64,000 nt of DNA from Fulvivirga marina (GTDB taxonomy: Bacteria; Bacteroidota; Bacteroidia; Cytophagales; Cyclobacteriaceae). The stretch is taken from assembly GCF_016775155.1 (NCBI RefSeq), contig NZ_JAEUGD010000066.1:188763-252762 (forward strand). The letters run 5' to 3'. Each line of letters opens with the position of its first letter. The stretch's first letter is position 1. Made by a program: the position numbers and the translations under genes. The notes beneath the pieces are model-generated. The model searched no databases, was not told where the DNA came from, and saw nothing but the letters and a program-made list of their open reading frames with translations. Of this stretch, positions 1 to 64,000 are shown in pieces.

Positions 1-479
1 AGCTGAGAGGCTCCTTTCAGGCCATTGTCCTTGAGCCATTTCACCTCAAAGCAACGCTGTGTTTGTATATCTTCCTTGCTGATCTGCTCGCTCAGGTCCA
101 TCGGCAGCTTACAATACCCACCGGAAAGGAAGCGTCCTTTCTCCGCAAATTGGGCGTGGATCTCTACAAAGTCCTTCCTGGGAATACAATCTCCATCTGT
201 AAACAGAATGTATTCATTTTTAGCCTCCATGATGGCAGTATTGAGGATGGTTTGTCTCCTATACCCCTCATCTTCATGCCAGAGGTGAGTTATTTTAATG
301 ATTGCTCTTTCTTTTGCCTGATCAATGACCCTTTTCGTCTCTTCTCCCGACCCGTCATCGGCAATGATCACTTCAAAGTTCTTATAGGTTTGGTTCTCAT
401 ATCCGATAATAACCTTTTCAAGCCACTCCGGCATGTTGTAGGTTGCCATGATCACCGATATCTTCAAATCCCTGTTCAT
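1..479 (-). CDS. Glycosyltransferase family 2 (3' end outside window)
   Basis: Transfers a sugar from a nucleotide-sugar donor, probably in cell-surface polysaccharide or LPS assembly at the cytoplasmic face. The 159 visible residues carry the GT-A fold hallmarks: an N-terminal ATYN motif near residue 12, DDGS at 41-44, and the metal-binding DGD at 95-97, followed by an SGGY motif. The C-terminus runs off the left edge. The ATG at 479 overlaps the stop codon of the upstream glycosyltransferase (ATGA), so the two genes are translationally coupled. The donor and acceptor cannot be told from sequence. Confidence 0.88.
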   Translation of the reverse strand, partial: MNRDLKISVIMATYNMPEWLEKVIIGYENQTYKNFEVIIADDGSGEETKRVIDQAKERAIIKITHLWHEDEGYRRQTILNTAIMEAKNEYILFTDGDCIPRKDFVEIHAQFAEKGRFLSGGYCKLPMDLSEQISKEDIQTQRCFEVKWLKDNGLKGASQ

Positions 480-1243
480 CTTCTCTTTTGGTTACGGTTT
501 AACTCCCAAAGTCTCAAATACTTCATAAAGTTCAGATAGGCCGTTAGTCCACTAAATATAAATCCATAATACCCATCCAGAAAGCCCAGCCTGAGTACAT
601 ACTTTCTAAAAAACTTATACAGCGGGCTAAGGATCACATGAAAAATAAAGTTTGCCTTTTTCCCTTTTTCAAATTTGGCGTGCGCCGCTATGATGGCAAA
701 CTTCTTTATTTGCTCGTAGTGCTCTTCCAGGTTCTCGTATGCGTAGTGAAGGATATCTCCTTTTAACTTCTCCGTTTTTCCTGAAACGATTACCTTATCG
801 TGAGGGTTGGTACCTCCCCACTGCCCTTTTCTCCTGTCCCAAAGTCTCAACTTTTTATCAGGATACCATGAGCGCCTGAGCCAGGCTCCACAGTAGTTAT
901 TAAAACGGTTAAATATGTAGCCATCTGCCTGCCAGTTATCCTTCACAGCCTGAATCGACGCTTTCATTTTTTCCGACACCCGCTCATCAGCATCCAGAGA
1001 GAGTATATGGTCGTAAGATGCCTGGTTCATGGCATAATTCTTCTGCTCGATATGCCCCTCAAAGGCATGCTGAACAAATTTAACCCCCAGCCTTTTACAG
1101 ATTTCCTCTGTCTGATCTTTACTATACGAATCAACAACAACCACCTCATCAACGATATCAATCATCGAACTGATGCAAGCCTCAATATTACGTTCTTCGT
1201 TATAGGTAATAATTACTCCGGAAATTTTAACAGGGTCTGCCAA
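476..1243 (-). CDS. Glycosyltransferase family 2, WaaE/KdtX-like
   Basis: A 255-residue GT-A glycosyltransferase resembling LPS-core beta-1,4-glucosyltransferases. It begins with the ITYNEE motif (residues 12-17), has VVDSYSKD near 37-43 and the metal-binding DADE at 84-87; the C-terminal part is hydrophobic and aromatic, consistent with membrane association. An in-frame TAA lies eight codons upstream and there is no ATG before residue 71, so TTG at 1241-1243 is the likely start. Its stop overlaps the start of the next glycosyltransferase by 4 bases. It probably acts in surface glycan assembly; substrate unknown. Confidence 0.85.
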   Translation of the reverse strand: MADPVKISGVIITYNEERNIEACISSMIDIVDEVVVVDSYSKDQTEEICKRLGVKFVQHAFEGHIEQKNYAMNQASYDHILSLDADERVSEKMKASIQAVKDNWQADGYIFNRFNNYCGAWLRRSWYPDKKLRLWDRRKGQWGGTNPHDKVIVSGKTEKLKGDILHYAYENLEEHYEQIKKFAIIAAHAKFEKGKKANFIFHVILSPLYKFFRKYVLRLGFLDGYYGFIFSGLTAYLNFMKYLRLWELNRNQKRR

Positions 1244-1415
1244 TAATGCGCCGATATAAAGTTTTTACTAATACTTGTTTGCTATCACACTGAAGCAGAT
1301 AGCAACTGCGGTGCAAATTAAAGCTATTTTGAAAACAATAGAGGGAAGATGATCAAACTTTCGCGTTTTGGTTGGATAAATGTGGCAATAGTGAGGTGCT
1401 ACTATTCCGTTCGTA

Positions 1416-1446
1416 CCTTGATTGAGATGGGCCTTTGCAAGAGACT
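1416..1446. repeat. Direct repeat, left copy, flanking toxin module
   Basis: This stretch and 2604-2645 share CCTTGATT, then CCTTTGCAAG after an 8-10 base gap, and the exact 13-mer TTTGCAAGAGACT (1434-1446 and 2633-2645). The two copies bracket the toxin gene and its partner. They could be footprints of insertion or two members of a dispersed repeat family; one pair cannot decide. Confidence 0.55.
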
Positions 1447-1453
1447 ATTATTC

Positions 1454-1726
1454 TTATTTGTCACTATAATGACCATAACAAGAAATTAATTCAACCTTTT
1501 CTTTAGAAGAATACAAGTAAATTAGTCGGTGTTTTTGATTGATTCGTCTAGAGTAACAACCTGCCTGGTTTCCTTTCAAAAGCTCTGGCTGTCCAATTCC
1601 ATCTAAGTGATTAGAAGCGCTTTCAATAGCTATTATAAGTTCCATCACCTTACTTGAAAACTTCTGATTTTCTGATTTCAATTTGGCAAAGTCTTTTTTA
1701 AATTGATCAGTAAGTCCAAAATCCAT
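1454..1726 (-). CDS. yoeB: YoeB/Txe family toxin (ribosome-dependent mRNA interferase)
   Basis: A 90-residue RelE-superfamily toxin predicted to cleave mRNA in the ribosomal A site. It has the YoeB core: GIGQPELLKG (residues 43-52), YSRRIN (58-63), HRLIY (66-70) and a terminal ISCYGHY. The residues matching E. coli YoeB Glu46, Arg65 and His83 are Glu48, Arg67 and His86, so it looks catalytically intact. Its ATG overlaps the stop of the upstream gene (TAATG), which is normal for a toxin downstream of its antitoxin. There is no YefM/Phd-type gene here; the upstream partner is about three times longer than usual. Confidence 0.85.
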   Translation of the reverse strand: MDFGLTDQFKKDFAKLKSENQKFSSKVMELIIAIESASNHLDGIGQPELLKGNQAGCYSRRINQKHRLIYLYSSKEKVELISCYGHYSDK

Positions 1727-2487
1727 TATGCAGCTAATACTTTCTTGAGCTCATCAGAAGACGAGTGCTTTGTATTCAAAATTGCTTCAAAGACACTAAT
1801 TCTGATCTTAATGTTGCGCATCCATTGTGACTCATCAGATTCATCTGGGCTCCATAGCTTAAACACATTAGAATAAACCGCAAATTCCTCAATTGAATTT
1901 TTCAATAACGAATATAATCGGCTTATTTCAGTTTTATTTATATGTAATTCACCGTCAAAAATTAATTCGGAAACAATAAAAGAATAGTCTAGGACAATTG
2001 AAGACTTGAGATAAGATAATATGATTTGAGAGTCTTGTCCTGGCAAGCTCTTCAATAACGTTTCTATATTGCCGTACTCAAAGGAAGACAAGTTGTTTAT
2101 TGCAACAAATGGGTTGTTTGAAACCTTTTCAATAATCGAACTTGCAATTTTACCATATATATCAATAGCATTAACAAAGGCATATTCTAAATCTTTATGA
2201 TCAGTTGACTTACTGTACTGTTTTTCAATTCTATCTTCAATAAGATCACTAAGTTGCTCAAATACAGACCCAACTAGTTCGTGGTTGTCGATTACTTCAA
2301 ACCTAAGTTTAAAAAGATCGTCCATCAAAGAGTCTAAAGCTTTATTAACTCCTTTTTTTTTCGTTCGAATAACTATTAAATCCATTAAGGACTCAATTTT
2401 TTTAAATAAGTTCTCTGTTCCATAAGGAGTTGGATTCTTATGGATGTAATTTATTATTTCGCCAATGGGAGCTTTTGTTGCAATCAT
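1726..2487 (-). CDS. Uncharacterised helical protein, candidate atypical antitoxin
   Basis: I do not recognise this family. The 253-residue product is soluble, predicted mostly alpha-helical and acidic, without signal peptide or membrane segment. It occupies the antitoxin position: directly upstream of the YoeB-like toxin and overlapping it by one base (TAATG). YefM antitoxins are only about 80-90 residues and I see no YefM/Phd-like N-terminus, so it may be a new type of neutralising partner or an unrelated gene that displaced one. The frame stays open upstream to a TTG at 2550, but the ATG at 2487 lies just behind a strong -7 element and is preferred. Confidence 0.6.
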   Translation of the reverse strand: MIATKAPIGEIINYIHKNPTPYGTENLFKKIESLMDLIVIRTKKKGVNKALDSLMDDLFKLRFEVIDNHELVGSVFEQLSDLIEDRIEKQYSKSTDHKDLEYAFVNAIDIYGKIASSIIEKVSNNPFVAINNLSSFEYGNIETLLKSLPGQDSQIILSYLKSSIVLDYSFIVSELIFDGELHINKTEISRLYSLLKNSIEEFAVYSNVFKLWSPDESDESQWMRNIKIRISVFEAILNTKHSSSDELKKVLAA

Positions 2488-2491
2488 AGTA

Positions 2492-2499
2492 CAAAGATA
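2492..2499 (-). promoter_or_regulatory. -7 promoter element (TATCTTTG) of toxin operon
   Basis: Reading leftward the bases are TATCTTTG, a perfect TAnnTTTG Bacteroidota -7 box, only four bases before the ATG at 2487. Transcription would start at about the start codon, giving a leaderless or nearly leaderless mRNA. I see no good -33 TTG at 19-base spacing. Confidence 0.45.
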
Positions 2500-2603
2500 A
2501 CGAGTTTTTTCAATAGATTGTTCTATTCCATGAACACCACATACAGACAAAGTTTAGTGCATTTTACACAAAAATATCTTTCTTCCTCGCTCTAGCAGGG
2601 AAG

Positions 2604-2649
2604 CCTTGATTAACGCAGAGTCCTTTGCAAGTTTTGCAAGAGACTCTGC
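2604..2649. repeat. Direct repeat, right copy, with hairpin
   Basis: This is the second copy of the repeat at 1416-1446, here with an extra TTTTGCAAG unit. It forms a hairpin with arms GCAGAGTC (2615-2622) and GACTCTGC (2642-2649) around two TTGCAA palindromes. It lies downstream of the gajB stop codon and could also end that transcript, although no T-run follows. Confidence 0.5.
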
Positions 2650-2731
2650 CGCAAGGTAGTAGATATGACATCATACGGAGATAACGATATTTATGGAGAT
2701 AGTATATGTACCTCATTCATATATCGTAGAA

Positions 2732-4471
2732 CTAAATTGAATAAATATTTTCTGGCAAAAACCACTTATTTAATGTTGCCATAGCTGGACCAGACAATTC
2801 TTGTGTAAACAAAACAGCTAACCTTTTCTTAGGTCTGGAACAAGAAACATAAAAAAGGTTCCGGTTTCGTTCAAAAGCTTCTTTCTTATCAGCAGGAACT
2901 CCATCGTTTTCCCAAGTAAGAAACTGGCTCCAATTGTATTTATTCCACCCTCTACCACAAACAACCAAGACATTTTCAAATTGAGCCCCTTTTACACCAT
3001 GGTTGGTTGAAAATGGGGTTTTGTCATTAATGTATTTAGCAAGTTCTATTACCTCTGAGTATTGAACAGATTTGAGCTTCTTGATTCGTGAAACAAGTTT
3101 TTCATCTGCTTCATCCTCAAATTCTGTTAAATCCTTAAGTGAAGAGAATTTCTGTTCAGATTCTTCAATTTTAGCAGATAAACGAGGTTTTTTAGTTTCA
3201 GCTAAACAATCAATAACATCTCCAATAGTACCTGTGTTTCTTGTTGAGATTAGTTTATCAAGGCTTTCATTCCAATTTCTTTTATCGTCATGGTTTTTCA
3301 ACCTTGGAGTTCTAATTCCTATTGCTTTTAGCATTTCTCCATATTTCTTCTTGCTAAAATGTTCCGAAACAGGTTCTATAATATTTACAAAAAAGTCAAT
3401 GTATTTATCTTGCATTTTCAGGTAATCATCGGAATACCTAAAAACCTTAGCAAGGTTAGCATAGCCTTGTTCCCTTGCAAGAACGGAATTAGTAAGCATC
3501 AATATTTTAGTTTTTTCAGGTGTAAACTCCCAGCCTTCATGAATTAATTGGTCTTTAACTTTCCTAAAATAATTACCGGCTTGCGATTCAGGTAAATCCC
3601 CTGTCCAATGTCCTCCACCTTTTCCATCCCTTCTTGTACCTGTCCAATTATTTGTATGGTATACTTTAATCTCTCCTACAGAAGTTGGGTCTTTTTCCAT
3701 TTGAGGAAGATTTGGACGCATTCTATTCAATAATTCAACTATTTTCTTCTCAGATCGAAAATTTGCATTTTTTCCAATTTCCTCGACCTTTCCAGATACC
3801 ATTTGCCCTATTCCTTTTTCATATATCTTTTGCCAATGATCGCCAAATAATCCAATTTGTATATTAGTATTAGATTCTATCAAATTTGAGATGATGGTTT
3901 TACCTAATTCCTCATTGGTGTCTTGATATTCATCAATGAATATTATAGGGTATTGATTTTTCAGAATATTTCTGAATTTTTCTTTAGATAAAAGGACTGT
4001 GAAAAGTTGTATTACAGTGTCATGATGGATCGAGATTTCTTTCTCTGTTGCTGCACGATAACCTAAATCGTATTTAACTTTTTGTTTTTTTAGTCCTCCT
4101 GCTTCAGCAATTTTTTCATTAAGCTTATCATCACCTAATGTTTGAATTAGTTCACTCATTTGGGATTGAAACCCCTGCAAAATTGACCAGCAAAATCCAT
4201 GAATTGTATCAACGAAAACGGATGGATGGTTGTCAATTCTACTTCTAATCTCTTCTGTAGCAATATTAGTATAGGTTATACATGCAATTTTTTGAAAGCT
4301 TTTTTGAAGTGTTAGAGACTTCAATTTTATCAGATGTTTTAAAGCTTCGATTAAGGAATATGTCTTACCTGCACCAGCTCCAGCTTCAACACGAAATGAA
4401 CCTCCCTCATCTAATGCAGTAAATATTTTTTTTAATGTTTCTTCTGATGCTTTTATAGCTGGATTACTCAT
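2732..4471 (-). CDS. gajB: Gabija protein GajB, UvrD/Rep-like helicase
   Basis: The helicase partner of the Gabija anti-phage system, an SF1A (UvrD/PcrA-like) ATPase. Visible motifs: Walker A GAGAGKT (residues 31-37), ITYTN (65-69), TIHGF (89-93), IDEYQDT (179-185), GDHWQKIY (210-217), FRSEKKI (238-244), HGVKGAQFE (491-499) and YVSCSRPKKRL near 540. At 579 residues it is longer than Bacillus cereus GajB (about 490). It starts 7 bases after gajA, the usual Gabija order. In studied systems GajB binds a GajA core and is thought to sense or process DNA termini. A stand-alone class 2 OLD/helicase pair is the same thing under another name. Confidence 0.88.
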   Translation of the reverse strand: MSNPAIKASEETLKKIFTALDEGGSFRVEAGAGAGKTYSLIEALKHLIKLKSLTLQKSFQKIACITYTNIATEEIRSRIDNHPSVFVDTIHGFCWSILQGFQSQMSELIQTLGDDKLNEKIAEAGGLKKQKVKYDLGYRAATEKEISIHHDTVIQLFTVLLSKEKFRNILKNQYPIIFIDEYQDTNEELGKTIISNLIESNTNIQIGLFGDHWQKIYEKGIGQMVSGKVEEIGKNANFRSEKKIVELLNRMRPNLPQMEKDPTSVGEIKVYHTNNWTGTRRDGKGGGHWTGDLPESQAGNYFRKVKDQLIHEGWEFTPEKTKILMLTNSVLAREQGYANLAKVFRYSDDYLKMQDKYIDFFVNIIEPVSEHFSKKKYGEMLKAIGIRTPRLKNHDDKRNWNESLDKLISTRNTGTIGDVIDCLAETKKPRLSAKIEESEQKFSSLKDLTEFEDEADEKLVSRIKKLKSVQYSEVIELAKYINDKTPFSTNHGVKGAQFENVLVVCGRGWNKYNWSQFLTWENDGVPADKKEAFERNRNLFYVSCSRPKKRLAVLFTQELSGPAMATLNKWFLPENIYSI

Positions 4472-4478
4472 AAGGGTC

Positions 4479-6500
4479 TTATTTTACAATGTCGGTGCTT
4501 AATACTTTATTTGATTCTGTCTCCGATAACCAATTTAACCCTTCCTTGATATACAGAGGAGTGTCCCAATCCGTTACCTCATAGGCGTATTTTATAGCAA
4601 AATCTGTCTTTTTTGTATTATACTTTTGAGCAACCTCATAAGCTTCATTTGCTAAAGCATCCCCCTTGGTTTCGCTAATGCCAAAAAGTGTTGGATTGGC
4701 AATGATAAAAGCATCTTCAAAACTTCTTCCACAACACTCTCTTGGTTCTTCATCTATTTGATAGGCTATTCTCCTTGTTCCTTGAATTTTATCTTTAGGT
4801 TTCTTAGATCGTATTTCAGTTAAATCAATATTTTCTTCATCCTTACCTTTGTCATCCTTGTATTTAAACCACTTAATTATTCCGGTATTGCTTGATTTCT
4901 CGCCTTCAAAAACAGGGAATGCTTTGTATCTCTTTCCTTTTTCTGTTTGCTCTGATTTAGTTGAATCGAGATCGGTTATGATTAAAGTCTTTAGCTCCAA
5001 AAAATCTAAGAAATTATAGAAATGATGTGCATACGCACCACCAATTTCTACAGTAGAAATAAATTGACTGGATAGATTGCCTTTATCTATTTTTTTGATG
5101 AATTCCGGCATTAGAATTCTTTCAGTTGGTCCTTCAATCATAATGGCTTTATCTGCAAAGAATAAGTCGCATTTAGTGAGGGTCAAATATTTATGAATAA
5201 AGTTTTTATCAGCTTCGTTTTTAGGTTTGCTGAATTCTTCATTGAGGTCTTTAATAAACGTCTGAAGTTCATCTTCTCCTTTTGTTAGAAAGTAACGTAT
5301 CGAATCAAAATCAGCTTCATTTGCAATATGTGTGGAATGTGTGGTTACTATAAATTGAACTGGCCAACTTTGACTTTTGTTTAACAGTTTTGAAAAGGTA
5401 TCTGCTATTTCATATAGTTTCCGAATAAATACCTCTTGCATTTGAGGATGAAGGTGTGCTTCGGGCTCTTCAATAAAAATGATATGATTTTTGGGCTGTA
5501 TCTCATCAGACTGGAACTGTCTGAAATAATCAAATAAATGAAATAAGATAAATATTAGATTTCTTGAACCTAATCCGTTATATGTCTCGGGAAGGTGTAT
5601 TCCATGGTTTTTTTCGTAAAGTAGCTTTGTGTTTTTCTCAATTATTGTTTTAGCATCAAATGATGTTTTAGTCGTGAATTTAGGGTCACTTAAACCAGGG
5701 TAGCCCATAATTTCAAGTGCAGGAATTAAAGCCTGAACTTTAGTATTGAAGTCGGAATCAACCTGTGTTTGTATTTGTTTTACAACATCATCCAGTTCTT
5801 TGGATTTTTGCTGCATTTCTTCCGGTGCAGATTCTTTGGAAGCGTTACTGAAAATGCTGCTTAGTACTTTTCCTAAAACATCATTTTCTTTTATTGTCTC
5901 ATCATCTAACCAACGTTGAGCATTAATAAAATCTGTTCGAATTGAGCGTTTGAAATTTTCTAAATCTGTCTTTGAAGTATTTTCAGGGTCTTGTGTATCA
6001 ATTGCAAGAATTTCAAAATCATAATATTGAGGTATTCGCTCTTTGATTACATCTAATAGGCTAGGGTCATTTTCATCCTTCAAGTCTGAAAAAAAACTAT
6101 CAATCTTTCCATCTTGTAAGCTGTAAGATATTTTGATTTTAGTCTTTGTTACCTTCTCATCCAAATCAATGATGAAATTGCTCAATACTCCATAATCATC
6201 TTTATTATCTGCGTAGTTTATCAACAAAGACATATCAATGCTTGGAAGCAATCTTCTTATTAGAGAGTCATTCTTGTTTTTCAATTTAGCCTTTAGAGCT
6301 TTTGAGAAACAAGGAAGGCAAGCAAGACTAAAATCTTCAAGTTTGAATTTATCTCTTTTGGTGAATCGCCTGAATATCTCAGTTAATGATGTTTTTCCAG
6401 AGTTGTTGCGACCAACAATAACTGTTGTTTTGTCTTGTAAAGAAAGGCTGACATTCTTTAAAAGTCTGAAATTTTTTATCTCAATTTTCTCTATTTGCAT
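4479..6500 (-). CDS. gajA: Gabija protein GajA, OLD-family ATPase-TOPRIM nuclease
   Basis: The nuclease of the Gabija system: an ABC-type ATPase fused to a TOPRIM DNA nickase domain. In 673-residue numbering: Walker A GRNNSGKT at 30-37, signature-like GLGSRN at 309-314, Walker B FIEEPEAHLHP at 342-352, H-loop TTHS at 386-389, then the TOPRIM glutamate in MIEGPTE (454-460) and ITDLD at 508-512. It is longer than B. cereus GajA (about 580 residues), mainly in the insert before the signature. The frame is open to a TTG at 6524, but the ATG at 6500 gives the canonical start of OLD proteins. Known GajA is a sequence-specific nickase held inactive by nucleotides; the same is inferred here. Confidence 0.9.
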   Translation of the reverse strand: MQIEKIEIKNFRLLKNVSLSLQDKTTVIVGRNNSGKTSLTEIFRRFTKRDKFKLEDFSLACLPCFSKALKAKLKNKNDSLIRRLLPSIDMSLLINYADNKDDYGVLSNFIIDLDEKVTKTKIKISYSLQDGKIDSFFSDLKDENDPSLLDVIKERIPQYYDFEILAIDTQDPENTSKTDLENFKRSIRTDFINAQRWLDDETIKENDVLGKVLSSIFSNASKESAPEEMQQKSKELDDVVKQIQTQVDSDFNTKVQALIPALEIMGYPGLSDPKFTTKTSFDAKTIIEKNTKLLYEKNHGIHLPETYNGLGSRNLIFILFHLFDYFRQFQSDEIQPKNHIIFIEEPEAHLHPQMQEVFIRKLYEIADTFSKLLNKSQSWPVQFIVTTHSTHIANEADFDSIRYFLTKGEDELQTFIKDLNEEFSKPKNEADKNFIHKYLTLTKCDLFFADKAIMIEGPTERILMPEFIKKIDKGNLSSQFISTVEIGGAYAHHFYNFLDFLELKTLIITDLDSTKSEQTEKGKRYKAFPVFEGEKSSNTGIIKWFKYKDDKGKDEENIDLTEIRSKKPKDKIQGTRRIAYQIDEEPRECCGRSFEDAFIIANPTLFGISETKGDALANEAYEVAQKYNTKKTDFAIKYAYEVTDWDTPLYIKEGLNWLSETESNKVLSTDIVK

Positions 6501-7192
6501 ATAATTGCGGTTTATCGTTTTCAAAGCTCAGGCACATTTTTCTGTAGCATACCTTTTTGATCATAATTCCCTGTTTGTTAATAAGGTAATACAGAGAAGC
6601 AGTTACAAATCAGCCATAACAACTATCAACTTAACCCTTCCTACCAATAACCAACACAAAACTTTCCCAACACACCCCACTCCTTTCCGAACCCCACAAT
6701 TCCGTTTGTAAACAATTCTAAAAGTAACTCTACAGTAGTATCCCTGTCAATACCCAACCTTGGGTATTTTTAGCGGATGAGCATTGGAATATTGAGTTTG
6801 CACAACCGTATTAATTTAGCCGTTGAATATAAATTACAAAAAGGAAATTATACGCTTTTATGTATGCAAATTAGTTGCATCGACGGATTATTATTGAAAA
6901 TTCCGTGTAAGGTATTATTGTAAAATGACACTTTAGGAAAGCAATTTTACATATCCCTCTATTGCAGTACAATTGGTCAGGCTCGGTTTATATAAAATTT
7001 CTTTTACTTGCCAGAGGTAACTCATTAGTGGTCTGATAGTAACCGATATAAGTCTAACTGATTCATTACCAGCGTAACATTGCCATGAAAGTACCATGAG
7101 ACGATGATTTGAGAAACCATTAAATTTGTGAGGGTCTTATTCAATTGCCTGATGACCCAAAATACAACTAAACCCTTTAAATTCGGAAACAA
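6501..7192. other. Long intergenic region with dyad
   Basis: I find no convincing gene in these 692 bases. A near-perfect dyad, AATACCCAA (6749-6757) and TTGGGTATT (6760-6768), is followed by a short T-run and could be an operator or weak terminator. A 48-codon frame at 6777-6923 (+) has no recognisable features and is not called. No tRNA-like or riboswitch-like structure was seen. Confidence 0.5.
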
Positions 7193-7348
7193 ATGAAAAT
7201 CAAAAAAATTGCATTAATTGCCGTGCTTGGTATGTTTGGATTAACCTTTACATCGTGCCAGGAAGAAGAAATAATACCCGACACCGATAATGTACTAAAC
7301 ACTGAAGGTGTAAATGAAGGACATGACCAAGGGCCGGAAGACGATTGA
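7193..7348 (+). CDS. Small lipoprotein (51 aa)
   Basis: A short gene encoding a typical lipoprotein precursor: MKIKKI, a hydrophobic stretch, then the lipobox FTSC with the lipidated cysteine at residue 22. The mature part is only about 30 residues and very acidic (EEEIIPDTD, ending EGHDQGPEDD). It is probably anchored in the outer or inner membrane; function unknown. It lies 136 bases before the TPR lipoprotein in the same direction, with a promoter and inverted repeat between them, so the two may be separately expressed. The signal peptide and codon pattern argue it is real despite its length. Confidence 0.6.
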   Translation: MKIKKIALIAVLGMFGLTFTSCQEEEIIPDTDNVLNTEGVNEGHDQGPEDD

Positions 7349-7407
7349 TCCAAATGATTAAACTTGGTAAATACTAATGCACGTAAGGTTTCCCAAGTAT
7401 ATGCTCC

Positions 7408-7457
7408 TTGATAATTGTGATAATACCGACATCTTTGTTCGATATTATCACAGTTAT
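7408..7457 (+). promoter_or_regulatory. Promoter with flanking inverted repeat
   Basis: TTG (7408-7410), a 19-base spacer and CATCTTTG (7430-7437) closely match the Bacteroidota promoter. A 15-base inverted repeat, ATAATTGTGATAATA (7411-7425) and TATTATCACAGTTAT (7443-7457, one mismatch), fills the spacer and lies across the predicted transcription start. That position suits an operator. Because TTTT follows, it could instead terminate the transcript of the small lipoprotein. Confidence 0.55.
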
Positions 7458-7484
7458 TTTTCAACCTATAATTTACCTAGCATT

Positions 7485-8894
7485 ATGCCGAGACTTGCAA
7501 CTCTGGCGGTCTTGAGTATGCTGTTTATCACGGCCTGCACTCAAGACGAGATCTATACCCACGACCCAGCCAAGATTGAAGCTTTAGAGCACACCTATCA
7601 AGAGTACCTAAACCACTATAAGGACTCTAAAATAGCCTTTGAGCTACTTGAAAAGTTGAGAACCCTAGCCATAGAATTAGATAACAAAGAATACTTAGCT
7701 AAGTACTATGACAATCACGGTTATCTCAATAGAAAAAATGACAAAAATGGAGAAGCTATCAAATCGTATAAATTGGCAATGAACCTCTATAGCCAATTAA
7801 AAGATTCTCTAAAAATGGCAAAGATGGCGTCAAATATTGGTAATGCCTACAGAGTGGCTGAACGACCTTTGGAAGCTCTAAAATATCATGAAAGAGCTGA
7901 AAACATATATATTCAACTGAACGAAAAACAGAAACTGCCACTGGTATATGATAACCTCAGTTTAGTGTATTTAGCCTTGGAAGAATTTGACAAGGCAGAA
8001 TACCATATTTCAAAAAGCCTAGAAGCCAGTATTGTTTTGGAATCATCATTTTGGATATATAATGCATATGCTTCGTACGGTGAACTATATTTCAGACAAC
8101 AAAGGTTTGATGAAGCTATAAAAAACTATGAAAAAGCTCTGACATATTTAAACGATAATCAGGAACTGGAAAAGGCCTTTCTACATGGTAACATAGGGGA
8201 AAGCTATATGAATACAGGCGAACTCAGTCAGGCCGAAAAATGGCTCAATGAAGCCCTGCAAATAAAAACCGCTTTGGATGATGCCGATAAACGGCCGAAC
8301 CTGAATTATTTGGCAGAACTGGCCTCCCTCAAAGGTGATTACAAAGCTGCCCTAAAATATTATGACCAGGTGGTGGAGCTTTCCGTGTCTGATAAAGAAT
8401 TGCTCTCCGAAGAACTCAGTACTGCTTTAGAAGCCCTGCAAACGCTGAGCAACAACCCGTCTGCCCGAGCTGCTGGTCTGGTGGTTTCCTCCCAAAAATA
8501 TAGCCTGATCCGGGATAAAAAGAATAAATTACTGGAAGAGCAAAATGAGCTGATATCCTCCATGTATGCGCAGCAAAGCGTTGATATGGCGGAAGCTGAA
8601 ATTACGCACTTGAACAATGAAGAAAAGTATAAGCACGAGTTACTGCAAAAGGAACAGCGAGCAGATTTAATGAATATCGTTTACGCCATAAGCGCTGCCC
8701 TTGGCCTGCTTTTGTTGGTGTTTGTGCTGTATAAATACAGGAAAAGACTAATCATGTATCGCAATTATAAAAATCAACAAGAGAGAAAGAGTAACAAACT
8801 AGAAAAGCTGCACGAAAGGCTGGAAGAAGAGGTACTAGCCTTAAACCAACAGGTGCATTCTATCAGACAAATGCTCAGGGACAGCCAATCTTAA
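7485..8894 (+). CDS. TPR-repeat lipoprotein with membrane anchor and coiled coil
   Basis: A 469-residue envelope protein. It starts with a lipoprotein signal (lipobox ITAC near residue 18), followed by about six TPR units over residues 45-310 with typical A/G-Y spacing, a linker, one transmembrane helix near 393-412 and a C-terminal coiled coil. The layout is that of Bacteroidota TPR sensors whose C-terminus usually holds a histidine kinase or LuxR domain, but here no output domain follows, so it is probably a scaffold or a partner of another protein. The frame is open back to 7377, but that extension would cover the promoter and inverted repeat; ATG at 7485 starts directly at the signal peptide. 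Confidence 0.75.
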   Translation: MPRLATLAVLSMLFITACTQDEIYTHDPAKIEALEHTYQEYLNHYKDSKIAFELLEKLRTLAIELDNKEYLAKYYDNHGYLNRKNDKNGEAIKSYKLAMNLYSQLKDSLKMAKMASNIGNAYRVAERPLEALKYHERAENIYIQLNEKQKLPLVYDNLSLVYLALEEFDKAEYHISKSLEASIVLESSFWIYNAYASYGELYFRQQRFDEAIKNYEKALTYLNDNQELEKAFLHGNIGESYMNTGELSQAEKWLNEALQIKTALDDADKRPNLNYLAELASLKGDYKAALKYYDQVVELSVSDKELLSEELSTALEALQTLSNNPSARAAGLVVSSQKYSLIRDKKNKLLEEQNELISSMYAQQSVDMAEAEITHLNNEEKYKHELLQKEQRADLMNIVYAISAALGLLLLVFVLYKYRKRLIMYRNYKNQQERKSNKLEKLHERLEEEVLALNQQVHSIRQMLRDSQS

Positions 8895-8934
8895 GTGGCT
8901 GCCTTGACCTATAGTAGTTTCATTATACACTAAT

Positions 8935-9411
8935 TTATTCCAGGGCGGCTCTTTTTAGCTCATTAATTGTATCCGCAAGCTTGTCAGAGGCATTTATCAT
9001 CACTTCAAGTTTCTTTTGATACTTGCCTACCTCCTTTTCAGAGTTTTTCAATTGCTCCTGAAGCTCTTTTATTTGATTGCTGTTTTCCCTGAGCAGGATC
9101 AACGACTTTTCAAAAGCCGCTTTAGCATCACTATGGGCAAGTTCCTGAAGTTCGGAAATGCTGCTGCTATATTCGTGGGGCTTCTCCATCCCCTCACCTG
9201 AATAGAATAATTCATCTGTGGTGATACCGAATATTTTCGCCAGAACAGGAATAAGGTCTACCGGTATTTTCCTTCTGCCGTTTTCATAATTAGAAACTAC
9301 ACTGCGCGTAAACAATTGACCCGTGATCTCCTGCATCTGTTCTCCAAGCTCAGTTTGAGATAAATTATTTTTCTTCCTAAAGTGCGAGATTCTTTCGGTA
9401 ATTGTTTTCAA
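8935..9411 (-). CDS. XRE-family transcriptional regulator with coiled-coil tail
   Basis: A 158-residue DNA-binding protein. Residues 5-70 form a Cro/CI-type helix-turn-helix (LSQTELGEQM, then VVSNYENGRRKIPVD), like those of stress and phage-type repressors. Residues 95-155 form a heptad-patterned coiled coil, presumably for dimerisation. An in-frame TAA six codons upstream leaves TTG at 9409-9411 as the start. It is divergent from the small-gene cluster beginning at 9641, and two dyads lie between them, so it probably represses itself and that cluster. Confidence 0.8.
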   Translation of the reverse strand: MKTITERISHFRKKNNLSQTELGEQMQEITGQLFTRSVVSNYENGRRKIPVDLIPVLAKIFGITTDELFYSGEGMEKPHEYSSSISELQELAHSDAKAAFEKSLILLRENSNQIKELQEQLKNSEKEVGKYQKKLEVMINASDKLADTINELKRAALE

Positions 9412-9431
9412 TTTGTTGACAAAATATTATA

Positions 9432-9476
9432 TTTACACACATGAATGTAAACAAAATGAATACATGATTCATGTAT
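9432..9476. promoter_or_regulatory. Two related dyads, putative XRE operators
   Basis: A perfect 17-base palindrome ATACATGATTCATGTAT lies at 9460-9476. Next to it is TTTACA (9432-9437) with TGTAAA (9446-9451). Both contain the core ATTCATGT (on the minus strand in the second). They lie immediately upstream of the XRE gene's start, as expected for an autoregulatory operator pair. Confidence 0.55.
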
Positions 9477-9640
9477 GCTGTTTGCATCACATAAAGATCA
9501 AATATATATAAAACCATTGAATTTGCCATTGGCCTGTAACCCATTTGGAAATACGGTCCGGGGCAAAACAAAACGGGAGTTTTATATAGGTAAAATTGAA
9601 AGTAGTTCGCCCCACTGAGCAGTAATCAAAACTTAAAAAC

Positions 9641-9925
9641 ATGCCTACTGTAAAGGATTATCAAACTGTGATACAAAGCATGGAGCTTCTGGCCATGAAG
9701 ATGGAAGTCATAACGCAAGAGCTGTTTGAGGCCAATATCGACTTCATCTGCCAGCTGGCAGAATCTGAGCTAAAGGAGGAGTTAAACGGCAACCTCTCTT
9801 CCTATGGCGCCAGGTTTCAGGGGCTTATAGAAGGGCTGGAAGAAGAAATGAAATTATTAAAAAGGGAAAAGATCAATTATCAGTTTCGTAAAAAACTAAT
9901 GGCTGAGCGTGTCCCGCTCTGGTAA
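9641..9925 (+). CDS. Small helical protein of unknown function (94 aa)
   Basis: I do not recognise a family. The product is predicted alpha-helical and acidic in its middle, with a basic stretch (LLKREK and FRKKLMAER) near the end; no signal peptide or membrane segment. Its central NIDFICQL...ELKEEL resembles NMDFANLI...GLDEL in the 105-aa gene at 10372, so the two may be diverged paralogues. It is the first gene divergent from the XRE regulator and is followed 1 base later by the structured element at 9927-10011. Confidence 0.5.
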   Translation: MPTVKDYQTVIQSMELLAMKMEVITQELFEANIDFICQLAESELKEELNGNLSSYGARFQGLIEGLEEEMKLLKREKINYQFRKKLMAERVPLW

Positions 9926-9926
9926 A

Positions 9927-10011
9927 GGCAGCCCTGTTGATTTGGGTTTAGGTTGACGGGTCAACGGGAGGTGCGCGTAATGGCACCTCCCAAATTGCCT
10001 GAAGGGACTGC
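9927..10011 (+). ncRNA. Structured RNA-like element, copy A
   Basis: A three-tier fold can be drawn. Outer stem: GCAGCCCT (9928-9935) with AGGG-A-CTGC (10003-10011, one bulge). Conserved unpaired core: TTGGGTTTAGGTTGA (9942-9956). Middle stem: CGGG (9957-9960) with CCTG (9998-10001). Apical hairpin: GGGAGGTGC (9966-9974) with GCACCTCCC (9983-9991). Copy B at 10295-10365 has the same architecture with different stem sequences. It lies between two small genes, ending 29 bases before the HTH gene, so it may be a leader, a processed small RNA or a terminator-like spacer. Confidence 0.5.
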
Positions 10012-10040
10012 ATAGGCATTTATATTCTGAGTAGCACAAA

Positions 10041-10286
10041 ATGAAGTCAAGCAAGGTAATCGAAAGAATAGTACAAACCGATCGTCTTCTTCAAAGTGGG
10101 AACATAGGCAACGCTGACGATTTCGCCAAACAACTTGATGTATCCAAACGTACGGTATTTAACCTGCTAAAGATGCTGAAAGATGACTTTGGCGCTCCTG
10201 TAATATTCGACAAAAGGTCAAAAAGCTACAGGTATGCCAGGAAAGGAAGTATAGTGATGGATTTTGTAACAGAGGATAATATTTAA
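10041..10286 (+). CDS. Small HTH_11/DeoR-type DNA-binding protein (81 aa)
   Basis: Residues about 5-65 form a winged helix-turn-helix of the HTH_11 type: ADDFAKQLDVSKRTVFNLLKML is the HTH, and VIFDKRSKSYRYA is a typical beta-wing. There is no effector domain, so it is a stand-alone DNA-binding unit, probably a dimeric repressor or an architectural protein. It sits between the two structured elements in a cluster facing the XRE regulator. Target unknown. Confidence 0.65.
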   Translation: MKSSKVIERIVQTDRLLQSGNIGNADDFAKQLDVSKRTVFNLLKMLKDDFGAPVIFDKRSKSYRYARKGSIVMDFVTEDNI

Positions 10287-10294
10287 AGCAACCC

Positions 10295-10365
10295 GTTTCA
10301 ATTGGGTTTAGGTTGAACGCCACCAACGGGAGGGGCAAGTGCCTCCCGGCGGTGGCTACTGAAAC
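10295..10365 (+). ncRNA. Structured RNA-like element, copy B
   Basis: Second copy of the element at 9927-10011. Outer stem GTTTCA (10295-10300) with TGAAAC (10360-10365); conserved core TTGGGTTTAGGTTGA (10302-10316), identical to copy A; middle stem GCCACC (10319-10324) with GGTGGC (10351-10356); apical hairpin GGGAGG (10328-10333) with CCTCCC (10342-10347) preceded by the shared AAC. The outer and middle stems differ in sequence from copy A yet still pair, which is compensatory change. It ends 6 bases before the next start codon. Confidence 0.5.
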
Positions 10366-10371
10366 ATTTGA

Positions 10372-10689
10372 ATGATGAAAGACAATACTACCTCTTGGGA
10401 GGAATCACAAAACCAGTACCGGCTCTTGCTCGAAGGCATGAACGAACTCATAAAGAACACCACACGGCTGGCAGAAACCTACAAAAGCACCAACATGGAT
10501 TTCGCCAATTTGATCTACGAAAATGGCCTTGACGAGCTAATGCATAAAGCAAACCTGATAAAGGTCTACGAGCACAATTTCGAATTGATGTACTACAGCA
10601 TGAAACGTCATGTAGAACAGTTGAAGCAACTCATGGATGCGCAGAAATTAACTATGATTAAGGATACGGTGAATTATCCGTTGAATTGA
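10372..10689 (+). CDS. Small helical protein of unknown function (105 aa)
   Basis: No family recognised. Predicted almost wholly alpha-helical, with conserved-looking LLEGMNELIKN and NMDFANLIYENGLDEL segments, the latter similar to the 94-aa gene at 9641. No signal peptide or membrane segment. Two adjacent ATG codons (10372, 10375) are possible starts. The start codon is just 6 bases behind the structured element copy B, so its translation could be influenced by that fold. Confidence 0.5.
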   Translation: MMKDNTTSWEESQNQYRLLLEGMNELIKNTTRLAETYKSTNMDFANLIYENGLDELMHKANLIKVYEHNFELMYYSMKRHVEQLKQLMDAQKLTMIKDTVNYPLN

Positions 10690-10721
10690 GGGGTGTAAGT
10701 ATATACTGAACTTAGAAGGTG

Positions 10722-10839
10722 GAAAAACACCTCCGTAGTCCCCTCAAGGGGACATTTAGTGCGGTGGCCTCTATCCTATTGCAGCATACTTTAAGTAAGT
10801 CTTTTAAGATAACTCACCTGTTTTATGGCCTGTCGGGGG
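10722..10839 (+). repeat. Palindromic dispersed repeat, left copy
   Basis: GAAAAACACC, then the hairpin GTCCCC-TCAA-GGGGAC, then CATTT, an outer GGTG that can pair with CACC, CTATCCTATT and a degenerate tail ending in ATGGCCTGTCG. The same order recurs at 16103-16195 with the tail motif at 16371. Repeats of this look are dispersed in Bacteroidota chromosomes. An open frame crossing it (10719-10925) is not a gene. Confidence 0.65.
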
Positions 10840-10943
10840 ACGGCCATGGGGAAGTGACTTTGTTCTTGCTAGTGGTTATATACCCTACAACAGTACAACT
10901 ACTTGATAAACAAGAAGCAAGATGAAAAACAAAATAAAAATTA

Positions 10944-10971
10944 TTGAAATAATTATTTAATCATATATTTG
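10944..10971 (+). promoter_or_regulatory. Probable promoter of the RHS gene
   Basis: TTG (10944-10946) and TATATTTG (10964-10971, a perfect TAnnTTTG) are separated by 17 bases, slightly short of the preferred 19. They lie 58 bases upstream of the RHS start codon in an AT-rich stretch. No other candidate is visible in the 338-base gap, the rest of which is the dispersed repeat. Confidence 0.45.
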
Positions 10972-11028
10972 AAACTGCCCCTTCATTATGCATTTGCTGC
11001 TTTTAAACCACAGTTCAAGACCTAATAA

Positions 11029-14000
11029 ATGAAAGAGCTCCAGAGTACAAGCAACCGCTTAGTAAAATACATACTGATATTCCTGCTATTCATTGGTGGT
11101 TATAGCGGCCACGCCCAAAATCCCATCACGTGGACCGACCTGGTAGGCGTGGAAGTGCAGGCAGACAATACCCTGCGCAAAACCGGAGGCTGGGGAACAG
11201 ACAATGGGGGCGCTGCATCTGCGGAAGTATTAGCCGCAGACACCGATGGTTGGGCTGAGTTTACCGTCTACCCCACAGGGTACGAGCGCTACTATGGATT
11301 GACCCAAAACAACATCGATGCAACCAAAAACATCGACTATGCTATCAAAATTAATAGCATCAATACCATCGTGATCCAGGAAAGCGGCGTATCCCGCGGA
11401 GGCTACGGAAGCATAGAAGCCGGAGACGTACTAAGAGTAGAACGAACCGATACCACCATAACTTATAAAAAGAATGGAGCCACCTTCTACACCTCACAAA
11501 TAGCGTCAACCACAACACTCAGAGTAGATGTATGCCTTTACCATAACGATGGAGAAATCAGGAACGGCACCCTCAACTTTGGCGCAGCTACAGTAGAAGC
11601 CCCGAACGCCCCTACAGCCCTGCAAAGCACCACGCTAAGCTCAAACAGCGTAAGCCTGCAATGGACAGATAATGCCGAAGACGAAGCCGGCTTTATCATC
11701 GAACGACAAACCGGAGCGGGAGCCTACGAACAAGTCGCTAACCTGGCTCCCAACACCATCAGCTATACCGATACCACCGTAACCAGTGCCCTCAGCTATA
11801 CCTACCGGGTATATGCCTACAACCCAGGAGGCAACTCCTCCTATAGCAATACCCAGACCGTAACCCCCGAGGAAACCACAAGAGCAGGCTTCCCGATTAC
11901 CTGGACCGATAAAATAGGCGTAGAAGTACAGGCAGACAATGCCTTGCTCAAAACCGCAGGTTGGGGCACCGACAATGCCGGAGCCACCTCCGTAGAAATA
12001 CTTCCGGCCGGCACCGATGGCTGGGCAGAACTTACAGCCTATGCCACCGGCTACGAACGCTACTTTGGCCTCACCGAAAACAGCACCGATGCAACCAATA
12101 ACATCGATTATGCCATCAAACTCAGCAGTGGCAACACCATCGTAGTCAGTGAGCAAAGCCAGAACAAACATGGTATAGGAGATATCACAGATGGAGACAT
12201 CCTGCGCATAGAAAGGACAGGAACCACCATAACCTACAAAAAGAATGGAGAAGTTTATTACACCTCAACAACCCCCTCTACCGGCCCCTTGATGGTAGAC
12301 GTTAGCCTTTACCATAGCAACGGACAGATTAAAGGAACAGCCATATCCTTCGAGGCCGTCGTAGCTCCGGAAATTCCCGCCAATGTGCAGGCCATCGCAA
12401 CCGACTTTGATAAAAACCTCATCACCTGGACAGCCCAGGCCCCGACCATAAGCTATGAGATAGAAAGATCACTCAATGAAACCAATGGCTTTGCAAGAGT
12501 AGCCACCACCATCCGGGGAGCTCATGAATACAGCGAAGGCAACCTTACCGGCGCCACCACTTATTATTACCGGGTAAGAGCAACCAACGGACAACAATAC
12601 TCCGGCTATAGCCCCGTGATCAGCTCCACAACCCAAACCTCCATAGCCACCAACAACACCCAAGTCCACAAAGAACAATACAACGGCAACATATCAGCCA
12701 TCAAGTGGAAAACCCATGGAGATACAGAGGAAAAACTGTACACCTACAGCTACGACCCCATGAACCGGATCAAAACCGCCCAATATGCCCAAGGAAAAAC
12801 CCAGGCCAACAAAACCTGGACCACCCAATCAGCACAAGGCGGCTACAGCATACATAACATCAACTACGACCTGAACGGAAACATCCAAAGCCTCAACAGA
12901 CAGTCCATAGCAGAAGACCTGCGCACCATAGATGCCCTGACCTACAACTATGCCAACGGAGGCAACCAGCTGACTGCCGTCAGTGATGCCGCAGGGTGGG
13001 AAGGCTTCACCGATAAAAACACCGCAGGAGATGACTACGATTACGATGCCAATGGCAACATGATCGTAGACAGGAACAAAGGCATCACCATCACCTACAA
13101 CCACCTGAACCTGCCCGTAAGAGTAGAGAAAGACACCAACAACTACATCGTCTACCACTACGACGCTACAGGCGTAAAACAAGAACAGATCGTCTATGAA
13201 GAAGGCAAAGCCCCCAAAAGCACCCGATACTTCGGAGAGCTGATCTATGAAGACGGAGAGCTGACCATGATCCAACATGAAGAAGGGCGAGTAGTGATCG
13301 ATGAAATTACAGGAGACTTCGAATATCAGTACCATTTAAAAGACCATTTGGGAAATACAAGGCTGACCTTCACGACGAAGCCGAAAACGATCGATTTCCC
13401 AGCCCGCTTTGAGACAGAAACAGCAGCAGATGAAGAACAACTATACAGTGGCATAGACAACACCCGGGTAATATTCCCCAGTGCAGATGCCACGCAGGAC
13501 TCTATCCATGTAACAGGAGACGATGAAGTCATAGGACTGAACAACCAGATCTCCGCCGGAGCCGCACTGAGCATCCCCGTAGGCCCCGGCGATAAGCTGG
13601 ACATGCAGGTGTACAGCTACTACGAAGCAGGAGACTATGGCAGTCCACAGTCTGCCAATGCAGTATTGATGGCCGTGGCCGGAGCCTTTGGAGGAGTAAA
13701 TGGTGGCAATACCTATGAGCAGTCTACCTATGATGCTTTTAGCAGTGCGCATGAAAATAGTATGGTGGTAGCAGGTAACAATGCAGGAAGTACTGTTCCC
13801 GCAGCCTACCTGAACTACATCCTGTTCGATGAAAAAATGAACCCTTACAAATTTGGGCATACTCAAATCACGGGAACTGCCAACAGTCATGAGCTAGTGA
13901 CCTTGAATGGTGTTATTGTAGACCAAACAGGCTTTGCCTATATTTACCTGAGCAATGAGAGTGATAGTCCATTGCCGGTGTTCTTTGATGATATGAATGT

Positions 14001-14931
14001 GGTGCTTACGGAGAGTAATGTGGTGCAGAAGGATGATTACTATCCTTTTGGGTTAACCTTTAACTCTTACCAGAGAGTCACGGCCAAGGAGAATAAATGG
14101 AAATTCCAGGGGCAGGAACACATTGATGATCTGGGGCTTAACTGGGACTCTTTCAAATGGAGAAATCACCAACCAGATATAGGAAGGTTCTTTAATGTTG
14201 ATCCGTTGGCAGAAAAGTACGTTTATAACAGTCCGTACGCATTTAGTGAGAACAAGGTAACTTCTCATATTGAATTGGAAGGTTTGGAGGCAGTGTCTCT
14301 TAAGAAAGATATAAATAATCTTGTAATTGTGGTTCAGGGTTACGGGGGAGCAAGTCCAAGTGATGGGAAAACACAAGCACAAAATAGCCCAGAAATAGGC
14401 GGTGGAATTGATTACTCGGGTATCGGAAGTGTAACTTCTTTGGAATCAAAAGACACACAAGTTGCAGTTTTTGCATCTTCGCATAGTAGCAATACAAAAA
14501 ATGATATATCAAAAAGTATATCTAATTTTAACTCTGCGAGTCCTGAAGGAAAAGTAGTATTAGTAGGCCATAGTTTAGGTGGAGATAATTTGGTGGAGAT
14601 GGTTAATGAAAATAGTAATTTGAAGGTTGATGCATTAATAACTCTAGATATTGCTGATTACTTCAGTGACACTGAAATTTCTGAGAATGTCGGAACGGCC
14701 ATTAATTATTATCAGACAAACTTTTTTCCTATGGGTGACAAAGTAACTGCGAAGAATCCAGAAAAAACTAAGACGATAAATATTGAGGCTAAGAATTCAA
14801 CACATCGTAGTATAGATAATAACCTTAAAGGGAGTGTGATAAATAGCGTTATTTATCACACTCAGAGTTCCTCGTCCAGCGATGGTTTTGTTGGTCCTCC
14901 AAAGCCTACAGACATAAAACCACCTTTTTAA
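11029..14931 (+). CDS. RHS/YD-repeat polymorphic toxin with alpha/beta-hydrolase tip
   Basis: A 1300-residue exported protein. Signal peptide at residues 1-30 (cleavage after HAQ). Two tandem copies of a ~160-residue domain starting with ITWTD (about 33-190 and 290-445), each followed by a fibronectin-III-like domain; YD/RHS repeats from about 550; the RHS core at 766 (YHLKDHLGNTR) and near 1052 (GRFFNVDPLAEKY). After about 1085 the sequence changes to a variable tip with a lipase-type GHSLGG (1180-1185, nucleophile Ser1182), LDIAD after a strand, and a late His in NSTHRS: a likely Ser-Asp-His triad. The body is GC-rich at third positions while the tip is AT-rich, as expected of an exchanged toxin domain. 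Substrate (lipid or other ester) is inferred. Confidence 0.85.
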   Translation: MKELQSTSNRLVKYILIFLLFIGGYSGHAQNPITWTDLVGVEVQADNTLRKTGGWGTDNGGAASAEVLAADTDGWAEFTVYPTGYERYYGLTQNNIDATKNIDYAIKINSINTIVIQESGVSRGGYGSIEAGDVLRVERTDTTITYKKNGATFYTSQIASTTTLRVDVCLYHNDGEIRNGTLNFGAATVEAPNAPTALQSTTLSSNSVSLQWTDNAEDEAGFIIERQTGAGAYEQVANLAPNTISYTDTTVTSALSYTYRVYAYNPGGNSSYSNTQTVTPEETTRAGFPITWTDKIGVEVQADNALLKTAGWGTDNAGATSVEILPAGTDGWAELTAYATGYERYFGLTENSTDATNNIDYAIKLSSGNTIVVSEQSQNKHGIGDITDGDILRIERTGTTITYKKNGEVYYTSTTPSTGPLMVDVSLYHSNGQIKGTAISFEAVVAPEIPANVQAIATDFDKNLITWTAQAPTISYEIERSLNETNGFARVATTIRGAHEYSEGNLTGATTYYYRVRATNGQQYSGYSPVISSTTQTSIATNNTQVHKEQYNGNISAIKWKTHGDTEEKLYTYSYDPMNRIKTAQYAQGKTQANKTWTTQSAQGGYSIHNINYDLNGNIQSLNRQSIAEDLRTIDALTYNYANGGNQLTAVSDAAGWEGFTDKNTAGDDYDYDANGNMIVDRNKGITITYNHLNLPVRVEKDTNNYIVYHYDATGVKQEQIVYEEGKAPKSTRYFGELIYEDGELTMIQHEEGRVVIDEITGDFEYQYHLKDHLGNTRLTFTTKPKTIDFPARFETETAADEEQLYSGIDNTRVIFPSADATQDSIHVTGDDEVIGLNNQISAGAALSIPVGPGDKLDMQVYSYYEAGDYGSPQSANAVLMAVAGAFGGVNGGNTYEQSTYDAFSSAHENSMVVAGNNAGSTVPAAYLNYILFDEKMNPYKFGHTQITGTANSHELVTLNGVIVDQTGFAYIYLSNESDSPLPVFFDDMNVVLTESNVVQKDDYYPFGLTFNSYQRVTAKENKWKFQGQEHIDDLGLNWDSFKWRNHQPDIGRFFNVDPLAEKYVYNSPYAFSENKVTSHIELEGLEAVSLKKDINNLVIVVQGYGGASPSDGKTQAQNSPEIGGGIDYSGIGSVTSLESKDTQVAVFASSHSSNTKNDISKSISNFNSASPEGKVVLVGHSLGGDNLVEMVNENSNLKVDALITLDIADYFSDTEISENVGTAINYYQTNFFPMGDKVTAKNPEKTKTINIEAKNSTHRSIDNNLKGSVINSVIYHTQSSSSSDGFVGPPKPTDIKPPF

Positions 14932-14932
14932 A

Positions 14933-15181
14933 ATGAAAAGAATTATAGCCTTTTTGATTATTGGAGCCTTTCTTCTCATACTTTTTTTGAGTTTAAAAGA
15001 TAATGTATATGTTCCTATACTGTATATCCTTATTGCCGTTGAACTTTATAATACATATCTTCTAATAGCTAAACTTAGGAGGAATATAAATGCTCAATTG
15101 TTGATGGTTTTGCTTTGTGCCGTGGGTATGTTATTGTTTGGGGTTTATTTGATAGTATTATCCAATAGTTTGGTTGTGTAG
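14933..15181 (+). CDS. Small membrane protein, putative immunity protein
   Basis: An 82-residue protein with three predicted transmembrane helices (about 4-20, 27-46 and 55-79) and a short basic loop (AKLRRN). It begins one base after the stop of the RHS toxin gene, the standard immunity position in polymorphic toxin loci. A membrane immunity protein would suit a toxin acting on membrane lipids. No family recognised; the role rests on context and topology. Confidence 0.6.
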   Translation: MKRIIAFLIIGAFLLILFLSLKDNVYVPILYILIAVELYNTYLLIAKLRRNINAQLLMVLLCAVGMLLFGVYLIVLSNSLVV

Positions 15182-15183
15182 AG

Positions 15184-15294
15184 GTAATACACAGTTCCTA
15201 CCATGTTCTATATGGTACATCATATCTTTTAATACCTTTAAACGAAGATGAGGGGGTTGAAAAAATGTTGGAGAAGTTTAAAGATACTTATTAG
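15184..15294 (+). pseudogene. Remnant of a gene 3' end
   Basis: A 36-codon open frame without a start codon (VIHSSYHVLYGTSY, then LIPLNEDEGVEKMLEKF, then stop) reads like the end of a globular protein, with a charged helix. It directly follows the immunity gene. Remnants of displaced toxin tips or immunity genes are common behind RHS genes. The parent gene is not recognisable. Confidence 0.35.
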
Positions 15295-15439
15295 TGGAGT
15301 TACCATGATAAACTGAAATACCAAAGCCTTGCATTGCTTATACATTACAGCCCAAAGCTCCCGATGATCGTCTAACAAGGAGTATCTCTTTTTTCTCCAA
15401 AAAGCAGTACCTTGAAAAATTTTCTAGCCAGGAAGAACA

Positions 15440-16084
15440 ATGAAACCGGAAACTAAACTTGACCTTTTGCAGGAAGTACACAAGTATTACCCTATTGGGT
15501 GTCCTCTCCTTAATCATGAATACCCGGGCTACAAGCTTTTGTTAGGTATCCTCGAAAACAAAGTCAATAACTTAATAACCAGTATTGAAGATGATACTTG
15601 GGTATCACTAATTAGTGAACTTCAAAGCAATGGCAAATTTGAGGTCTATGATGATAGCTATCTTCAGTTTCCTAATCTGGTTGCTCGAATTGAACTTTCA
15701 AAAACCGAAGCCGAGGTAAGCATCACCCGAACTCTTCGGCTCACTTTATCACTGCTAACCAATTACTACACGGCTTTTATTGAAGAAAAAGGCACTTTTA
15801 ACAGATTTAACAATGAACCTGGTGTGGCTCCTGTAAAACTGCTGTGGTATGGGCAGCAAAACATGTCGGACAATGAAAGACAGTGGCTGGCGGATGTAAA
15901 AGGCAAAGTAAGTGATCATTACCCCGACTACTTATTTGTTAACCATGACGCGCTATTAAATACCAACATATATGGTGGACTGCCTCATGGTGAAGATCCT
16001 GAAGATTTAAAATCATATTATTCCTTATATAGTTATTTATTTGATTATATACATGCTCCTCAGGGTTTTGAGGTGATTCCCTGA
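15440..16084 (+). CDS. Uncharacterised protein in toxin locus (214 aa), possible immunity
   Basis: No family recognised. A soluble, acidic, mixed alpha/beta protein without signal peptide; notable segments are PIGCPLLNHEYPGY near residue 18 and LWYGQQNMSDNERQWL near 135. It lies 258 bases behind the membrane immunity gene, in the same direction and inside the repeat-bounded block. Orphan immunity genes left over from earlier toxin tips often accumulate there, so this is the best guess. Confidence 0.45.
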   Translation: MKPETKLDLLQEVHKYYPIGCPLLNHEYPGYKLLLGILENKVNNLITSIEDDTWVSLISELQSNGKFEVYDDSYLQFPNLVARIELSKTEAEVSITRTLRLTLSLLTNYYTAFIEEKGTFNRFNNEPGVAPVKLLWYGQQNMSDNERQWLADVKGKVSDHYPDYLFVNHDALLNTNIYGGLPHGEDPEDLKSYYSLYSYLFDYIHAPQGFEVIP

Positions 16085-16102
16085 ATGCCGAAACTGAATA
16101 AG

Positions 16103-16195
16103 CGAAAAACACCCCTGTAGTCCCCTCAAGGGGACATTTGGGGTAGTGAAACCTATCCTATTATAATTCTTCAATAAGTTTTTTAAGGAAACTTC
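16103..16195 (+). repeat. Palindromic dispersed repeat, right copy
   Basis: Same orientation and order as 10722-10839: GAAAAACACC, then GTCCCC-TCAA-GGGGAC, CATTT, CTATCCTATT and a degenerate TTTTTTAAGG-AAACT tail. The outer arms CACCCC and GGGG-TA-GTG differ from the left copy yet still pair. The two copies bound the RHS block. Confidence 0.65.
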
Positions 16196-16420
16196 GTCAT
16201 TGTTTTGCTACAACAAATCCTTGCTCTGCGCTAAATCCTCCCTTGAGGAAGGCACCCGCAGGGGGGTGGGTGTATACCTTCTGTCAATACTTCGGAGCAG
16301 TAAAGCTTTACCAAACTTTCAGAAGTTTAGTAAAGCCGCTGTTTAGTTTTGTTAGTTGCTATTCCATATAATGGCCTGTCGAGGGCCAGGGTAAGGCTTT
16401 TAGTAAGAAAGTGAGTACAT
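16196..16420. other. Repeat-derived intergenic sequence
   Basis: No gene. It contains a second G/C-run repeat at about 16227-16272 (CTCCCTTGAGGAAGG followed by GCAGGGGGGTGGGTG), of the kind dispersed in Bacteroidota intergenic DNA, and the ATGGCCTGTCG motif (16371) also present in the left repeat. Confidence 0.45.
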
Positions 16421-16450
16421 AAAAAAAGCTGCACTCCCATGCAGCTTTTT
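16421..16450 (-). terminator. Rho-independent terminator
   Basis: Arms AAGCTGC and GCAGCTT around a 9-base loop with an A-run on one side and T-run on the other, so it can work in both directions. It lies 23 bases beyond the stop of the efflux adaptor gene and most likely ends the leftward efflux operon. Confidence 0.75.
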
Positions 16451-16472
16451 AAAATGATCAATATAGCTATCA

Positions 16473-17870
16473 TTACTCCTCAGCTATACTACTGTTATCT
16501 TCAGTTTTTTTTTCTTCCTTTTTCTCATCTACCTTAATCTTATCTCCATCTTCCAGCCTTTTTGATACGGCAAGGAACGGTCCTGAAATTATCTCCTCTC
16601 CTTCATTCACACCTTCAAGTATTTCAATGTTTTCATAGTCACTTATGCCAGTTTTAACCTGTCTTAATACGGCAGTACCACCCTCGTTAACAAATACTAC
16701 TTCTTTAACATCATCCCTGGCACCTGCCCCGGTATTCTCTTCATCAGCTTTAGCTATTTCTTCACCATCTTTATCTCCTTTACTACCAAATTTTTTCTTG
16801 TTAGGGTCTCTGGTTGTAACTGCAGAAAGAGGAACGGTTAAAATACTCTCCTTTCGGTTGGTAACAATATCAACACTGGCCGTCATACCCGGACGAAAAG
16901 GGTACCTGCTACCGTTTTCAATCAGGTCTTTATATGATGAGTTTAAAATTTTAATTCGTACTTCAAACTCAGTAACAGCATCTGCAGAAGCCTTGTCATT
17001 AGCCGTGTTTGCAATAGCAGTAACTACTCCCTTAAACTCCTTATCAAGATGGCTATACGCATCTACATCAATAACCGCTGTATCTCCAAGGGAAACCCTA
17101 ATGATATCGTTTTCATTAACATCTACCCTTACCTCCATTTTATTAAGATCAGCAATTCTCATGATTTCAGTACCCTGAAATTGTTGCGTACCCAGTACAG
17201 TCTCCCCTTTTTCTACATTCAGTTTAGAAACTATCCCTCCCATAGGTGAGGTAACAGCCGTTCTACGTAAATTCTCCTGGGTTTGATCCAAAGAAGCCTT
17301 ACTTGAACGTACGATATACCTTGCAGCTTCAACAGATTTCTCAGCAGACTTAAGATCGTTTTCAGCAATAACAAAGTTTTGCTGCGCCTGCTCCCATTCG
17401 GAATCAGATATTACATTTTCCTTGAACAGTTTTTCCTGTCTCTGATACTCCTGCTCTGCACGAATGAATGTGGCTTTAGCCCTCTGAAGTGCTGCTTCTG
17501 AAGAAGCCAGGTTGGCTCGCTGCTGGTTTAGAGAAGCTTTGGACTGCTCAACTGCAGCTACAAAATTATCAGGTCGCACTTTGGCAAGAACCTGATTGGC
17601 CTGAACAGAATCCCCTTCCTCAACATTCAACTCTATAAGCTCACCTGATACTTCAGGGCTAAGCTTAACCTCCACTACAGGCTGTACCATACCGGAAGCA
17701 CTGACTTTTTCTGTAATCGCAAGCTGTTTAGCTTTGGCTATCTCTACTTCAATTTCATTTGGTTTGCCTATCCAGCCAGCATACTTACCGACAATAAGTA
17801 TCACAACCAGAACACCAAACGCACCGATTAACCAATATAACCATTTATTGGATCTTCTTTTTTTTGACAT
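16473..17870 (-). CDS. Efflux periplasmic adaptor (HlyD/MacA-type membrane fusion protein)
   Basis: A 465-residue membrane fusion protein bridging an inner-membrane pump and TolC. It has a basic N-terminus and one transmembrane helix (12-30), a lipoyl/barrel-sandwich domain starting at about 60 (SGMVQPVVEVKLSPEVSGEL), a long coiled-coil hairpin (about 105-205), a second lipoyl half and beta-barrel domains, and a charged tail rich in Lys/Glu. It starts 4 bases after the tolC-like gene. A terminator follows and no ABC or RND permease gene is adjacent, so the pump subunit must be encoded elsewhere. Confidence 0.88.
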   Translation of the reverse strand: MSKKRRSNKWLYWLIGAFGVLVVILIVGKYAGWIGKPNEIEVEIAKAKQLAITEKVSASGMVQPVVEVKLSPEVSGELIELNVEEGDSVQANQVLAKVRPDNFVAAVEQSKASLNQQRANLASSEAALQRAKATFIRAEQEYQRQEKLFKENVISDSEWEQAQQNFVIAENDLKSAEKSVEAARYIVRSSKASLDQTQENLRRTAVTSPMGGIVSKLNVEKGETVLGTQQFQGTEIMRIADLNKMEVRVDVNENDIIRVSLGDTAVIDVDAYSHLDKEFKGVVTAIANTANDKASADAVTEFEVRIKILNSSYKDLIENGSRYPFRPGMTASVDIVTNRKESILTVPLSAVTTRDPNKKKFGSKGDKDGEEIAKADEENTGAGARDDVKEVVFVNEGGTAVLRQVKTGISDYENIEILEGVNEGEEIISGPFLAVSKRLEDGDKIKVDEKKEEKKTEDNSSIAEE

Positions 17871-17874
17871 CAGT

Positions 17875-19356
17875 TTAAAAATCTAAAGGTTTACCTTGAT
17901 AAAAATCTAATATTTTCAGTTTGAAAATGTAGTCGTATTTAGCTCTTAAGAGATCAGACTTAGCCTGAAACAAATCATTTTCTGCTATTTGGTAGTCCGT
18001 AAAATTGACTGCTCCAATATCATAACGCTGCTTCATCACTCTAAAAGACTCTTCTCTTGCCTGCACTTGCTTTAATGACGCATTGTAAGATTTGATAGCT
18101 GCGGTAACGTCATTATAAGATTGCTCTATGCTCGTCCAAAGTTTGTATTTAACATCTTTTTCATTGATCTGAGCCTGCTCTCTGGTAATAATAGCCCTTT
18201 GTACACCAGACCTGGCTGAAAACCCATTGAAAATAGGAATAGAAACATTAAAGCTAACAAATTTACTCAGGTTGTCATCCACCTGCGTTTGAAAATCGAT
18301 AGTCTCATAGCCACTGCTGGTAGTAGCAGGAATATTTACTGTTTGCAGGTCGTTGCCATTTAAAAAAGTAACTGATTGATACAACTGTACATCTCCGGAA
18401 TTTGGACTCACGGGATTCGCTATAAAAACAGGTGATTGACTTGTAGGCAGTTGAGAGGCATCAGAGTACCTGGTTGTAAGTCCTCCTTGAAGTGAAAAGG
18501 TAGGATAAAGGTCCCCTCTGGCTACACTAACACCGATTTCAGCACTTTGAGAGTTAAGTTGAGCTCCCTGAACCTCTGGCATGGAATTTAAAGCTATGTT
18601 GTAGATTTCTATTGCTGAAAGCTCCATTACCGGCTCAGATTCTATATCAAGCTCAGGCACAACAATCTCAATTTCACTATCAGGAGAAAGCTGAAGTACC
18701 TGTTTCAATTGAATTTTAGCCATCAGGTAGTCATTCTCTCTATTTACCACATTAAGTTCATTAGTCGCTTTTTGAGCTTGCAAGTCCAAAAGATTTGACT
18801 TCGGCAAAGCACCAACTTCAACCTGCTTACTAGTCAGCTCCACTTGCTGCTCAGTGCTGCTCAGTTGCGTACGGGCATTTTCAAGTAACTCGCGCGCAAA
18901 AAGAACATTGGTATAAAATGTAATTATATTGAGTATAACACTATTTTTAGATGCTTCAAGGTCCATTTGGCTAGACTCAAAGGAAAGCCTCGACTGCTTT
19001 ATAGAATTATTAACCCTCATACCATTGAATAGTACGACACTACCACTAACATTAGCATTTGCAGAGGCTATTCTTTGGTTGTCAACAAATAAGTTGGTAG
19101 TCGGGTCGATAGATCTACCCCAGCTATAACCATACGAGCCATTGGCACTGACATTGGGTAGCCTGGAAAATTTAGACTGACTGTAGTTGATATCCTGACT
19201 TTCAACGCTCAGGACGCTTCTTTTAACATCCAGGTTATTCTCCATAGCATAGTCAATACATTCCTGTAAAGTCCATTCGCTTTTATCTTGAGCAAAGGCC
19301 CCCAGTGAACACAATAAGGAGATTACTAATACTTTTACCGCTTTCCTTTTCATCAT
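17875..19356 (-). CDS. TolC-family outer-membrane efflux protein
   Basis: A 493-residue outer-membrane channel of the OEP/TolC family. Signal peptide 1-22 (cleavage after FAQ); WTLQECIDYAMENNLDVKRS is the classic TolC start; two pseudo-repeats of long helices (about 105-215 and 385-480) and beta segments with the usual YGYSWGRSIDP after the first strand. Lies between sdaAB (3 bases upstream) and the adaptor (4 bases downstream) in one leftward operon. Confidence 0.9.
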   Translation of the reverse strand: MMKRKAVKVLVISLLCSLGAFAQDKSEWTLQECIDYAMENNLDVKRSVLSVESQDINYSQSKFSRLPNVSANGSYGYSWGRSIDPTTNLFVDNQRIASANANVSGSVVLFNGMRVNNSIKQSRLSFESSQMDLEASKNSVILNIITFYTNVLFARELLENARTQLSSTEQQVELTSKQVEVGALPKSNLLDLQAQKATNELNVVNRENDYLMAKIQLKQVLQLSPDSEIEIVVPELDIESEPVMELSAIEIYNIALNSMPEVQGAQLNSQSAEIGVSVARGDLYPTFSLQGGLTTRYSDASQLPTSQSPVFIANPVSPNSGDVQLYQSVTFLNGNDLQTVNIPATTSSGYETIDFQTQVDDNLSKFVSFNVSIPIFNGFSARSGVQRAIITREQAQINEKDVKYKLWTSIEQSYNDVTAAIKSYNASLKQVQAREESFRVMKQRYDIGAVNFTDYQIAENDLFQAKSDLLRAKYDYIFKLKILDFYQGKPLDF

Positions 19357-19358
19357 AT

Positions 19359-20036
19359 TTATAAATCGATATCAGGGATATAAATTACTTCTTTGATCCA
19401 ATTTAGACTTTGAATATATTCTAATGTTATAGGTTTTAAACCACTATCCATTTCTATTACCTGGCAAGCTATATCATGCTTCCCTTTACGAGACACTGAC
19501 ATGGTCGCAATGTTACAGTTATCATGAGATAAAATATTAGCGATATAGGCAATACTACCTTTAACGTCGTCAGCCTTAAGTATAAGCGTATGCAAACTAG
19601 CTGAGAAATTAGCGTTAAATCCATCAATCTCAGCAATATTAATCACACCTCCCCCCTTACTCTCTCCTATTACTTCGATCTTGCGTCCGTCCTTCTCGAG
19701 ATTCAACTTAATAGTATTGGGGTGATAAACCGAAGCGTTGCCTACAGATTTAAAAGTATATTCAAGGCCTTCCTTCTCTGCAAAATCAAATGAATTTCTA
19801 ATTCTTTCATCATCTGTTTTATAATCAAGCAATCCGGCTATTATAGCCTTATCACTTCCGTGTCCTTCATATGTACGGGCAAAAGAATTATAAAAGGTAA
19901 TCATTGCCTTTTCAGGCTTCCCTCCCAGTACCCTAATCGCAGCACGAGCTATTCGCACCACTCCGGCAGTATGCGAACTTGACGGGCCAATCATTACGGG
20001 TCCAATCATATCAAATACACTACTTTTCTCCGCCAT
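19359..20036 (-). CDS. sdaAB: L-serine dehydratase beta subunit with ACT domain
   Basis: Beta chain of the two-subunit iron-sulfur L-serine ammonia-lyase (L-serine to pyruvate and ammonia). It has the signature FDMIGPVMIGPSSSHTAG (8-25) and HGSDKA, and an ACT domain in the last 75 residues (about 148-222) which likely binds serine. The alpha chain, which holds the 4Fe-4S cluster, is not in this window. It is the first gene of a run continuing into tolC and adaptor genes with 3-4 base gaps; the link between serine breakdown and efflux is unexplained. Confidence 0.9.
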   Translation of the reverse strand: MAEKSSVFDMIGPVMIGPSSSHTAGVVRIARAAIRVLGGKPEKAMITFYNSFARTYEGHGSDKAIIAGLLDYKTDDERIRNSFDFAEKEGLEYTFKSVGNASVYHPNTIKLNLEKDGRKIEVIGESKGGGVINIAEIDGFNANFSASLHTLILKADDVKGSIAYIANILSHDNCNIATMSVSRKGKHDIACQVIEMDSGLKPITLEYIQSLNWIKEVIYIPDIDL

Positions 20037-20202
20037 GGCATTAAATTATTATAGTTTCAATATTAATGATAATTTTACTGTTGCATCACCTGAAAATTAT
20101 GAATGGTTAATAACCCATATGAAGCCCCAAATTGGGTGATAAAGTATTTTAGGTGGCGCCAAACAGGTCAAAGATCATATCTATTTATCGTTTTTCCATT
20201 TT

Positions 20203-21006
20203 ATGGCTGCAATATTTAATAATAAGTACATCACTGATCACTTTTCTTGTGCTATTAATGACCGGGCTCTTCAATTCGGAGATGGTTTATTCGAAACCAT
20301 TAAGGTAGAAAACGGCAAGGCGCAGCTTTTAAACTACCATCTTGACCGTTTGAATGAAGGAGCTGAAGCTTTACGGTTTAAACTTCCGAATTATCTTACT
20401 GAAGAATTATTACAGTCGCAGATAGCAGAATTACGCTTTCACAACCAAATGGATACCAAGGCAACAGCCAAACTACTGGTATGGAGAAAAAATAATAATC
20501 AAAGAGCATATGCAAGTGTCGACAGGGATGTCAATACCTTACTTATGTTAAAGCCCTCAAGCGCTACATCAGTTAAGAAAAATGTAGGGTATTCAAAAGA
20601 TGTGATACTTCATTATTGGAAACTGTCACGATTCAAAACCCTTAATGCCCTGCCATATATAATAGCCACTCAGGAAAGAGATATCAGGAAGCTCGATGAG
20701 CTAATACTTCTGAATGTTCATGGTCAGGTAACAGAATGCACCTCATCCAATATTTTTTGGATGAAGGATAATGTTTACTACACACCATCGCTTCTCACCG
20801 GGTGCATTGCCGGGATTCAGCGCCGCCATATCTTTGATGTTTTCAAGGCTAAAAACATTCAATATTTCGAAGTTGAAGAAGGCCCGGAAGCTTTATCAGT
20901 GGCCGAAGGTGTATTTATATGCAACAGCAATGGCCTATACCCTATAACCAATATTAACAAAGTAACTTACTATAAATCAATAGAATCAATTAAAAAATTA
21001 ACTTGA
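20203..21006 (+). CDS. PLP-dependent class IV aminotransferase/lyase (PabC-like)
   Basis: A 267-residue fold-type IV PLP enzyme, most like aminodeoxychorismate lyase (folate pathway, 4-amino-4-deoxychorismate to p-aminobenzoate and pyruvate). FGDGLFET at 25-32 binds substrate, the Schiff-base lysine is Lys145 in RFKTLNAL, and Glu178 in VTECTSSNIF contacts the PLP ring nitrogen. A branched-chain or D-amino-acid aminotransferase is the alternative. Convergent with thyA, which also belongs to folate metabolism. Confidence 0.8.
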   Translation: MAAIFNNKYITDHFSCAINDRALQFGDGLFETIKVENGKAQLLNYHLDRLNEGAEALRFKLPNYLTEELLQSQIAELRFHNQMDTKATAKLLVWRKNNNQRAYASVDRDVNTLLMLKPSSATSVKKNVGYSKDVILHYWKLSRFKTLNALPYIIATQERDIRKLDELILLNVHGQVTECTSSNIFWMKDNVYYTPSLLTGCIAGIQRRHIFDVFKAKNIQYFEVEEGPEALSVAEGVFICNSNGLYPITNINKVTYYKSIESIKKLT

Positions 21007-21056
21007 GTTAACTTTTAATAAACTGTTTTTTTCATGCACCCAAGCCAGAGCGCCAA

Positions 21057-21851
21057 CTATACCGCCACCGGTGCTTTAATACCAGGATGAGGATCATAAT
21101 TTAAGATCTCGAAATCCTCATATTTATAATCAAAGATTGAAGCGGGCTTTCTCTTTATATTCAATTGAGGCAAACTTTTTGGCTCCCTACTCAGTTGCGT
21201 TTTAGCCTGTTCCATATGATTGGAATAAAGATGCACATCTCCACCAGTCCATACAAAATCACCCACTTCCAGGTCACATTGCTGGGCAAACATATAAACA
21301 AGCAAAGCATAAGAAGCAATATTAAAAGGAACTCCCAAAAAGTAATCCGCACTTCTCTGATACAACTGACATGACAGTTTACCATCTGCTACATAAAACT
21401 GAAATAAAGCGTGGCAGGGAGGTAAAGCCATTTCATCCACTTCGGCGGGATTCCATGCACTAACAATATGCCTTCTGGAATTTGGGTTGCTTTTAATAGC
21501 CTCAATGACCTGAGATATCTGGTCTACCTTACCTCCATCAGGCTTTGGCCAACTTCTCCATTGGTATCCGTAGACAGGCCCCAGATCTCCATTCTCATCA
21601 GCCCATTCATCCCAAATCGAAACCCCATTATCTTTTAGGTACTTGATATTGGTGTCTCCACTTAAAAACCATAACAACTCGTGAATGATTGAACGTATGT
21701 GAAGCTTTTTAGTGGTCAACAACGGAAAACCTTGGGAAAGGTCAAACCTAAGCTGACGCCCAAATACACTTACAGTACCTGTCCCCGTTCTATCACCTTT
21801 CTGATTACCATTATCAAGAATATCCTGCATTAAGCCTAAGTACTGTTTCAT
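21057..21851 (-). CDS. thyA: Thymidylate synthase ThyA
   Basis: Converts dUMP and 5,10-methylene-THF into dTMP and dihydrofolate. At 264 residues it has exactly the E. coli length and numbering: RTGTGT (21-26), catalytic Cys146 in [20 protein letters not shown], and a C-terminus ending in APVAV, which closes the active site. Cytoplasmic. No dihydrofolate reductase gene is visible next to it. Confidence 0.97.
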
Positions 21852-22208
21852 AACCTACTGTGTTCTTGTTGAGTACATACCTGCTATAGAAGTATCATTT
21901 TAACAGCAATTTACCGCTGTAAATTTATATTTACCGAAACAGGCGTGTGGTATAAATTAATAAAAGCTAAAATTACAGCTAAGATATAAATTTTGATTTT
22001 ATACCTTTGCGTAGCGTTAGTACTTTTTAAACAATATGTCTAGAGAGGTGGCTTAAAACCAATGAGTAATTACGTTCACATTAATTATTCCCCTCCTATC
22101 ATTTTTTACTTAAAGATTAACTCCATAAATAACTGATTATCTAGGATATAACCTACTTTACACAAACACAAATTTAATCAAAGGTGCATTTTGTGCATAT
22201 AACTACCT
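21852..22208. other. Intergenic region with promoter-like box
   Basis: No gene seen. TACCTTTG at 22002-22009 is a perfect -7 box reading rightward, with no TTG at the proper -33 distance; if used it would give a leader of about 200 bases for the 75-aa gene, containing AGAGAGGTGG and a CCCCTCCT stretch that could pair weakly. No known riboswitch recognised. Confidence 0.35.
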
Positions 22209-22436
22209 ATGGGATTTTTCAGCAACTTTTTTAGTCCTAAAAGACAACGCATCATTGAGTCTGTCAGAAATTACTATAGCGGTAAAAATGAAAAGATTCC
22301 TTACTCCTCCAAAGAAATAAGAGAGGCTATCGAATGGGTCAGAACTTCAGATATTGAGAACAAGGAGATGCTTATTGAAAAACTCACGATGGCAGAACTG
22401 TTAGTACAAGCAAAAGAGCCTTCCAAATCACGCTGA
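22209..22436 (+). CDS. Small conserved-looking protein (75 aa)
   Basis: No family recognised. Cytoplasmic, basic at the N-terminus (SPKRQRIIESVRNYY) and predicted helical. Lies 50 bases before the MMPL transporter gene in the same direction and may be co-transcribed. The start is ATG at 22209; nothing upstream in frame is better. Confidence 0.5.
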   Translation: MGFFSNFFSPKRQRIIESVRNYYSGKNEKIPYSSKEIREAIEWVRTSDIENKEMLIEKLTMAELLVQAKEPSKSR

Positions 22437-22486
22437 TTTATCTATTTTTACAGGGTAGTCATAGTACAGCAGAATCATAAATACTG

Positions 22487-24754
22487 ATGCTAAAAAAAGC
22501 CTCCCTGTTATCAATTACCTTTGTTGTAATCACATCGTTGATTTTGGGGTATTTCATCAAAGACCTACAATTCAACTATGTATTTGAGAGCTTTTTTCCT
22601 ACTGATGACCCCGACCTGGAGTATTACAGAACATTTGAGGAACTGTTTGAAAATGACAATAATTATCTACTTGTAGGACTTGTTAATGAGCCTACTGTTT
22701 TTGACAGTGCGTTTCTTCACAAAGTAGGACAACTCACTAAATACGTTGAACAAACCGACCATGTAACCAGTGTAGCCTCCATTTCTAATATTGAAAAACC
22801 GATAATCAGCCCGGCAGGTTATTTTGAAATACCTGTAATACACGTAGAGGCTCCCGAAAAATATAAACAGGATAGCATTCGTCTTTACAAAGATGGTTGG
22901 TTATTGGAATCTCTTCTCTCGCGGGATGCGAAAGCCACGGCTATTGTCATAAAGCACGAACCTCTATCAGGAAAAGAGGCTGCAGACTCTTTAGTCAACA
23001 GTATAAGAAAGGCAATTGATCATCTTGATTTTCAGAAATTTCATTTGGCAGGCAAATCATATGCTCAAGGTATCTTCATTGAAAAAATGCAGTACGAATT
23101 GGCTATTTTCTTATCTGCCTCTGTTGCTTTGGTCATTGTATTCCTGGTTATAGCATTCAGGTCATTTTCGGGTGTAATTGTACCATTAATCGTTGTACTC
23201 TTATCCACTATATGGATACTTGGTTTCATGGCTTTAACGGGCAAAACGTTAGATATTCTCATGGTGCTGTTACCCACCATCATGTTCATTGTTGGTATGT
23301 CTGATGTAGTCCATATCATGACTAAATATATAGAACAACTCAGAGTAGGTGATAGTAAAAGAGACGCCATAGTAACAACCATAAAGGAAGTAGGGCTTGC
23401 CACCCTCCTAACCTCTCTTACTACCGCTGTTGGTTTTGCCACATTGCTAACAGCCAGTATCCAACCTATTCAGGAGTTCGGTATCTATACCGCCGCAGGC
23501 GTTTTTTTTGCCTTTATTGTAGCTTTTGCTCTACTACCTGCCTGCCTGTATCTGCTTCCAAGACCAAAAGTTTCTTACAAGGTGGTTCACAAGTCTTCAT
23601 GGTTCCTGTTTTTAAGCCGATCATTTATCAAAGTGGCCAGAAATGGAAAAAGTATTCTGACCATTAACCTAGCACTTATAATCATCTCTTTGGTTGGAAT
23701 ATCCCAAATACGCATCAACACTTACCTTATAGAAGATTTGCCCTCAGATGATCCACTAAAGCTAGACTTTATGTTCTTCGATACAGAATTTGGTGGATCA
23801 AGACCTTTTGAAATAACTGCTACTGTCAACAAAAGTGGTGCTACTGTTTTTGACCGTGAGGTTTTGATCGAAACGGACTCTCTCCAAAACCACCTTACCT
23901 CCTTATTTGGTTCCGGAGGTATCATATCCCCTGTAACTGTAGTGAAGGGCCTTAACCAAGCCATAAACGGAGGGTCTTCAGATGCCTATAGGCTCCCTTC
24001 AAATGACAAGGAATGGAAGCGACTGTACAAATACCTGCCACGGCTACTAAAAAGATATCAGAAATCGGGAAACATAACGGCCATGCAAAATACAGTGGGC
24101 AGGATCAGTACTCGCGTCGGAGACATTGGCAGTGCAATTTCACTAGCAAAGACCAAAGAACTGCAAACATACATCAGACAACATACGGATACAGCTCTTG
24201 TGACCTACAAAGTAACCGGGACATCCAACCTGATTGACAAAAACAATGAGTACCTGGCTAAAAACATGTTTGAAGGTCTTGGCATTGCCTTTTTTGTCGT
24301 CGCTGTCATTGCCGGCCTGCTTTTTAAGTCACTGCGAATGGTCATGATCACTCTTGTGCCCAATGTTATCCCGCTACTCATCATTGCAGGTATTATGGGC
24401 ATCTCAGGCATTACATTAAAGCTTTCAACGTCTATAGTGTTTTCAATCGCTTTCGGTATCGCTGTTGATGACACTATTCACTTCATCAGCAAACTTAAGA
24501 TCGAGCTTGCCAAAGGAAAACCATTGCTCTATGCTTTAAAAAGAACCTACTTATCCACCGGAAAGGCTATTATTGTAACCAGCATTATCCTTTCCGGCGG
24601 ATTCCTCATTTTACTGCTTTCCTCCTTTGGAGGAACATTCTACACAGGCCTTCTTGTAAGCCTGACCCTCATTTTCGCCTTGCTAATTGATCTAACACTG
24701 CTTCCTGTAATGATCATGCTATTTTTCAGGCATAAACAAACTGCTAATGCCTGA
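22487..24754 (+). CDS. MMPL/RND-superfamily transporter
   Basis: A 755-residue inner-membrane protein with the RND-type double layout: one helix, a ~160-residue periplasmic domain, five to six helices (about 205-360), then a second helix, periplasmic domain and helices 7-12 (about 590-750). Conserved SDVVHIMTKY near 270 and VDDTIHFISKL near 660 are the paired proton-relay segments of this family. Relatives export hydrophobic substrates such as lipids or hopanoids. It overlaps the convergent esterase gene by 11 bases, with no terminator between. Confidence 0.87.
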   Translation: MLKKASLLSITFVVITSLILGYFIKDLQFNYVFESFFPTDDPDLEYYRTFEELFENDNNYLLVGLVNEPTVFDSAFLHKVGQLTKYVEQTDHVTSVASISNIEKPIISPAGYFEIPVIHVEAPEKYKQDSIRLYKDGWLLESLLSRDAKATAIVIKHEPLSGKEAADSLVNSIRKAIDHLDFQKFHLAGKSYAQGIFIEKMQYELAIFLSASVALVIVFLVIAFRSFSGVIVPLIVVLLSTIWILGFMALTGKTLDILMVLLPTIMFIVGMSDVVHIMTKYIEQLRVGDSKRDAIVTTIKEVGLATLLTSLTTAVGFATLLTASIQPIQEFGIYTAAGVFFAFIVAFALLPACLYLLPRPKVSYKVVHKSSWFLFLSRSFIKVARNGKSILTINLALIIISLVGISQIRINTYLIEDLPSDDPLKLDFMFFDTEFGGSRPFEITATVNKSGATVFDREVLIETDSLQNHLTSLFGSGGIISPVTVVKGLNQAINGGSSDAYRLPSNDKEWKRLYKYLPRLLKRYQKSGNITAMQNTVGRISTRVGDIGSAISLAKTKELQTYIRQHTDTALVTYKVTGTSNLIDKNNEYLAKNMFEGLGIAFFVVAVIAGLLFKSLRMVMITLVPNVIPLLIIAGIMGISGITLKLSTSIVFSIAFGIAVDDTIHFISKLKIELAKGKPLLYALKRTYLSTGKAIIVTSIILSGGFLILLLSSFGGTFYTGLLVSLTLIFALLIDLTLLPVMIMLFFRHKQTANA

Positions 24755-26681
24755 TCATAATCTTTTCAAAGCAGGGCTTACCGTCAATCATCATGTTGAT
24801 TATATACATGCCTTCGCTCAAGTGACTTACATCTAGCATAAGCAACTCATCCTGCTTTTCAGTAATTAAAGATACTTCTCTCCCCTCAGTCGAGACTATA
24901 CTTACGGATTGCATATTGGCAAATTTACCTCTAATGTAAATTCGGGAAGTAGCTGGGTTGGGGTACAGGTAAATATCTGCCTGCAGCTCTCCCAAGCCTA
25001 CGCTTTTTCCTGATAATCCGAACTGGGATTTTCTAATCTCTATTTTAAATGCAGCGTCAAATACAGTATAGGCGATTCCATTATACCATAAATTCCCACC
25101 AAAGTATGCATTTGAAAAGCTATATTTTAACGACGCATTGGTAAGCTGCACTGTATACTGCTGTCCACTTAACAGCCACGGACCATTTTGCAAAGTAATA
25201 GATTGCCACCCTTTTCCTTTGCTAATTCCTGTCTGCTCGTAAACGATCTGCCCGGTCACCGAATTTCCCTCATAAACACGAAGTGCAGCCCCGGATATAG
25301 CATTAACTAAATTAAAAGAAACTGTTTCAAGGTTGCCATCCGCAGTAGCAACGAAGGACTGTCCCATATCCTGCCCATTATTATAGCTCAATATGCCACT
25401 GCCATTCGGTTGATCTATTACCACCAACTCTCCCTGCCCTCCCTCTGAAAAGGTTATGGCAGAAACTGTATTGCTTACGGCTGTTTCATCCATCGCATTG
25501 ACAGCTGTAACTCTATAGTAGTAGCGTGTTTCCGAAGCAAGCCCTTCATCATTGAACACTGTAGTATTAGCGCTTAAATTAGCTACCTCAGCAAACTGAC
25601 TATCAGAATACAATGACCTTTCAACAACATAGGCTGTTTCCGTTGTAGCGTTATCATTCCAGGTAAGTTTAATCCCTGAAGATGATACAGCTTCTGCCTG
25701 TACATTACCTGGAGCCTCAAACACTTCAGAGCTTGCAACTATGTTAAAAAATGTAGCTGCCAGATAACTGCTGAATATGTTGACATCTTTCGCATAGGTG
25801 CCTGTCTGCCCTCCCTGCTTATCACCTGAGCCCGGATCTACAGCAATAGCATGTCCCATCCCTTCGATACTGTAGGTTATAACAACATCATTTCCACCTT
25901 GATCTTTGTAGGCTTTACGAGTAACCAAAGCATTATTATCATAATTAGTATCTTCCTGATCCACAACCTGATCAGTAACATGCACATTGGTCCATTGCTC
26001 CATTAATTCTCTTTGATTTACAAAATACACTGTGTAATCAGATGTACCATGTATAGTAGCCACCCTGGGATAATTTCCACTAAATGACGGATATGCATTT
26101 CTCACCAGATTACCGAGCTGCTCCGGACTCTTATTTATATTACCAAACATGGCCATGAAAGCTTCATTGCTTCCCGTAGCAACCTTATATGGCAATCCAC
26201 TCATTACAACTCCGGCCGAAAATACATCAGGATAGGCTGCCAGCATAACACTAGTCATTCCCCCTCCCGCTGAAAATCCGGTGACATATACTCTATTATT
26301 ATCGATGGCATAGTTAGCCTTCACAAAATCTACCATTGATTTGAGGGATAACGCCTCGCCAGAACCTCGGCTGTAATCTCCACTTTCAAACCAGTTAAAG
26401 CACCTCGAAGAGTTATTGCTATTCTTTTGCTCCGCATAGATTACATAAAAGCCGTAACGGTCAGCCAGTTCGTTCCAACCACTTTCCCCTGCAAACTCAG
26501 AAGCACTTTGCGTACAACCATGCAACGCCAGAACCAGTGGAGCACCTGCAACAGGTAATTCAGGTTCATATATATACATACCAAGGTTGCCTGGATTAGA
26601 GCCAAAATTAGTAACTGGCACCTGAGAAAAAGCTTTATGAACAAAGCATAAGATAATAGGTAAAAGGAATAATTTTTTCAT
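24744..26681 (-). CDS. Secreted PHB-depolymerase-type esterase with T9SS sorting domain
   Basis: A 645-residue exported esterase. Signal peptide 1-20; catalytic domain 30-315 of the LpqC/PHB-depolymerase family with oxyanion-hole HGCTQ (54-58) and lipase box GFSAGG (135-140, Ser137), and a late His in GMGHAIAVDP. Next come a fibronectin-III domain (about 330-412), a beta-sandwich module (about 420-555) and a ~75-residue C-terminal sorting domain (YLYPNPATSRIYIRG, ending VSHLSEGMYIINM) marking it for the type IX secretion system. Likely substrates are polyesters or feruloyl/acetyl esters of polysaccharides. Confidence 0.87.
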   Translation of the reverse strand: MKKLFLLPIILCFVHKAFSQVPVTNFGSNPGNLGMYIYEPELPVAGAPLVLALHGCTQSASEFAGESGWNELADRYGFYVIYAEQKNSNNSSRCFNWFESGDYSRGSGEALSLKSMVDFVKANYAIDNNRVYVTGFSAGGGMTSVMLAAYPDVFSAGVVMSGLPYKVATGSNEAFMAMFGNINKSPEQLGNLVRNAYPSFSGNYPRVATIHGTSDYTVYFVNQRELMEQWTNVHVTDQVVDQEDTNYDNNALVTRKAYKDQGGNDVVITYSIEGMGHAIAVDPGSGDKQGGQTGTYAKDVNIFSSYLAATFFNIVASSEVFEAPGNVQAEAVSSSGIKLTWNDNATTETAYVVERSLYSDSQFAEVANLSANTTVFNDEGLASETRYYYRVTAVNAMDETAVSNTVSAITFSEGGQGELVVIDQPNGSGILSYNNGQDMGQSFVATADGNLETVSFNLVNAISGAALRVYEGNSVTGQIVYEQTGISKGKGWQSITLQNGPWLLSGQQYTVQLTNASLKYSFSNAYFGGNLWYNGIAYTVFDAAFKIEIRKSQFGLSGKSVGLGELQADIYLYPNPATSRIYIRGKFANMQSVSIVSTEGREVSLITEKQDELLMLDVSHLSEGMYIINMMIDGKPCFEKIMIRH

Positions 26682-26872
26682 AAGATTAAGGGTTTAGGTT
26701 GGAATGAATATCTTAATCTCTATGACATAAATACCAGCATATTATTAATATCAATGGGATGACTTAAGAAGATATATTCTAAAATAAATGAATAAGAATC
26801 TGCTTATCAAACAGATAAAATCCACAAAAAACTCAATGACTTAAACTTATAATCGGTCAACTAATTGTGATA

Positions 26873-27703
26873 TCAATAAACAAAAACAGGGCTCTCAGTT
26901 TCTTCCACAACCTGATCTGCATGACACTCTTTGTAACCCGAAGATTTACTGAACCTGTTAATAGCTATAAAATCGGCACTAAGCTTATTGGCATATGCTT
27001 TAATGGCCATTTCTTTATCTGAGCTGTCTACAACCTCAATAGCTGCTGCTTTCAAGTCATGTGCATTCAAATAATTTTCTATATCAAAGAAACTACATTG
27101 CTTTTTATCGTCGGGGTGGTTGACATGTATATAATAGACTTTTGACGACAGTTTTTTAGCCAAAAAAACCAGTTCCTCTACATTCTGCTGCTCTGAGGAA
27201 TCAAAATCTAGTGAGACCACTAATTTGTGCCTTCCTTTGAAAGTATGCTCATGATTACGGCATACCATAACAGGGCAATTAACTTGTATCAACCCAGGGG
27301 CCTGCTTTAAATTGCAAAAGGAATCTCCAATGGTATGTGCACCGGCGATTCCAATTACAATGAGTCCTATATCTTTCTTTTTTAACTGCTTTTTTATCCC
27401 TGAAGCAAGTTTATCAATTTTTATTTCAGAAGTAATTTCAACTCGGGCACTATCAATTTTCTTAACCAGTTCCCCGAGTTTTTCCTCGTTTTCCTTTAAT
27501 AAGTTAATTGAAGAAAAAAGTTCTTCACTAATATTTTCTATAGTATTTGCATGATGAGCTTTATGCCTGACTGGGGGAATGAAGTTAACGAGATGTACAC
27601 CCGTTTTCAATTTCTCTCCCAATTCGATTGCATTTCTGGCGGCATGGGTAGCAGCATCAGTAAAGTCAACCGGTACAAGAATAGATTTGGTAAGCTTTCC
27701 CAT
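26873..27703 (-). CDS. Universal stress protein, tandem UspA domains
   Basis: A 276-residue cytoplasmic protein with two UspA folds (about 5-150 and 155-276). The first starts with SILVPVDFTDAATHAARNA and ends with GLIVIGIAGAH and VMVCRN, the usual shape of the nucleotide-binding loop region; the second is more degenerate (LVVSLDFDSSEQQ, ADFIAINRFS). It probably binds ATP or AMP and acts in stress or starvation responses. Single gene, no clear operon. Confidence 0.85.
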   Translation of the reverse strand: MGKLTKSILVPVDFTDAATHAARNAIELGEKLKTGVHLVNFIPPVRHKAHHANTIENISEELFSSINLLKENEEKLGELVKKIDSARVEITSEIKIDKLASGIKKQLKKKDIGLIVIGIAGAHTIGDSFCNLKQAPGLIQVNCPVMVCRNHEHTFKGRHKLVVSLDFDSSEQQNVEELVFLAKKLSSKVYYIHVNHPDDKKQCSFFDIENYLNAHDLKAAAIEVVDSSDKEMAIKAYANKLSADFIAINRFSKSSGYKECHADQVVEETESPVFVY

Positions 27704-28162
27704 AAGATCAAAGTTTTGATTAGTGGGGCATTTGTGTATGTAGTACTTCGGAATGTAGCTTCTATATAACTAGAATTATTATTTACCTAAAAAAGCGGTG
27801 AACAACCCAATGACTCTTTTCTATTTTATTGAAACGTATTTATCATGTCTTAGGTGCCTGCATCACCAATATTTATAGCCGTGTTTGCTACATCTGTCAT
27901 GAAAGACAATAATATTTCTTAATCCATCAACATTTCCGTGCCATTTCTTCGCCTGAAAGGTTGGGCCTGTTTCTTTAATTTCAGCATTGATCAAGTATTA
28001 TTTCATTGTTCCCCAAAACCCTCATTCTTTATGCTATACACATCTCCGTTACCATCATTTTCAGCTTTGAGCTACCATTGATAACAAAATTGGTGGTGTT
28101 GTGCTTGGTGTCTCAATTATTAAATTTGGTTCAATCAAGTTAAGTACGAAAAGAAGTGTATG
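27704..28162. other. Intergenic region without recognised content
   Basis: I see no gene, RNA structure or clear promoter in these bases. Frames are short and without start codons in context. It separates the universal stress protein gene from the end of the racemase operon. Confidence 0.4.
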
Positions 28163-28187
28163 AAAAAAGGCTTTATAAAAGCGCCTA
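28163..28187 (-). terminator. Terminator of racemase operon
   Basis: Reading leftward: AGGCGCTTT, loop TAT, AAAGCCT, then six T. The hairpin contains the stop codon of the last racemase gene (28185-28187), so translation would run into the terminator stem. Confidence 0.6.
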
Positions 28188-29255
28188 AATAATCTTTTTG
28201 TCAATATAGTCCGAGTTCAAGATGCTTAAAGCTCCCATATATCGCAATTTAAATGACACCAAATCACCGACTTTATAGTTCCTCCTGGTTTTTCCCAGAT
28301 CGATAACAAGCATATCACTGCTGGCACCACTAATTTCTATTTTAGGGTCATCAGGAATAAGAAATTCCGGAGAAATATCCAGGAGCCCTACATCTATTAT
28401 AGCCCGATATGAAGTTTTACCATAGTCTTCTTCATTAATCACCATAACTTCTCCTGAGGGGTTTTCCGCCAGTTCTCCCATCGGCACCTTAGGTTTTTCA
28501 TAGAGCTCAATGATCTCAGTATATAGCTTAAAGACATCATCTCTCATTCCCTTTACAGTTTTCATCGTAAACAGATTGAGTCCAAAGTAGAGAATCTCTC
28601 CTACCCTGAAATGGTTAATACCCATAGGTCTCATTTTTTTCAATAATAAGGGTATGGTTACTGAGGTGCCACCCGAAACCCAAGGAATCTTTCTGTTAAA
28701 CTTGGCCTCGATGAGCTGCTTGTACAGACTAAGCTGTATTAATTTATCCTGCGATGGCATAACTCCATGCAAGCAATTAAGGTTAGTGCCTATACCTGTA
28801 ACCTCGATATTGGGTAACTCAAAAATACGCTCATAAAAGTCAATCACATTCTCTCCCAACACACCTTCACGGAGATCTCCCATCTCAATCATGATGATTA
28901 TCTTATGCTTTTTGTTTTGCCTCCCTGCCTCCTCCGACAGGAGCTTAATTGTAGAATAACTCGAATTAAAGCTTACATCCGCATACCTGATCAGGTTGCG
29001 AATACTTCGCTTAGCCGGAGGCTTTATATAAACTGTTTGCACCTTACTATCAATACTCTTCACCACTTTCAGATTACTTATCCTGGAGTCATGTATTTCT
29101 CTTGCTCCCAGGTTAATTACTTCTCTGATATAGTCTTTATTACCGCAAAGCAGCTTCGTTACCACTCCCCACTCTATATCCCGGTCCTCAAAGAGCTTTG
29201 AAAGGTATTGATAATTATGTTTTAAGCGATCTCTATATAATTCTAAAAATGCCAT
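28185..29255 (-). CDS. Fold-type III PLP amino-acid racemase (ornithine racemase/YhfX-like)
   Basis: A 356-residue alanine-racemase-like TIM barrel with a C-terminal beta domain. The PLP lysine is Lys34 in VVTKLLCGN; EIHDSRISN, IEMGDLREG, the GTNLNC segment near 155 and the GG-T-S phosphate-binding loop WVSGGTSVT match the alanine/ornithine racemase family rather than Alr itself. Cytoplasmic. It lies 6 bases after alr, so the operon makes two different racemases. Which amino acid it acts on (ornithine, lysine, alanine or other) cannot be told. Confidence 0.8.
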   Translation of the reverse strand: MAFLELYRDRLKHNYQYLSKLFEDRDIEWGVVTKLLCGNKDYIREVINLGAREIHDSRISNLKVVKSIDSKVQTVYIKPPAKRSIRNLIRYADVSFNSSYSTIKLLSEEAGRQNKKHKIIIMIEMGDLREGVLGENVIDFYERIFELPNIEVTGIGTNLNCLHGVMPSQDKLIQLSLYKQLIEAKFNRKIPWVSGGTSVTIPLLLKKMRPMGINHFRVGEILYFGLNLFTMKTVKGMRDDVFKLYTEIIELYEKPKVPMGELAENPSGEVMVINEEDYGKTSYRAIIDVGLLDISPEFLIPDDPKIEISGASSDMLVIDLGKTRRNYKVGDLVSFKLRYMGALSILNSDYIDKKII

Positions 29256-29261
29256 TGTATT

Positions 29262-30416
29262 TTATTCTGTTATACGGGGGATATCACGAGGCAACCGGGT
29301 GAGCAGTTCGTAATTCAACTGATTACTTAGCTCCCCAAAAGAAGCTACCGATATGGCAGTCTCCTCATGCCCTCCTATTAAAGTTACTTCAGTTCCTTTT
29401 GAAACACCAGTTACATCGGTAATATCTACCATCATCATATTCATGTTGACCGTACCAATTACACTAGCCCTCCTTCCATTGATCAGCACAAGCCCCTGAT
29501 TACTAAGTGCTCTGCTATAACCATGAGCATAACCAACAGGAATGGTTGCTATGACCATATCTTGCTGAGCAAGATAACTGGTACCATAACCGATGAATTC
29601 ACCTGCCCTTACTACTTTAACGGCCATCACATAGCTCGTCCAGGTAATAACCCGCCTTAACGGGTCTGTTTTGACCTCAGTTTTAAGCTTACCGAGGTAA
29701 TCAATAAATACTTCTTTGCTTGGCCAATAGCCATATTGCAGTATACCTACCCTAACCATATCCATATGAGTTTTCGGGTAGGCTATGGCAGCAGCAGAGC
29801 ATGCCGTATGTCTCAATGCCGGAGTTACACCATGTTTTTTGAGCCATGCATAGGTTTTGTTGAAACTTTTTATCTGCTTTTGTACCCTTACATAATTAGC
29901 TATGCTTTCTGCGCCCGCATAGTGAGTACATAACCCCTGTGGTTTCAAATATTGTCTATTTTTAACAATCAGATCGACCAGTAGTTCTAGCTCATTGCGG
30001 TTGAAACCGGTCCTATTCATCCCAGTTTCAATTTCAATATGGATAAGAGCGGGTTTTCCTACCTTTTTTGCTGCATCGAGTGCTACTCCCGCCCTTTCTA
30101 CATCAAAAACAAAGAACTCTATACCCTGCTCAATCAGCCATTCCACATTATGGTTATACACCTCACCCATTACCAAAATGGTACATTCTCCACTTATTAC
30201 CTTATGTACTCTATGAGCCTCATCTGCACTGAATACCGAAAAGTGGTCCACTCCGCACTTTTCAATCATAGGCACCATGGCCTCTATCCCATGGCCATAG
30301 GCATTGCCTTTAACCACGGATGATAACCTTACATTTTCGCCAAGTCTCGATCTAATAAATTCAATATTGGATCTCAAGGCATCAGAATTGAGTACAATTG
30401 TAGATGTACTATGCAT
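29262..30416 (-). CDS. alr: Alanine racemase
   Basis: A 384-residue PLP enzyme interconverting L- and D-alanine for peptidoglycan, or catabolising D-alanine. The Schiff-base Lys36 sits in VVKGNAYGHG, GMNRTGF binds PLP, and GYGTSYLAQ supplies the tyrosine on the opposite face; GTVNMNMMMVDIT is the family's C-terminal signature. It overlaps the upstream M20 gene by 8 bases and so is translationally coupled. Its place in a transporter/amidohydrolase operon suggests a catabolic or interconversion role rather than the housekeeping one. Confidence 0.93.
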   Translation of the reverse strand: MHSTSTIVLNSDALRSNIEFIRSRLGENVRLSSVVKGNAYGHGIEAMVPMIEKCGVDHFSVFSADEAHRVHKVISGECTILVMGEVYNHNVEWLIEQGIEFFVFDVERAGVALDAAKKVGKPALIHIEIETGMNRTGFNRNELELLVDLIVKNRQYLKPQGLCTHYAGAESIANYVRVQKQIKSFNKTYAWLKKHGVTPALRHTACSAAAIAYPKTHMDMVRVGILQYGYWPSKEVFIDYLGKLKTEVKTDPLRRVITWTSYVMAVKVVRAGEFIGYGTSYLAQQDMVIATIPVGYAHGYSRALSNQGLVLINGRRASVIGTVNMNMMMVDITDVTGVSKGTEVTLIGGHEETAISVASFGELSNQLNYELLTRLPRDIPRITE

Positions 30417-31569
30417 TTTTTGTTTTTAAAAGCTGGTCGATAATATGATGATACATTAAAACACCAGTGCCTAAAATCTCATCCGGAAAATTATAATTCG
30501 GATTATGCAAGTCGGGCATATTCTCTCCTGAACCCAGCCCAAACAGAGCTCCTTTATATTTTTTTGTAAAGAGACCAAAATCTTCACTCCATCTAAATGG
30601 CTGCTTTGCTTCTATTACCGAAAGTTTCAATTGTTTTGCTGCAGATTTTATATACTCACAACAATTTTTATCACTTATGGTTGAGTTAAATACCTCTGTC
30701 TCGCTGATTCTTATCTTTAGGTCATATTTTTCTGAAATATTCCTTGATTGTTCTTCGATTTCCGACTCTAATTTCGAAAAGTCATCGTCATAATAAGCAC
30801 GAATGGTAGCCATAACCACTGCCTTGCCGGGAGTAACACCAAAAGCACGATCTCCTAACTTGGCATGCACCACGGTAGCAAGCGAAAAATCTTTTAACCC
30901 ACTTAAAGTTAAGGGAGCGCGTTCTATTAATTTTATAATTTCAGCCACCGCCAGAGCCGGACTAATACCATTGTGAGGCTCAGCAGCATGAGAAGTTTTA
31001 CCTTGCAACTCTATAATCAGACCTTTTGATGCTGCCGCAAAAACTCCTTCCTTAACTATGATTTCATTTCTGGAAAAACCTGGGAGATTATGAAGAGCAA
31101 AAACATAATCTACCTTCAGATCTTTGAATCGGGCATCATTAATCATACGCCTGGCCCCTTCGCCTGTTTCTTCAGCAGGTTGGAACATTAAAGCCACTCT
31201 ACCCTTTTCTGGTCTGTTCTCGGCCAGTAGTGGAGCAACACCCGCAACCATAACCATATGTCCGTCATGCCCACAAAGATGTGCCTTACCTTCTTTTTTT
31301 GAACGGTAAGGAATACTATTGATTTCCTCAATCGCGAGCCCATCAAGCTCTGCTCTTATCATTACCGTAGGGCCTGGTTTTTCTCCATCAAAAAAGAAAA
31401 CCATACCTTCTCCTCCAATACCGGTGACTATTTCATCAGGACCATACTCTTCTACAAACCGCCTGATTTTACTGGCCGTTTCCTTTTCCTCGCCAGAAAC
31501 CTCCGGCTCCTGATGTAGTTCCTTACGTAATTGCCACAATTTCTGCAGCGTTGTATCCTTTATTGGCAT
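30409..31569 (-). CDS. M20D amidohydrolase (N-acyl-L-amino-acid / IAA-amino-acid hydrolase-like)
   Basis: A 386-residue metal-dependent amidohydrolase that removes acyl groups from amino acids. Metal and catalytic residues of the M20D family are visible: Cys99 and the HDGH at 101-104, Glu133-Glu134 in PAEETGEGA, His160 in ALHNLPG and a late His in PDLHNPNYNF. A dimerisation lid occupies about 180-290. Cytoplasmic, no signal peptide. It overlaps alr by 8 bases, so free amino acids released here could be passed to the racemases. Confidence 0.88.
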   Translation of the reverse strand: MPIKDTTLQKLWQLRKELHQEPEVSGEEKETASKIRRFVEEYGPDEIVTGIGGEGMVFFFDGEKPGPTVMIRAELDGLAIEEINSIPYRSKKEGKAHLCGHDGHMVMVAGVAPLLAENRPEKGRVALMFQPAEETGEGARRMINDARFKDLKVDYVFALHNLPGFSRNEIIVKEGVFAAASKGLIIELQGKTSHAAEPHNGISPALAVAEIIKLIERAPLTLSGLKDFSLATVVHAKLGDRAFGVTPGKAVVMATIRAYYDDDFSKLESEIEEQSRNISEKYDLKIRISETEVFNSTISDKNCCEYIKSAAKQLKLSVIEAKQPFRWSEDFGLFTKKYKGALFGLGSGENMPDLHNPNYNFPDEILGTGVLMYHHIIDQLLKTKNA

Positions 31570-31584
31570 ACAATATAAAACAGC

Positions 31585-32064
31585 TTATTTCTTAAGTCTC
31601 ATTTCAAGATACTTATTGGTAAAGCCTAGTTTCTCATAAAGAAATTTAGCAGGATTATGGGGCTCCACATGCAAAGCGATATCTCCATCAGCCTTGTCAA
31701 TAGCTCTTTTCATTAATTCTTTACCAATACCTTTGCCCCTATGTGCAGCATCCATAGCAATATAAACCAAAATATTTTCCGGTATATATCCTGACATACC
31801 GGTTCTATTAATAACTACTGCACCTATAATCTTTCCGTCGAGCCTGGCTGTTACTACAAATCCACCTGGTGTAACACCTCTATCCAGCGCATAATCAATA
31901 GCTTTCAGTATATCTGCTTTTTCATCACCAAATTCATCCAGATGTACATATAAAAATTCTGCCACCTCTTCACGGTGAATCAACCCCACTGTTTCCGCAG
32001 GTGTCAGGATATTGTATTGAACCATTTTTGTATCTTTATTTGTGTTTGCTGAAATTGTACTCAT
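31585..32064 (-). CDS. GNAT-family N-acetyltransferase
   Basis: A 159-residue acetyl-CoA-dependent acetyltransferase. The acetyl-CoA loop is RGKGIGKELM near residues 111-120, preceded by beta-4 ILVYIAMDAAHR and followed by LHVEPHNPAKFLYEKLGF, typical of GNAT. The start could be ATG 32064 or the later ATG opening MVQYN. It sits 3 bases after the symporter gene and 15 bases before the amidohydrolase gene; N-acetylation and deacylation in one operon suggest handling of amino-acid derivatives. Confidence 0.85.
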   Translation of the reverse strand: MSTISANTNKDTKMVQYNILTPAETVGLIHREEVAEFLYVHLDEFGDEKADILKAIDYALDRGVTPGGFVVTARLDGKIIGAVVINRTGMSGYIPENILVYIAMDAAHRGKGIGKELMKRAIDKADGDIALHVEPHNPAKFLYEKLGFTNKYLEMRLKK

Positions 32065-32067
32065 AAT

Positions 32068-33513
32068 TTAAGAATGTTTTAATTTTTGCTTCTTTCTTAT
32101 TTCATTGACGACTATAAATATGATCAATGAAGAAGTAATGCCATAGAAGTTAGCATCAAGACCTAACGGCAGCTTTTGCTGGTTAAAAATAAGTGTTAGT
32201 GTAACTACCCCTCCTGTAAGCATAGCAAGGAAAGCCGCCAATGAACTACTGTTTCTAACAAACAATGCTGCTATAACAGGAACAAACAACCCTGAAACCA
32301 TAAATGCATAAGAGTAAAGCATTAGCTCCAAAACGTTCTGCATAAATGTAGCCAGAACAAGTGCCGCCATACCTATAACGAGCGTAAGCACCTGTGAAGT
32401 TCTTAGAATGCTTTTTTCACTTTTACCAATGTGTAGCCACCTACCAAACACATCGGTAAGTATGTTGCCTGAAGCTGCCATAAGACAGCTATCAGCCGTC
32501 GACATAATTGCCGAAAAGTACGCTGACATCATCAAGCCCATCAAGCCCACCGGAAGAATACTTCTCAACAGAAGTGGGAGACCCATTTCAGAATCTATGT
32601 CTCCAACATTTGCGTATCCCAACCCCTCAAACATACCTTGTTCGGCTGCAACTCTGGCAAAAAGCCCCAGTAAAACACCCATCATAGCCATAATAGGCCA
32701 TTCAAAAAGACCAGCAATAAACCAGGCCTTTCGGGCTTCCTTCTCACCTCTACAAGAATAGATTCTCTGATATAGAGTCATACCCACAAACCAGATAGGG
32801 ATAATAGTGATCCCCCAATTAACAAAGGTCTGCCATTCTATATTTCCGAAAGACAGATATTCCGCTGGCAGTATATCTGTGATGGTATCATACCCACCAA
32901 TCGCTACATAGCCCAAGGGAATACCTATAAATATTAACCCTGACATCAGAATTATCCACTGAATGGTATCAGTATAGATAACGGCCTTCATTCCTCCCAT
33001 AACCGTATAAACTATAGCAATGACTCCCATTATGATTAGCGCCGTGTTCAGGTCCAACTCAACAAATGACGCTGATGCAAGCTTTGCTCCTGCTAATATC
33101 TGGGAACTGGTAAAGCCAATATAGCCGATAGCTGATATAACACCCGCAAGTAAGGCTACATAACTATTATAGAAATGCCCGAAGATTTGAGGAAAAGTAA
33201 GAAAGTTATGAAGTTTGGATAGACGACTCACCTTTGGAATCAGCAGAACTGCTGCAAGCCATGCTCCAATTAATCCCGTAAACAGCATCCATGAACCTGC
33301 TATTCCCATTGTAAAACCAAGCCCTCCCAGCCCGATTGAGAATCCTCCCCCCACATCTGTAGCCACCACAGACAAGCCAACATGCCATGCCCCCATTTTT
33401 CTGCCTCCTACATAATAATCGTCGGTATCTTTATTCTTTCTTAAAAAGTAGAATCCAACTCCTAACATGGCCAACATGTAAATGGCGAAAATCGCCAGGT
33501 CAATAGCGTGCAT
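32068..33513 (-). CDS. Sodium:solute symporter (SSS family)
   Basis: A 481-residue inner-membrane transporter of the SSS/PutP type with about 13 helices. The N-terminal DDYYVGGRKMGAW and the SADSCLMAASGN of helix 9 (Na+ site region) are family landmarks. Substrates of relatives are amino acids, pantothenate or sugars. It is the first structural gene of the operon containing GNAT, amidohydrolase and two racemases, and so most likely imports their substrate, an amino acid, peptide or N-acyl amino acid. Confidence 0.88.
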   Translation of the reverse strand: MHAIDLAIFAIYMLAMLGVGFYFLRKNKDTDDYYVGGRKMGAWHVGLSVVATDVGGGFSIGLGGLGFTMGIAGSWMLFTGLIGAWLAAVLLIPKVSRLSKLHNFLTFPQIFGHFYNSYVALLAGVISAIGYIGFTSSQILAGAKLASASFVELDLNTALIIMGVIAIVYTVMGGMKAVIYTDTIQWIILMSGLIFIGIPLGYVAIGGYDTITDILPAEYLSFGNIEWQTFVNWGITIIPIWFVGMTLYQRIYSCRGEKEARKAWFIAGLFEWPIMAMMGVLLGLFARVAAEQGMFEGLGYANVGDIDSEMGLPLLLRSILPVGLMGLMMSAYFSAIMSTADSCLMAASGNILTDVFGRWLHIGKSEKSILRTSQVLTLVIGMAALVLATFMQNVLELMLYSYAFMVSGLFVPVIAALFVRNSSSLAAFLAMLTGGVVTLTLIFNQQKLPLGLDANFYGITSSLIIFIVVNEIRKKQKLKHS

Positions 33514-33525
33514 TAAAAAAATTAT

Positions 33526-33577
33526 TTTCTATAGAAACATTTAAAACGCAAAACTATAGATATAACATTTAAAATGC
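33526..33577. promoter_or_regulatory. Palindrome and direct repeats before symporter operon
   Basis: TTTCTATAGAAA (33526-33537) is a perfect palindrome, and AACATTTAAAA-C/T-GC occurs twice (33536-33549 and 33564-33577). They lie in the 117-base gap between the MarR gene and the symporter start and are good candidates for regulator binding, probably by MarR. The TTTCTA half recurs in the dyad upstream of the MarR gene. Confidence 0.4.
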
Positions 33578-33630
33578 CATTTTTAATGACACAATAACAG
33601 TAAACACATCATAATTAGCTTCTGTACAAA

Positions 33631-34119
33631 TTATTTATCACCCTGAGTAGGAAGCAAATCATCCAGAGTCACCAGTGGATAAGCATCAATATTATCTATA
33701 CCCATAACATCTATCAAAAGCTTAAAGCCACGCTCAATCTCTTTTAACTGATCTTCCGACAGCTTATTAAGCTTCGTCTGCAACTGCTCGTGCATTAGCT
33801 CTGGTGTTTTTTTCAGCAATGATGCACCGTTGGTTGTTAACGCTACGTATGTAATCCTTTTATCCTTTAGGTTAGGTAACTTGGCTACATAGCCTTTTTT
33901 TTCAAGCCTGCTTATAATGCCAGTAACCGTACTGGAATTTAGGTTCAGGTATTTCGATATCTGTCCATGAGTAGCTTTGAAGTCATCACATGTTTTCAGG
34001 AAGTTTAACGTTAGCAACTGAGGAATACTGATACCATACTCCTTCTGAATTCTTTTTGACTCCAGGTTGACAGATCGAAGAATTTTTCGAATATTGATTA
34101 GTATACTTGTTGAATCCAA
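33631..34119 (-). CDS. MarR-family transcriptional regulator
   Basis: A 162-residue winged-helix repressor. The HTH is THGQISKYLNLNSSTVTGIISRLEKKGYV (about 55-83), followed by the wing LPNLKDKRITYVALT; flanking helices form the dimer interface. An in-frame TAA seven codons upstream and no ATG nearby make TTG (34117-34119) the start. It lies directly upstream of and in the same direction as the symporter-racemase operon, which it may regulate together with itself. Confidence 0.87.
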   Translation of the reverse strand: MDSTSILINIRKILRSVNLESKRIQKEYGISIPQLLTLNFLKTCDDFKATHGQISKYLNLNSSTVTGIISRLEKKGYVAKLPNLKDKRITYVALTTNGASLLKKTPELMHEQLQTKLNKLSEDQLKEIERGFKLLIDVMGIDNIDAYPLVTLDDLLPTQGDK

Positions 34120-34164
34120 GGTATTATTGATATTTAATTACAAAGTTAGAAAAAGATTTAAAAT

Positions 34165-34182
34165 TAGTTTCTACATAAACTA
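34165..34182. promoter_or_regulatory. Dyad TAGTTT-N6-AAACTA, putative MarR operator
   Basis: A perfect 6+6 inverted repeat with a 6-base centre lies between the divergent MarR and DUF4159 genes, 46 bases before the MarR start. MarR regulators usually bind such 16-20 base dyads. Confidence 0.45.
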
Positions 34183-34195
34183 TTCAGATTGCTAT

Positions 34196-34864
34196 ATGAT
34201 ATTTAGAAAATCAATACTGGTAATTATAACAATAGCCCTTTCCTGCATTATAGCAAATGCACAGGTCCAGATCAAAATAGCCAAACTGAAGTATGATGGT
34301 GGAGGTGATTGGTATGCCAACAAAACGGCACTACCTAACCTGATCCAGTTTTGCAATAAAGAATTAAACACTAACCTCGACCCTGAGGATGAGGTTGTGG
34401 ATGTTAGCAGCCCAGACCTGTTTCTATATCCTTATATATATATGACAGGGCATGGTAATGTAGTATTCTCCAATAATGACGCAGAAAATTTAAGAACCTA
34501 CCTCGAAGCGGGTGGCTTTTTACATATTGACGACAATTACGGACTTAACCAGTTTATCAGGCTGGAAATGAAAAAAGTATTTCCTGAATTGGAATTCATC
34601 GAGATTCCTTTTGATCACCCTATTTATCATCAAAAGTTTGACTTCCCTAACGGGCTTCCTAAAATCCACGAACATGATGGCAAACCTGCTCAGGGTTTTG
34701 GACTCATATACAAAGGCAGACTCATTTGTTTTTACAGCTATGAATGTGACCTCGGTAATGGATGGGAAGACCAATCCATCCACAATGATCCCGAGTTTAA
34801 GAGACAACAGGCCCTAAAAATGGGTGCCAATATTATATCTTATTGTTTTACTCATTATCAGTAA
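34196..34864 (+). CDS. DUF4159 domain protein, secreted
   Basis: A 222-residue protein with a signal peptide (cleavage after IANAQ, about residue 23) followed by the DUF4159 domain: KYDGGGDWYAN, YIYMTGHGNVVFSN, AGGFLHIDDNYGLN and GFGLIYKGRLICFYSYECDLGNGWED are its hallmarks. The fold resembles a glutamine-amidotransferase-like Rossmann domain, but no function is established. Periplasmic. The frame is open upstream to 34067, but that would read through the MarR promoter; ATG 34196 begins the signal peptide. Confidence 0.82.
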   Translation: MIFRKSILVIITIALSCIIANAQVQIKIAKLKYDGGGDWYANKTALPNLIQFCNKELNTNLDPEDEVVDVSSPDLFLYPYIYMTGHGNVVFSNNDAENLRTYLEAGGFLHIDDNYGLNQFIRLEMKKVFPELEFIEIPFDHPIYHQKFDFPNGLPKIHEHDGKPAQGFGLIYKGRLICFYSYECDLGNGWEDQSIHNDPEFKRQQALKMGANIISYCFTHYQ

Positions 34865-34918
34865 TTGTCTGATTTTATTTAAATTTATTAAACCCTATAA
34901 CTGAATAAATAAACCGTT

Positions 34919-35683
34919 TTGATCATCATTGTCATTTTCATCTTGCATTGGTATTTTTCCCTTTTTAGCCAAACCTTCTTCCTGCACCGCTATGCCGCAC
35001 ACAAAATGTTTACCATGAATAAGTTTTGGGAAAGGTTCTTTTATCTTTTCACATATATCACTCAAGGCTCATCATACCTCAGTCCCAGAGGATATGCCAT
35101 ATTACATCGCATGCACCACGCTTATAGTGACACAGAAAAAGACCCGCATTCCCCGCACCATAGCAAGAATATACTTGAGATGATGTGGAAGACAAAAAAT
35201 GAGTATAATGCTTACTTGAGAGGAGAAGCCCGTGCTGAGGAAAGGTTTCTCAAAGATATTCCAGCCTGGAAAGCTTTTGACAGACTATTTGAAGACAACA
35301 ACACACCCCGTTTCATCTGGGGCCTTATATATATAGCTGTTTATGTGCTTTGCATTTCGGTTTGGGAGTTGCCCGGTACACACTGGACCATGTACTTACT
35401 TCTTCCCTTCCATTTTTTAATGGGTCCTATACATGGTGCCATAGTAAACTGGGGTGGCCATAAAATTGGTTACACAAACTTTGACAACAACGACAAATCC
35501 AAAAATTCTCTGGCACTTGATTTTCTTATGATGGGGGAACTCTTCCAAAACAACCATCACAAGCTACCAAATAAGGTGAACTTTGCTACTAAGTGGTTTG
35601 AGTTTGACCCTACATACCCTATTGTAAAGACACTTAGCTTCTTTAAGGTAATCAGAATAAACGCGGTGCCTACCGGCTTATAA
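34919..35683 (+). CDS. Acyl-CoA/fatty-acid desaturase
   Basis: A 254-residue integral-membrane di-iron desaturase (delta-9 type) that introduces a double bond into fatty acyl chains, with histidine boxes HRYAAH (23-28), HRMHH (63-67) and NNHH (211-214), plus His181 in NWGGHKIG. The stop TAA three codons upstream and the need for the first His box leave TTG at 34919-34921 as the only start. About four membrane helices. Likely role: membrane fluidity. Stand-alone gene downstream of DUF4159. Confidence 0.9.
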   Translation: MIIIVIFILHWYFSLFSQTFFLHRYAAHKMFTMNKFWERFFYLFTYITQGSSYLSPRGYAILHRMHHAYSDTEKDPHSPHHSKNILEMMWKTKNEYNAYLRGEARAEERFLKDIPAWKAFDRLFEDNNTPRFIWGLIYIAVYVLCISVWELPGTHWTMYLLLPFHFLMGPIHGAIVNWGGHKIGYTNFDNNDKSKNSLALDFLMMGELFQNNHHKLPNKVNFATKWFEFDPTYPIVKTLSFFKVIRINAVPTGL

Positions 35684-35708
35684 TATAACAACCGTAAGGA
35701 CTTATCAT

Positions 35709-36080
35709 TTAATCTGGTAACCTGAACCTGATGGGTATAGAAACTCTTTGCCTAACAGGTTTTCCTCCCTGCATGGCAGGTTTCCATTTTGGCGCATTGT
35801 TCAGAAGCCTCATAGCTTCCTCGTCGCAACCTGCCCCGATGCCTTTTGCAATCATAATATCGGTAAGATTACCCTCCTCATCAATATCAAATACCACGAA
35901 CACATTTCCTTCAATGCTGAATTTTTTGGCTTGTTCCGGATATTGCATATTGTCCTCAATGTATTTTTCAAAGACCATTTGCCCTCCAACCGGTTGCGCT
36001 GAAAAACCTTCCTGTGCGGAAGCAGCAAAACCATAGAATAAAAATGCCAACACTGCTATAAAAAAATTAAATCGAATCAT
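35709..36080 (-). CDS. Small secreted TonB C-terminal domain protein
   Basis: A 123-residue protein with a signal peptide (cleavage after ASAQ, residue 22) and one TonB C-terminal domain (about 38-122): YPEQAKKFSIEGNVFVVFDI, then GAGCDEEA and the terminal strand VSIPIRFRLPD. There is no N-terminal membrane anchor or proline-rich linker, so it cannot act as a classical energy transducer; it may bind receptors or act as a regulator. The domain closely resembles that of the M56 protein at 36684, its divergent neighbour. Confidence 0.8.
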   Translation of the reverse strand: MIRFNFFIAVLAFLFYGFAASAQEGFSAQPVGGQMVFEKYIEDNMQYPEQAKKFSIEGNVFVVFDIDEEGNLTDIMIAKGIGAGCDEEAMRLLNNAPKWKPAMQGGKPVRQRVSIPIRFRLPD

Positions 36081-36204
36081 TATTCTACATTTTTTTTCGA
36101 GCCACTAAACTAAGCAAACCATCCCCCTAATTGCTCAAAAAACAAGTTTTTGATACATTTTAATTCACATCTTCCCTGCATTTATGATAAGTCAAACTCA
36201 TCAT

Positions 36205-36249
36205 AACTAAAAAAATAGTTTGAAAACTAAATAATTAGTTATACATTTG
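36205..36249 (+). promoter_or_regulatory. Promoter and twin dyad operator of blaI-type operon
   Basis: TTTG (36219-36222), exactly 19 bases, TACATTTG (36242-36249): a textbook Bacteroidota promoter. The spacer contains the dyad AACTAA-ATAA-TTAGTT (36225-36240), and immediately upstream is AACTA-N6-TAGTT (36205-36220). A repressor bound here would block the promoter, as known for BlaI. Confidence 0.75.
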
Positions 36250-36313
36250 ACGTATTACTTACGAATATTCTAAAGTAGCCGCTCCGGACGGCATTTTATC
36301 TAAAAAAAGTACT

Positions 36314-36691
36314 ATGAAGGAATTAACAAAAGCAGAAGAGCAAGTTATGCAGATTCTCTGGCAAATTGAGAAAGGTTTTGTAAAGGATATTATTGAAAAG
36401 ATGGATCCTCCGAAACCTGCCTACAATACAGTGTCAACTATTGTGCGCATTCTGGAACAAAAGGGCTTTGTGAGCCATAATGCATATGGAAAAACGCATG
36501 AGTATTACCCACTAATTGCCAAGGAAAAATATAGTAAGTTCTACTTTAACAATTTCCTGTCAGGTTATTTCAATGGCTCATTTGAGCGACTAGTATCGTT
36601 CTTTGCCAAAGAAAATGATCTTGATATTAAAGAAGTTGAAGAGCTTATAAAGCACGCCAAGTCAGACCAAAAAGGTAAGAGCAATGAATAG
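36314..36691 (+). CDS. BlaI/MecI-family transcriptional repressor
   Basis: A 125-residue winged-helix repressor of the BlaI/MecI/CopY family. The N-terminal LTKAEEQVMQILWQIEKGFVKDI, the recognition helix region in PAYNTVSTIVRILEQKGFV and the wing ending in HEYYPL are characteristic; the C-terminal helices dimerise. In known systems the partner M56 protease causes the repressor to be cleaved. It overlaps the M56 gene by 8 bases, and its own promoter holds two dyads, so autoregulation is likely. Confidence 0.9.
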   Translation: MKELTKAEEQVMQILWQIEKGFVKDIIEKMDPPKPAYNTVSTIVRILEQKGFVSHNAYGKTHEYYPLIAKEKYSKFYFNNFLSGYFNGSFERLVSFFAKENDLDIKEVEELIKHAKSDQKGKSNE

Positions 36692-38432
36692 TTATATTAA
36701 TTATTTACTTGAGGCCAACTTATGCCTCCTTATTTTCGGGTTATTCTATTATCTGGTGCTAAGAAATGACACCCATTTCAAGTTTTCCAGATACTATCTG
36801 CTTGGCTCTGCCTTGCTTACGCTTATTATCCCTTTGTTGCACTTTAGCAATCCTTTCACAGGAACGAATACCATACCGCTGGTGAATGACCTTCAAGCGA
36901 TTACTTTACCTGAACTGCTGGTTAATCTGAATCCGAATGATGAACAGCTTAGCCATAATAGCCTATCAGGTATTTGGTCATTCCCTTTACTCATTTCGTT
37001 GGTCTACCTTGGAGTAATAGTGGTTATGCTAACACTATTTTTGCATCAGGTATATCAAATAATCAACTTCAGACGGCTAAAAAAAGATGTCATTATCCGT
37101 CAAACTAAGCATTTGATTATACCAACGGATGGCCAGTTACCTACGTTTGCATTCTTCAATATGATTTTCTTTGACAACACCGCTCCTTTGTCGGAACTGG
37201 AAAAAAAGAAGATCATGGAGCATGAAGCTGTACATGTCAGCCAAAGACATACGCTTGACATTCTGGTATTGGAATTGGTAAAAATCCTGTTTTGGATCAA
37301 CCCGGTGGCTTGGTGGATGCATAGAAGCCTTAGAGACATCCATGAATACCTGGCTGATCAGAGCATAATCAAAAACTCTGACAGCGAGAGTTATAGCAGC
37401 TTGCTTGCAAAAATGGCGCTCAGACAAATGAGCATCTCCTTAGGTCACCATTTTAACAAATCAATGACTTTAAAAAGAATCAAGATGATAAAATCACCAA
37501 AGACAAAATTTAAAAACTGGAAATGGGTTAGTATGATACTCATAGTAGGTATGGTCATCACAGTCTTTAGCTGCAATGACGTAAATGAAGTTATGGAAAC
37601 TGCTACTCAAAAACAGATTCCGGCTGAACTGGAACCTGAGCTTAAACGCTTACAGAAACAGCACCCTGAAGCTGAGTTTGCATATATAGAAACTGATGCC
37701 GAAAATAAAGAAAAACTTGAGAAACTGGGTAAACTGGATCCCAAGACAATCGCCTACACCAAAGAATGGAAAGATACTGGCATGATTGGCATCATTGTGA
37801 GCAAAAGCGGGGAACTAATGAAATCACCAAATGCTGATGGCACTTACTGGGTTGTGGAAGAAACAGCTGAACCTCACGGAGGCTTTGAAGCAATGTATGC
37901 TAAGTTAGCTGAAGCATTAAAATACCCAGAACAAGCAAGAAAACTAGGTATTGAAGGTAAAGTGTATGTTGGATTTATAGTAGACACGGATGGAAGCCTC
38001 ACTGAGATAGAGGTGGTTAAAGGAATCGGTGGCGGATGTGATAAAGCAGCACTGGATGCAATGAAAACTATAGAGCCCTTTAAACCAGCCAAACAACGCG
38101 GCAAAAAAGTTAAGCAACGGCTTGTTTTACCTATAAGCTTTAAACTGGGAGACGACGCTGATTTCTCAAAAATCAATAAGAATGAAATAAAAACTATTGA
38201 AGATAAGTTTAAAGTAGAAATAAAAAGAGAAGGACTAAAAGTATCTGGTAAGGTCACTAAATTAGATGGCCACCCTATGCCAGGAACAAATGTTTTAATA
38301 AAGGGAACAAATAGTGGCACTGTTTGCGATCTGGATGGCACCTTTGAATTAACCGCCTTCAAAGAAACTGATGAACTTGTAGTTAGCTATGTGGGCTTTG
38401 AAACCCAAACCATAGCCTTGGCTAAATATTAA
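36684..38432 (+). CDS. BlaR1/M56-type membrane metalloprotease with TonB and carboxypeptidase-like domains
   Basis: A 582-residue signal transducer. Membrane helices at about 5-25, 35-52 and 100-122; zinc-protease HEAVH at 180-184 in the cytoplasmic loop, followed by a helix near 198-212; another helix at about 277-296. The periplasmic part has a TonB C-terminal domain (about 405-493) and a carboxypeptidase-regulatory-like beta-sandwich (about 508-582; VSGKVTKLDGHPMPGTNV). BlaR1 of Firmicutes has a penicillin-binding sensor instead. What this sensor detects is unknown; envelope state or TonB-receptor activity are guesses. Confidence 0.87.
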   Translation: MNSYINYLLEANLCLLIFGLFYYLVLRNDTHFKFSRYYLLGSALLTLIIPLLHFSNPFTGTNTIPLVNDLQAITLPELLVNLNPNDEQLSHNSLSGIWSFPLLISLVYLGVIVVMLTLFLHQVYQIINFRRLKKDVIIRQTKHLIIPTDGQLPTFAFFNMIFFDNTAPLSELEKKKIMEHEAVHVSQRHTLDILVLELVKILFWINPVAWWMHRSLRDIHEYLADQSIIKNSDSESYSSLLAKMALRQMSISLGHHFNKSMTLKRIKMIKSPKTKFKNWKWVSMILIVGMVITVFSCNDVNEVMETATQKQIPAELEPELKRLQKQHPEAEFAYIETDAENKEKLEKLGKLDPKTIAYTKEWKDTGMIGIIVSKSGELMKSPNADGTYWVVEETAEPHGGFEAMYAKLAEALKYPEQARKLGIEGKVYVGFIVDTDGSLTEIEVVKGIGGGCDKAALDAMKTIEPFKPAKQRGKKVKQRLVLPISFKLGDDADFSKINKNEIKTIEDKFKVEIKREGLKVSGKVTKLDGHPMPGTNVLIKGTNSGTVCDLDGTFELTAFKETDELVVSYVGFETQTIALAKY

Positions 38433-38461
38433 CAATTCCAGCTATATCTTACGCTATCCGG

Positions 38462-38504
38462 AGGTTGCTTGAAAGGCCCAAATCGCTTTTCAGGCAACCT
38501 TTTT
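38462..38504 (+). terminator. Rho-independent terminator after M56 gene
   Basis: AGGTTGC (38462-38468) pairs with GCAACCT (38494-38500), the stem extended by GAAA and TTTC, and five T follow. It ends the BlaI/M56 operon 30 bases after the stop. Confidence 0.8.
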
Positions 38505-38561
38505 CTATTTGATTACTTCTCTAATATTAATTACTTCTCTAATACTTACACCCCTCAAAAC

Positions 38562-38786
38562 TCATACAACTTTAATAATATTTACCGGACAAGCCTTCGC
38601 TACTTCATTCAAAAGCACCTCAGAATGGCCCTCAGCTATAGATAAAATATATAATCCTTTCTTAATTTCCCCTCCGACTAATGTAGCTTTTCCATCTTTT
38701 TGTGACATTCTCCAAATATTAGGTTGCATTTCAAAGCAAATATTACATCCGATACACTTATTTCTGTAATGAATAACTTTAGCCAT
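38562..38786 (-). CDS. Single-cluster 4Fe-4S ferredoxin
   Basis: A 74-residue ferredoxin with Cys11, Cys14 and Cys17 (CIGCNIC) and Cys66 followed by Pro, the ligand set for one [4Fe-4S] cluster, as in monocluster ferredoxins. Cytoplasmic electron carrier. It overlaps the U32 gene by 8 bases, so it is probably the electron donor for, or is needed to mature, that enzyme. Confidence 0.87.
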   Translation of the reverse strand: MAKVIHYRNKCIGCNICFEMQPNIWRMSQKDGKATLVGGEIKKGLYILSIAEGHSEVLLNEVAKACPVNIIKVV

Positions 38787-40032
38787 TTTGTTCCTTCACT
38801 ACTTTGTAAAGCTTGTCATTTTTCGAAACTTTCACCTCTAAAGAAATGGTTAGCTTACCTCCCTTTACTGCCTCCTTGCTGTCTTCTCCATTGACCTTAA
38901 AGTTTTCTGCCTTTAGTGAAGTCACACCGGTTTTTGGACTAATAAGCATAAGTTCATCACCTTGTTTAATATTTCCTGCTTCTATCAAAAATTCCCCCAC
39001 CTGTATGTTGGGGTAATATTTAGTACCCTTTGCAATGTATATCTTCTTTTGAGTCGCAGATGATCCGGGCTGATTGGTCCATTCGCCGAGCTTACGTCCG
39101 AGGTAATATCCATCCCAAAAACCACGATTATAAACAGTAGAAAGCTCCTTTTTCCAGCCATCAATTTTATCTCCTCCATATTTTCCTTGCTCAATCGCAT
39201 CCAGAGCTTCCCGGTAGCATTTTGTGGCTTTATAAACATAATCCGCTGAACGGCCTCTTCCTTCAATTTTAATAATACGAATCCCTGTATTTACAATTTC
39301 GTCAAGAAAGTCTATGGTACAGAGGTCCTTAGCACTCATAATATACTCATTGTCGATTTCAAACTCAGTACCATCTTCCTTATCTGTTACGATATATGGC
39401 TTTCTACAATTCTGTACACAAGCCCCTCTGTTAGCGGACCCAAAATGAGAATGAAGACTAAGGTAACACTTACCGGATATGGCCATGCATAATGCTCCAT
39501 GAGCAAAAACCTCCAGCCTGATCAAATTACCTGAAGGCCCTTTCAACTTTCTCCTTGCTATTTCACTTGACATATGAGCAACCTGTTTTAAACTTAACTC
39601 TCGAGCCAGCACTATAGTATCTGCAAAGGCAGAAAAAAATTCAACAGTTTCTATATTACTCACATTGGCTTGTGTGGAGATATGTACAGACAACCCAATA
39701 GTTTTTGCCTCCTGCAAAACAGCATAGTCCGAAGCTATAATAGCATGTATACCAGCTTCTTTAGCTTGACGAAGTAATCTCCTCATCAATTGAATATCAT
39801 GATCATACAAAATTGTATTTACTGTGAGATATGCCCGCACATCATGAATATTGCACTGACTCACAATATTTTGCATATCCTCAACAGTAAAGTTACTGGC
39901 GGAGCGGGCTCTCATATTCAATTGCTCTACTCCAAAGTAAACGGCATCTGCTCCCCCTTGTATAGCGGCAGCCAACGCCTCAAATGAACCCGCAGGAGCC
40001 AGTAGTTCAACCTTGCTATTTATGTAATCCAT
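38779..40032 (-). CDS. U32 family protein, probable tRNA/rRNA hydroxylation enzyme
   Basis: A 417-residue 'peptidase U32' protein. E. coli relatives TrhP (tRNA U34 hydroxylation) and RlhA (23S rRNA C2501 hydroxylation) use prephenate and an Fe-S cluster. Here LLAPAGSFEALAAAIQGGADAVYFG opens the barrel, the U32 signature runs from EVFAHGALC (174-182) to about 210, and Cys182, Cys189, Cys205 and Cys209/Cys238 are candidate cluster ligands. It overlaps a ferredoxin gene and follows queD by 9 bases, and both neighbours support an RNA-modification role over proteolysis. Confidence 0.82.
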   Translation of the reverse strand: MDYINSKVELLAPAGSFEALAAAIQGGADAVYFGVEQLNMRARSASNFTVEDMQNIVSQCNIHDVRAYLTVNTILYDHDIQLMRRLLRQAKEAGIHAIIASDYAVLQEAKTIGLSVHISTQANVSNIETVEFFSAFADTIVLARELSLKQVAHMSSEIARRKLKGPSGNLIRLEVFAHGALCMAISGKCYLSLHSHFGSANRGACVQNCRKPYIVTDKEDGTEFEIDNEYIMSAKDLCTIDFLDEIVNTGIRIIKIEGRGRSADYVYKATKCYREALDAIEQGKYGGDKIDGWKKELSTVYNRGFWDGYYLGRKLGEWTNQPGSSATQKKIYIAKGTKYYPNIQVGEFLIEAGNIKQGDELMLISPKTGVTSLKAENFKVNGEDSKEAVKGGKLTISLEVKVSKNDKLYKVVKEQNG

Positions 40033-40041
40033 ATTATCTCC

Positions 40042-40548
40042 TTAAATTTCTTGCACACTTTTATTGTCTTCAGCATACCACTCTGCATAACTTGTTGCCG
40101 TTTCCCTAAGCATTAAACGATGCAGGGCCACCCCCTCTGGAAAAAGTTTTTGCAGTCTCTCTGCAAAATCGATGATCATGCATTCACACGTGGGTTGATA
40201 ATTAACAATGACCATCTTGGTAGCCTTGGGCAGGTAGGTAAATCTTCTGTCACTATGATGTATCACAAAAGCATGATCAAAGGGTTGGATAATTGCCTCA
40301 TTCACAATCTGCTTCAATATAGAAAAATCCATTACCATACCAGCTTCTTCCACCCCTTCCGCCCTGAGTGGCTTACCTTTAACCGTTACCTCCAGGCCAT
40401 AGGAGTGCCCATGCACGTTATAGCACTTACCTCTATATTCTGAAAGCGCATGAGCCATTTCAAAAGTAAATTCTTTGGTAATTCTTATGGTGTTCATTCC
40501 CTCCTGCTTTAAGGCGCGAATATAGCAATCAGTAGCAGTCTGGTTCAT
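40042..40548 (-). CDS. queD: 6-carboxytetrahydropterin synthase QueD
   Basis: Second step of queuosine/7-deazaguanine biosynthesis: 7,8-dihydroneopterin triphosphate to 6-carboxy-5,6,7,8-tetrahydropterin. Zinc ligands His33, His46 and His48 and catalytic Cys42 lie in FEMAHAL and GKCYNVHGHSY; the CECMIIDFAE and late Glu of the family are present. The ATG at 40548 gives 168 residues; the ATG at 40497 would start at the usual family N-terminus (MNTIRITKEF) and is equally possible. First gene of the leftward operon with U32 and ferredoxin genes. Confidence 0.9.
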   Translation of the reverse strand: MNQTATDCYIRALKQEGMNTIRITKEFTFEMAHALSEYRGKCYNVHGHSYGLEVTVKGKPLRAEGVEEAGMVMDFSILKQIVNEAIIQPFDHAFVIHHSDRRFTYLPKATKMVIVNYQPTCECMIIDFAERLQKLFPEGVALHRLMLRETATSYAEWYAEDNKSVQEI

Positions 40549-40805
40549 GATAAAAATCAGGAAATAAAATGTGATTTGTTATTTACAGGAATAGCCAATG
40601 CTCTATCAGGCTTCAAATCAAGGAATGTGTAACATTTAAACAAAAGATTACTACGCCCTCTTTTTTTATATAATATTTTGGAATAAAAGTTACAATGTAA
40701 TTTTAACCAAGAAACTTAGTAATATTTTAAATAAATAATGTCCAAATTGCGCCAGTTTTTGAAACGTCTATTATGAAAATTTTATATTAGTTAAACTATA
40801 TTTCT

Positions 40806-41906
40806 ATGAGAAACTTATTACAAACAACTACACTGGTAATGGTAATGGTATTATTTTCACTCTCTGCCCTATGCCAATCTGCAAACCAAAAAAGTACTTT
40901 TATGCTTGTTCATGGCTCCTGGCATGGAGACTGGTCTTGGTACCTTTTAGAAGAAAAATTAACAAAAGCGGGTCATGAAGTAATTTCAGTCAACTTACCT
41001 GGACATGGTTTGCAATATAACAATGCATCACAAATTACGCTTAGTGACTATGAAACCGCCGTGGTAAATGCTTTGGATCAGGTTCAAAACAAAGTGATCC
41101 TGGTTGGTCATAGCCTTGGAGGATTAATAATTTCAGCTGCTGCTGAAAAAAGACCAAACAAAGTTCAGTCTCTCGTATACCTGGCAGCCTTCTTATTGAA
41201 AAATGGACAGTCAGTTATGGATGTATCTGTACAGGATTCAACCTCTCTTATATTTCCTAGCACAACCATTGACAGCGAGAACAGAATTGTTCACCTAAGC
41301 CCTGGGCGCATAGTTGACGTGTTTTATGAAGATGCCCCTAAAGAAACCGTAATCTTATCACGAAAATTATTAACTCCTGAGCCTCTACTCCCCTTGTCAA
41401 CCCCGCTTGAAATAACAGAAAGAAACTATGGCAGTATTGATCGATACTACATCACCACAAATCAAGACAGAGCCATATCTCCATATATTCAGAAAAAAAT
41501 GTATACCGCTTCCCCATGCAAAGAAGTATTCGAAATTAATAGCGGACATTCTCCTTTTTTTTCCAATGTACCTGAACTCAACAATATACTACTTAACATC
41601 TCCAAAGAAACTAACGCCGTTGCTGACATTAAAAAGTCTATAGTTTCTGCCAACAAAACCGAGCATTTACAGCTAACTTTATACCCCAACCCAACCGATG
41701 AAAGCCTAAATATCGTTCTTCCTCAGGAGTTCGAAGAGGTAAGCCTAACGATCACCACTATGTACGGCGAGGTAGTCTTGACAGACGAAATCAAAAAGCC
41801 GTCTGAAGTTGTAAGTGTAAATCTACCAAAAACTAAAAGTAAAGAACTCATCGTGTCCGTTACAGGCAATAATCAGTACTACAAAGGAAAAGTATTAAGA
41901 CGTTAG
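40806..41906 (+). CDS. Secreted alpha/beta-hydrolase with T9SS sorting domain
   Basis: A 366-residue exported hydrolase. Signal peptide 1-23; alpha/beta-hydrolase domain about 30-260 with oxyanion HGSWHGDWSW (36-45), nucleophile elbow GHSLGG (Ser103) and a late His in SGHSPFF near 247, resembling esterases of the EstC / methyl-esterase group. After a linker comes a C-terminal sorting domain (about 290-366; LYPNPTDESLNIVLP). Substrate unknown. Single gene. Confidence 0.85.
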   Translation: MRNLLQTTTLVMVMVLFSLSALCQSANQKSTFMLVHGSWHGDWSWYLLEEKLTKAGHEVISVNLPGHGLQYNNASQITLSDYETAVVNALDQVQNKVILVGHSLGGLIISAAAEKRPNKVQSLVYLAAFLLKNGQSVMDVSVQDSTSLIFPSTTIDSENRIVHLSPGRIVDVFYEDAPKETVILSRKLLTPEPLLPLSTPLEITERNYGSIDRYYITTNQDRAISPYIQKKMYTASPCKEVFEINSGHSPFFSNVPELNNILLNISKETNAVADIKKSIVSANKTEHLQLTLYPNPTDESLNIVLPQEFEEVSLTITTMYGEVVLTDEIKKPSEVVSVNLPKTKSKELIVSVTGNNQYYKGKVLRR

Positions 41907-42338
41907 TGATCTCTAATTGGTCCTTAACACTTCTCAAGCTTAGCAACATTTAAAAAGTAAGTAACCTCACCACCCACGACCTTCAATTATTGGTCTGGGT
42001 GGTGGGTAAGTTTGAAACACTCCAAATATGTGTCCTAATTTTCAGCAACTTGCCTTTAGAGTACGTATAACATAGCACATCTAAATTAGGAACTACAGCC
42101 AGCATCAGCATTCCCTTTCTCTCACAGTTACTTGACAGTGTTTATAAAAATTGATAGCTTCAATTTTCACATCTTTCTAAGCAAACTAACTCCATCAGAC
42201 TTCCGTACGTCTCTCAACAAACCTAAATCCTCACTTTCCTCTTGCATGTAATATCCTCCCTTATTTTTAAAAGCATTATAAATCAATGCTTTGTATATTA
42301 AGTTTGAAAATCATTTTCCATCCTAAACCACTTTTATT
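41907..42338. other. Intergenic region with strong hairpin
   Basis: A long stem lies at 41968-42004: CACCACCCA-C-GACC, ten-base loop, GGTC-TGGGTGGTG, thirteen pairs with a single bulged C. There is no T-run, so it is not a standard terminator; it may stabilise the 3' end of the hydrolase mRNA. TCCTAATTT (about 42031) and AAATTAGGA (about 42083) form a second, widely spaced pair. No gene seen. Confidence 0.45.
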
Positions 42339-43142
42339 ATGACTAACCCAAAATTGCTGGCCATCGGCATGGCCATATGTCTATTGGTTTCCTGTAGCGA
42401 ACAGGAAAATGTCGCACCCGAAAAAGAGGCTATTTCTCCTGAATCCATTGCTAAGCTGAACGCTCTGGGCTTTAAAACTGACAATGCATTCAAATACAAT
42501 GGTTCTCTTGTTGTTGAAGGTGATATTGTACTTAACGAAGCCGACCTAAATCATATGAAGCCGTCTAACATCGTTGCTATTGAGGAACAGTATCATACTG
42601 ACAACTTAGTATCCTCACTGCCACGCACTATTGACGTATATGTGAGTACCAGCTTTTCATCGAAGTACTTTACTGCTGTAGATGCGGCAATAACAAGGTA
42701 CAATAGTGAAAACTTAAATCTCACTTTTCAACGAGTAACGAGCTCCAGTGGTGCTGATATAGCTATCAACCCCTCTCCCTGGTGGTACTATTGGTTTGGA
42801 ATTCTGGGATCTGCAGGATTTCCAACAGCAGGTGGAGACCCGCATAATGAGATTCTACTTACTACGCAGTACTATGACGGAGTAAGTGATATTGGTGCCC
42901 TAACTACCACTATTGCTCACGAAATGGGCCACTGCATCGGCTTCCGCCACACAGACTATATGGACAGAAGCTATAGCTGCGGTGGAAGTGCTGACGATGA
43001 AGGAGATGGTGGTGTTGGCGCGAACCACATTCCGGGAACACCTACCAACCCGGATGCTGCTTCCTGGATGCTTGCCTGCTCTGATGGCAGTGACAGGCCT
43101 TTCAACACCAATGACAAAACAGCTCTTGATTACCTTTATTAA
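42339..43142 (+). CDS. M57-type metzincin metalloprotease lipoprotein
   Basis: A 267-residue lipoprotein: signal with lipobox LVSC (Cys19), a pro-region to about 95, then a zinc-protease domain with the full metzincin motif HEMGHCIGFRH (194-204; three His ligands and Glu195). Asp and Cys-rich C-terminus (RSYSCGG, WMLACSDGSD) may form a disulfide. Belongs to the dual-action HEIGH/M57 group of Bacteroidota extracellular proteases. Single gene followed by a good terminator. Confidence 0.87.
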   Translation: MTNPKLLAIGMAICLLVSCSEQENVAPEKEAISPESIAKLNALGFKTDNAFKYNGSLVVEGDIVLNEADLNHMKPSNIVAIEEQYHTDNLVSSLPRTIDVYVSTSFSSKYFTAVDAAITRYNSENLNLTFQRVTSSSGADIAINPSPWWYYWFGILGSAGFPTAGGDPHNEILLTTQYYDGVSDIGALTTTIAHEMGHCIGFRHTDYMDRSYSCGGSADDEGDGGVGANHIPGTPTNPDAASWMLACSDGSDRPFNTNDKTALDYLY

Positions 43143-43167
43143 AACCAGTTAAAACTAAAACAGCTTT

Positions 43168-43201
43168 AAAAAGAAACCCTACAAAATGTGGGTTTCTTTT
43201 T
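43168..43201 (+). terminator. Rho-independent terminator
   Basis: AAAAAGAAACCC (43168-43179) pairs with GGGTTTCTTTTT (43190-43201) around a ten-base loop; ends the protease transcript 26 bases after its stop codon. Confidence 0.85.
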
Positions 43202-43339
43202 ATACCGTATTCTCAATTCTAACAGACCGTAACTCCTCCTATCAATACCCCTGATCAAGGCATTTTGCAATGGAAATTACTTACAAACCAGCGTTGTATG
43301 TAACGACCGAATTTCAAGAACATTCCATACAATCGTCAA

Positions 43340-43353
43340 CGCAATCGTTTTCG
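43340..43353 (+). promoter_or_regulatory. Possible LacI-family operator before glucan operon
   Basis: CGCAATCGTTTTCG resembles the CG-centred half-palindromic operators (CGnAAnCGnTTnCG) of LacI/GalR regulators such as MalR. It is 113 bases before the alpha-glucosidase start, a position that suits control of the glucan operon. No LacI gene is in the window. Confidence 0.35.
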
Positions 43354-43465
43354 GTACTTTTTTGGTCCAAACGGTCGATTCGTAAGGAATAATGTCTTTA
43401 ATTCGTCTGAATTACAGTCACTAAAAGGCCGGATTTTTGGCTTTTTTTTAACTAACTTTAGATAA

Positions 43466-45886
43466 ATGATAGTATCTCAATCATCATCAAAAACCAACCT
43501 TAACAACAGCTTGGATAACCTGATTCAGTTTGAAGAAAAGTATAATGGTATAGAGGGAAAAACTGGCAGTTATCAGTTTCGTGTTCTTGTTTATTCAGCA
43601 AATATAATCCGCGTCCATATCACTGCTAATGAGAAATTTGACGAGCAATCATATGCAGTTATAGCCAAACCGGAATTTGAGGATTTCAATCTTGAAGATG
43701 CTACAAATCATTTGATACTTAAAACCAGTGCAATAAATCTTAAAATAGATAAGCACCCTGTACGCTTTTCTTTTTATGACAAACACGGGAATATCATTAA
43801 CGAAGACGAGACCTTTGGTACTTCATGGATTGGGGAACAGGTTACAACTTACAAAAAACTGCAAAACGGTGAGCGTTTTATTGGTCTTGGAGAAAAGACG
43901 GGACCTTTAGACCGAAGAGGACATGGCTACCAACATTGGAATACTGACAGCTTTGCATATGATCCTGAAAGTGACCCATTATACTGCTCCACGCCATTTT
44001 ATATGGGCTTACATAACAAACTTGCTTACGGCATTTTCCTTGATAATTCTCATAAATCGCACTTTAACTTTGGCGCTTCAAATGACAGGTTTTCGAGCTT
44101 TTCGGCTGACAGCGGCGATATGAACTATTATTTTATTTACCACGACTCAGTGGATGAGATAATACAATCATACACTTACCTGACAGGCAGAATGTCAGTG
44201 CCTCCTATGTGGAGTATCGGCTACCAACAGTGCAGGTACAGCTATTACCCTGACAAAGAAGCTTTAACAGTAGCTCAAACTTTTAGAGATAAAGATATCC
44301 CAGCCGATGTAATTGTTTTTGATATCCACTATATGGAAGACTACAAAATCTTCACCTGGGACAAAGTAAAGTTTGCCAACCCTGAAAAAATGATCGCTCA
44401 GCTTAGAGAATTAGGATTTCATATAGTGGTCATGTGCGACCCTGGTATTAAGATCGAAAAGGGATATGAGGCTTATGAAGACGGTAAAGAGAATGATGTT
44501 TTCCTCAAATACCCTGATGGCAGCTATTACTCTGGTGCAGTATGGCCCGGCTGGTGTCATTTCCCTGATTTCACCAATCCAAAAACCAGAGTTTGGTGGG
44601 GAGATAAATTAAAAGGATATGTCGAAATGGGTGTCCATGGCTTCTGGAATGATATGAATGAAATTGCCACTTGGGGGCAAATGATGCCTGAACTGATTGA
44701 GTTCGACTTTGAGGGTAGCAAAGGAACCACAAGAAAAGGTCGTAACCTATATGGGATGCAGATGGCCAAAAGTACTTTCGAAGGAGCCAAACATCACCTT
44801 AACGGCAAAAGACCTTTTAACCTTACCCGTGCAGGCTTCTCGGGTGTACAGCGATATTCTGCGGTATGGACAGGCGACAATGTCGCTAATGATGAGCACA
44901 TGCTTGTAGGTGTAAGACTGGTAAATAGTATGGGGCTGACTGGTATTGCATTCGCCGGTTATGATGTCGGCGGTTTTGTAGGAAACTCCAGTGAGCACTT
45001 GTTTGCCAGATGGGTACAATTAGGTGCCTTCTCTCCTTTCTTCAGAGGTCATAGCATGATCAACAGCCGCGATTCGGAGCCTTGGGCATACGGTGAAGAA
45101 GTAGAAGAAATTTCAAGAAATTATATCAGGTTGCGCTACAAGTTAATGCCATATATTTACAGTGCCTTTTTTGAAGCTGCTAAGACCGGCACACCCATAG
45201 CCAGAAGCCTTGCTATTGATTATAGTCATGATGATATGATTTATGATGAGCGTTATCACAATCAGTATATGTTTGGGAAAAACATACTTGTTGCCCCTGT
45301 AGAAAGCACAAAGCACCTGACAAAGGTTTATTTACCTGAAGGAGATTGGTATGAATTCTTTACTGATCAACATTACCATGGCAAACAGGAGATTATTGCG
45401 GAGTGCCCAATTGAACGTTTACCTTTATTCGTAAAGGCCTCATCAATAATACCAATAAGTCCACAAGCAAGCTATAATACCACAAACCTGGGTGATACCT
45501 TGGAGTTTCATATCTACGCCGGCAAAAAAGCTGCGATCTACACTTATTACGAAGATGACGGGGACTCCTACGAATATGAGGAAGGCAATTATTACAAACG
45601 TACAATACAGTATGATCCGAAAGACTCATCTATCAAAATATCTAAAGTGGAAGGGGCTTTCAATTCACGATTTAAAAACATCAAAGTATGTCTTCATGGC
45701 TTTGAACTTGCTCCAATCTCAATAGATGGCAAGGTTATAGCAACTGAAACATATGATTATCAGTTCGTATTACCTATTTCCAACTTTGATCCTATTTACA
45801 CTGAACCAAACACCAAGCTTGTGGTAAAAGATCTTAAAGTCCTTTCCATTGAGAACAGCAACGATGAAGTAGTAATCAAATGGTAA
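43466..45886 (+). CDS. Alpha-glucosidase, glycoside hydrolase family 31
   Basis: An 806-residue GH31 enzyme releasing glucose from the non-reducing ends of alpha-glucans. N-terminal beta-sandwich to about 240, catalytic barrel 245-600 with nucleophile Asp396 in GFWNDMNE and acid/base Asp471 in VWTGDN, then two beta domains including a DUF5110-like one. No signal peptide is seen, so it is probably cytoplasmic and acts on imported oligosaccharides. First gene of an operon with GH13 and an MFS permease (gap 44 bases). Confidence 0.93.
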   Translation: MIVSQSSSKTNLNNSLDNLIQFEEKYNGIEGKTGSYQFRVLVYSANIIRVHITANEKFDEQSYAVIAKPEFEDFNLEDATNHLILKTSAINLKIDKHPVRFSFYDKHGNIINEDETFGTSWIGEQVTTYKKLQNGERFIGLGEKTGPLDRRGHGYQHWNTDSFAYDPESDPLYCSTPFYMGLHNKLAYGIFLDNSHKSHFNFGASNDRFSSFSADSGDMNYYFIYHDSVDEIIQSYTYLTGRMSVPPMWSIGYQQCRYSYYPDKEALTVAQTFRDKDIPADVIVFDIHYMEDYKIFTWDKVKFANPEKMIAQLRELGFHIVVMCDPGIKIEKGYEAYEDGKENDVFLKYPDGSYYSGAVWPGWCHFPDFTNPKTRVWWGDKLKGYVEMGVHGFWNDMNEIATWGQMMPELIEFDFEGSKGTTRKGRNLYGMQMAKSTFEGAKHHLNGKRPFNLTRAGFSGVQRYSAVWTGDNVANDEHMLVGVRLVNSMGLTGIAFAGYDVGGFVGNSSEHLFARWVQLGAFSPFFRGHSMINSRDSEPWAYGEEVEEISRNYIRLRYKLMPYIYSAFFEAAKTGTPIARSLAIDYSHDDMIYDERYHNQYMFGKNILVAPVESTKHLTKVYLPEGDWYEFFTDQHYHGKQEIIAECPIERLPLFVKASSIIPISPQASYNTTNLGDTLEFHIYAGKKAAIYTYYEDDGDSYEYEEGNYYKRTIQYDPKDSSIKISKVEGAFNSRFKNIKVCLHGFELAPISIDGKVIATETYDYQFVLPISNFDPIYTEPNTKLVVKDLKVLSIENSNDEVVIKW

Positions 45887-45930
45887 GAAACTGATTTCCA
45901 AATCACTTATTTAACCTATCCAATCCTACT

Positions 45931-47295
45931 ATGAAGAAGTATAGCATCTATTTTCTTACCCTTGTCTTGGCAGGCATTTACGCATGTACACCTGCAGAAG
46001 GTAGTAAAGAAGAAGAAAAAGCCAAGGCCACTAAAGAAGAAGTCACTTTTCCTGAGTTGGCTGGTAATATGACGATATACGAAGTTAACATTCGCCAATT
46101 CACTCCTGAAGGCACTTTTAAAGCCTTTAATGAACACTTACCAAGATTAAAAGAATTAGGAACTGAAATTCTATGGCTTATGCCTATACAGCCAATTGGT
46201 GAGAAAAATAGGAAAGGCAGCCTGGGCAGTTACTACTCTATAAAAGATTATAAAGCTGTCAACCCTGAATTTGGCACATTAGAAGATTTTAAGACTACCG
46301 TTGATAAAGCCCATGAACTTGGAATGTATGTTATACTTGATTGGGTACCTAACCACACCGCCTGGGACCACCCATGGATCAAAGGACATCCGGAATATTA
46401 TGCAAAAGATAGTCTCGGAAATATTACCTATGAAGCAGATTGGACTGATATTGCTTTACTAGACCACTCTAATGCAGAAACCAGGAAGGAAATGATTGAT
46501 GCCATGAAGTTCTGGATTGATGAAACAGATATTGATGGTTTCAGGTGCGATCATGCTGGTCATGAAATACCCCTTTACTTCTGGGAAGAAGCTACCGCAA
46601 CTCTAGATTCAATAAAAGATTTATTTTGGCTGGCCGAATGGGACGAACCCAGAATGCATATGGAATTGGACGTTACCTACAACTGGAGTATACTGCATGC
46701 AACTGAAAGCGTTGCCAAAGGAGAGCATTCAGCCGATGAACTGTATGAGTCTATAGAAAAGGATCTTGCTCATTACGGACATAGCCCTTTCAGACTACTA
46801 ATGACTACCAATCACGATGAAAATGCCTGGGCAGGAACCGTATTTGAGCGATATGGAGAAGGTCACAAAGCCTTTGCGGTCTTTACTTTCACAGTTTATG
46901 GAATACCTATGATCTATAGTGGTCAGGAAGTTGGCCTGGACAAAAGACTGGCATTCTTTGAAAAAGACAGTATTAGCTGGAACGATGAAAACGGCTTAAC
47001 TGACTTTTATAAAAAACTTGTAAAACTGAGAAAAGACAATGCTGCGTTATGGAGTGGTCATTACGGGGGCATGCCAGAAAAGATCAATTCTAATAATGAG
47101 AACATATTAGTATATAGCAGAAAAAAGGACAACAACCAAGTTCTGGTTATCCTCAATCTCAGCAACAAACCACAGAAAATAGAACTGAGCCCTGAGCTAT
47201 CAGGGGAATATGAGAACTACATGACCAATGAGCAGATTGATCTCACCAGCCTTAAATCTTTAAAACCTTACGAATACATTGTAATTGTTAAATAA
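45931..47295 (+). CDS. Alpha-amylase family (GH13) lipoprotein
   Basis: A 454-residue enzyme hydrolysing alpha-1,4 glucans. Lipoprotein signal (IYAC, Cys19); GH13 barrel with all four conserved regions: DWVPNHT (137-143), GFRCDHAGH (203-211, nucleophile Asp207), LAEWDE (acid/base Glu236) and TNHDEN (Asp296). A short C-terminal beta domain follows. Anchored in the envelope, it would cut malto-oligosaccharides for uptake by the MFS transporter next in the operon and digestion by the GH31 enzyme. Confidence 0.92.
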   Translation: MKKYSIYFLTLVLAGIYACTPAEGSKEEEKAKATKEEVTFPELAGNMTIYEVNIRQFTPEGTFKAFNEHLPRLKELGTEILWLMPIQPIGEKNRKGSLGSYYSIKDYKAVNPEFGTLEDFKTTVDKAHELGMYVILDWVPNHTAWDHPWIKGHPEYYAKDSLGNITYEADWTDIALLDHSNAETRKEMIDAMKFWIDETDIDGFRCDHAGHEIPLYFWEEATATLDSIKDLFWLAEWDEPRMHMELDVTYNWSILHATESVAKGEHSADELYESIEKDLAHYGHSPFRLLMTTNHDENAWAGTVFERYGEGHKAFAVFTFTVYGIPMIYSGQEVGLDKRLAFFEKDSISWNDENGLTDFYKKLVKLRKDNAALWSGHYGGMPEKINSNNENILVYSRKKDNNQVLVILNLSNKPQKIELSPELSGEYENYMTNEQIDLTSLKSLKPYEYIVIVK

Positions 47296-47300
47296 TATGA

Positions 47301-47337
47301 AAATCGCCTTTCTTGCCTAACGAGGAAGGCGATTTTT
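47301..47337 (+). terminator. Rho-independent terminator between amylase and MFS genes
   Basis: AAATCGCCTT (47301-47310) pairs with AAGGCGATTT (47326-47335), followed by T's. Lying within the glucan cluster, it would reduce expression of the MFS gene or signal partial termination. Confidence 0.75.
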
Positions 47338-47362
47338 ATTTCAACCCTACCGATAAATAAAA

Positions 47363-48892
47363 ATGGAGAAGGTATCCCTTACATCTGAAAAACCGAAGTT
47401 AAGTTTTTGGCAGATCTGGAATATGAGCTTTGGATTTCTGGGTATCCAGTTTGGTTTTGCTCTACAGAATGCTAACACAAGCCGCATTTTTGAAACCTTA
47501 GGCGGTGACACTAAAAACCTGGCGTTTTACTGGCTGGCGGCACCAGTAACAGGCTTACTGGTACAACCATTGATAGGTTATTACAGCGATCGAACCTGGC
47601 ACCCAAAATGGGGACGAAGAAGACCATTTTTTGCAATTGGAGCTCTTTTAGCATCAATAGCTTTGATTATTATGCCTAACTCCCCTAGCCTATGGATCGC
47701 CATTGGCATGCTCTGGATTATGGATGGTTCCATAAATATCAGCATGGAGCCATTCAGAGCATTTGTCGGAGATATGCTACCTCCGTCACAGCGCACTGCA
47801 GGTTTCGCAATGCAGAGTTTCTTTATTGGTATTGGTGCGGTGGTAGCTTCAGCATTACCGTGGATGTTCACCAATTGGGTCGGCCTATCCAACACAGCAG
47901 TTGCAGGAGAAATTCCCGAATCGGTAAAATGGTCATTCTATGTAGGCGCCTTTGCTTTTTTTGCTGCGGTAATGTGGACCGTGCTATCAACCAAGGAATA
48001 CCCTCCGGATAAAGAAGATATTAACCCTGAAAAAAAAGATGAGCCAATACAGATCAAATTTGCACCTGAAGTGTATATGAAAATAGGTCTTGCTCTTTTA
48101 GCAGTTGCTGCATTACTTACAATCTGGTTTTACACCCAACAATTAGACCCTCAACTATATGTGTTGTGCGGTGTTATTTCGGTTTTTGGTTTATCCTACT
48201 TCATAGCATCATTATTTATGAAGAAAAACTTATATCGCAACGGTTTTGTCCAAATAGTTCGAGATTTTCAAAATATGCCTAAAACCATGATCCAACTGGC
48301 CTTCGTCCAGTTCTTTTCTTGGTTTGCTCTCTTTGCCATGTGGATATATACAACATCAGCTGTTACCAGCCACATCTACCTGTCTACCGACACAACAAGC
48401 TTGGCCTATAACGAAGGGGCTGACTGGGTCTCCCTTCTTTTTAGTGGCTACAACGGTATAGCCGCTATTGCCGCACTTGTACTGCCTTACCTAGCCAAAT
48501 TGACCAGTCGCCGCATCACTCACCTTATGGCATTAACATGTGGTGGGCTCGGACTCATTTCTTTTTACTTCATTAGTGATCCCGACTGGTTGATCTTATC
48601 CATGGTAGGGGTTGGCATAGCCTGGGCAAGTATACTATCAGTACCTTATGCTATGCTTTCCTCAGCACTCCCTGCAAAGAAAATGGGTTACTATATGGGT
48701 ATCTTTAATTTCTTTATTGTGATCCCTCAAATTGTTGCGGCCAGTGTACTGGGATTCATGATCTCAACCTTCTTCGACAGTGAGTTTATTTATGCGCTGA
48801 TCATTGGAGGGATTTCTATGATACTTGCAGGTTTGCTTTGCCTGGGTGTTAACGATGAAGACGAGGTATCAATGAAAGAAAATGCTATCTAA
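47363..48892 (+). CDS. MFS transporter, glycoside/maltose permease type
   Basis: A 509-residue inner-membrane permease with 12 helices and the MFS loop motif GYYSDRTWHPKWGRRRPF (about 72-89), typical of the glycoside-pentoside-hexuronide / SLC45 sucrose-maltose group. A large cytoplasmic loop lies around 215-235. It follows GH31 and GH13 genes in the same direction, so its substrate is probably maltose or malto-oligosaccharides. Confidence 0.87.
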   Translation: MEKVSLTSEKPKLSFWQIWNMSFGFLGIQFGFALQNANTSRIFETLGGDTKNLAFYWLAAPVTGLLVQPLIGYYSDRTWHPKWGRRRPFFAIGALLASIALIIMPNSPSLWIAIGMLWIMDGSINISMEPFRAFVGDMLPPSQRTAGFAMQSFFIGIGAVVASALPWMFTNWVGLSNTAVAGEIPESVKWSFYVGAFAFFAAVMWTVLSTKEYPPDKEDINPEKKDEPIQIKFAPEVYMKIGLALLAVAALLTIWFYTQQLDPQLYVLCGVISVFGLSYFIASLFMKKNLYRNGFVQIVRDFQNMPKTMIQLAFVQFFSWFALFAMWIYTTSAVTSHIYLSTDTTSLAYNEGADWVSLLFSGYNGIAAIAALVLPYLAKLTSRRITHLMALTCGGLGLISFYFISDPDWLILSMVGVGIAWASILSVPYAMLSSALPAKKMGYYMGIFNFFIVIPQIVAASVLGFMISTFFDSEFIYALIIGGISMILAGLLCLGVNDEDEVSMKENAI

Positions 48893-49060
48893 GTAATAGC
48901 TATAATTTGTAGCGGTAAATCATGCTAAGACTTTATAATTTGGCATCAATTATGTTTATTGCAGCACTTATTGGTCATAGCATATAGAACATATTTGAAT
49001 AGTTGCTTGTGAGCTTAATAGCCAAAGCAGTTCTGTATGCAGCTGGAAACTTACTTGCAT

Positions 49061-50203
49061 ATGAAAAAAATTTACTTTTTATTATTACTATTTGCTCCTC
49101 TTTTACTAACCGACTGTACATCTGGCAAGAAGGCATTCGAACAAGGAGATTATTACCAAGCTGTTTTAAAGGCTGTTAACAGGTTACGCCAAAAACCTGA
49201 TCATAAAAAGTCCAAAGAGACCTTGCGAAGAGGGTATCCACTGGCACTGGAAACTATCGAAAACAGCGCCAGTAATAGCCTGGCCAGCAATGCTCCCTTC
49301 AAGTACCGCGATGCACTTCGAAAATACCAGCAAGTCAACGTTATGTATGAAGAGATCAGAAGATCTCCTGGAGCACTAAGGGTAATTCATAACCCTAAAA
49401 ACTACTACGATAAGCTGCCTGAACTTAAAGAAAGAGCTGCAAATGAAAGCTATGAAGCAGGTATAACCGCATTAAATCGGCAAACCCGTGAAGATGCAAA
49501 AACAGCCTACTTTCTTTTTAAAGATGTACAAGACTATGTACCGGGATACAAAGATGTATTGAATAAAATAGAAGAAGCTCATTTTATTGCCACACTTAAA
49601 GTAGTAGTGGAGCAAATACCTGTTCATTCAAGGTTCAGGCTAAGTGCAGCCTTTTTTCAGGATAAAATCGAAGAATACCTCCACTCACAGTACAGAAGCA
49701 ATCAATTTGTAAGGTTCTATACTCCTCTTGAGGCAGATAAAGAGAAGCTGCCTTATGTAGATCAATATCTCAGGTTGGAATTTGATGAGTTTACTGTGGG
49801 GGAAACACATGTAATTAAAGAAACAGAAACTTTTAGCAGGGATAGTGTAAAGGTTGGCTCAGTGGAAGTTGATGGAGAAAAAATAGATGCTTATGGAACG
49901 GTAACAGCAAAACTTACAACATGGAAAAAAGAGGTAATCTCCAAAGGCATCTTCAGCATGCGGGTTTTTGATGCCCAATCCGATGCAGTGCTTAGCCATA
50001 AAAAATTCAATGGTGAATTTGTATGGTTCTCCAAATGGGGCACGTTTAGCGGCGACGATAGAGCACTTAGCAAAGATCAATTAGATATTTGCAACAACTC
50101 AGAGGTCCCTCCGCCCCCTCCTCAGGATATGTTTATAGAATTTACCAAACCCATTTATGATCAACTGACATCAGCTGTCAACTCATTTTACTCCCGATAT
50201 TAG
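49061..50203 (+). CDS. Lipoprotein of unknown function
   Basis: A 380-residue lipoprotein (MKKIYFLLLLFAPLLLTDC, lipidated Cys19). The mature N-terminus has TPR-like helices (KAFEQGDYYQAVLKAVNRL); the C-terminal half is a mixed beta domain with no recognised family. The frame opens eight codons earlier, but the ATG at 49061 begins the signal peptide. Ends at a strong terminator. Probably an envelope assembly or stress factor; function not inferable. Confidence 0.65.
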   Translation: MKKIYFLLLLFAPLLLTDCTSGKKAFEQGDYYQAVLKAVNRLRQKPDHKKSKETLRRGYPLALETIENSASNSLASNAPFKYRDALRKYQQVNVMYEEIRRSPGALRVIHNPKNYYDKLPELKERAANESYEAGITALNRQTREDAKTAYFLFKDVQDYVPGYKDVLNKIEEAHFIATLKVVVEQIPVHSRFRLSAAFFQDKIEEYLHSQYRSNQFVRFYTPLEADKEKLPYVDQYLRLEFDEFTVGETHVIKETETFSRDSVKVGSVEVDGEKIDAYGTVTAKLTTWKKEVISKGIFSMRVFDAQSDAVLSHKKFNGEFVWFSKWGTFSGDDRALSKDQLDICNNSEVPPPPPQDMFIEFTKPIYDQLTSAVNSFYSRY

Positions 50204-50222
50204 GGGGCTACTCATAAAATAA

Positions 50223-50255
50223 AAAAAAGGCTTCGGGGTTCCCGAAGCCTTTTTT
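50223..50255. terminator. Bidirectional rho-independent terminator
   Basis: AAAAAAGGCTTCGGG and CCCGAAGCCTTTTTT form an almost perfect hairpin with a 3-base loop, with A/T runs on both sides. It serves the convergent lipoprotein and RNA-helicase genes. Confidence 0.9.
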
Positions 50256-50265
50256 GTCATATCTA

Positions 50266-51486
50266 TCAGTTTTTCTTTTTGAAACTTTTTCTAGGCTTTC
50301 TTGGTCTTCCATACCCACCGTTTCGCCTTTTCTTGGGTTGGTATACCGGAGCTTCTCCAAGTGACTCTGGAACTTTCCCTTTAGGTACTGGAGCTCCTAA
50401 GAGTTCTTCGATGCTTAGAAACTTACTCTGTTCCTTTTCATTAATAAATGTAAAAGCCACTCCTTTTGAAGCTGCTCGTGCCGTTCTTCCAATACGATGA
50501 ATATAATCTTCACCATCATTAGGAACATCATAGTTAATCACCAATTCAATATCCTCGATATCTATACCACGTGACATGATGTCTGTGGCTACCAATATAT
50601 TGAGTTTTCTGTTTTTGAAATCTCTTAGTACCTGCTCCCTTTCATTTTGATCAAGATCTGAATGTATATCTTCAGCTTTAAAACCGAGTCCCTTTAACTC
50701 TTTTGCTAACTGCTTAGCACTACTTTTTGTACTACAAAACACAATAACACTCTGTAGTTTTTTTGCCTGAAGCAAATATTTGGCAAGGGGTATCTTTTGA
50801 CTATCGTATACAGCAAAGGCTACCTGTAAAATGCGTTCAGCTGGTTTGGACACCGCGATGTTAATTTCAACAGGATCGGCCAGTATCTTCTTTGCAAGCT
50901 CTCTGATTTTTGGGGGCATGGTAGCCGAAAACAGCAGGTTTTGACGCTGCTTCGGAAGATGAGATATGATCTTCATCAGGTCATCATAAAATCCCATATC
51001 CAGCATACGATCTGCTTCATCAAGAATGAGATGTTGAAGGGCATCGACCTTCACATAGCCCATATTAAGGTGTGCAATCAAGCGTCCAGGAGTACCTACT
51101 ATTACATCCGCACCTTCGGAAAGTGCCTGTTTCTCTCGAGTAAAGGAACTTCCGTCGCTCCCTCCATAAACCGCTATGGAGCTTACAGATGTAAAATACG
51201 ACAGTCCTTCCATCTGCTGGTCAATCTGAACAGCCAGTTCCCTCGTGGGCACAATGATCAATGCTTTTATATGATTGTCATCTTGCTCTTTTGACAATAT
51301 CTGATGGATGACAGGCAGTAAGAAAGCTGCCGTTTTGCCCGTACCTGTCTGGGCTGAGGCAATCATATCTTTGCCACTTAATATTTCCGGAATTGCCTGC
51401 TCCTGAACCGGAGTAGCATTCTCAAAACCGATGGCCTCAATCCCCTCTAAAAGGCGATTGTCCAGGCCCAAATCTTTAAATTTCAA
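50266..51486 (-). CDS. DEAD-box RNA helicase, RhlE-type
   Basis: A 406-residue ATP-dependent RNA helicase. Motifs: Q-motif GFENATPVQ (20-28), AQTGTGKT (45-52), PTREL (80-84), TPGR (132-135), DEAD (156-159), SAT near 190 and HRIGRTARA near 340. The C-terminal tail (KRRNGGYGRPRKPRKSFKKKN) is short and very basic, binding RNA, as in RhlE-type helicases that work in ribosome assembly and cold adaptation. Cytoplasmic. Single gene. Confidence 0.93.
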   Translation of the reverse strand: MKFKDLGLDNRLLEGIEAIGFENATPVQEQAIPEILSGKDMIASAQTGTGKTAAFLLPVIHQILSKEQDDNHIKALIIVPTRELAVQIDQQMEGLSYFTSVSSIAVYGGSDGSSFTREKQALSEGADVIVGTPGRLIAHLNMGYVKVDALQHLILDEADRMLDMGFYDDLMKIISHLPKQRQNLLFSATMPPKIRELAKKILADPVEINIAVSKPAERILQVAFAVYDSQKIPLAKYLLQAKKLQSVIVFCSTKSSAKQLAKELKGLGFKAEDIHSDLDQNEREQVLRDFKNRKLNILVATDIMSRGIDIEDIELVINYDVPNDGEDYIHRIGRTARAASKGVAFTFINEKEQSKFLSIEELLGAPVPKGKVPESLGEAPVYQPKKRRNGGYGRPRKPRKSFKKKN

Positions 51487-51653
51487 TATTTACTTTATTT
51501 AAAGTCAACAGCACCAATTACTTCGCAGTACTTCCCAATAGCTGAGAGTATCTTCATTTTGCGCAAGATACTCAAATTTATTACATAATCGTTGTAACAA
51601 AATATTATCATTGCACTGTAATTACAAATTATATCAACAAAAAAATCCACTTC

Positions 51654-52310
51654 ATGTTTAAACAACTCATTTTTGATTGCGATGGCGTACTAGTAGATAC
51701 AGAAATAATAGCTGCTGAGGTCATGACTAAGGCTTTTACACAATTCGACATTCACATCACTGTTGAGGAGTATTTAACCACTTACACAGGAAAAACCATT
51801 TCGTCCATATTCAATTCATTATTATCTCCAGAGCAACTTCAAAACATAAGTCTGAAAGATTTTACTCATCAATGTGATGTTGATATTTATAACCAGTTAA
51901 GACCTGTAAAGGGTATGCAGAAAGTGGTAAGATCCTTACCATTTCCTAAAGCAGTTGTATCAAACAGTAGCTTATGGCAAGTAAAAAAGGCTGTTAAACA
52001 TATTGGTCTGGAGGATATTTTTAATGAACGACTCTTCTCTTCTGAAATGGTATCTAACCCAAAGCCATTTCCTGACATTTATCTCCACGCAGCCAAAAAC
52101 CTGGGTATTAGCCCCGAACTGTGTCTGGTAGTTGAAGACAGCAAAAGTGGTGTTAAAGCTGCCGTTGAAGCCGGCATGACTGTCATAGGCTTTACAGGAG
52201 CCAGCCATATACGTAATGGGCATGGAGAAATTTTACTTGAGATAGGGGCCAATCATGTAGCATCCAGTCCCGAAGAGTTAAATGCTCTTATTGAAAAACT
52301 AACCGCATAA
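51654..52310 (+). CDS. HAD-superfamily phosphatase (phosphoglucomutase-like)
   Basis: A 218-residue HAD enzyme, subfamily I: nucleophile Asp8 and acid Asp10 in FDCDGVLVDTE, helical cap 15-80, VVSNSS (motif II), Lys near 124 and VVEDSKSGVKAA (motif IV). Most like YieH/YniC sugar-phosphate phosphatases; the cap motif pattern could also suit beta-phosphoglucomutase, which would suit the nearby glucan genes. Specificity not certain. Confidence 0.85.
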   Translation: MFKQLIFDCDGVLVDTEIIAAEVMTKAFTQFDIHITVEEYLTTYTGKTISSIFNSLLSPEQLQNISLKDFTHQCDVDIYNQLRPVKGMQKVVRSLPFPKAVVSNSSLWQVKKAVKHIGLEDIFNERLFSSEMVSNPKPFPDIYLHAAKNLGISPELCLVVEDSKSGVKAAVEAGMTVIGFTGASHIRNGHGEILLEIGANHVASSPEELNALIEKLTA

Positions 52311-52312
52311 TA

Positions 52313-52343
52313 AAAAACCTTCCCCGATCAGGAGAAGGTTTTT
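52313..52343 (+). terminator. Rho-independent terminator
   Basis: AAAAACCTTC (52313-52322) pairs with GAAGGTTTTT (52334-52343); it lies directly behind the HAD gene and before the convergent sensor gene, and can act in both directions. Confidence 0.85.
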
Positions 52344-52380
52344 CATCACTTATTTATTTTGAGTTACCTCGTCCTCTCTC

Positions 52381-54306
52381 TTATTTATACTCAGTAATGT
52401 CAGTAGTAAACATCATAATCTTAGCAGTAGAACCATCTCTGTTTCGGATAGGTGCATAACTCTCTTTCAAATATCTTGCCTTACCTGTCTTATCAATTCT
52501 CATATATTCCCCTTCTTTCACCTGACCAGAAGAAAGGTCTCTCCAGAACAGTTTATATTCATCTGATGTTTTCTCTTCCTTCGTAACAAATATTCTGTGG
52601 AACTCCCCTACCAATTCGTCTTTGCTGTAACCCATCAGATCAAGGAAATTACGATTTACGTTTACGATCTTGCCCTCTGGGTCAAACTCAACAGTTGCAA
52701 CAGCTTGATTGATAGCTTCCATGGTATTTTCAGCTTCTGCCTGTCCTCTTTGCATCTCTTCCTGAGTAGCTTGCAACTCTTCCATGTTCTGTCTCATCTC
52801 TTCCTCCTGTGATCTCATCTGCTCGGTCATTTCTTGAGATTCTTCAAGCAAGCTTTGCGTTTTGGCATTGATTTTAACCGAAGACACTGTAGATGCAATG
52901 GTTTCTGCGATTTTTTCAACAAACTCTATTTCATGCTCTTCAAATGCATAGAACGATGCAATTTCCACCACACCATATATCTCTTCATTAACCTTCAACG
53001 GAACAATCAGTATACTCTTTGGATTCGCATCGCCCAACCCTGAAGTGATCTTAATATAGTTATCCGGTACCTCTGTAAGGTAGATTGTATCCATTTCAAG
53101 CCACACCTGACCAGCAAGACCTTCACCTTTGTATACTTTTTGATTAAGGTACTTTTTCTTATCCCAGGCATAAACTGCCATCAAAGTCATACAAGGGTCA
53201 TCAGATTCATTGTCATCTATAATATAAATCCCCCCTTGATTAGCCCTCATATACTTCACGAGATTCCGAACAATATCGTCACTAAGTTTGCTGATGTTAT
53301 CATTATTCTTTCTAAGGATATCTCCAAACTTAGCAAGCCCTTCTGTAGACCAATTCCTTTTCTTATCTTCTTCAGCCACACGAGACAGGTTCTCTCTCAT
53401 CTCAAGTAGTGCATTACCTAGCACATCATGATCACTTAATGGTTTAAATTCCGAATCATAGCTGCCTTTACCTATATTTTCTGCAAACAGGGTAGTTGAC
53501 CTCAGGCCATGGATGAGGCTATCCATAGCAGAAGCCATTTCTCCAATTTCGTCATTATTATAATTGCGTCCCGAGTCATCCACAAGCTCTCCTTTGCCCA
53601 ATTTAACGACTATGTCCTTAATATAATTAATAGGCCTAGTTATCGATCGTGCCATAACAAATGCCATGAAAAGGCTCAAAGCAACAATAATAACACCCAG
53701 AATTATCGTAATATTTCTTAATTGACTCGCAGCTGTTTTCAGATCAGCATCAGATTCTTCTGTTACTTCCTGCTGCATTTCAGCTACCTTATCCAGCATG
53801 GAAATAATCGATGATGTAAGTGGTATTATCTGGCTTTCAATTGCGTCCTCTGCCAAAAGTTTTGTCAGTGGGTCCTCATAGTTTTCAAATGTCACCAATT
53901 GCCCCATAACTTCCTTCTCTACTTTCAACAGCTTATCAAACTCTGTAAACACTGAATCCATCAACTGCTTCTGACTATCAATCTCCCAATTCACCATCAA
54001 ACCAGTGATATCCTCCTTCAACTCAGGATAGTCAAATTCGTGAAGGTCCCTCAAAGCATCTTTATCATCAGTATTACTCTGAAGGTACACCCAGTTCGTA
54101 ATAAGCATTTTAGAACGGGTCACCAAAAGAATAAAATCATTAATTGCTTCTTTTGACGGCCTGATCACCTCAGATGAGCGATTTACCACTTGATCAATTA
54201 CATTACCATTGTAAAAAATGATAGAAGCATTGAGTACAAACAATACAATGAGGATGAGAAAACCACCAAAAATTTTATTCCCAATTTTAAATTTCATCTT
54301 TCGCAT
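52381..54306 (-). CDS. Membrane sensor with 4HB, HAMP, GAF and PAS domains
   Basis: A 641-residue sensor: transmembrane helix 1 (14-31), a four-helix-bundle periplasmic domain (about 35-190), helix 2 (197-216), HAMP (217-270), GAF (about 320-475), coiled coil rich in Glu/Gln (480-520) and a C-terminal PAS (525-640) ending ITEYK. No kinase, GGDEF, MCP or HTH output domain exists, so it must act through a partner. Located 42 bases after the yfiR-like gene, same direction, suggesting YfiR is its periplasmic partner. Confidence 0.85.
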   Translation of the reverse strand: MRKMKFKIGNKIFGGFLILIVLFVLNASIIFYNGNVIDQVVNRSSEVIRPSKEAINDFILLVTRSKMLITNWVYLQSNTDDKDALRDLHEFDYPELKEDITGLMVNWEIDSQKQLMDSVFTEFDKLLKVEKEVMGQLVTFENYEDPLTKLLAEDAIESQIIPLTSSIISMLDKVAEMQQEVTEESDADLKTAASQLRNITIILGVIIVALSLFMAFVMARSITRPINYIKDIVVKLGKGELVDDSGRNYNNDEIGEMASAMDSLIHGLRSTTLFAENIGKGSYDSEFKPLSDHDVLGNALLEMRENLSRVAEEDKKRNWSTEGLAKFGDILRKNNDNISKLSDDIVRNLVKYMRANQGGIYIIDDNESDDPCMTLMAVYAWDKKKYLNQKVYKGEGLAGQVWLEMDTIYLTEVPDNYIKITSGLGDANPKSILIVPLKVNEEIYGVVEIASFYAFEEHEIEFVEKIAETIASTVSSVKINAKTQSLLEESQEMTEQMRSQEEEMRQNMEELQATQEEMQRGQAEAENTMEAINQAVATVEFDPEGKIVNVNRNFLDLMGYSKDELVGEFHRIFVTKEEKTSDEYKLFWRDLSSGQVKEGEYMRIDKTGKARYLKESYAPIRNRDGSTAKIMMFTTDITEYK

Positions 54307-54348
54307 ATAGCTGAATCTGTAGATTAAATATTGTTACTTAGTTATTAG

Positions 54349-54849
54349 TTAAATAATAATTGCTAATCGGCTTAACTCTGTTGATACTTTCAAGTCGGCA
54401 CGATCCATTGCGGCCCTGTTAAGTTCAAAAGCAAGTTTGCCATTACGGATCACAAAATTAATATTACTGCCCTCTTTTCCCATCCCTTCCTTTTCAGTTA
54501 TTATCATAGTATTTTTCCCATTCAACCTAGACAAAAGGCCCTCTAGTTGATTGCCCGACTCTTTGGACATAAAAATAATCTCACTATCAGTCACTTCACT
54601 AACCGAATCAAATTTCTTTATTATGATGGTTCGGTTTCCGGCCTTTTTTACTTCTGCCATTTTCTGAAGATAAGGGATCAAAGGCGAGTCTCCCAAAACT
54701 CCAATGATGAAATCTGAAGAAGTATCTCCTCCCGGCCATTGAACATAGCGAATGAAACTATAAATATAAACTGAATGTAACTGGTAATTTTGCGCCTGCA
54801 CTGCTAGGCCAAAAAATAAAAATGTAAAAATAAAAAATAGCTTTCTCAT
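54349..54849 (-). CDS. YfiR-family periplasmic regulator (DUF4154)
   Basis: A 166-residue secreted protein, signal peptide cleaved after VQAQ (residue 19). YIYSFIRYVQWPG, FIIGVLGDSPL and SGNQLEGLLSRLNGKNTMIITEKEG match YfiR, which in Pseudomonas binds the periplasmic domain of the diguanylate cyclase YfiN and represses it. Here it lies in front of a 4HB-HAMP-GAF-PAS sensor instead. The role as repressor of that sensor is inferred from context. Confidence 0.82.
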   Translation of the reverse strand: MRKLFFIFTFLFFGLAVQAQNYQLHSVYIYSFIRYVQWPGGDTSSDFIIGVLGDSPLIPYLQKMAEVKKAGNRTIIIKKFDSVSEVTDSEIIFMSKESGNQLEGLLSRLNGKNTMIITEKEGMGKEGSNINFVIRNGKLAFELNRAAMDRADLKVSTELSRLAIII

Positions 54850-55074
54850 GAATTGAACGGCTTAAAGCACAACTCCCTACCCTTGTAAAGTAAGCTTCAT
54901 TTGTTTTAATTTCAAAAAATAACTCCAAAATAGCAATTTAAAAGGTAAATACATCAAATTCACCCTAAGTTTACCAAAATAGTTTTTTGTCTTCAATCAG
55001 ACATAAAAAGGCAAATTACTAAATAAAAGAAACCTTAATATACAAAAACAGTTTGTAATATTTTATCGTAAGAT

Positions 55075-55587
55075 ATGAGTGATATGAAAATTTTAAATAC
55101 ATCCTCCGTTCTACTAATTTTGACATTAACATTTAGCCTTGTATCGTGTAGCAAAGGACAGGAGGCTAAAAAGACCATTGAAAGAAATAAAAAGGATAAA
55201 ATAATGAAATCTGAAGAAGAATGGAAAAAGGAACTTTCCCAGGAAGAATACCACATTCTAAGGGAAAAGGGTACCGAACGGGCCTTTACAGGTAAGTACT
55301 GGAATAACCACAAAGAAGGTGTTTACTACTGCGCAGCTTGCCATCAAAAATTATTTGATTCTGGCACCAAGTATGAGTCTGGTAGCGGTTGGCCAAGCTT
55401 CTACGAACCTATCGACGACGAAAATGTAGAAGTAAAGAAAGATACCAGCTTTGGAATGGTTCGCGAAGAAGTGGTTTGTTCAAGATGTGGGGGACACTTG
55501 GGACATGTTTTCCCTGATGGCCCTGAACCTACAGGTCTGAGATACTGTATCAACTCAGCAGCGCTGGACTTCAAAGAGGAAAAATAG
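55075..55587 (+). CDS. msrB: Peptide-methionine (R)-S-oxide reductase MsrB, lipoprotein form
   Basis: Repairs methionine-R-sulfoxide in proteins. Catalytic Cys158 is in RYCINSAAL; structural zinc cysteines are Cys86, Cys89, Cys135 and Cys138; [10 protein letters not shown] is the substrate site. The N-terminus is a lipoprotein signal (LVSC, Cys25), so the enzyme is exported and anchored, protecting envelope proteins. Either ATG 55075 or 55084 may be the start. Single gene. Reducing partner not encoded nearby. Confidence 0.93.
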
Positions 55588-55627
55588 AATTTCCATCAGG
55601 GGCTACTGACTTACTACCCTTAGCCCC

Positions 55628-56695
55628 TCATTCTTTAACTTCAGGCTTCACCCACAAATGGCTGTACCAATGCCATTGCCCATTTTTAGACTGAGCTGTA
55701 ATTGTATAAAGAGTCCTTCTTTTATTAAGCTGTGCATTTGCTTTTAATTTTATACTTAAAGGATCTTTATGTATCACTTGCATTTCACAACTACCTCCCT
55801 GCACAAAACACTGCAATGAGCCTACATTCAATTGATCGTTAATAAAATTCACTTCAAGTTCTGGAGGGTTCTCAGAAATTAGCACCGACTTTGGATACTC
55901 TTTCTTTACACTAAGAGGCTCCATCCTGACTTTCTCCGCAAACCCATTAATAGCAGCATAGGCATTAGCCATAGGAAACCTGGGCAAAGCAAAATAATCA
56001 CTATGATTGCTCATTACACCGGAGTTCTGAGCTGTTGCGGCAACAAACCCCATCTGCTCAGCTGCATCTTTCATTTCAGGACTATATTCACCATAAGGAT
56101 ATGCCAGGACTGCGGGCTTTATACCAAGGTGCTTTTGCAACAATCCCTGGGCCTTCTCAATATCATATATAAATTGCTGAATACGTTCCCTATCTGGGAT
56201 ATTCAAAAAATAAGCATGTGAATGACTGTGATTCCCTATCTCCACTCCTTCCTTAGAAAGTTGGCGTAGTTCTTCCCAATCAAGATAGTCTCCACCTCCA
56301 ACCGTTTCGGTATTCACGAATAGTGTTGCCGGATACCCATACTTACGTAATAACGGCATGCCTCCGGATTTAAAAGAATTATAACCATCATCAATGGTAA
56401 TAACGGCTACTTTTTCATTATCTCCGCCCGATTTTAGGTATTTTACTGCATCAGAAAGGGTCATTACTATAAACTGATTATCCTGCAGGTATTGAAGATG
56501 AGCAGCAAAATCTTCGAGGCTTACATTGGTAGATGGATACTCACTATCTCCAAAACGGTGATATACAAAACAAACAGCCGACCTCTCTCTCTCAATGGAA
56601 TCATTATTATAGATTTCTTGAGTAGATTTTCCCTTTGAGCGAGAGTTGCAGGATATAGCCATAGACAACAAAGTACACATGATCATTAATCTCAT
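55628..56695 (-). CDS. Polysaccharide deacetylase (CE4) lipoprotein
   Basis: A 355-residue envelope-anchored NodB-type deacetylase. Lipoprotein signal MRLMIMCTLLSMAISC (Cys16); VYHRFGD; catalytic/metal motif TIDDGY (Asp102, Asp103); metal His156 and His160 in NHSHSH; AYPYGEY is motif 3. A beta domain follows after about 250. Likely removes N-acetyl groups from peptidoglycan or a GlcNAc polymer. The frame opens further upstream but overlaps the glucosaminidase gene; ATG 56695 begins the signal. Gap to that gene is 13 bases, so one operon. Confidence 0.86.
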   Translation of the reverse strand: MRLMIMCTLLSMAISCNSRSKGKSTQEIYNNDSIERERSAVCFVYHRFGDSEYPSTNVSLEDFAAHLQYLQDNQFIVMTLSDAVKYLKSGGDNEKVAVITIDDGYNSFKSGGMPLLRKYGYPATLFVNTETVGGGDYLDWEELRQLSKEGVEIGNHSHSHAYFLNIPDRERIQQFIYDIEKAQGLLQKHLGIKPAVLAYPYGEYSPEMKDAAEQMGFVAATAQNSGVMSNHSDYFALPRFPMANAYAAINGFAEKVRMEPLSVKKEYPKSVLISENPPELEVNFINDQLNVGSLQCFVQGGSCEMQVIHKDPLSIKLKANAQLNKRRTLYTITAQSKNGQWHWYSHLWVKPEVKE

Positions 56696-56708
56696 TATCT
56701 CGTAATTT

Positions 56709-57551
56709 TTAAAGAATAATTCTATTCTCACTATTATAATATGATGGGTCCAATTCAAGGCTATCATATTGAGTCAGATTATTCTTTTTCATCACCATGT
56801 TTAACCTTGAGACATAGGTGTAGCGTAACTCTGAATAGTTCTTCAGAAAATAAGTCAACTGATAAGGGTCTTTGATCTTTAAGCGTTGTTTTCGATAGTT
56901 TCCATAAGCATTAGCCCTGGAAAGAGTAAGAAAGTAATCCCGAATGGAACCTCGTAGATCAGGGTATTTACGCAAAAAAATGGGCCGACTACCTCTACTT
57001 TGAGATGCCATGATCCTATCTTCATCAGGATTATATGACCACACACCAAAAATGTTGTTAGCCTCATTAAAAAAACGTGAACTCCCCCAACCACTCTCAA
57101 TAGCAGCCTGTGCAAGTACTATACTTGTTGGGTGGGTTGCCATTCGATTATAAAGATCCTCAGGCCCTCTAGCCTTAAATTCTGTCATTTTAGCATCAAA
57201 AAAAACTCTATCCTCTATGTTAATGAGCTTATCATTGGTCATCCTCCAAATGATATTACCTATACGTGCTCTTTCCTCTGCCAGATTATGCTTAACCAAT
57301 AAAACAGAAGGTAACAGCATCTCTATAAATTTCTCCTTCTTTTCCTGAACGGTAAGTTTGCTAAAATTAATCTTACTATCATAAAGTACAGGCCTCACCC
57401 ACTTTCCCAACACCGGGTTAATGTCTTCGGGTGTTTCTGCAATAACAAAAGCTGGCTTCAACACGGGGTCAGAGCAACCGATAAAAAAAGCCAACAGTAT
57501 TAAAAAACAAACACTTCTACGCTTAGTTAACAGACTATACTTATTCAACAT
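56709..57551 (-). CDS. Bax-like glucosaminidase (GH73-type) lipoprotein
   Basis: A 280-residue lipoprotein (FFIGC, Cys26) with a glucosaminidase domain: LAQAAIESGWGSSRFF with catalytic Glu152, NNIFGVWSY, and a C-terminal TYVSRLNMVM. Relatives (E. coli Bax, FlgJ, LytG) cleave between GlcNAc and MurNAc in peptidoglycan. Adjacent deacetylase points to cell-wall remodelling. First gene of the pair. Confidence 0.87.
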   Translation of the reverse strand: MLNKYSLLTKRRSVCFLILLAFFIGCSDPVLKPAFVIAETPEDINPVLGKWVRPVLYDSKINFSKLTVQEKKEKFIEMLLPSVLLVKHNLAEERARIGNIIWRMTNDKLINIEDRVFFDAKMTEFKARGPEDLYNRMATHPTSIVLAQAAIESGWGSSRFFNEANNIFGVWSYNPDEDRIMASQSRGSRPIFLRKYPDLRGSIRDYFLTLSRANAYGNYRKQRLKIKDPYQLTYFLKNYSELRYTYVSRLNMVMKKNNLTQYDSLELDPSYYNSENRIIL

Positions 57552-57656
57552 TTTTCAAAGTTACATCTCTTTGAGATAATAAAGATGCTAGGTGCATCTT
57601 TCTCGATTTCAAAAAACATATTATATCTTCGCATTCTTACAACAAACACATAAGTC

Positions 57657-58859
57657 TTGAAGTACGATATAATTGTTATAGGCGCCGGGATTGTTGGTCT
57701 CGCTACGGCCTTAAAGATAAAAACAAAAAAACCAGCCCTTAAGTTATTGGTAATCGATAAAGAAAATAAACTGGCTGCACACCAGACCGGGCATAACAGT
57801 GGCGTGATACATTCGGGGCTTTATTATAAACCAGGAAGCCTTAAAGCAACAAATTGTATTAACGGGTACCACCAACTCATTACTTTCTGTGATGAAAATG
57901 GAATTGACTATGACTTATGTGGCAAAATTGTAGTAGCCACTTCCCAAGAGGAAATTCCTCTAATGCATAACTTACTTAAAAGAGGGGAACAAAATGGGCT
58001 CACCAACATGAAGCTTTTAAAAGCTGACGAACTCAAAGAATATGAGCCCCATGTAAATGGTTTGGAAGGCATTTTTGTACCTCAAACAGGTATTGTTGAC
58101 TATAAGGTTGTTGCTCAAAAATATGCTGAGCGTATTAAAGATAAAGGTGGAGAGATCAAACTTGGAGAAAAGGTTACTGGTATACATACGGAAAGCTCAG
58201 GAAGTACAGTTACCACCAATATTGAAAGCTATAAAACCAAGCTTGTTGTAAACTGTGCAGGACTATATTCTGATAAAGTGGCCAAATTTACACATCAAAA
58301 AATAAATGTTAAAATTATCCCTTTCAGAGGAGAATACTATAAACTGAATGAAGACAAAGAAGGACTGGTAAAAAACCTGATCTATCCGGTTCCCGATCCA
58401 AATTTCCCATTCCTTGGAGTTCACTTTACCCGAATGATGGAAGGTGGTGTAGAGGCAGGTCCTAATGCTGTATTGGCATTTAGACGAGAAGGGTACAAAA
58501 AAAGTGATATTAATCTGGCTGAGCTCGGGGAATCACTAGCTTGGCCTGGCTTTCAGAAGGTAGCTATGAAATACTGGAAAACCGGAATGGGGGAAATGTA
58601 CAGGTCTTTTTCAAAAGCTGCATTTACCAAGGCTCTTCAAAAGTTACTACCGGAAATCCGTGAAGAAGACTTGCAGCCAGGAGGGGCCGGTGTACGCGCT
58701 CAGGCATGCGACCGCAATGGAGGGCTGATAGACGATTTTCTGATCTTGGAAAACGAATATGCCGTCAATGTATGTAATGCTCCATCTCCTGCTGCAACCT
58801 CCTCATTATCTATTGGAGATACTGTATCAAATCTTGCATTAAAACGTTTTAATAACTGA
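57657..58859 (+). CDS. lhgO: L-2-hydroxyglutarate oxidase LhgO
   Basis: A 400-residue FAD enzyme of the DAO family that oxidises L-2-hydroxyglutarate to 2-oxoglutarate. Dinucleotide fold IVIGAGIVGLATALK at 5-19; HQTGHNSGVIHSGLYYKPGS is the LhgO signature; conserved C-terminal GGAGVRAQ. An in-frame TAA two codons upstream makes TTG (57657-57659) the only start that keeps the FAD site. First gene of a three-gene operon with a ThiF/rhodanese gene and an LDH-family dehydrogenase, itself a potential source of L-2-hydroxyglutarate. Confidence 0.92.
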   Translation: MKYDIIVIGAGIVGLATALKIKTKKPALKLLVIDKENKLAAHQTGHNSGVIHSGLYYKPGSLKATNCINGYHQLITFCDENGIDYDLCGKIVVATSQEEIPLMHNLLKRGEQNGLTNMKLLKADELKEYEPHVNGLEGIFVPQTGIVDYKVVAQKYAERIKDKGGEIKLGEKVTGIHTESSGSTVTTNIESYKTKLVVNCAGLYSDKVAKFTHQKINVKIIPFRGEYYKLNEDKEGLVKNLIYPVPDPNFPFLGVHFTRMMEGGVEAGPNAVLAFRREGYKKSDINLAELGESLAWPGFQKVAMKYWKTGMGEMYRSFSKAAFTKALQKLLPEIREEDLQPGGAGVRAQACDRNGGLIDDFLILENEYAVNVCNAPSPAATSSLSIGDTVSNLALKRFNN

Positions 58860-58878
58860 TCATAACTTGATTTCAAAT

Positions 58879-59988
58879 ATGCTTACTACTAATGAACTTG
58901 CCCGATATCAGCGACACCTTACTTTACCACAATTTGGTAAGTCAGGACAGGAAAAACTGAAGGCTTCAAAAGTACTAGTAGTAGGTTCGGGTGGACTAGG
59001 AAGCCCGGTTTTGCTCTATCTGGCAGCTGCAGGTGTAGGAACCATTGGTATTGTTGATTTCGATCAGGTAGACGAGACCAACCTTCAAAGGCAAGTATTA
59101 TTTCAGCAAAGTGACATTGGTAAATCAAAGTCACAACTTGCTGCGGATAAATTAAAAGCACTAAACCCATATATTGAAGTAGCGGTATATGAAACTCGTC
59201 TGACCTCAAAAAATGCTCTTGAAGTGCTAAAAGGCTATGACCTGATCATCGATGGAACCGACAATTTCCCCACCAGATATCTGATTAACGATGCATGCAC
59301 CATGCTTGGAAAGCCATTTGTGTATGGGTCAATCTTCAGATTTGAAGGACAGGTAGCCGTATTTAACTATCGAAATGGCCCAACATACAGGGATTTATAC
59401 CCTGAACCTCCCGAACCTGAATCCGTACCTAACTGTGCGGAAGGAGGTGTAATAGGTGTACTGCCTGGAATAATCGGATCTATGCAAGCCAATGAAGCTA
59501 TAAAAGTATTGGCCAAGATCGGGGAACCACTTACTGGTAAGATACTTATCTTCGATGCCTTGAATATGCAAAGCAGGATCATTAAAATTAACAGAAATAA
59601 AAACGCTCCTGTAATTGAAAAACTCATCGACTATGAAGAGTTTTGTTATGGAGCTAAAACAACAAAAACCATGAAAGAAATAACTGTACAAGAGTTAAAA
59701 TCACTTCAGGAGTCTGGTGAAGACTTCCAATTACTAGATGTTCGTGAACCTCATGAATATGATATTGCGAATTTAAATGGTGAGCTTATCCCGATGCAAC
59801 AGGTTCCAGAAGCCGGTGAGAAGATCGCCAGGGATAAAAAAGTAGTGGTGCATTGCCGTAGCGGTGCCAGAAGTGCCCAGGCCATACAGTACTGGGAAAG
59901 TAAATATGGTCTTGACAACCTTTACAACTTAAAAGGTGGTATCCTGGAATGGGCCAGAGAAATTGACCCTGAAATGCAACAATACTAA
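58879..59988 (+). CDS. ThiF/MoeB-family adenylyltransferase with rhodanese domain
   Basis: A 369-residue E1-like enzyme that activates the C-terminus of a ubiquitin-like sulfur carrier (MoaD/ThiS type) by adenylation, with sulfur from the rhodanese domain. RYQRHLTLPQFG and nucleotide loop GSGGLGS (36-42), DxxDxxNLQRQ segment, NCAEGGVIGVLPG; rhodanese domain about 272-369 with active cysteine in HCRSGARS. Start is ATG 58879; a TTG at 58867 is less likely. No moaD, thiS or molybdopterin gene is adjacent, so its carrier is unknown. Confidence 0.88.
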   Translation: MLTTNELARYQRHLTLPQFGKSGQEKLKASKVLVVGSGGLGSPVLLYLAAAGVGTIGIVDFDQVDETNLQRQVLFQQSDIGKSKSQLAADKLKALNPYIEVAVYETRLTSKNALEVLKGYDLIIDGTDNFPTRYLINDACTMLGKPFVYGSIFRFEGQVAVFNYRNGPTYRDLYPEPPEPESVPNCAEGGVIGVLPGIIGSMQANEAIKVLAKIGEPLTGKILIFDALNMQSRIIKINRNKNAPVIEKLIDYEEFCYGAKTTKTMKEITVQELKSLQESGEDFQLLDVREPHEYDIANLNGELIPMQQVPEAGEKIARDKKVVVHCRSGARSAQAIQYWESKYGLDNLYNLKGGILEWAREIDPEMQQY

Positions 59989-59990
59989 AT

Positions 59991-60917
59991 ATGGGTGGCA
60001 GAAAGTCTATTGGAATAATCGGTATGGGCTGGGTTGGTAGCAGTGTTGCTATCTCCATACTCCATTCAGGTATTACCAATGAATTGTTGCTTCATGATAT
60101 AAGAACAGAAATTGCAGAAGGTGAAGCCATGGATTTAAGCCATGGTTCCTCCTTCTACCCTACTGCCAGCGTAACGGCCTCCTCCATAGAGGATATGATG
60201 GCCACTGACGCTATTATAATAGCTGCCGGACGTGGTGGAAAGCCTGGTGAAACACGACTTCAACTACTCAACGAAAATGTAATCATTGCTCGTGATATAG
60301 CCTTAAAACTTAAGAACTACCAGGGTATTGTAATAGTAGTTTCCAACCCAGTTGACGTACTCACTTACTTCATTCAAAAGTTTTCAGGACTGCCTGAATC
60401 CAGGGTTATCGGCACGGGAACTATGCTGGACACCGCACGTCTGAAAGAAATACTTGGCAAAACCCTTAATCTAGACCCTCGGAGCGTTCATGCTCAGGTA
60501 GTAGGTGAACATGGTGACTCTGAAGTAGTACTCTGGTCAAGCGCCACCGTTGGAGGAAAGGATTTGCAGTCATGGCCAGGATGGACAAAGGAAAAAGAAA
60601 CTATGATCGCTGAACAGGTGCGAACAGCTGCTCAAGAAATTATTAAAAGAAAAGGAGCGACTAATCATGCTATTGGTCTAGTAACGGCAACATTGATAAA
60701 ATGGATACTTCGGGGTGAAAGAAGAATCATAACACTTTCGCGGGTTCTACCAAAAGCCTTAGGCATGGGGCGTGTTGCTATTTCCCTTCCCACCATAGTT
60801 GGCTCTGATGGGGCTTCTGAAATTCTAATCCCCGAAATGACCAATACCGAACGTGAAAAACTGGAAGCTTCGGCAACGATCATAAAGAAAGCCATTACTT
60901 CTGTCAATCAGATTTAA
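59991..60917 (+). CDS. L-lactate/malate dehydrogenase family 2-hydroxyacid dehydrogenase
   Basis: A 308-residue NAD-dependent dehydrogenase of the LDH/MDH family. Catalytic His174 in GEHGDSEV, Asp147 and Arg150 in TMLDTAR, Arg89 in GETRLQ are all present. The specificity loop reads RGGKPGETR: the residue matching position 102 (Gln in lactate, Arg in malate dehydrogenases) is Gly83, so neither substrate is assured; a larger 2-oxo acid is possible. It starts 2 bases after the ThiF gene and shares an operon with LhgO. Confidence 0.87.
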   Translation: MGGRKSIGIIGMGWVGSSVAISILHSGITNELLLHDIRTEIAEGEAMDLSHGSSFYPTASVTASSIEDMMATDAIIIAAGRGGKPGETRLQLLNENVIIARDIALKLKNYQGIVIVVSNPVDVLTYFIQKFSGLPESRVIGTGTMLDTARLKEILGKTLNLDPRSVHAQVVGEHGDSEVVLWSSATVGGKDLQSWPGWTKEKETMIAEQVRTAAQEIIKRKGATNHAIGLVTATLIKWILRGERRIITLSRVLPKALGMGRVAISLPTIVGSDGASEILIPEMTNTEREKLEASATIIKKAITSVNQI

Positions 60918-60937
60918 TCCACCTGAGTAGCCTATCA

Positions 60938-62323
60938 TCAATCTGGTAGAGCGCTTAAAACATCCTTGAGAAACTCATTAAAATCAAAGTTGCCTCTTTT
61001 AGTGAGTCCAAGTCTTACAATCACAGCCTTTTTTGATGGAACAATAAATACACACTGCCCTTCAAACCCATTCAAATTAAAAATATCCGTTGGAGCATCA
61101 GGGTATTTCCGGTCAGCAGGATTCCCCACTGCACCTGCATTTAACCAGAAATGAGCTCCATACTGTCCATGTCCCGCCCCAGGTGTTGGTGTTGATGAGT
61201 ATTTTACCCACCCCTCCGGAAGTATTCGCTCTCCATTCCAGACACCATCATTAAGATAAAGTAAGCCAAACCTTGCCCAATCCCTTGGCGTGGCATACAT
61301 ATAAGAAGAACCAACATATGTCCCTGAAGCATCCGGCTCTAACACGGCACTTGTCATTCCAAGTTTGTTAAACAATCTCCTATAGGCAAATGCATAATAT
61401 TCATTACCAACACTTTGTCTGATGATCATGGAAAGTATATTAGATGTTCCGCTTGAATAATACCATTTGGTATCCGGTGGATTTGCCAAAGGAAAACTTG
61501 AAGCAAAACTTCCCATATCTGACTGCTTAAATAGCATATTTGTTGCAGTACTTGGTCCTGCATATTCCTCCTCCCATTCGAGTCCACTACTCATTCTTAG
61601 CAAATGATCAATAGTTATTGTACCCCTTGGGTCCCCTTCTGTTTTCCATTGCTCTAAGGGGGCTGGTTGATATAAGTGCAACTTTCCATCTTTAATGAGC
61701 AGAGCTATTAAGGCATTCGTGACGCTTTTGGTCATAGACCATCCCATTTGTGGAGTAGTGGCATCAAACCCATCCGCATATTGCTCCATCACTAACTTAC
61801 CATCGTGTATTACTACAACCGCACGAGTATTTTGTAAGTGTTCTTTATCAGGCTCAAGAAAAGCCCTGTCAATAGCATCATTAAGTACTTTATAATCAAT
61901 AAATTGCATAACACTATCAGAGGTAGCAGTACCTAAAGGCCACTCAAGGGTATCAGAAAGCACCATGGAAGAATCAGACAATTTATATTCCTGCGATCTC
62001 ACTTCCTCTTCAGTCAATTCCGAAATAAGAGTACACCCTAAGCCTTTACGGTATATAGCTTTTCTAGAGGCCATACCAAATACTTCACCATAAGCAGAAG
62101 AGTCTGATAAATCAAGATAAAAAGCACCTAATGAAAGAGGGAAGCTCCCCAACTCATTTGCTATGACAGATTGAGAGGGCCTTCTGGAAATATAGGCGCA
62201 ACTACACAGATTTTTGGCCCCATAACCGCTAATTATAGGAAAAGTCCTCCATGCGTAACTCAACCCATATATCAATATTATGAGTATAACCAGCAAGAAT
62301 AACCTTGTCAGTAATTTTTTCAT
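60938..62323 (-). CDS. Serine hydrolase, beta-lactamase (class C) fold
   Basis: A 461-residue membrane-anchored protein: N-terminal transmembrane helix (about 4-24), then a beta-lactamase-like domain with catalytic SMTK (196-199) and the YSS element of the second motif, and a late GHGQYG in place of KTG. Relatives are esterases, D-aminopeptidases or penicillin-binding-like proteins; little reason to call it a resistance enzyme. The frame extends upstream into the lipoprotein gene; ATG 62323 is at the membrane helix. Follows that gene by 38 bases. Confidence 0.84.
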   Translation of the reverse strand: MKKLLTRLFLLVILIILIYGLSYAWRTFPIISGYGAKNLCSCAYISRRPSQSVIANELGSFPLSLGAFYLDLSDSSAYGEVFGMASRKAIYRKGLGCTLISELTEEEVRSQEYKLSDSSMVLSDTLEWPLGTATSDSVMQFIDYKVLNDAIDRAFLEPDKEHLQNTRAVVVIHDGKLVMEQYADGFDATTPQMGWSMTKSVTNALIALLIKDGKLHLYQPAPLEQWKTEGDPRGTITIDHLLRMSSGLEWEEEYAGPSTATNMLFKQSDMGSFASSFPLANPPDTKWYYSSGTSNILSMIIRQSVGNEYYAFAYRRLFNKLGMTSAVLEPDASGTYVGSSYMYATPRDWARFGLLYLNDGVWNGERILPEGWVKYSSTPTPGAGHGQYGAHFWLNAGAVGNPADRKYPDAPTDIFNLNGFEGQCVFIVPSKKAVIVRLGLTKRGNFDFNEFLKDVLSALPD

Positions 62324-62361
62324 TTTAATTAGTAGCCACAATAGAAAAAAATACGAATGAT

Positions 62362-62862
62362 TTACTCTTTTTGTTTCTCTTGCTTTCCCCAATAATAGTC
62401 GTCAGCCTCTCCATCTTCATCCCAGTCTAAACTTCCTTCAAACTCTACGATACCCCCTTCAACCTTAGTGGTATAGCGAGTAGTACTACCCTCTTGCGTC
62501 ATTTCCAAAGTATCTCCATTTACAGCCCACATACCTGTACTTGTCATGATTATAGCATCATCAAGGTCTCTATATTCTGAGCTAAAACTGCCATCATTAT
62601 TAAAAACAGTTGTGATGGGTTGGATCTTCAGTACTTCTTCCCATTTTCCGGCCGGCACATTTACAACAGAATCGGCCGACTCCCCTCTAATAATAACTCG
62701 CATAGCTATATTACGCCACTCCCCAATTATATCCTCCTTAAGTGTACTTGCAGCCTTTGCTTTACGCTTATGCGAATGTTCGTCTGCTTCTTTCTCGCTG
62801 TTCCCACAGGAAAATATAAAAGCTGAAACTAAAACCAGTGTTATTATATTCTTCATCTTCAT
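62362..62862 (-). CDS. Lipoprotein, lipocalin-like
   Basis: A 166-residue lipoprotein with lipobox IFSC (Cys19) and a short His/Lys-rich linker. The mature part has a beta-strand pattern (IIGEWRNIAMRVIIRG, FNNDGSFSSEYRD, GMWAVNGDTLEM) typical of Bacteroidota lipocalin-like DUFs. Function unknown. Upstream of the serine hydrolase, same direction. Confidence 0.65.
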   Translation of the reverse strand: MKMKNIITLVLVSAFIFSCGNSEKEADEHSHKRKAKAASTLKEDIIGEWRNIAMRVIIRGESADSVVNVPAGKWEEVLKIQPITTVFNNDGSFSSEYRDLDDAIIMTSTGMWAVNGDTLEMTQEGSTTRYTTKVEGGIVEFEGSLDWDEDGEADDYYWGKQEKQKE

Positions 62863-62959
62863 CTATAGTTACTTCTAAATGTAGTGTTATGATTGTGTAT
62901 TTCAAAGTGGTAGCTTATCATTAAATCATGTACTTTTGACGTAACTATACATTTAATAC

Positions 62960-63160
62960 ATGAACGGTACCAATAGAAAAGATATAAGACCTGGTTTAAA
63001 GGTTGCCATAGTACTAAAAAAGGATCAACGAACCGGTAAACTTACAGAAGGAATAGTAAAAGACCTGCTTACTAAAGCCCCAGTACACCATCGCGGAATA
63101 AAAGTAAGATTGCAGGACGGGCAAATAGGCAGGGTGCAGCAAATCCTTGATGACCAATGA
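62960..63160 (+). CDS. YwbE family protein
   Basis: A 66-residue YwbE-family protein, conserved but uncharacterised: NRKDIRPGLKVAIVLKKDQRTGKLTEGIV with the TKAPVHHRGIKVRLQDG core. Small basic beta-rich protein with KOW-like look, possibly nucleic-acid binding. Its TGA overlaps the ATG of the next gene (ATGA), a translationally coupled pair. Confidence 0.88.
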   Translation: MNGTNRKDIRPGLKVAIVLKKDQRTGKLTEGIVKDLLTKAPVHHRGIKVRLQDGQIGRVQQILDDQ

Positions 63161-63570
63161 TACAAAGAGACTTCATACTAAAGGAGATTGAAAAGCTCAA
63201 CCTTTTGATTGCCAAGATCACCGGATTGAAGAACGATGGAAAAACCGATGAAGCCAACACCCTAATAAACAATCACGTTTTACATACATCTGGCTTTACC
63301 ATTCATGAACTGGAACCATTGGATACCTCAGAGACCATCGAATTTCTAAAGAAAGAAAAGAAACTATCTGTAATGGAGTTTAAAGTGTTGGCCGAGCTTT
63401 GCTTTCAAGCAGCAGAACTTGCTTCTCCTTTGTGTTCGACCAAAAGCATCAATCTATATAAAAAGTCATTGGTTATATTGGAACATATAACTGCAACGGA
63501 AAAAACCTATGACTTTGAGAGAGAAGACAGAACAAACGTCATCAGGTCAAAAATCAATGACTGTAACTAG
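63157..63570 (+). CDS. Uncharacterised helical protein (DUF6483-like)
   Basis: A 137-residue cytoplasmic, all-helical protein beginning MIQRDFILKEIEKLNLLIAK, which resembles DUF6483 proteins; the assignment is tentative. Coupled to ywbE by a 4-base overlap. Its stop codon shares bases with that of the convergent hydrolase gene (CTAG at 63567-63570). Confidence 0.55.
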   Translation: MIQRDFILKEIEKLNLLIAKITGLKNDGKTDEANTLINNHVLHTSGFTIHELEPLDTSETIEFLKKEKKLSVMEFKVLAELCFQAAELASPLCSTKSINLYKKSLVILEHITATEKTYDFEREDRTNVIRSKINDCN

Positions 63571-64000
63571 TCAATATTATCATTGAAAAATTGTAATGCC
63601 CGCCTTTCCATATAATTAAACTCACTGCCCTTTAGAGTAAAACCGACGTGCCCACCATAATCCGGAGACTCAAAATACAGATAATCATGTATTTCACACT
63701 CCTTTTCAGGATAACATTCCTTTGGTAGAAATGGGTCATTCCATGCATTTACTAAAAGCGTGGGAAGCTCAATATTATACATATAACGGTTAGCACTAGC
63801 CCTGTTATAAAAATCTGCTGCATCCTTAAAGCCATGTAGTGGTGCTGTATAGAGATTATCAAAATCCGGAAAATAGCGAATATTACTAAAATCACTACAT
63901 TGTATCTTTTCGGGGTACTGCTCCGCCTTTACTTTAATCTTATGCTCAAGTTTTCTAAGAAATCGCTTACGATAAAAGTTATTATGCTTTCTAGCCAGCT
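63567..64000 (-). CDS. YheT-family alpha/beta-hydrolase (5' end outside window)
   Basis: The 3' part (144 codons) of a YheT/COG0429 hydrolase. Visible: FDNLYTAPLHGFKDAADFYNRAS, then PTLLVNAWNDPFLP with the catalytic Asp region and a late His in GGHVGF. The nucleophile lies beyond the right edge. The internal ATG at 63782 is not the start; the family sequence continues unbroken to the edge. Relatives hydrolyse short acyl esters. Confidence 0.87.
   Translation of the reverse strand, partial: LARKHNNFYRKRFLRKLEHKIKVKAEQYPEKIQCSDFSNIRYFPDFDNLYTAPLHGFKDAADFYNRASANRYMYNIELPTLLVNAWNDPFLPKECYPEKECEIHDYLYFESPDYGGHVGFTLKGSEFNYMERRALQFFNDNID

Follow-up and report, generated by a model that had tools for sequence, protein, structure and literature searches.

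The Qrr RNAs of Vibrio are a group of sibling sRNAs that have sigma54 promoters, share a pairing region and operate in the setting of LuxO and quorum sensing. In Bacteroides thetaiotaomicron, the multicopy FopS sRNAs carry a terminator and, at the 5' end, a conserved seed; they bind near the start codons of surface-protein mRNAs and block translation (PMC11697453). According to the accessible part of that report, FopS comprises 14 paralogues of one scaffold with sigma-ABfr promoters and SusC targets and is associated with RbpB (PMC11697453). For Flavobacterium psychrophilum, the accessible part of a second report describes the sRNA Rfp18, for which pairing with several metalloprotease mRNAs was predicted and whose deletion lowered two of these mRNAs (PMC9723704).

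Here, a stretch of 64,000 nt from Fulvivirga marina was analyzed (GCF_016775155.1, NZ_JAEUGD010000066.1, positions 188,763–252,762, forward strand; termed the window). Two RNA elements of the window are probably part of a Fulvivirga multi-scaffold RNA set, which shares the seed GGUUUAGGUUGA and is predicted to pair with AACCUAAACC leaders. As judged from the sequence, the set resembles FopS in having multiple copies with a conserved seed. Unlike FopS as described in the accessible text, the set places one seed on several mutually unrelated scaffolds, includes a sigma54-type sub-family and has mainly secreted hydrolases as candidate targets. The earlier note had recognized no Rfam-type family for these elements, and no Rfam match was obtained in the window at gathering score, and none between 9900 and 10400 at E-values up to 1. 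The sibling RNAs with a common pairing region and putative sigma54-type promoters (16 of the 34 elements of cluster CL0; the window copies are without) are reminiscent of Qrr. Where Qrr has a LuxO/quorum sensing setting, the neighbors in the Fulvivirga array loci scanned were rpoN and an RtcB/Band_7 operon. The set may work like FopS or Qrr, which would be a likeness in working rather than a sign of membership. With Rfp18, compared by its description only, the set would share metalloprotease targets of a Bacteroidota sRNA; in the accessible part of that report, however, Rfp18 is one sRNA that pairs via its third stem-loop, and its deletion lowered, not raised, the target mRNAs (PMC9723704). 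In a literature search mostly confined to journals open without subscription, no description of this RNA family or motif was found.

The Two Window Elements Belong to a Repeated XRE/Small-Protein Module

On the forward strand, the module consists of a gene for a 94-aa protein (9641–9925), element copy 1 (9930–10013, the extent of the covariance-model match), a gene for an 81-aa HTH protein (10041–10286; HTH_11, E 9e-4, below the curated cut-off), element copy 2 (10290–10370) and a gene for a 105-aa protein (10372–10689), in this order. Upstream and divergent, on the reverse strand, lies the gene of the XRE-type regulator of the module (8935–9411; HTH_3, E 1.8e-9). The earlier note had described two copies with an identical core and hairpin, each closely following a small gene and ending before the next, and the sequence confirmed this description. 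The 15-base core TTGGGTTTAGGTTGA is identical at 9942–9956 and 10302–10316, and the AACGGGAGG...CCTCCC hairpin is present in both copies. The proposed 12-nt seed GGTTTAGGTTGA (9945–9956 and 10305–10316, forward strand) begins 19–20 nt 3' of the preceding small ORF, and both elements stop before the next ORF. The helices of copy 1 (9957–10001) are an outer one, CGGG (9957–9960) with CCTG (9998–10001), and an enclosed inner one, GGGAGGTGC (9966–9974) with GCACCTCCC (9983–9991). In copy 2 (10319–10356), GCCACC (10319–10324) and GGTGGC (10351–10356) form the outer helix, which encloses CGGGAGG (10327–10333) and CCTCCCG (10342–10348). These outer helices, originally taken for middle stems, recur in relatives, while the outermost stems proposed beyond them (GCAGCCCT/AGGGACTGC and GTTTCA/TGAAAC) do not, as read by eye from sequences and folds. 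Neither window hairpin is followed by a T-run, so the combination of GC hairpin and U-tract typical of an intrinsic terminator is missing; three relatives in other species (L152, L094, L166) have a T-rich tail. Neither window copy showed an identifiable promoter of its own.

When the window proteins were compared with 26 loci by tblastn, 105-aa-like and XRE-like genes were found together at 10 further places of the own genome (L008, L011, L012, L013, L016, L020, L022, L037, L038, L069), and such pairs also occurred in sister species. The 94-aa protein yielded nine own-genome matches, itself included; no relative was confirmed when genome contigs were scanned with its family. The 94- and 105-aa proteins gave no match in NCBIfam or PHROGs and a single weak one in PADLOC (105-aa protein to ZorA, E 0.008). 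No match of the module DNA was found in the phage collection and none of the 105-aa protein in the plasmid collection. In several sister modules the second element retains the hairpin and carries GTGTTTGAGTT or a near variant instead of the 12-mer (L022:1095–1175, L069:1327–1408, L099:1823–1902, L112:1111–1190, L007:1343–1425); GTGTTTGAGTT is perhaps a second seed. Directly 3' of the module, positions 11029–14931 encode a protein of 1300 aa that has fibronectin-type repeats as well as an RHS core, and for which tblastn gave no match in the 26 sister loci, most of them only 3 kb long. Integron attC-like sites were considered in view of the hairpins between small genes, and dropped when the 12-mer was also found in terminators, leaders and stand-alone units.

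Fold and Covariation

Compared with shuffled sequences, the two copies folded with z-scores of -3.15 and -2.81, and the reverse strands behaved similarly (-3.08 and -3.12). A covariance model was built from 14 copy-2-type relatives, including copy 2 (E 1.7e-18) and excluding copy 1. It recovered copy 1 (E 4.6e-6) plus other module elements. Further copies do lie beside homologous small genes. With 26 elements aligned to the model, and the near-duplicates L004 and L012 omitted from the covariation count, all 16 of 16 pairs had changed on both sides at least once. In this alignment, which is fitted to the model, 86.9% of the paired cells were able to pair, versus 68.8% after shuffling and 44–61% after sliding; the outer helix was weaker than the inner one (73.8% versus 94.2%). 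With RNAalifold and model-independent alignments, the copy-2 set (14 sequences) gave the inner helix alone, with two-sided changes in 9 of 10 pairs and no support for the outer helix, and the copy-1 set (12 sequences) showed two-sided changes in 2 of 15 pairs. A selected, covarying fold is supported overall; the non-fitted alignments uphold only part of it. Both helices were seen in single-sequence folds of most members. In the minimum-energy fold of copy 2, the first Gs of the 12-mer pair with an upstream ACCC.

The 12-mer Is Common to Putative RNAs on Unrelated Scaffolds

Beyond the earlier note, the invariant core turned out to be a 12-nt sequence common to putative RNAs on unrelated scaffolds. 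In the own genome GGTTTAGGTTGA occurred 26 times versus 2 for the reversed control. The count was extended to 117 genomes, 15 of them of the genus Fulvivirga, where 135 sites were found versus 30 control matches. The 12-mer was clearly above control in 9 of the 15 (G000, G001, G002, G004, G005, G006, G007, G013, G014) and weakly in G009 and G012; no excess was seen in G008 and G011, and G003 and G010 had zero sites. The 56 other genomes of the family contained 54 sites versus 118 control matches. We read 129 of the 135 exact sites of the genus (the others were merged as duplicates or not retrieved) and 72 of 73 variant sites. DNA-uptake-like repeats were rejected; the copies are too few, and their orientation tracks neighboring features.

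Of the 129 sites read, 103 were non-target sites, which formed 9 similarity clusters (88 sites) and 15 singles. Judged by the reversed control, some 12-mer sites are chance, and some of the 15 singles must be. Terminator-like hairpins were present on the sense side of 55 of the 103 sites versus 9 on the other side. The largest cluster, CL0 (34 sites), holds stand-alone sRNA-like units and leuB-like leaders; CL1 (22) and CL7 (3) comprise hairpins that belong to the module and to related small genes; CL2, from 8 species, lies 21–43 nt after clpB; CL4 and CL5 lie mostly 3' of secreted-protein-like genes; CL8 represents leaders of LpxH-like genes; CL3 and CL6 are further clusters of non-target sites. 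The names clpB, leuB-like and LpxH-like were assigned from ORF starts. The scaffold types are sigma54-type arrays near rpoN, clpB 3'UTR terminators, gene leaders and the intercistronic hairpins of the repeated XRE/small-protein module, to which the window copies belong. Several scaffolds carrying the 12-mer are conserved between species. The clpB 3'UTR element was absent in six genus genomes beyond the eight of CL2. Among clpB 3'UTRs of 12 genomes outside the genus there was one near-match, GGTTTAGGTTGT with a terminator (G019), and the 11-mer was not enriched in G019 or in five other genomes. When 10 sister loci were compared with Rfam, tRNAs were the sole matches to reach the gathering score, and L101 had three sub-threshold matches to other families. 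In leaders of leuB-like (L153, L162, L181, L110) and LpxH-like genes (L136, L155), the 12-mer was observed within a hairpin loop.

Complementary Sites Precede Start Codons of Secreted-Enzyme Genes

Also beyond the earlier note, the complement of the 12-mer, TCAACCTAAACC, precedes the start codons of secreted-enzyme genes. At 26 of the 129 sites, an ORF of at least 50 aa with an ATG start began no more than 16 nt after it, versus 3 of 129 in the sense-strand control, and for 23 of the 26 the spacing was 7–10 nt. An earlier target set, also of 26, differs slightly from this fixed-rule set, as it was edited by hand: two weak candidates were moved out and one at 24 nt was kept. Pfam was run on 20 of 29 target candidates. 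Thirteen of the 20 matched hydrolase or lyase families (M4, five M57, two astacins, two S8, GH9 with its leader site at 24 nt, rhamnogalacturonan lyase and amidohydrolase), 4 matched other families and 3 none. Nine genes behind near-match sites comprised M57 (2), S8 (2), GH43, TPR (2) and two without match. Signal-peptide-like starts were counted for 49 of 60 targets versus 54 of 141 background ORFs, using a home-made test on orthologues that are not independent. Overall, most target genes code for lipoproteins or for secreted peptidases and other hydrolases.

The window itself contains two target-type leaders. On the reverse strand, CCAACCTAAACC (26691–26702; 11 of 12 positions) lies 9 nt before the ATG of a secreted esterase gene (24744–26681; Esterase_PHB, E 1.7e-29, plus a sorting domain). 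The forward strand has the weaker CCATCCTAAACC (42318–42329; 10 of 12), again 9 nt ahead of an ATG, that of a lipoprotein-like M57 peptidase gene (42339–43142); genes closely similar to this peptidase gene in G001 and G014 carry CCAACCTAAACC. Across the 15 genus genomes, a 10-mer-plus-ATG pattern was found 98 times versus 62 in the control, a mild excess; it amounted to 54 versus 19 in seven seed-rich genomes and 6 versus 18 in G003, G008 and G010. Other genera with few observed seed RNAs also have related leaders. A search with GGTTTAGGTTNA for a compensatory seed change in five other-genus genomes gave 20/5, 14/3, 11/3, 9/5 and 4/6 matches versus control; most of these matches had a leader-type or other context, seed-type sites were isolated (L365, L377), and no clean co-variation of seed and target became visible in these five genomes. 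AACCTA repeats were noted in Chryseotalea and related MAGs, both directly ahead of the ATG of SusC-like genes and at other places (L402, L403, L407, L390).

Proposed Network and Alternative Explanations

The position of the 12-mer complement just before secreted-enzyme start codons suggests an RNA network controlling secretion. The data comprise the fold, the enrichment of the 12-mer, the complementary start-codon sites, the bias toward secreted enzymes and a sigma54-type sub-family near rpoN. They are best read as an sRNA family of the genus that is spread over several scaffolds, pairs with translation-initiation regions and probably acts to repress the secretome; we infer that the 12-mer RNAs are made and pair in trans. 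The seed GGUUUAGGUUGA would base-pair with AACCUAAACC leaders, which mostly lie 7–10 nt upstream of the start codon in genes for secreted hydrolases and lipoproteins. More speculatively, this pairing could block ribosome loading and thereby repress the secretome, different scaffolds could link separate inputs (sigma54, clpB transcription, the XRE-flanked module) to one regulon, and the window copies might be released from the module transcript or compete for the same sites. Among the roles suggested in the earlier note, the processed sRNA comes closest; a cis role of the module copies may apply, and the co-factor of the small proteins lost ground, since most other 12-mer scaffolds in the loci read have other neighbors. 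A broader idea, which we hold tentatively and at somewhat less than even chance, is that one 12-nt "address" was adopted by many unrelated transcripts (sigma54-type arrays, chaperone and other 3'UTRs, biosynthetic leaders, the XRE/small-protein module), creating a network of competing RNAs that jointly set the translation of secreted enzymes. If true, the little-studied Cytophagales would possess a base-pairing regulon with a directly readable seed–target code, one seed would recur on unrelated RNA scaffolds, beyond the duplication of one sRNA, and testable predictions for secreted proteases and glycosidases would follow.

Rather unlikely, though the strongest competitor, is an older cis element: the leader motif AACCTAAACC would enhance translation or be bound by a protein, with the 12-mer RNAs serving as its decoys or sponges, or responding to some other RNA not seen here, instead of being repressors. 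The related leaders of other genera, some of them AACCTA repeats before SusC-like genes, and a seed more constrained than its targets are in line with this explanation, but the seven seed-rich genomes show the 10-mer-plus-ATG pattern above control, whereas G003, G008 and G010 do not. A short fixed word near many genes could also be the DNA operator of a transcription factor, and asymmetric operators exist. We consider this improbable, as seed-type sites lie 3' of genes or in sense-side hairpins while the start-codon sites are on the opposite strand, and one set has a fixed base at position 11, where the other is degenerate. In seven genomes, position 11 of the seed was G in 86 of 124 non-target sites and in 47 of 51 of those with a terminator-like hairpin; the opposite target base was C in 17, U in 18, A in 14 and G in 2 cases. 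The 14 leaders with A lose one pair (predicted duplex -13.6 versus -17.0 kcal/mol), so that a match at this base is no strict requirement. Looser, U-tolerant targets around a conserved hub are expected of sRNA and mRNA and speak against one DNA operator; the asymmetry thus favors putative RNA pairing. Predicted accessibility gave no support for the seed reading: the 12-mer was no better than background, with unpaired probabilities of 0.35–0.59 versus 0.40–0.43 for the rest of the same RNAs, and 0.35 versus 0.41 for the window type.

Similarly low is the probability we assign to elements acting only in cis in their own operon, by stability, processing or attenuation, with the shared 12-mer serving something local. 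The elements are indeed intercistronic in a repeated module, and some sister elements retain the hairpin yet carry GTGTTTGAGTT in the 12-mer position; the same 12-mer, however, sits on scaffolds outside the module, e.g., clpB 3'UTRs and arrays. That the similarity is due to chance or repeats is strongly disfavored and very improbable. The module is multi-copy, its RNA copies being partly duplicates, and the reversed control reached 30 versus 135 in the genus, but the own genome showed 26 versus 2, and several unrelated scaffolds are conserved between species.

The Sigma54-Type Sub-family

In 16 of the 34 CL0 elements, from four species, TGGCA was found exactly 28 nt upstream of the 12-mer, followed in 15 of these 16 by TTG after six nt. 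Outside these 16, TGGCA between -40 and -15 was seen at one other of the 129 sites. TGGCA/TTG would fit a sigma54 promoter, and the spacing of 28 nt is as expected if the 5' end of the RNA is at the seed. The sub-family combines a seed at the expected 5' end with a terminator. No sigma54-type copy was present in the own genome, and the window copies also lack this putative promoter. All 15 of 15 genus genomes possess rpoN, which in three species lies approximately 2–12 kb from the arrays. The scanned array neighborhoods (L100, L101, L108) contained rpoN, rtcB, Band_7, redox and transport genes; sigma54-type arrays are close to rpoN in L100, L101 and L102, and in L101 the RtcB/Band_7 operon is on the opposite flank. 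In several array sRNAs of CL0 (L100, L101, L102), a second recurring word, AGTTGGTTT, was observed between the hairpin arms 3' of the seed.
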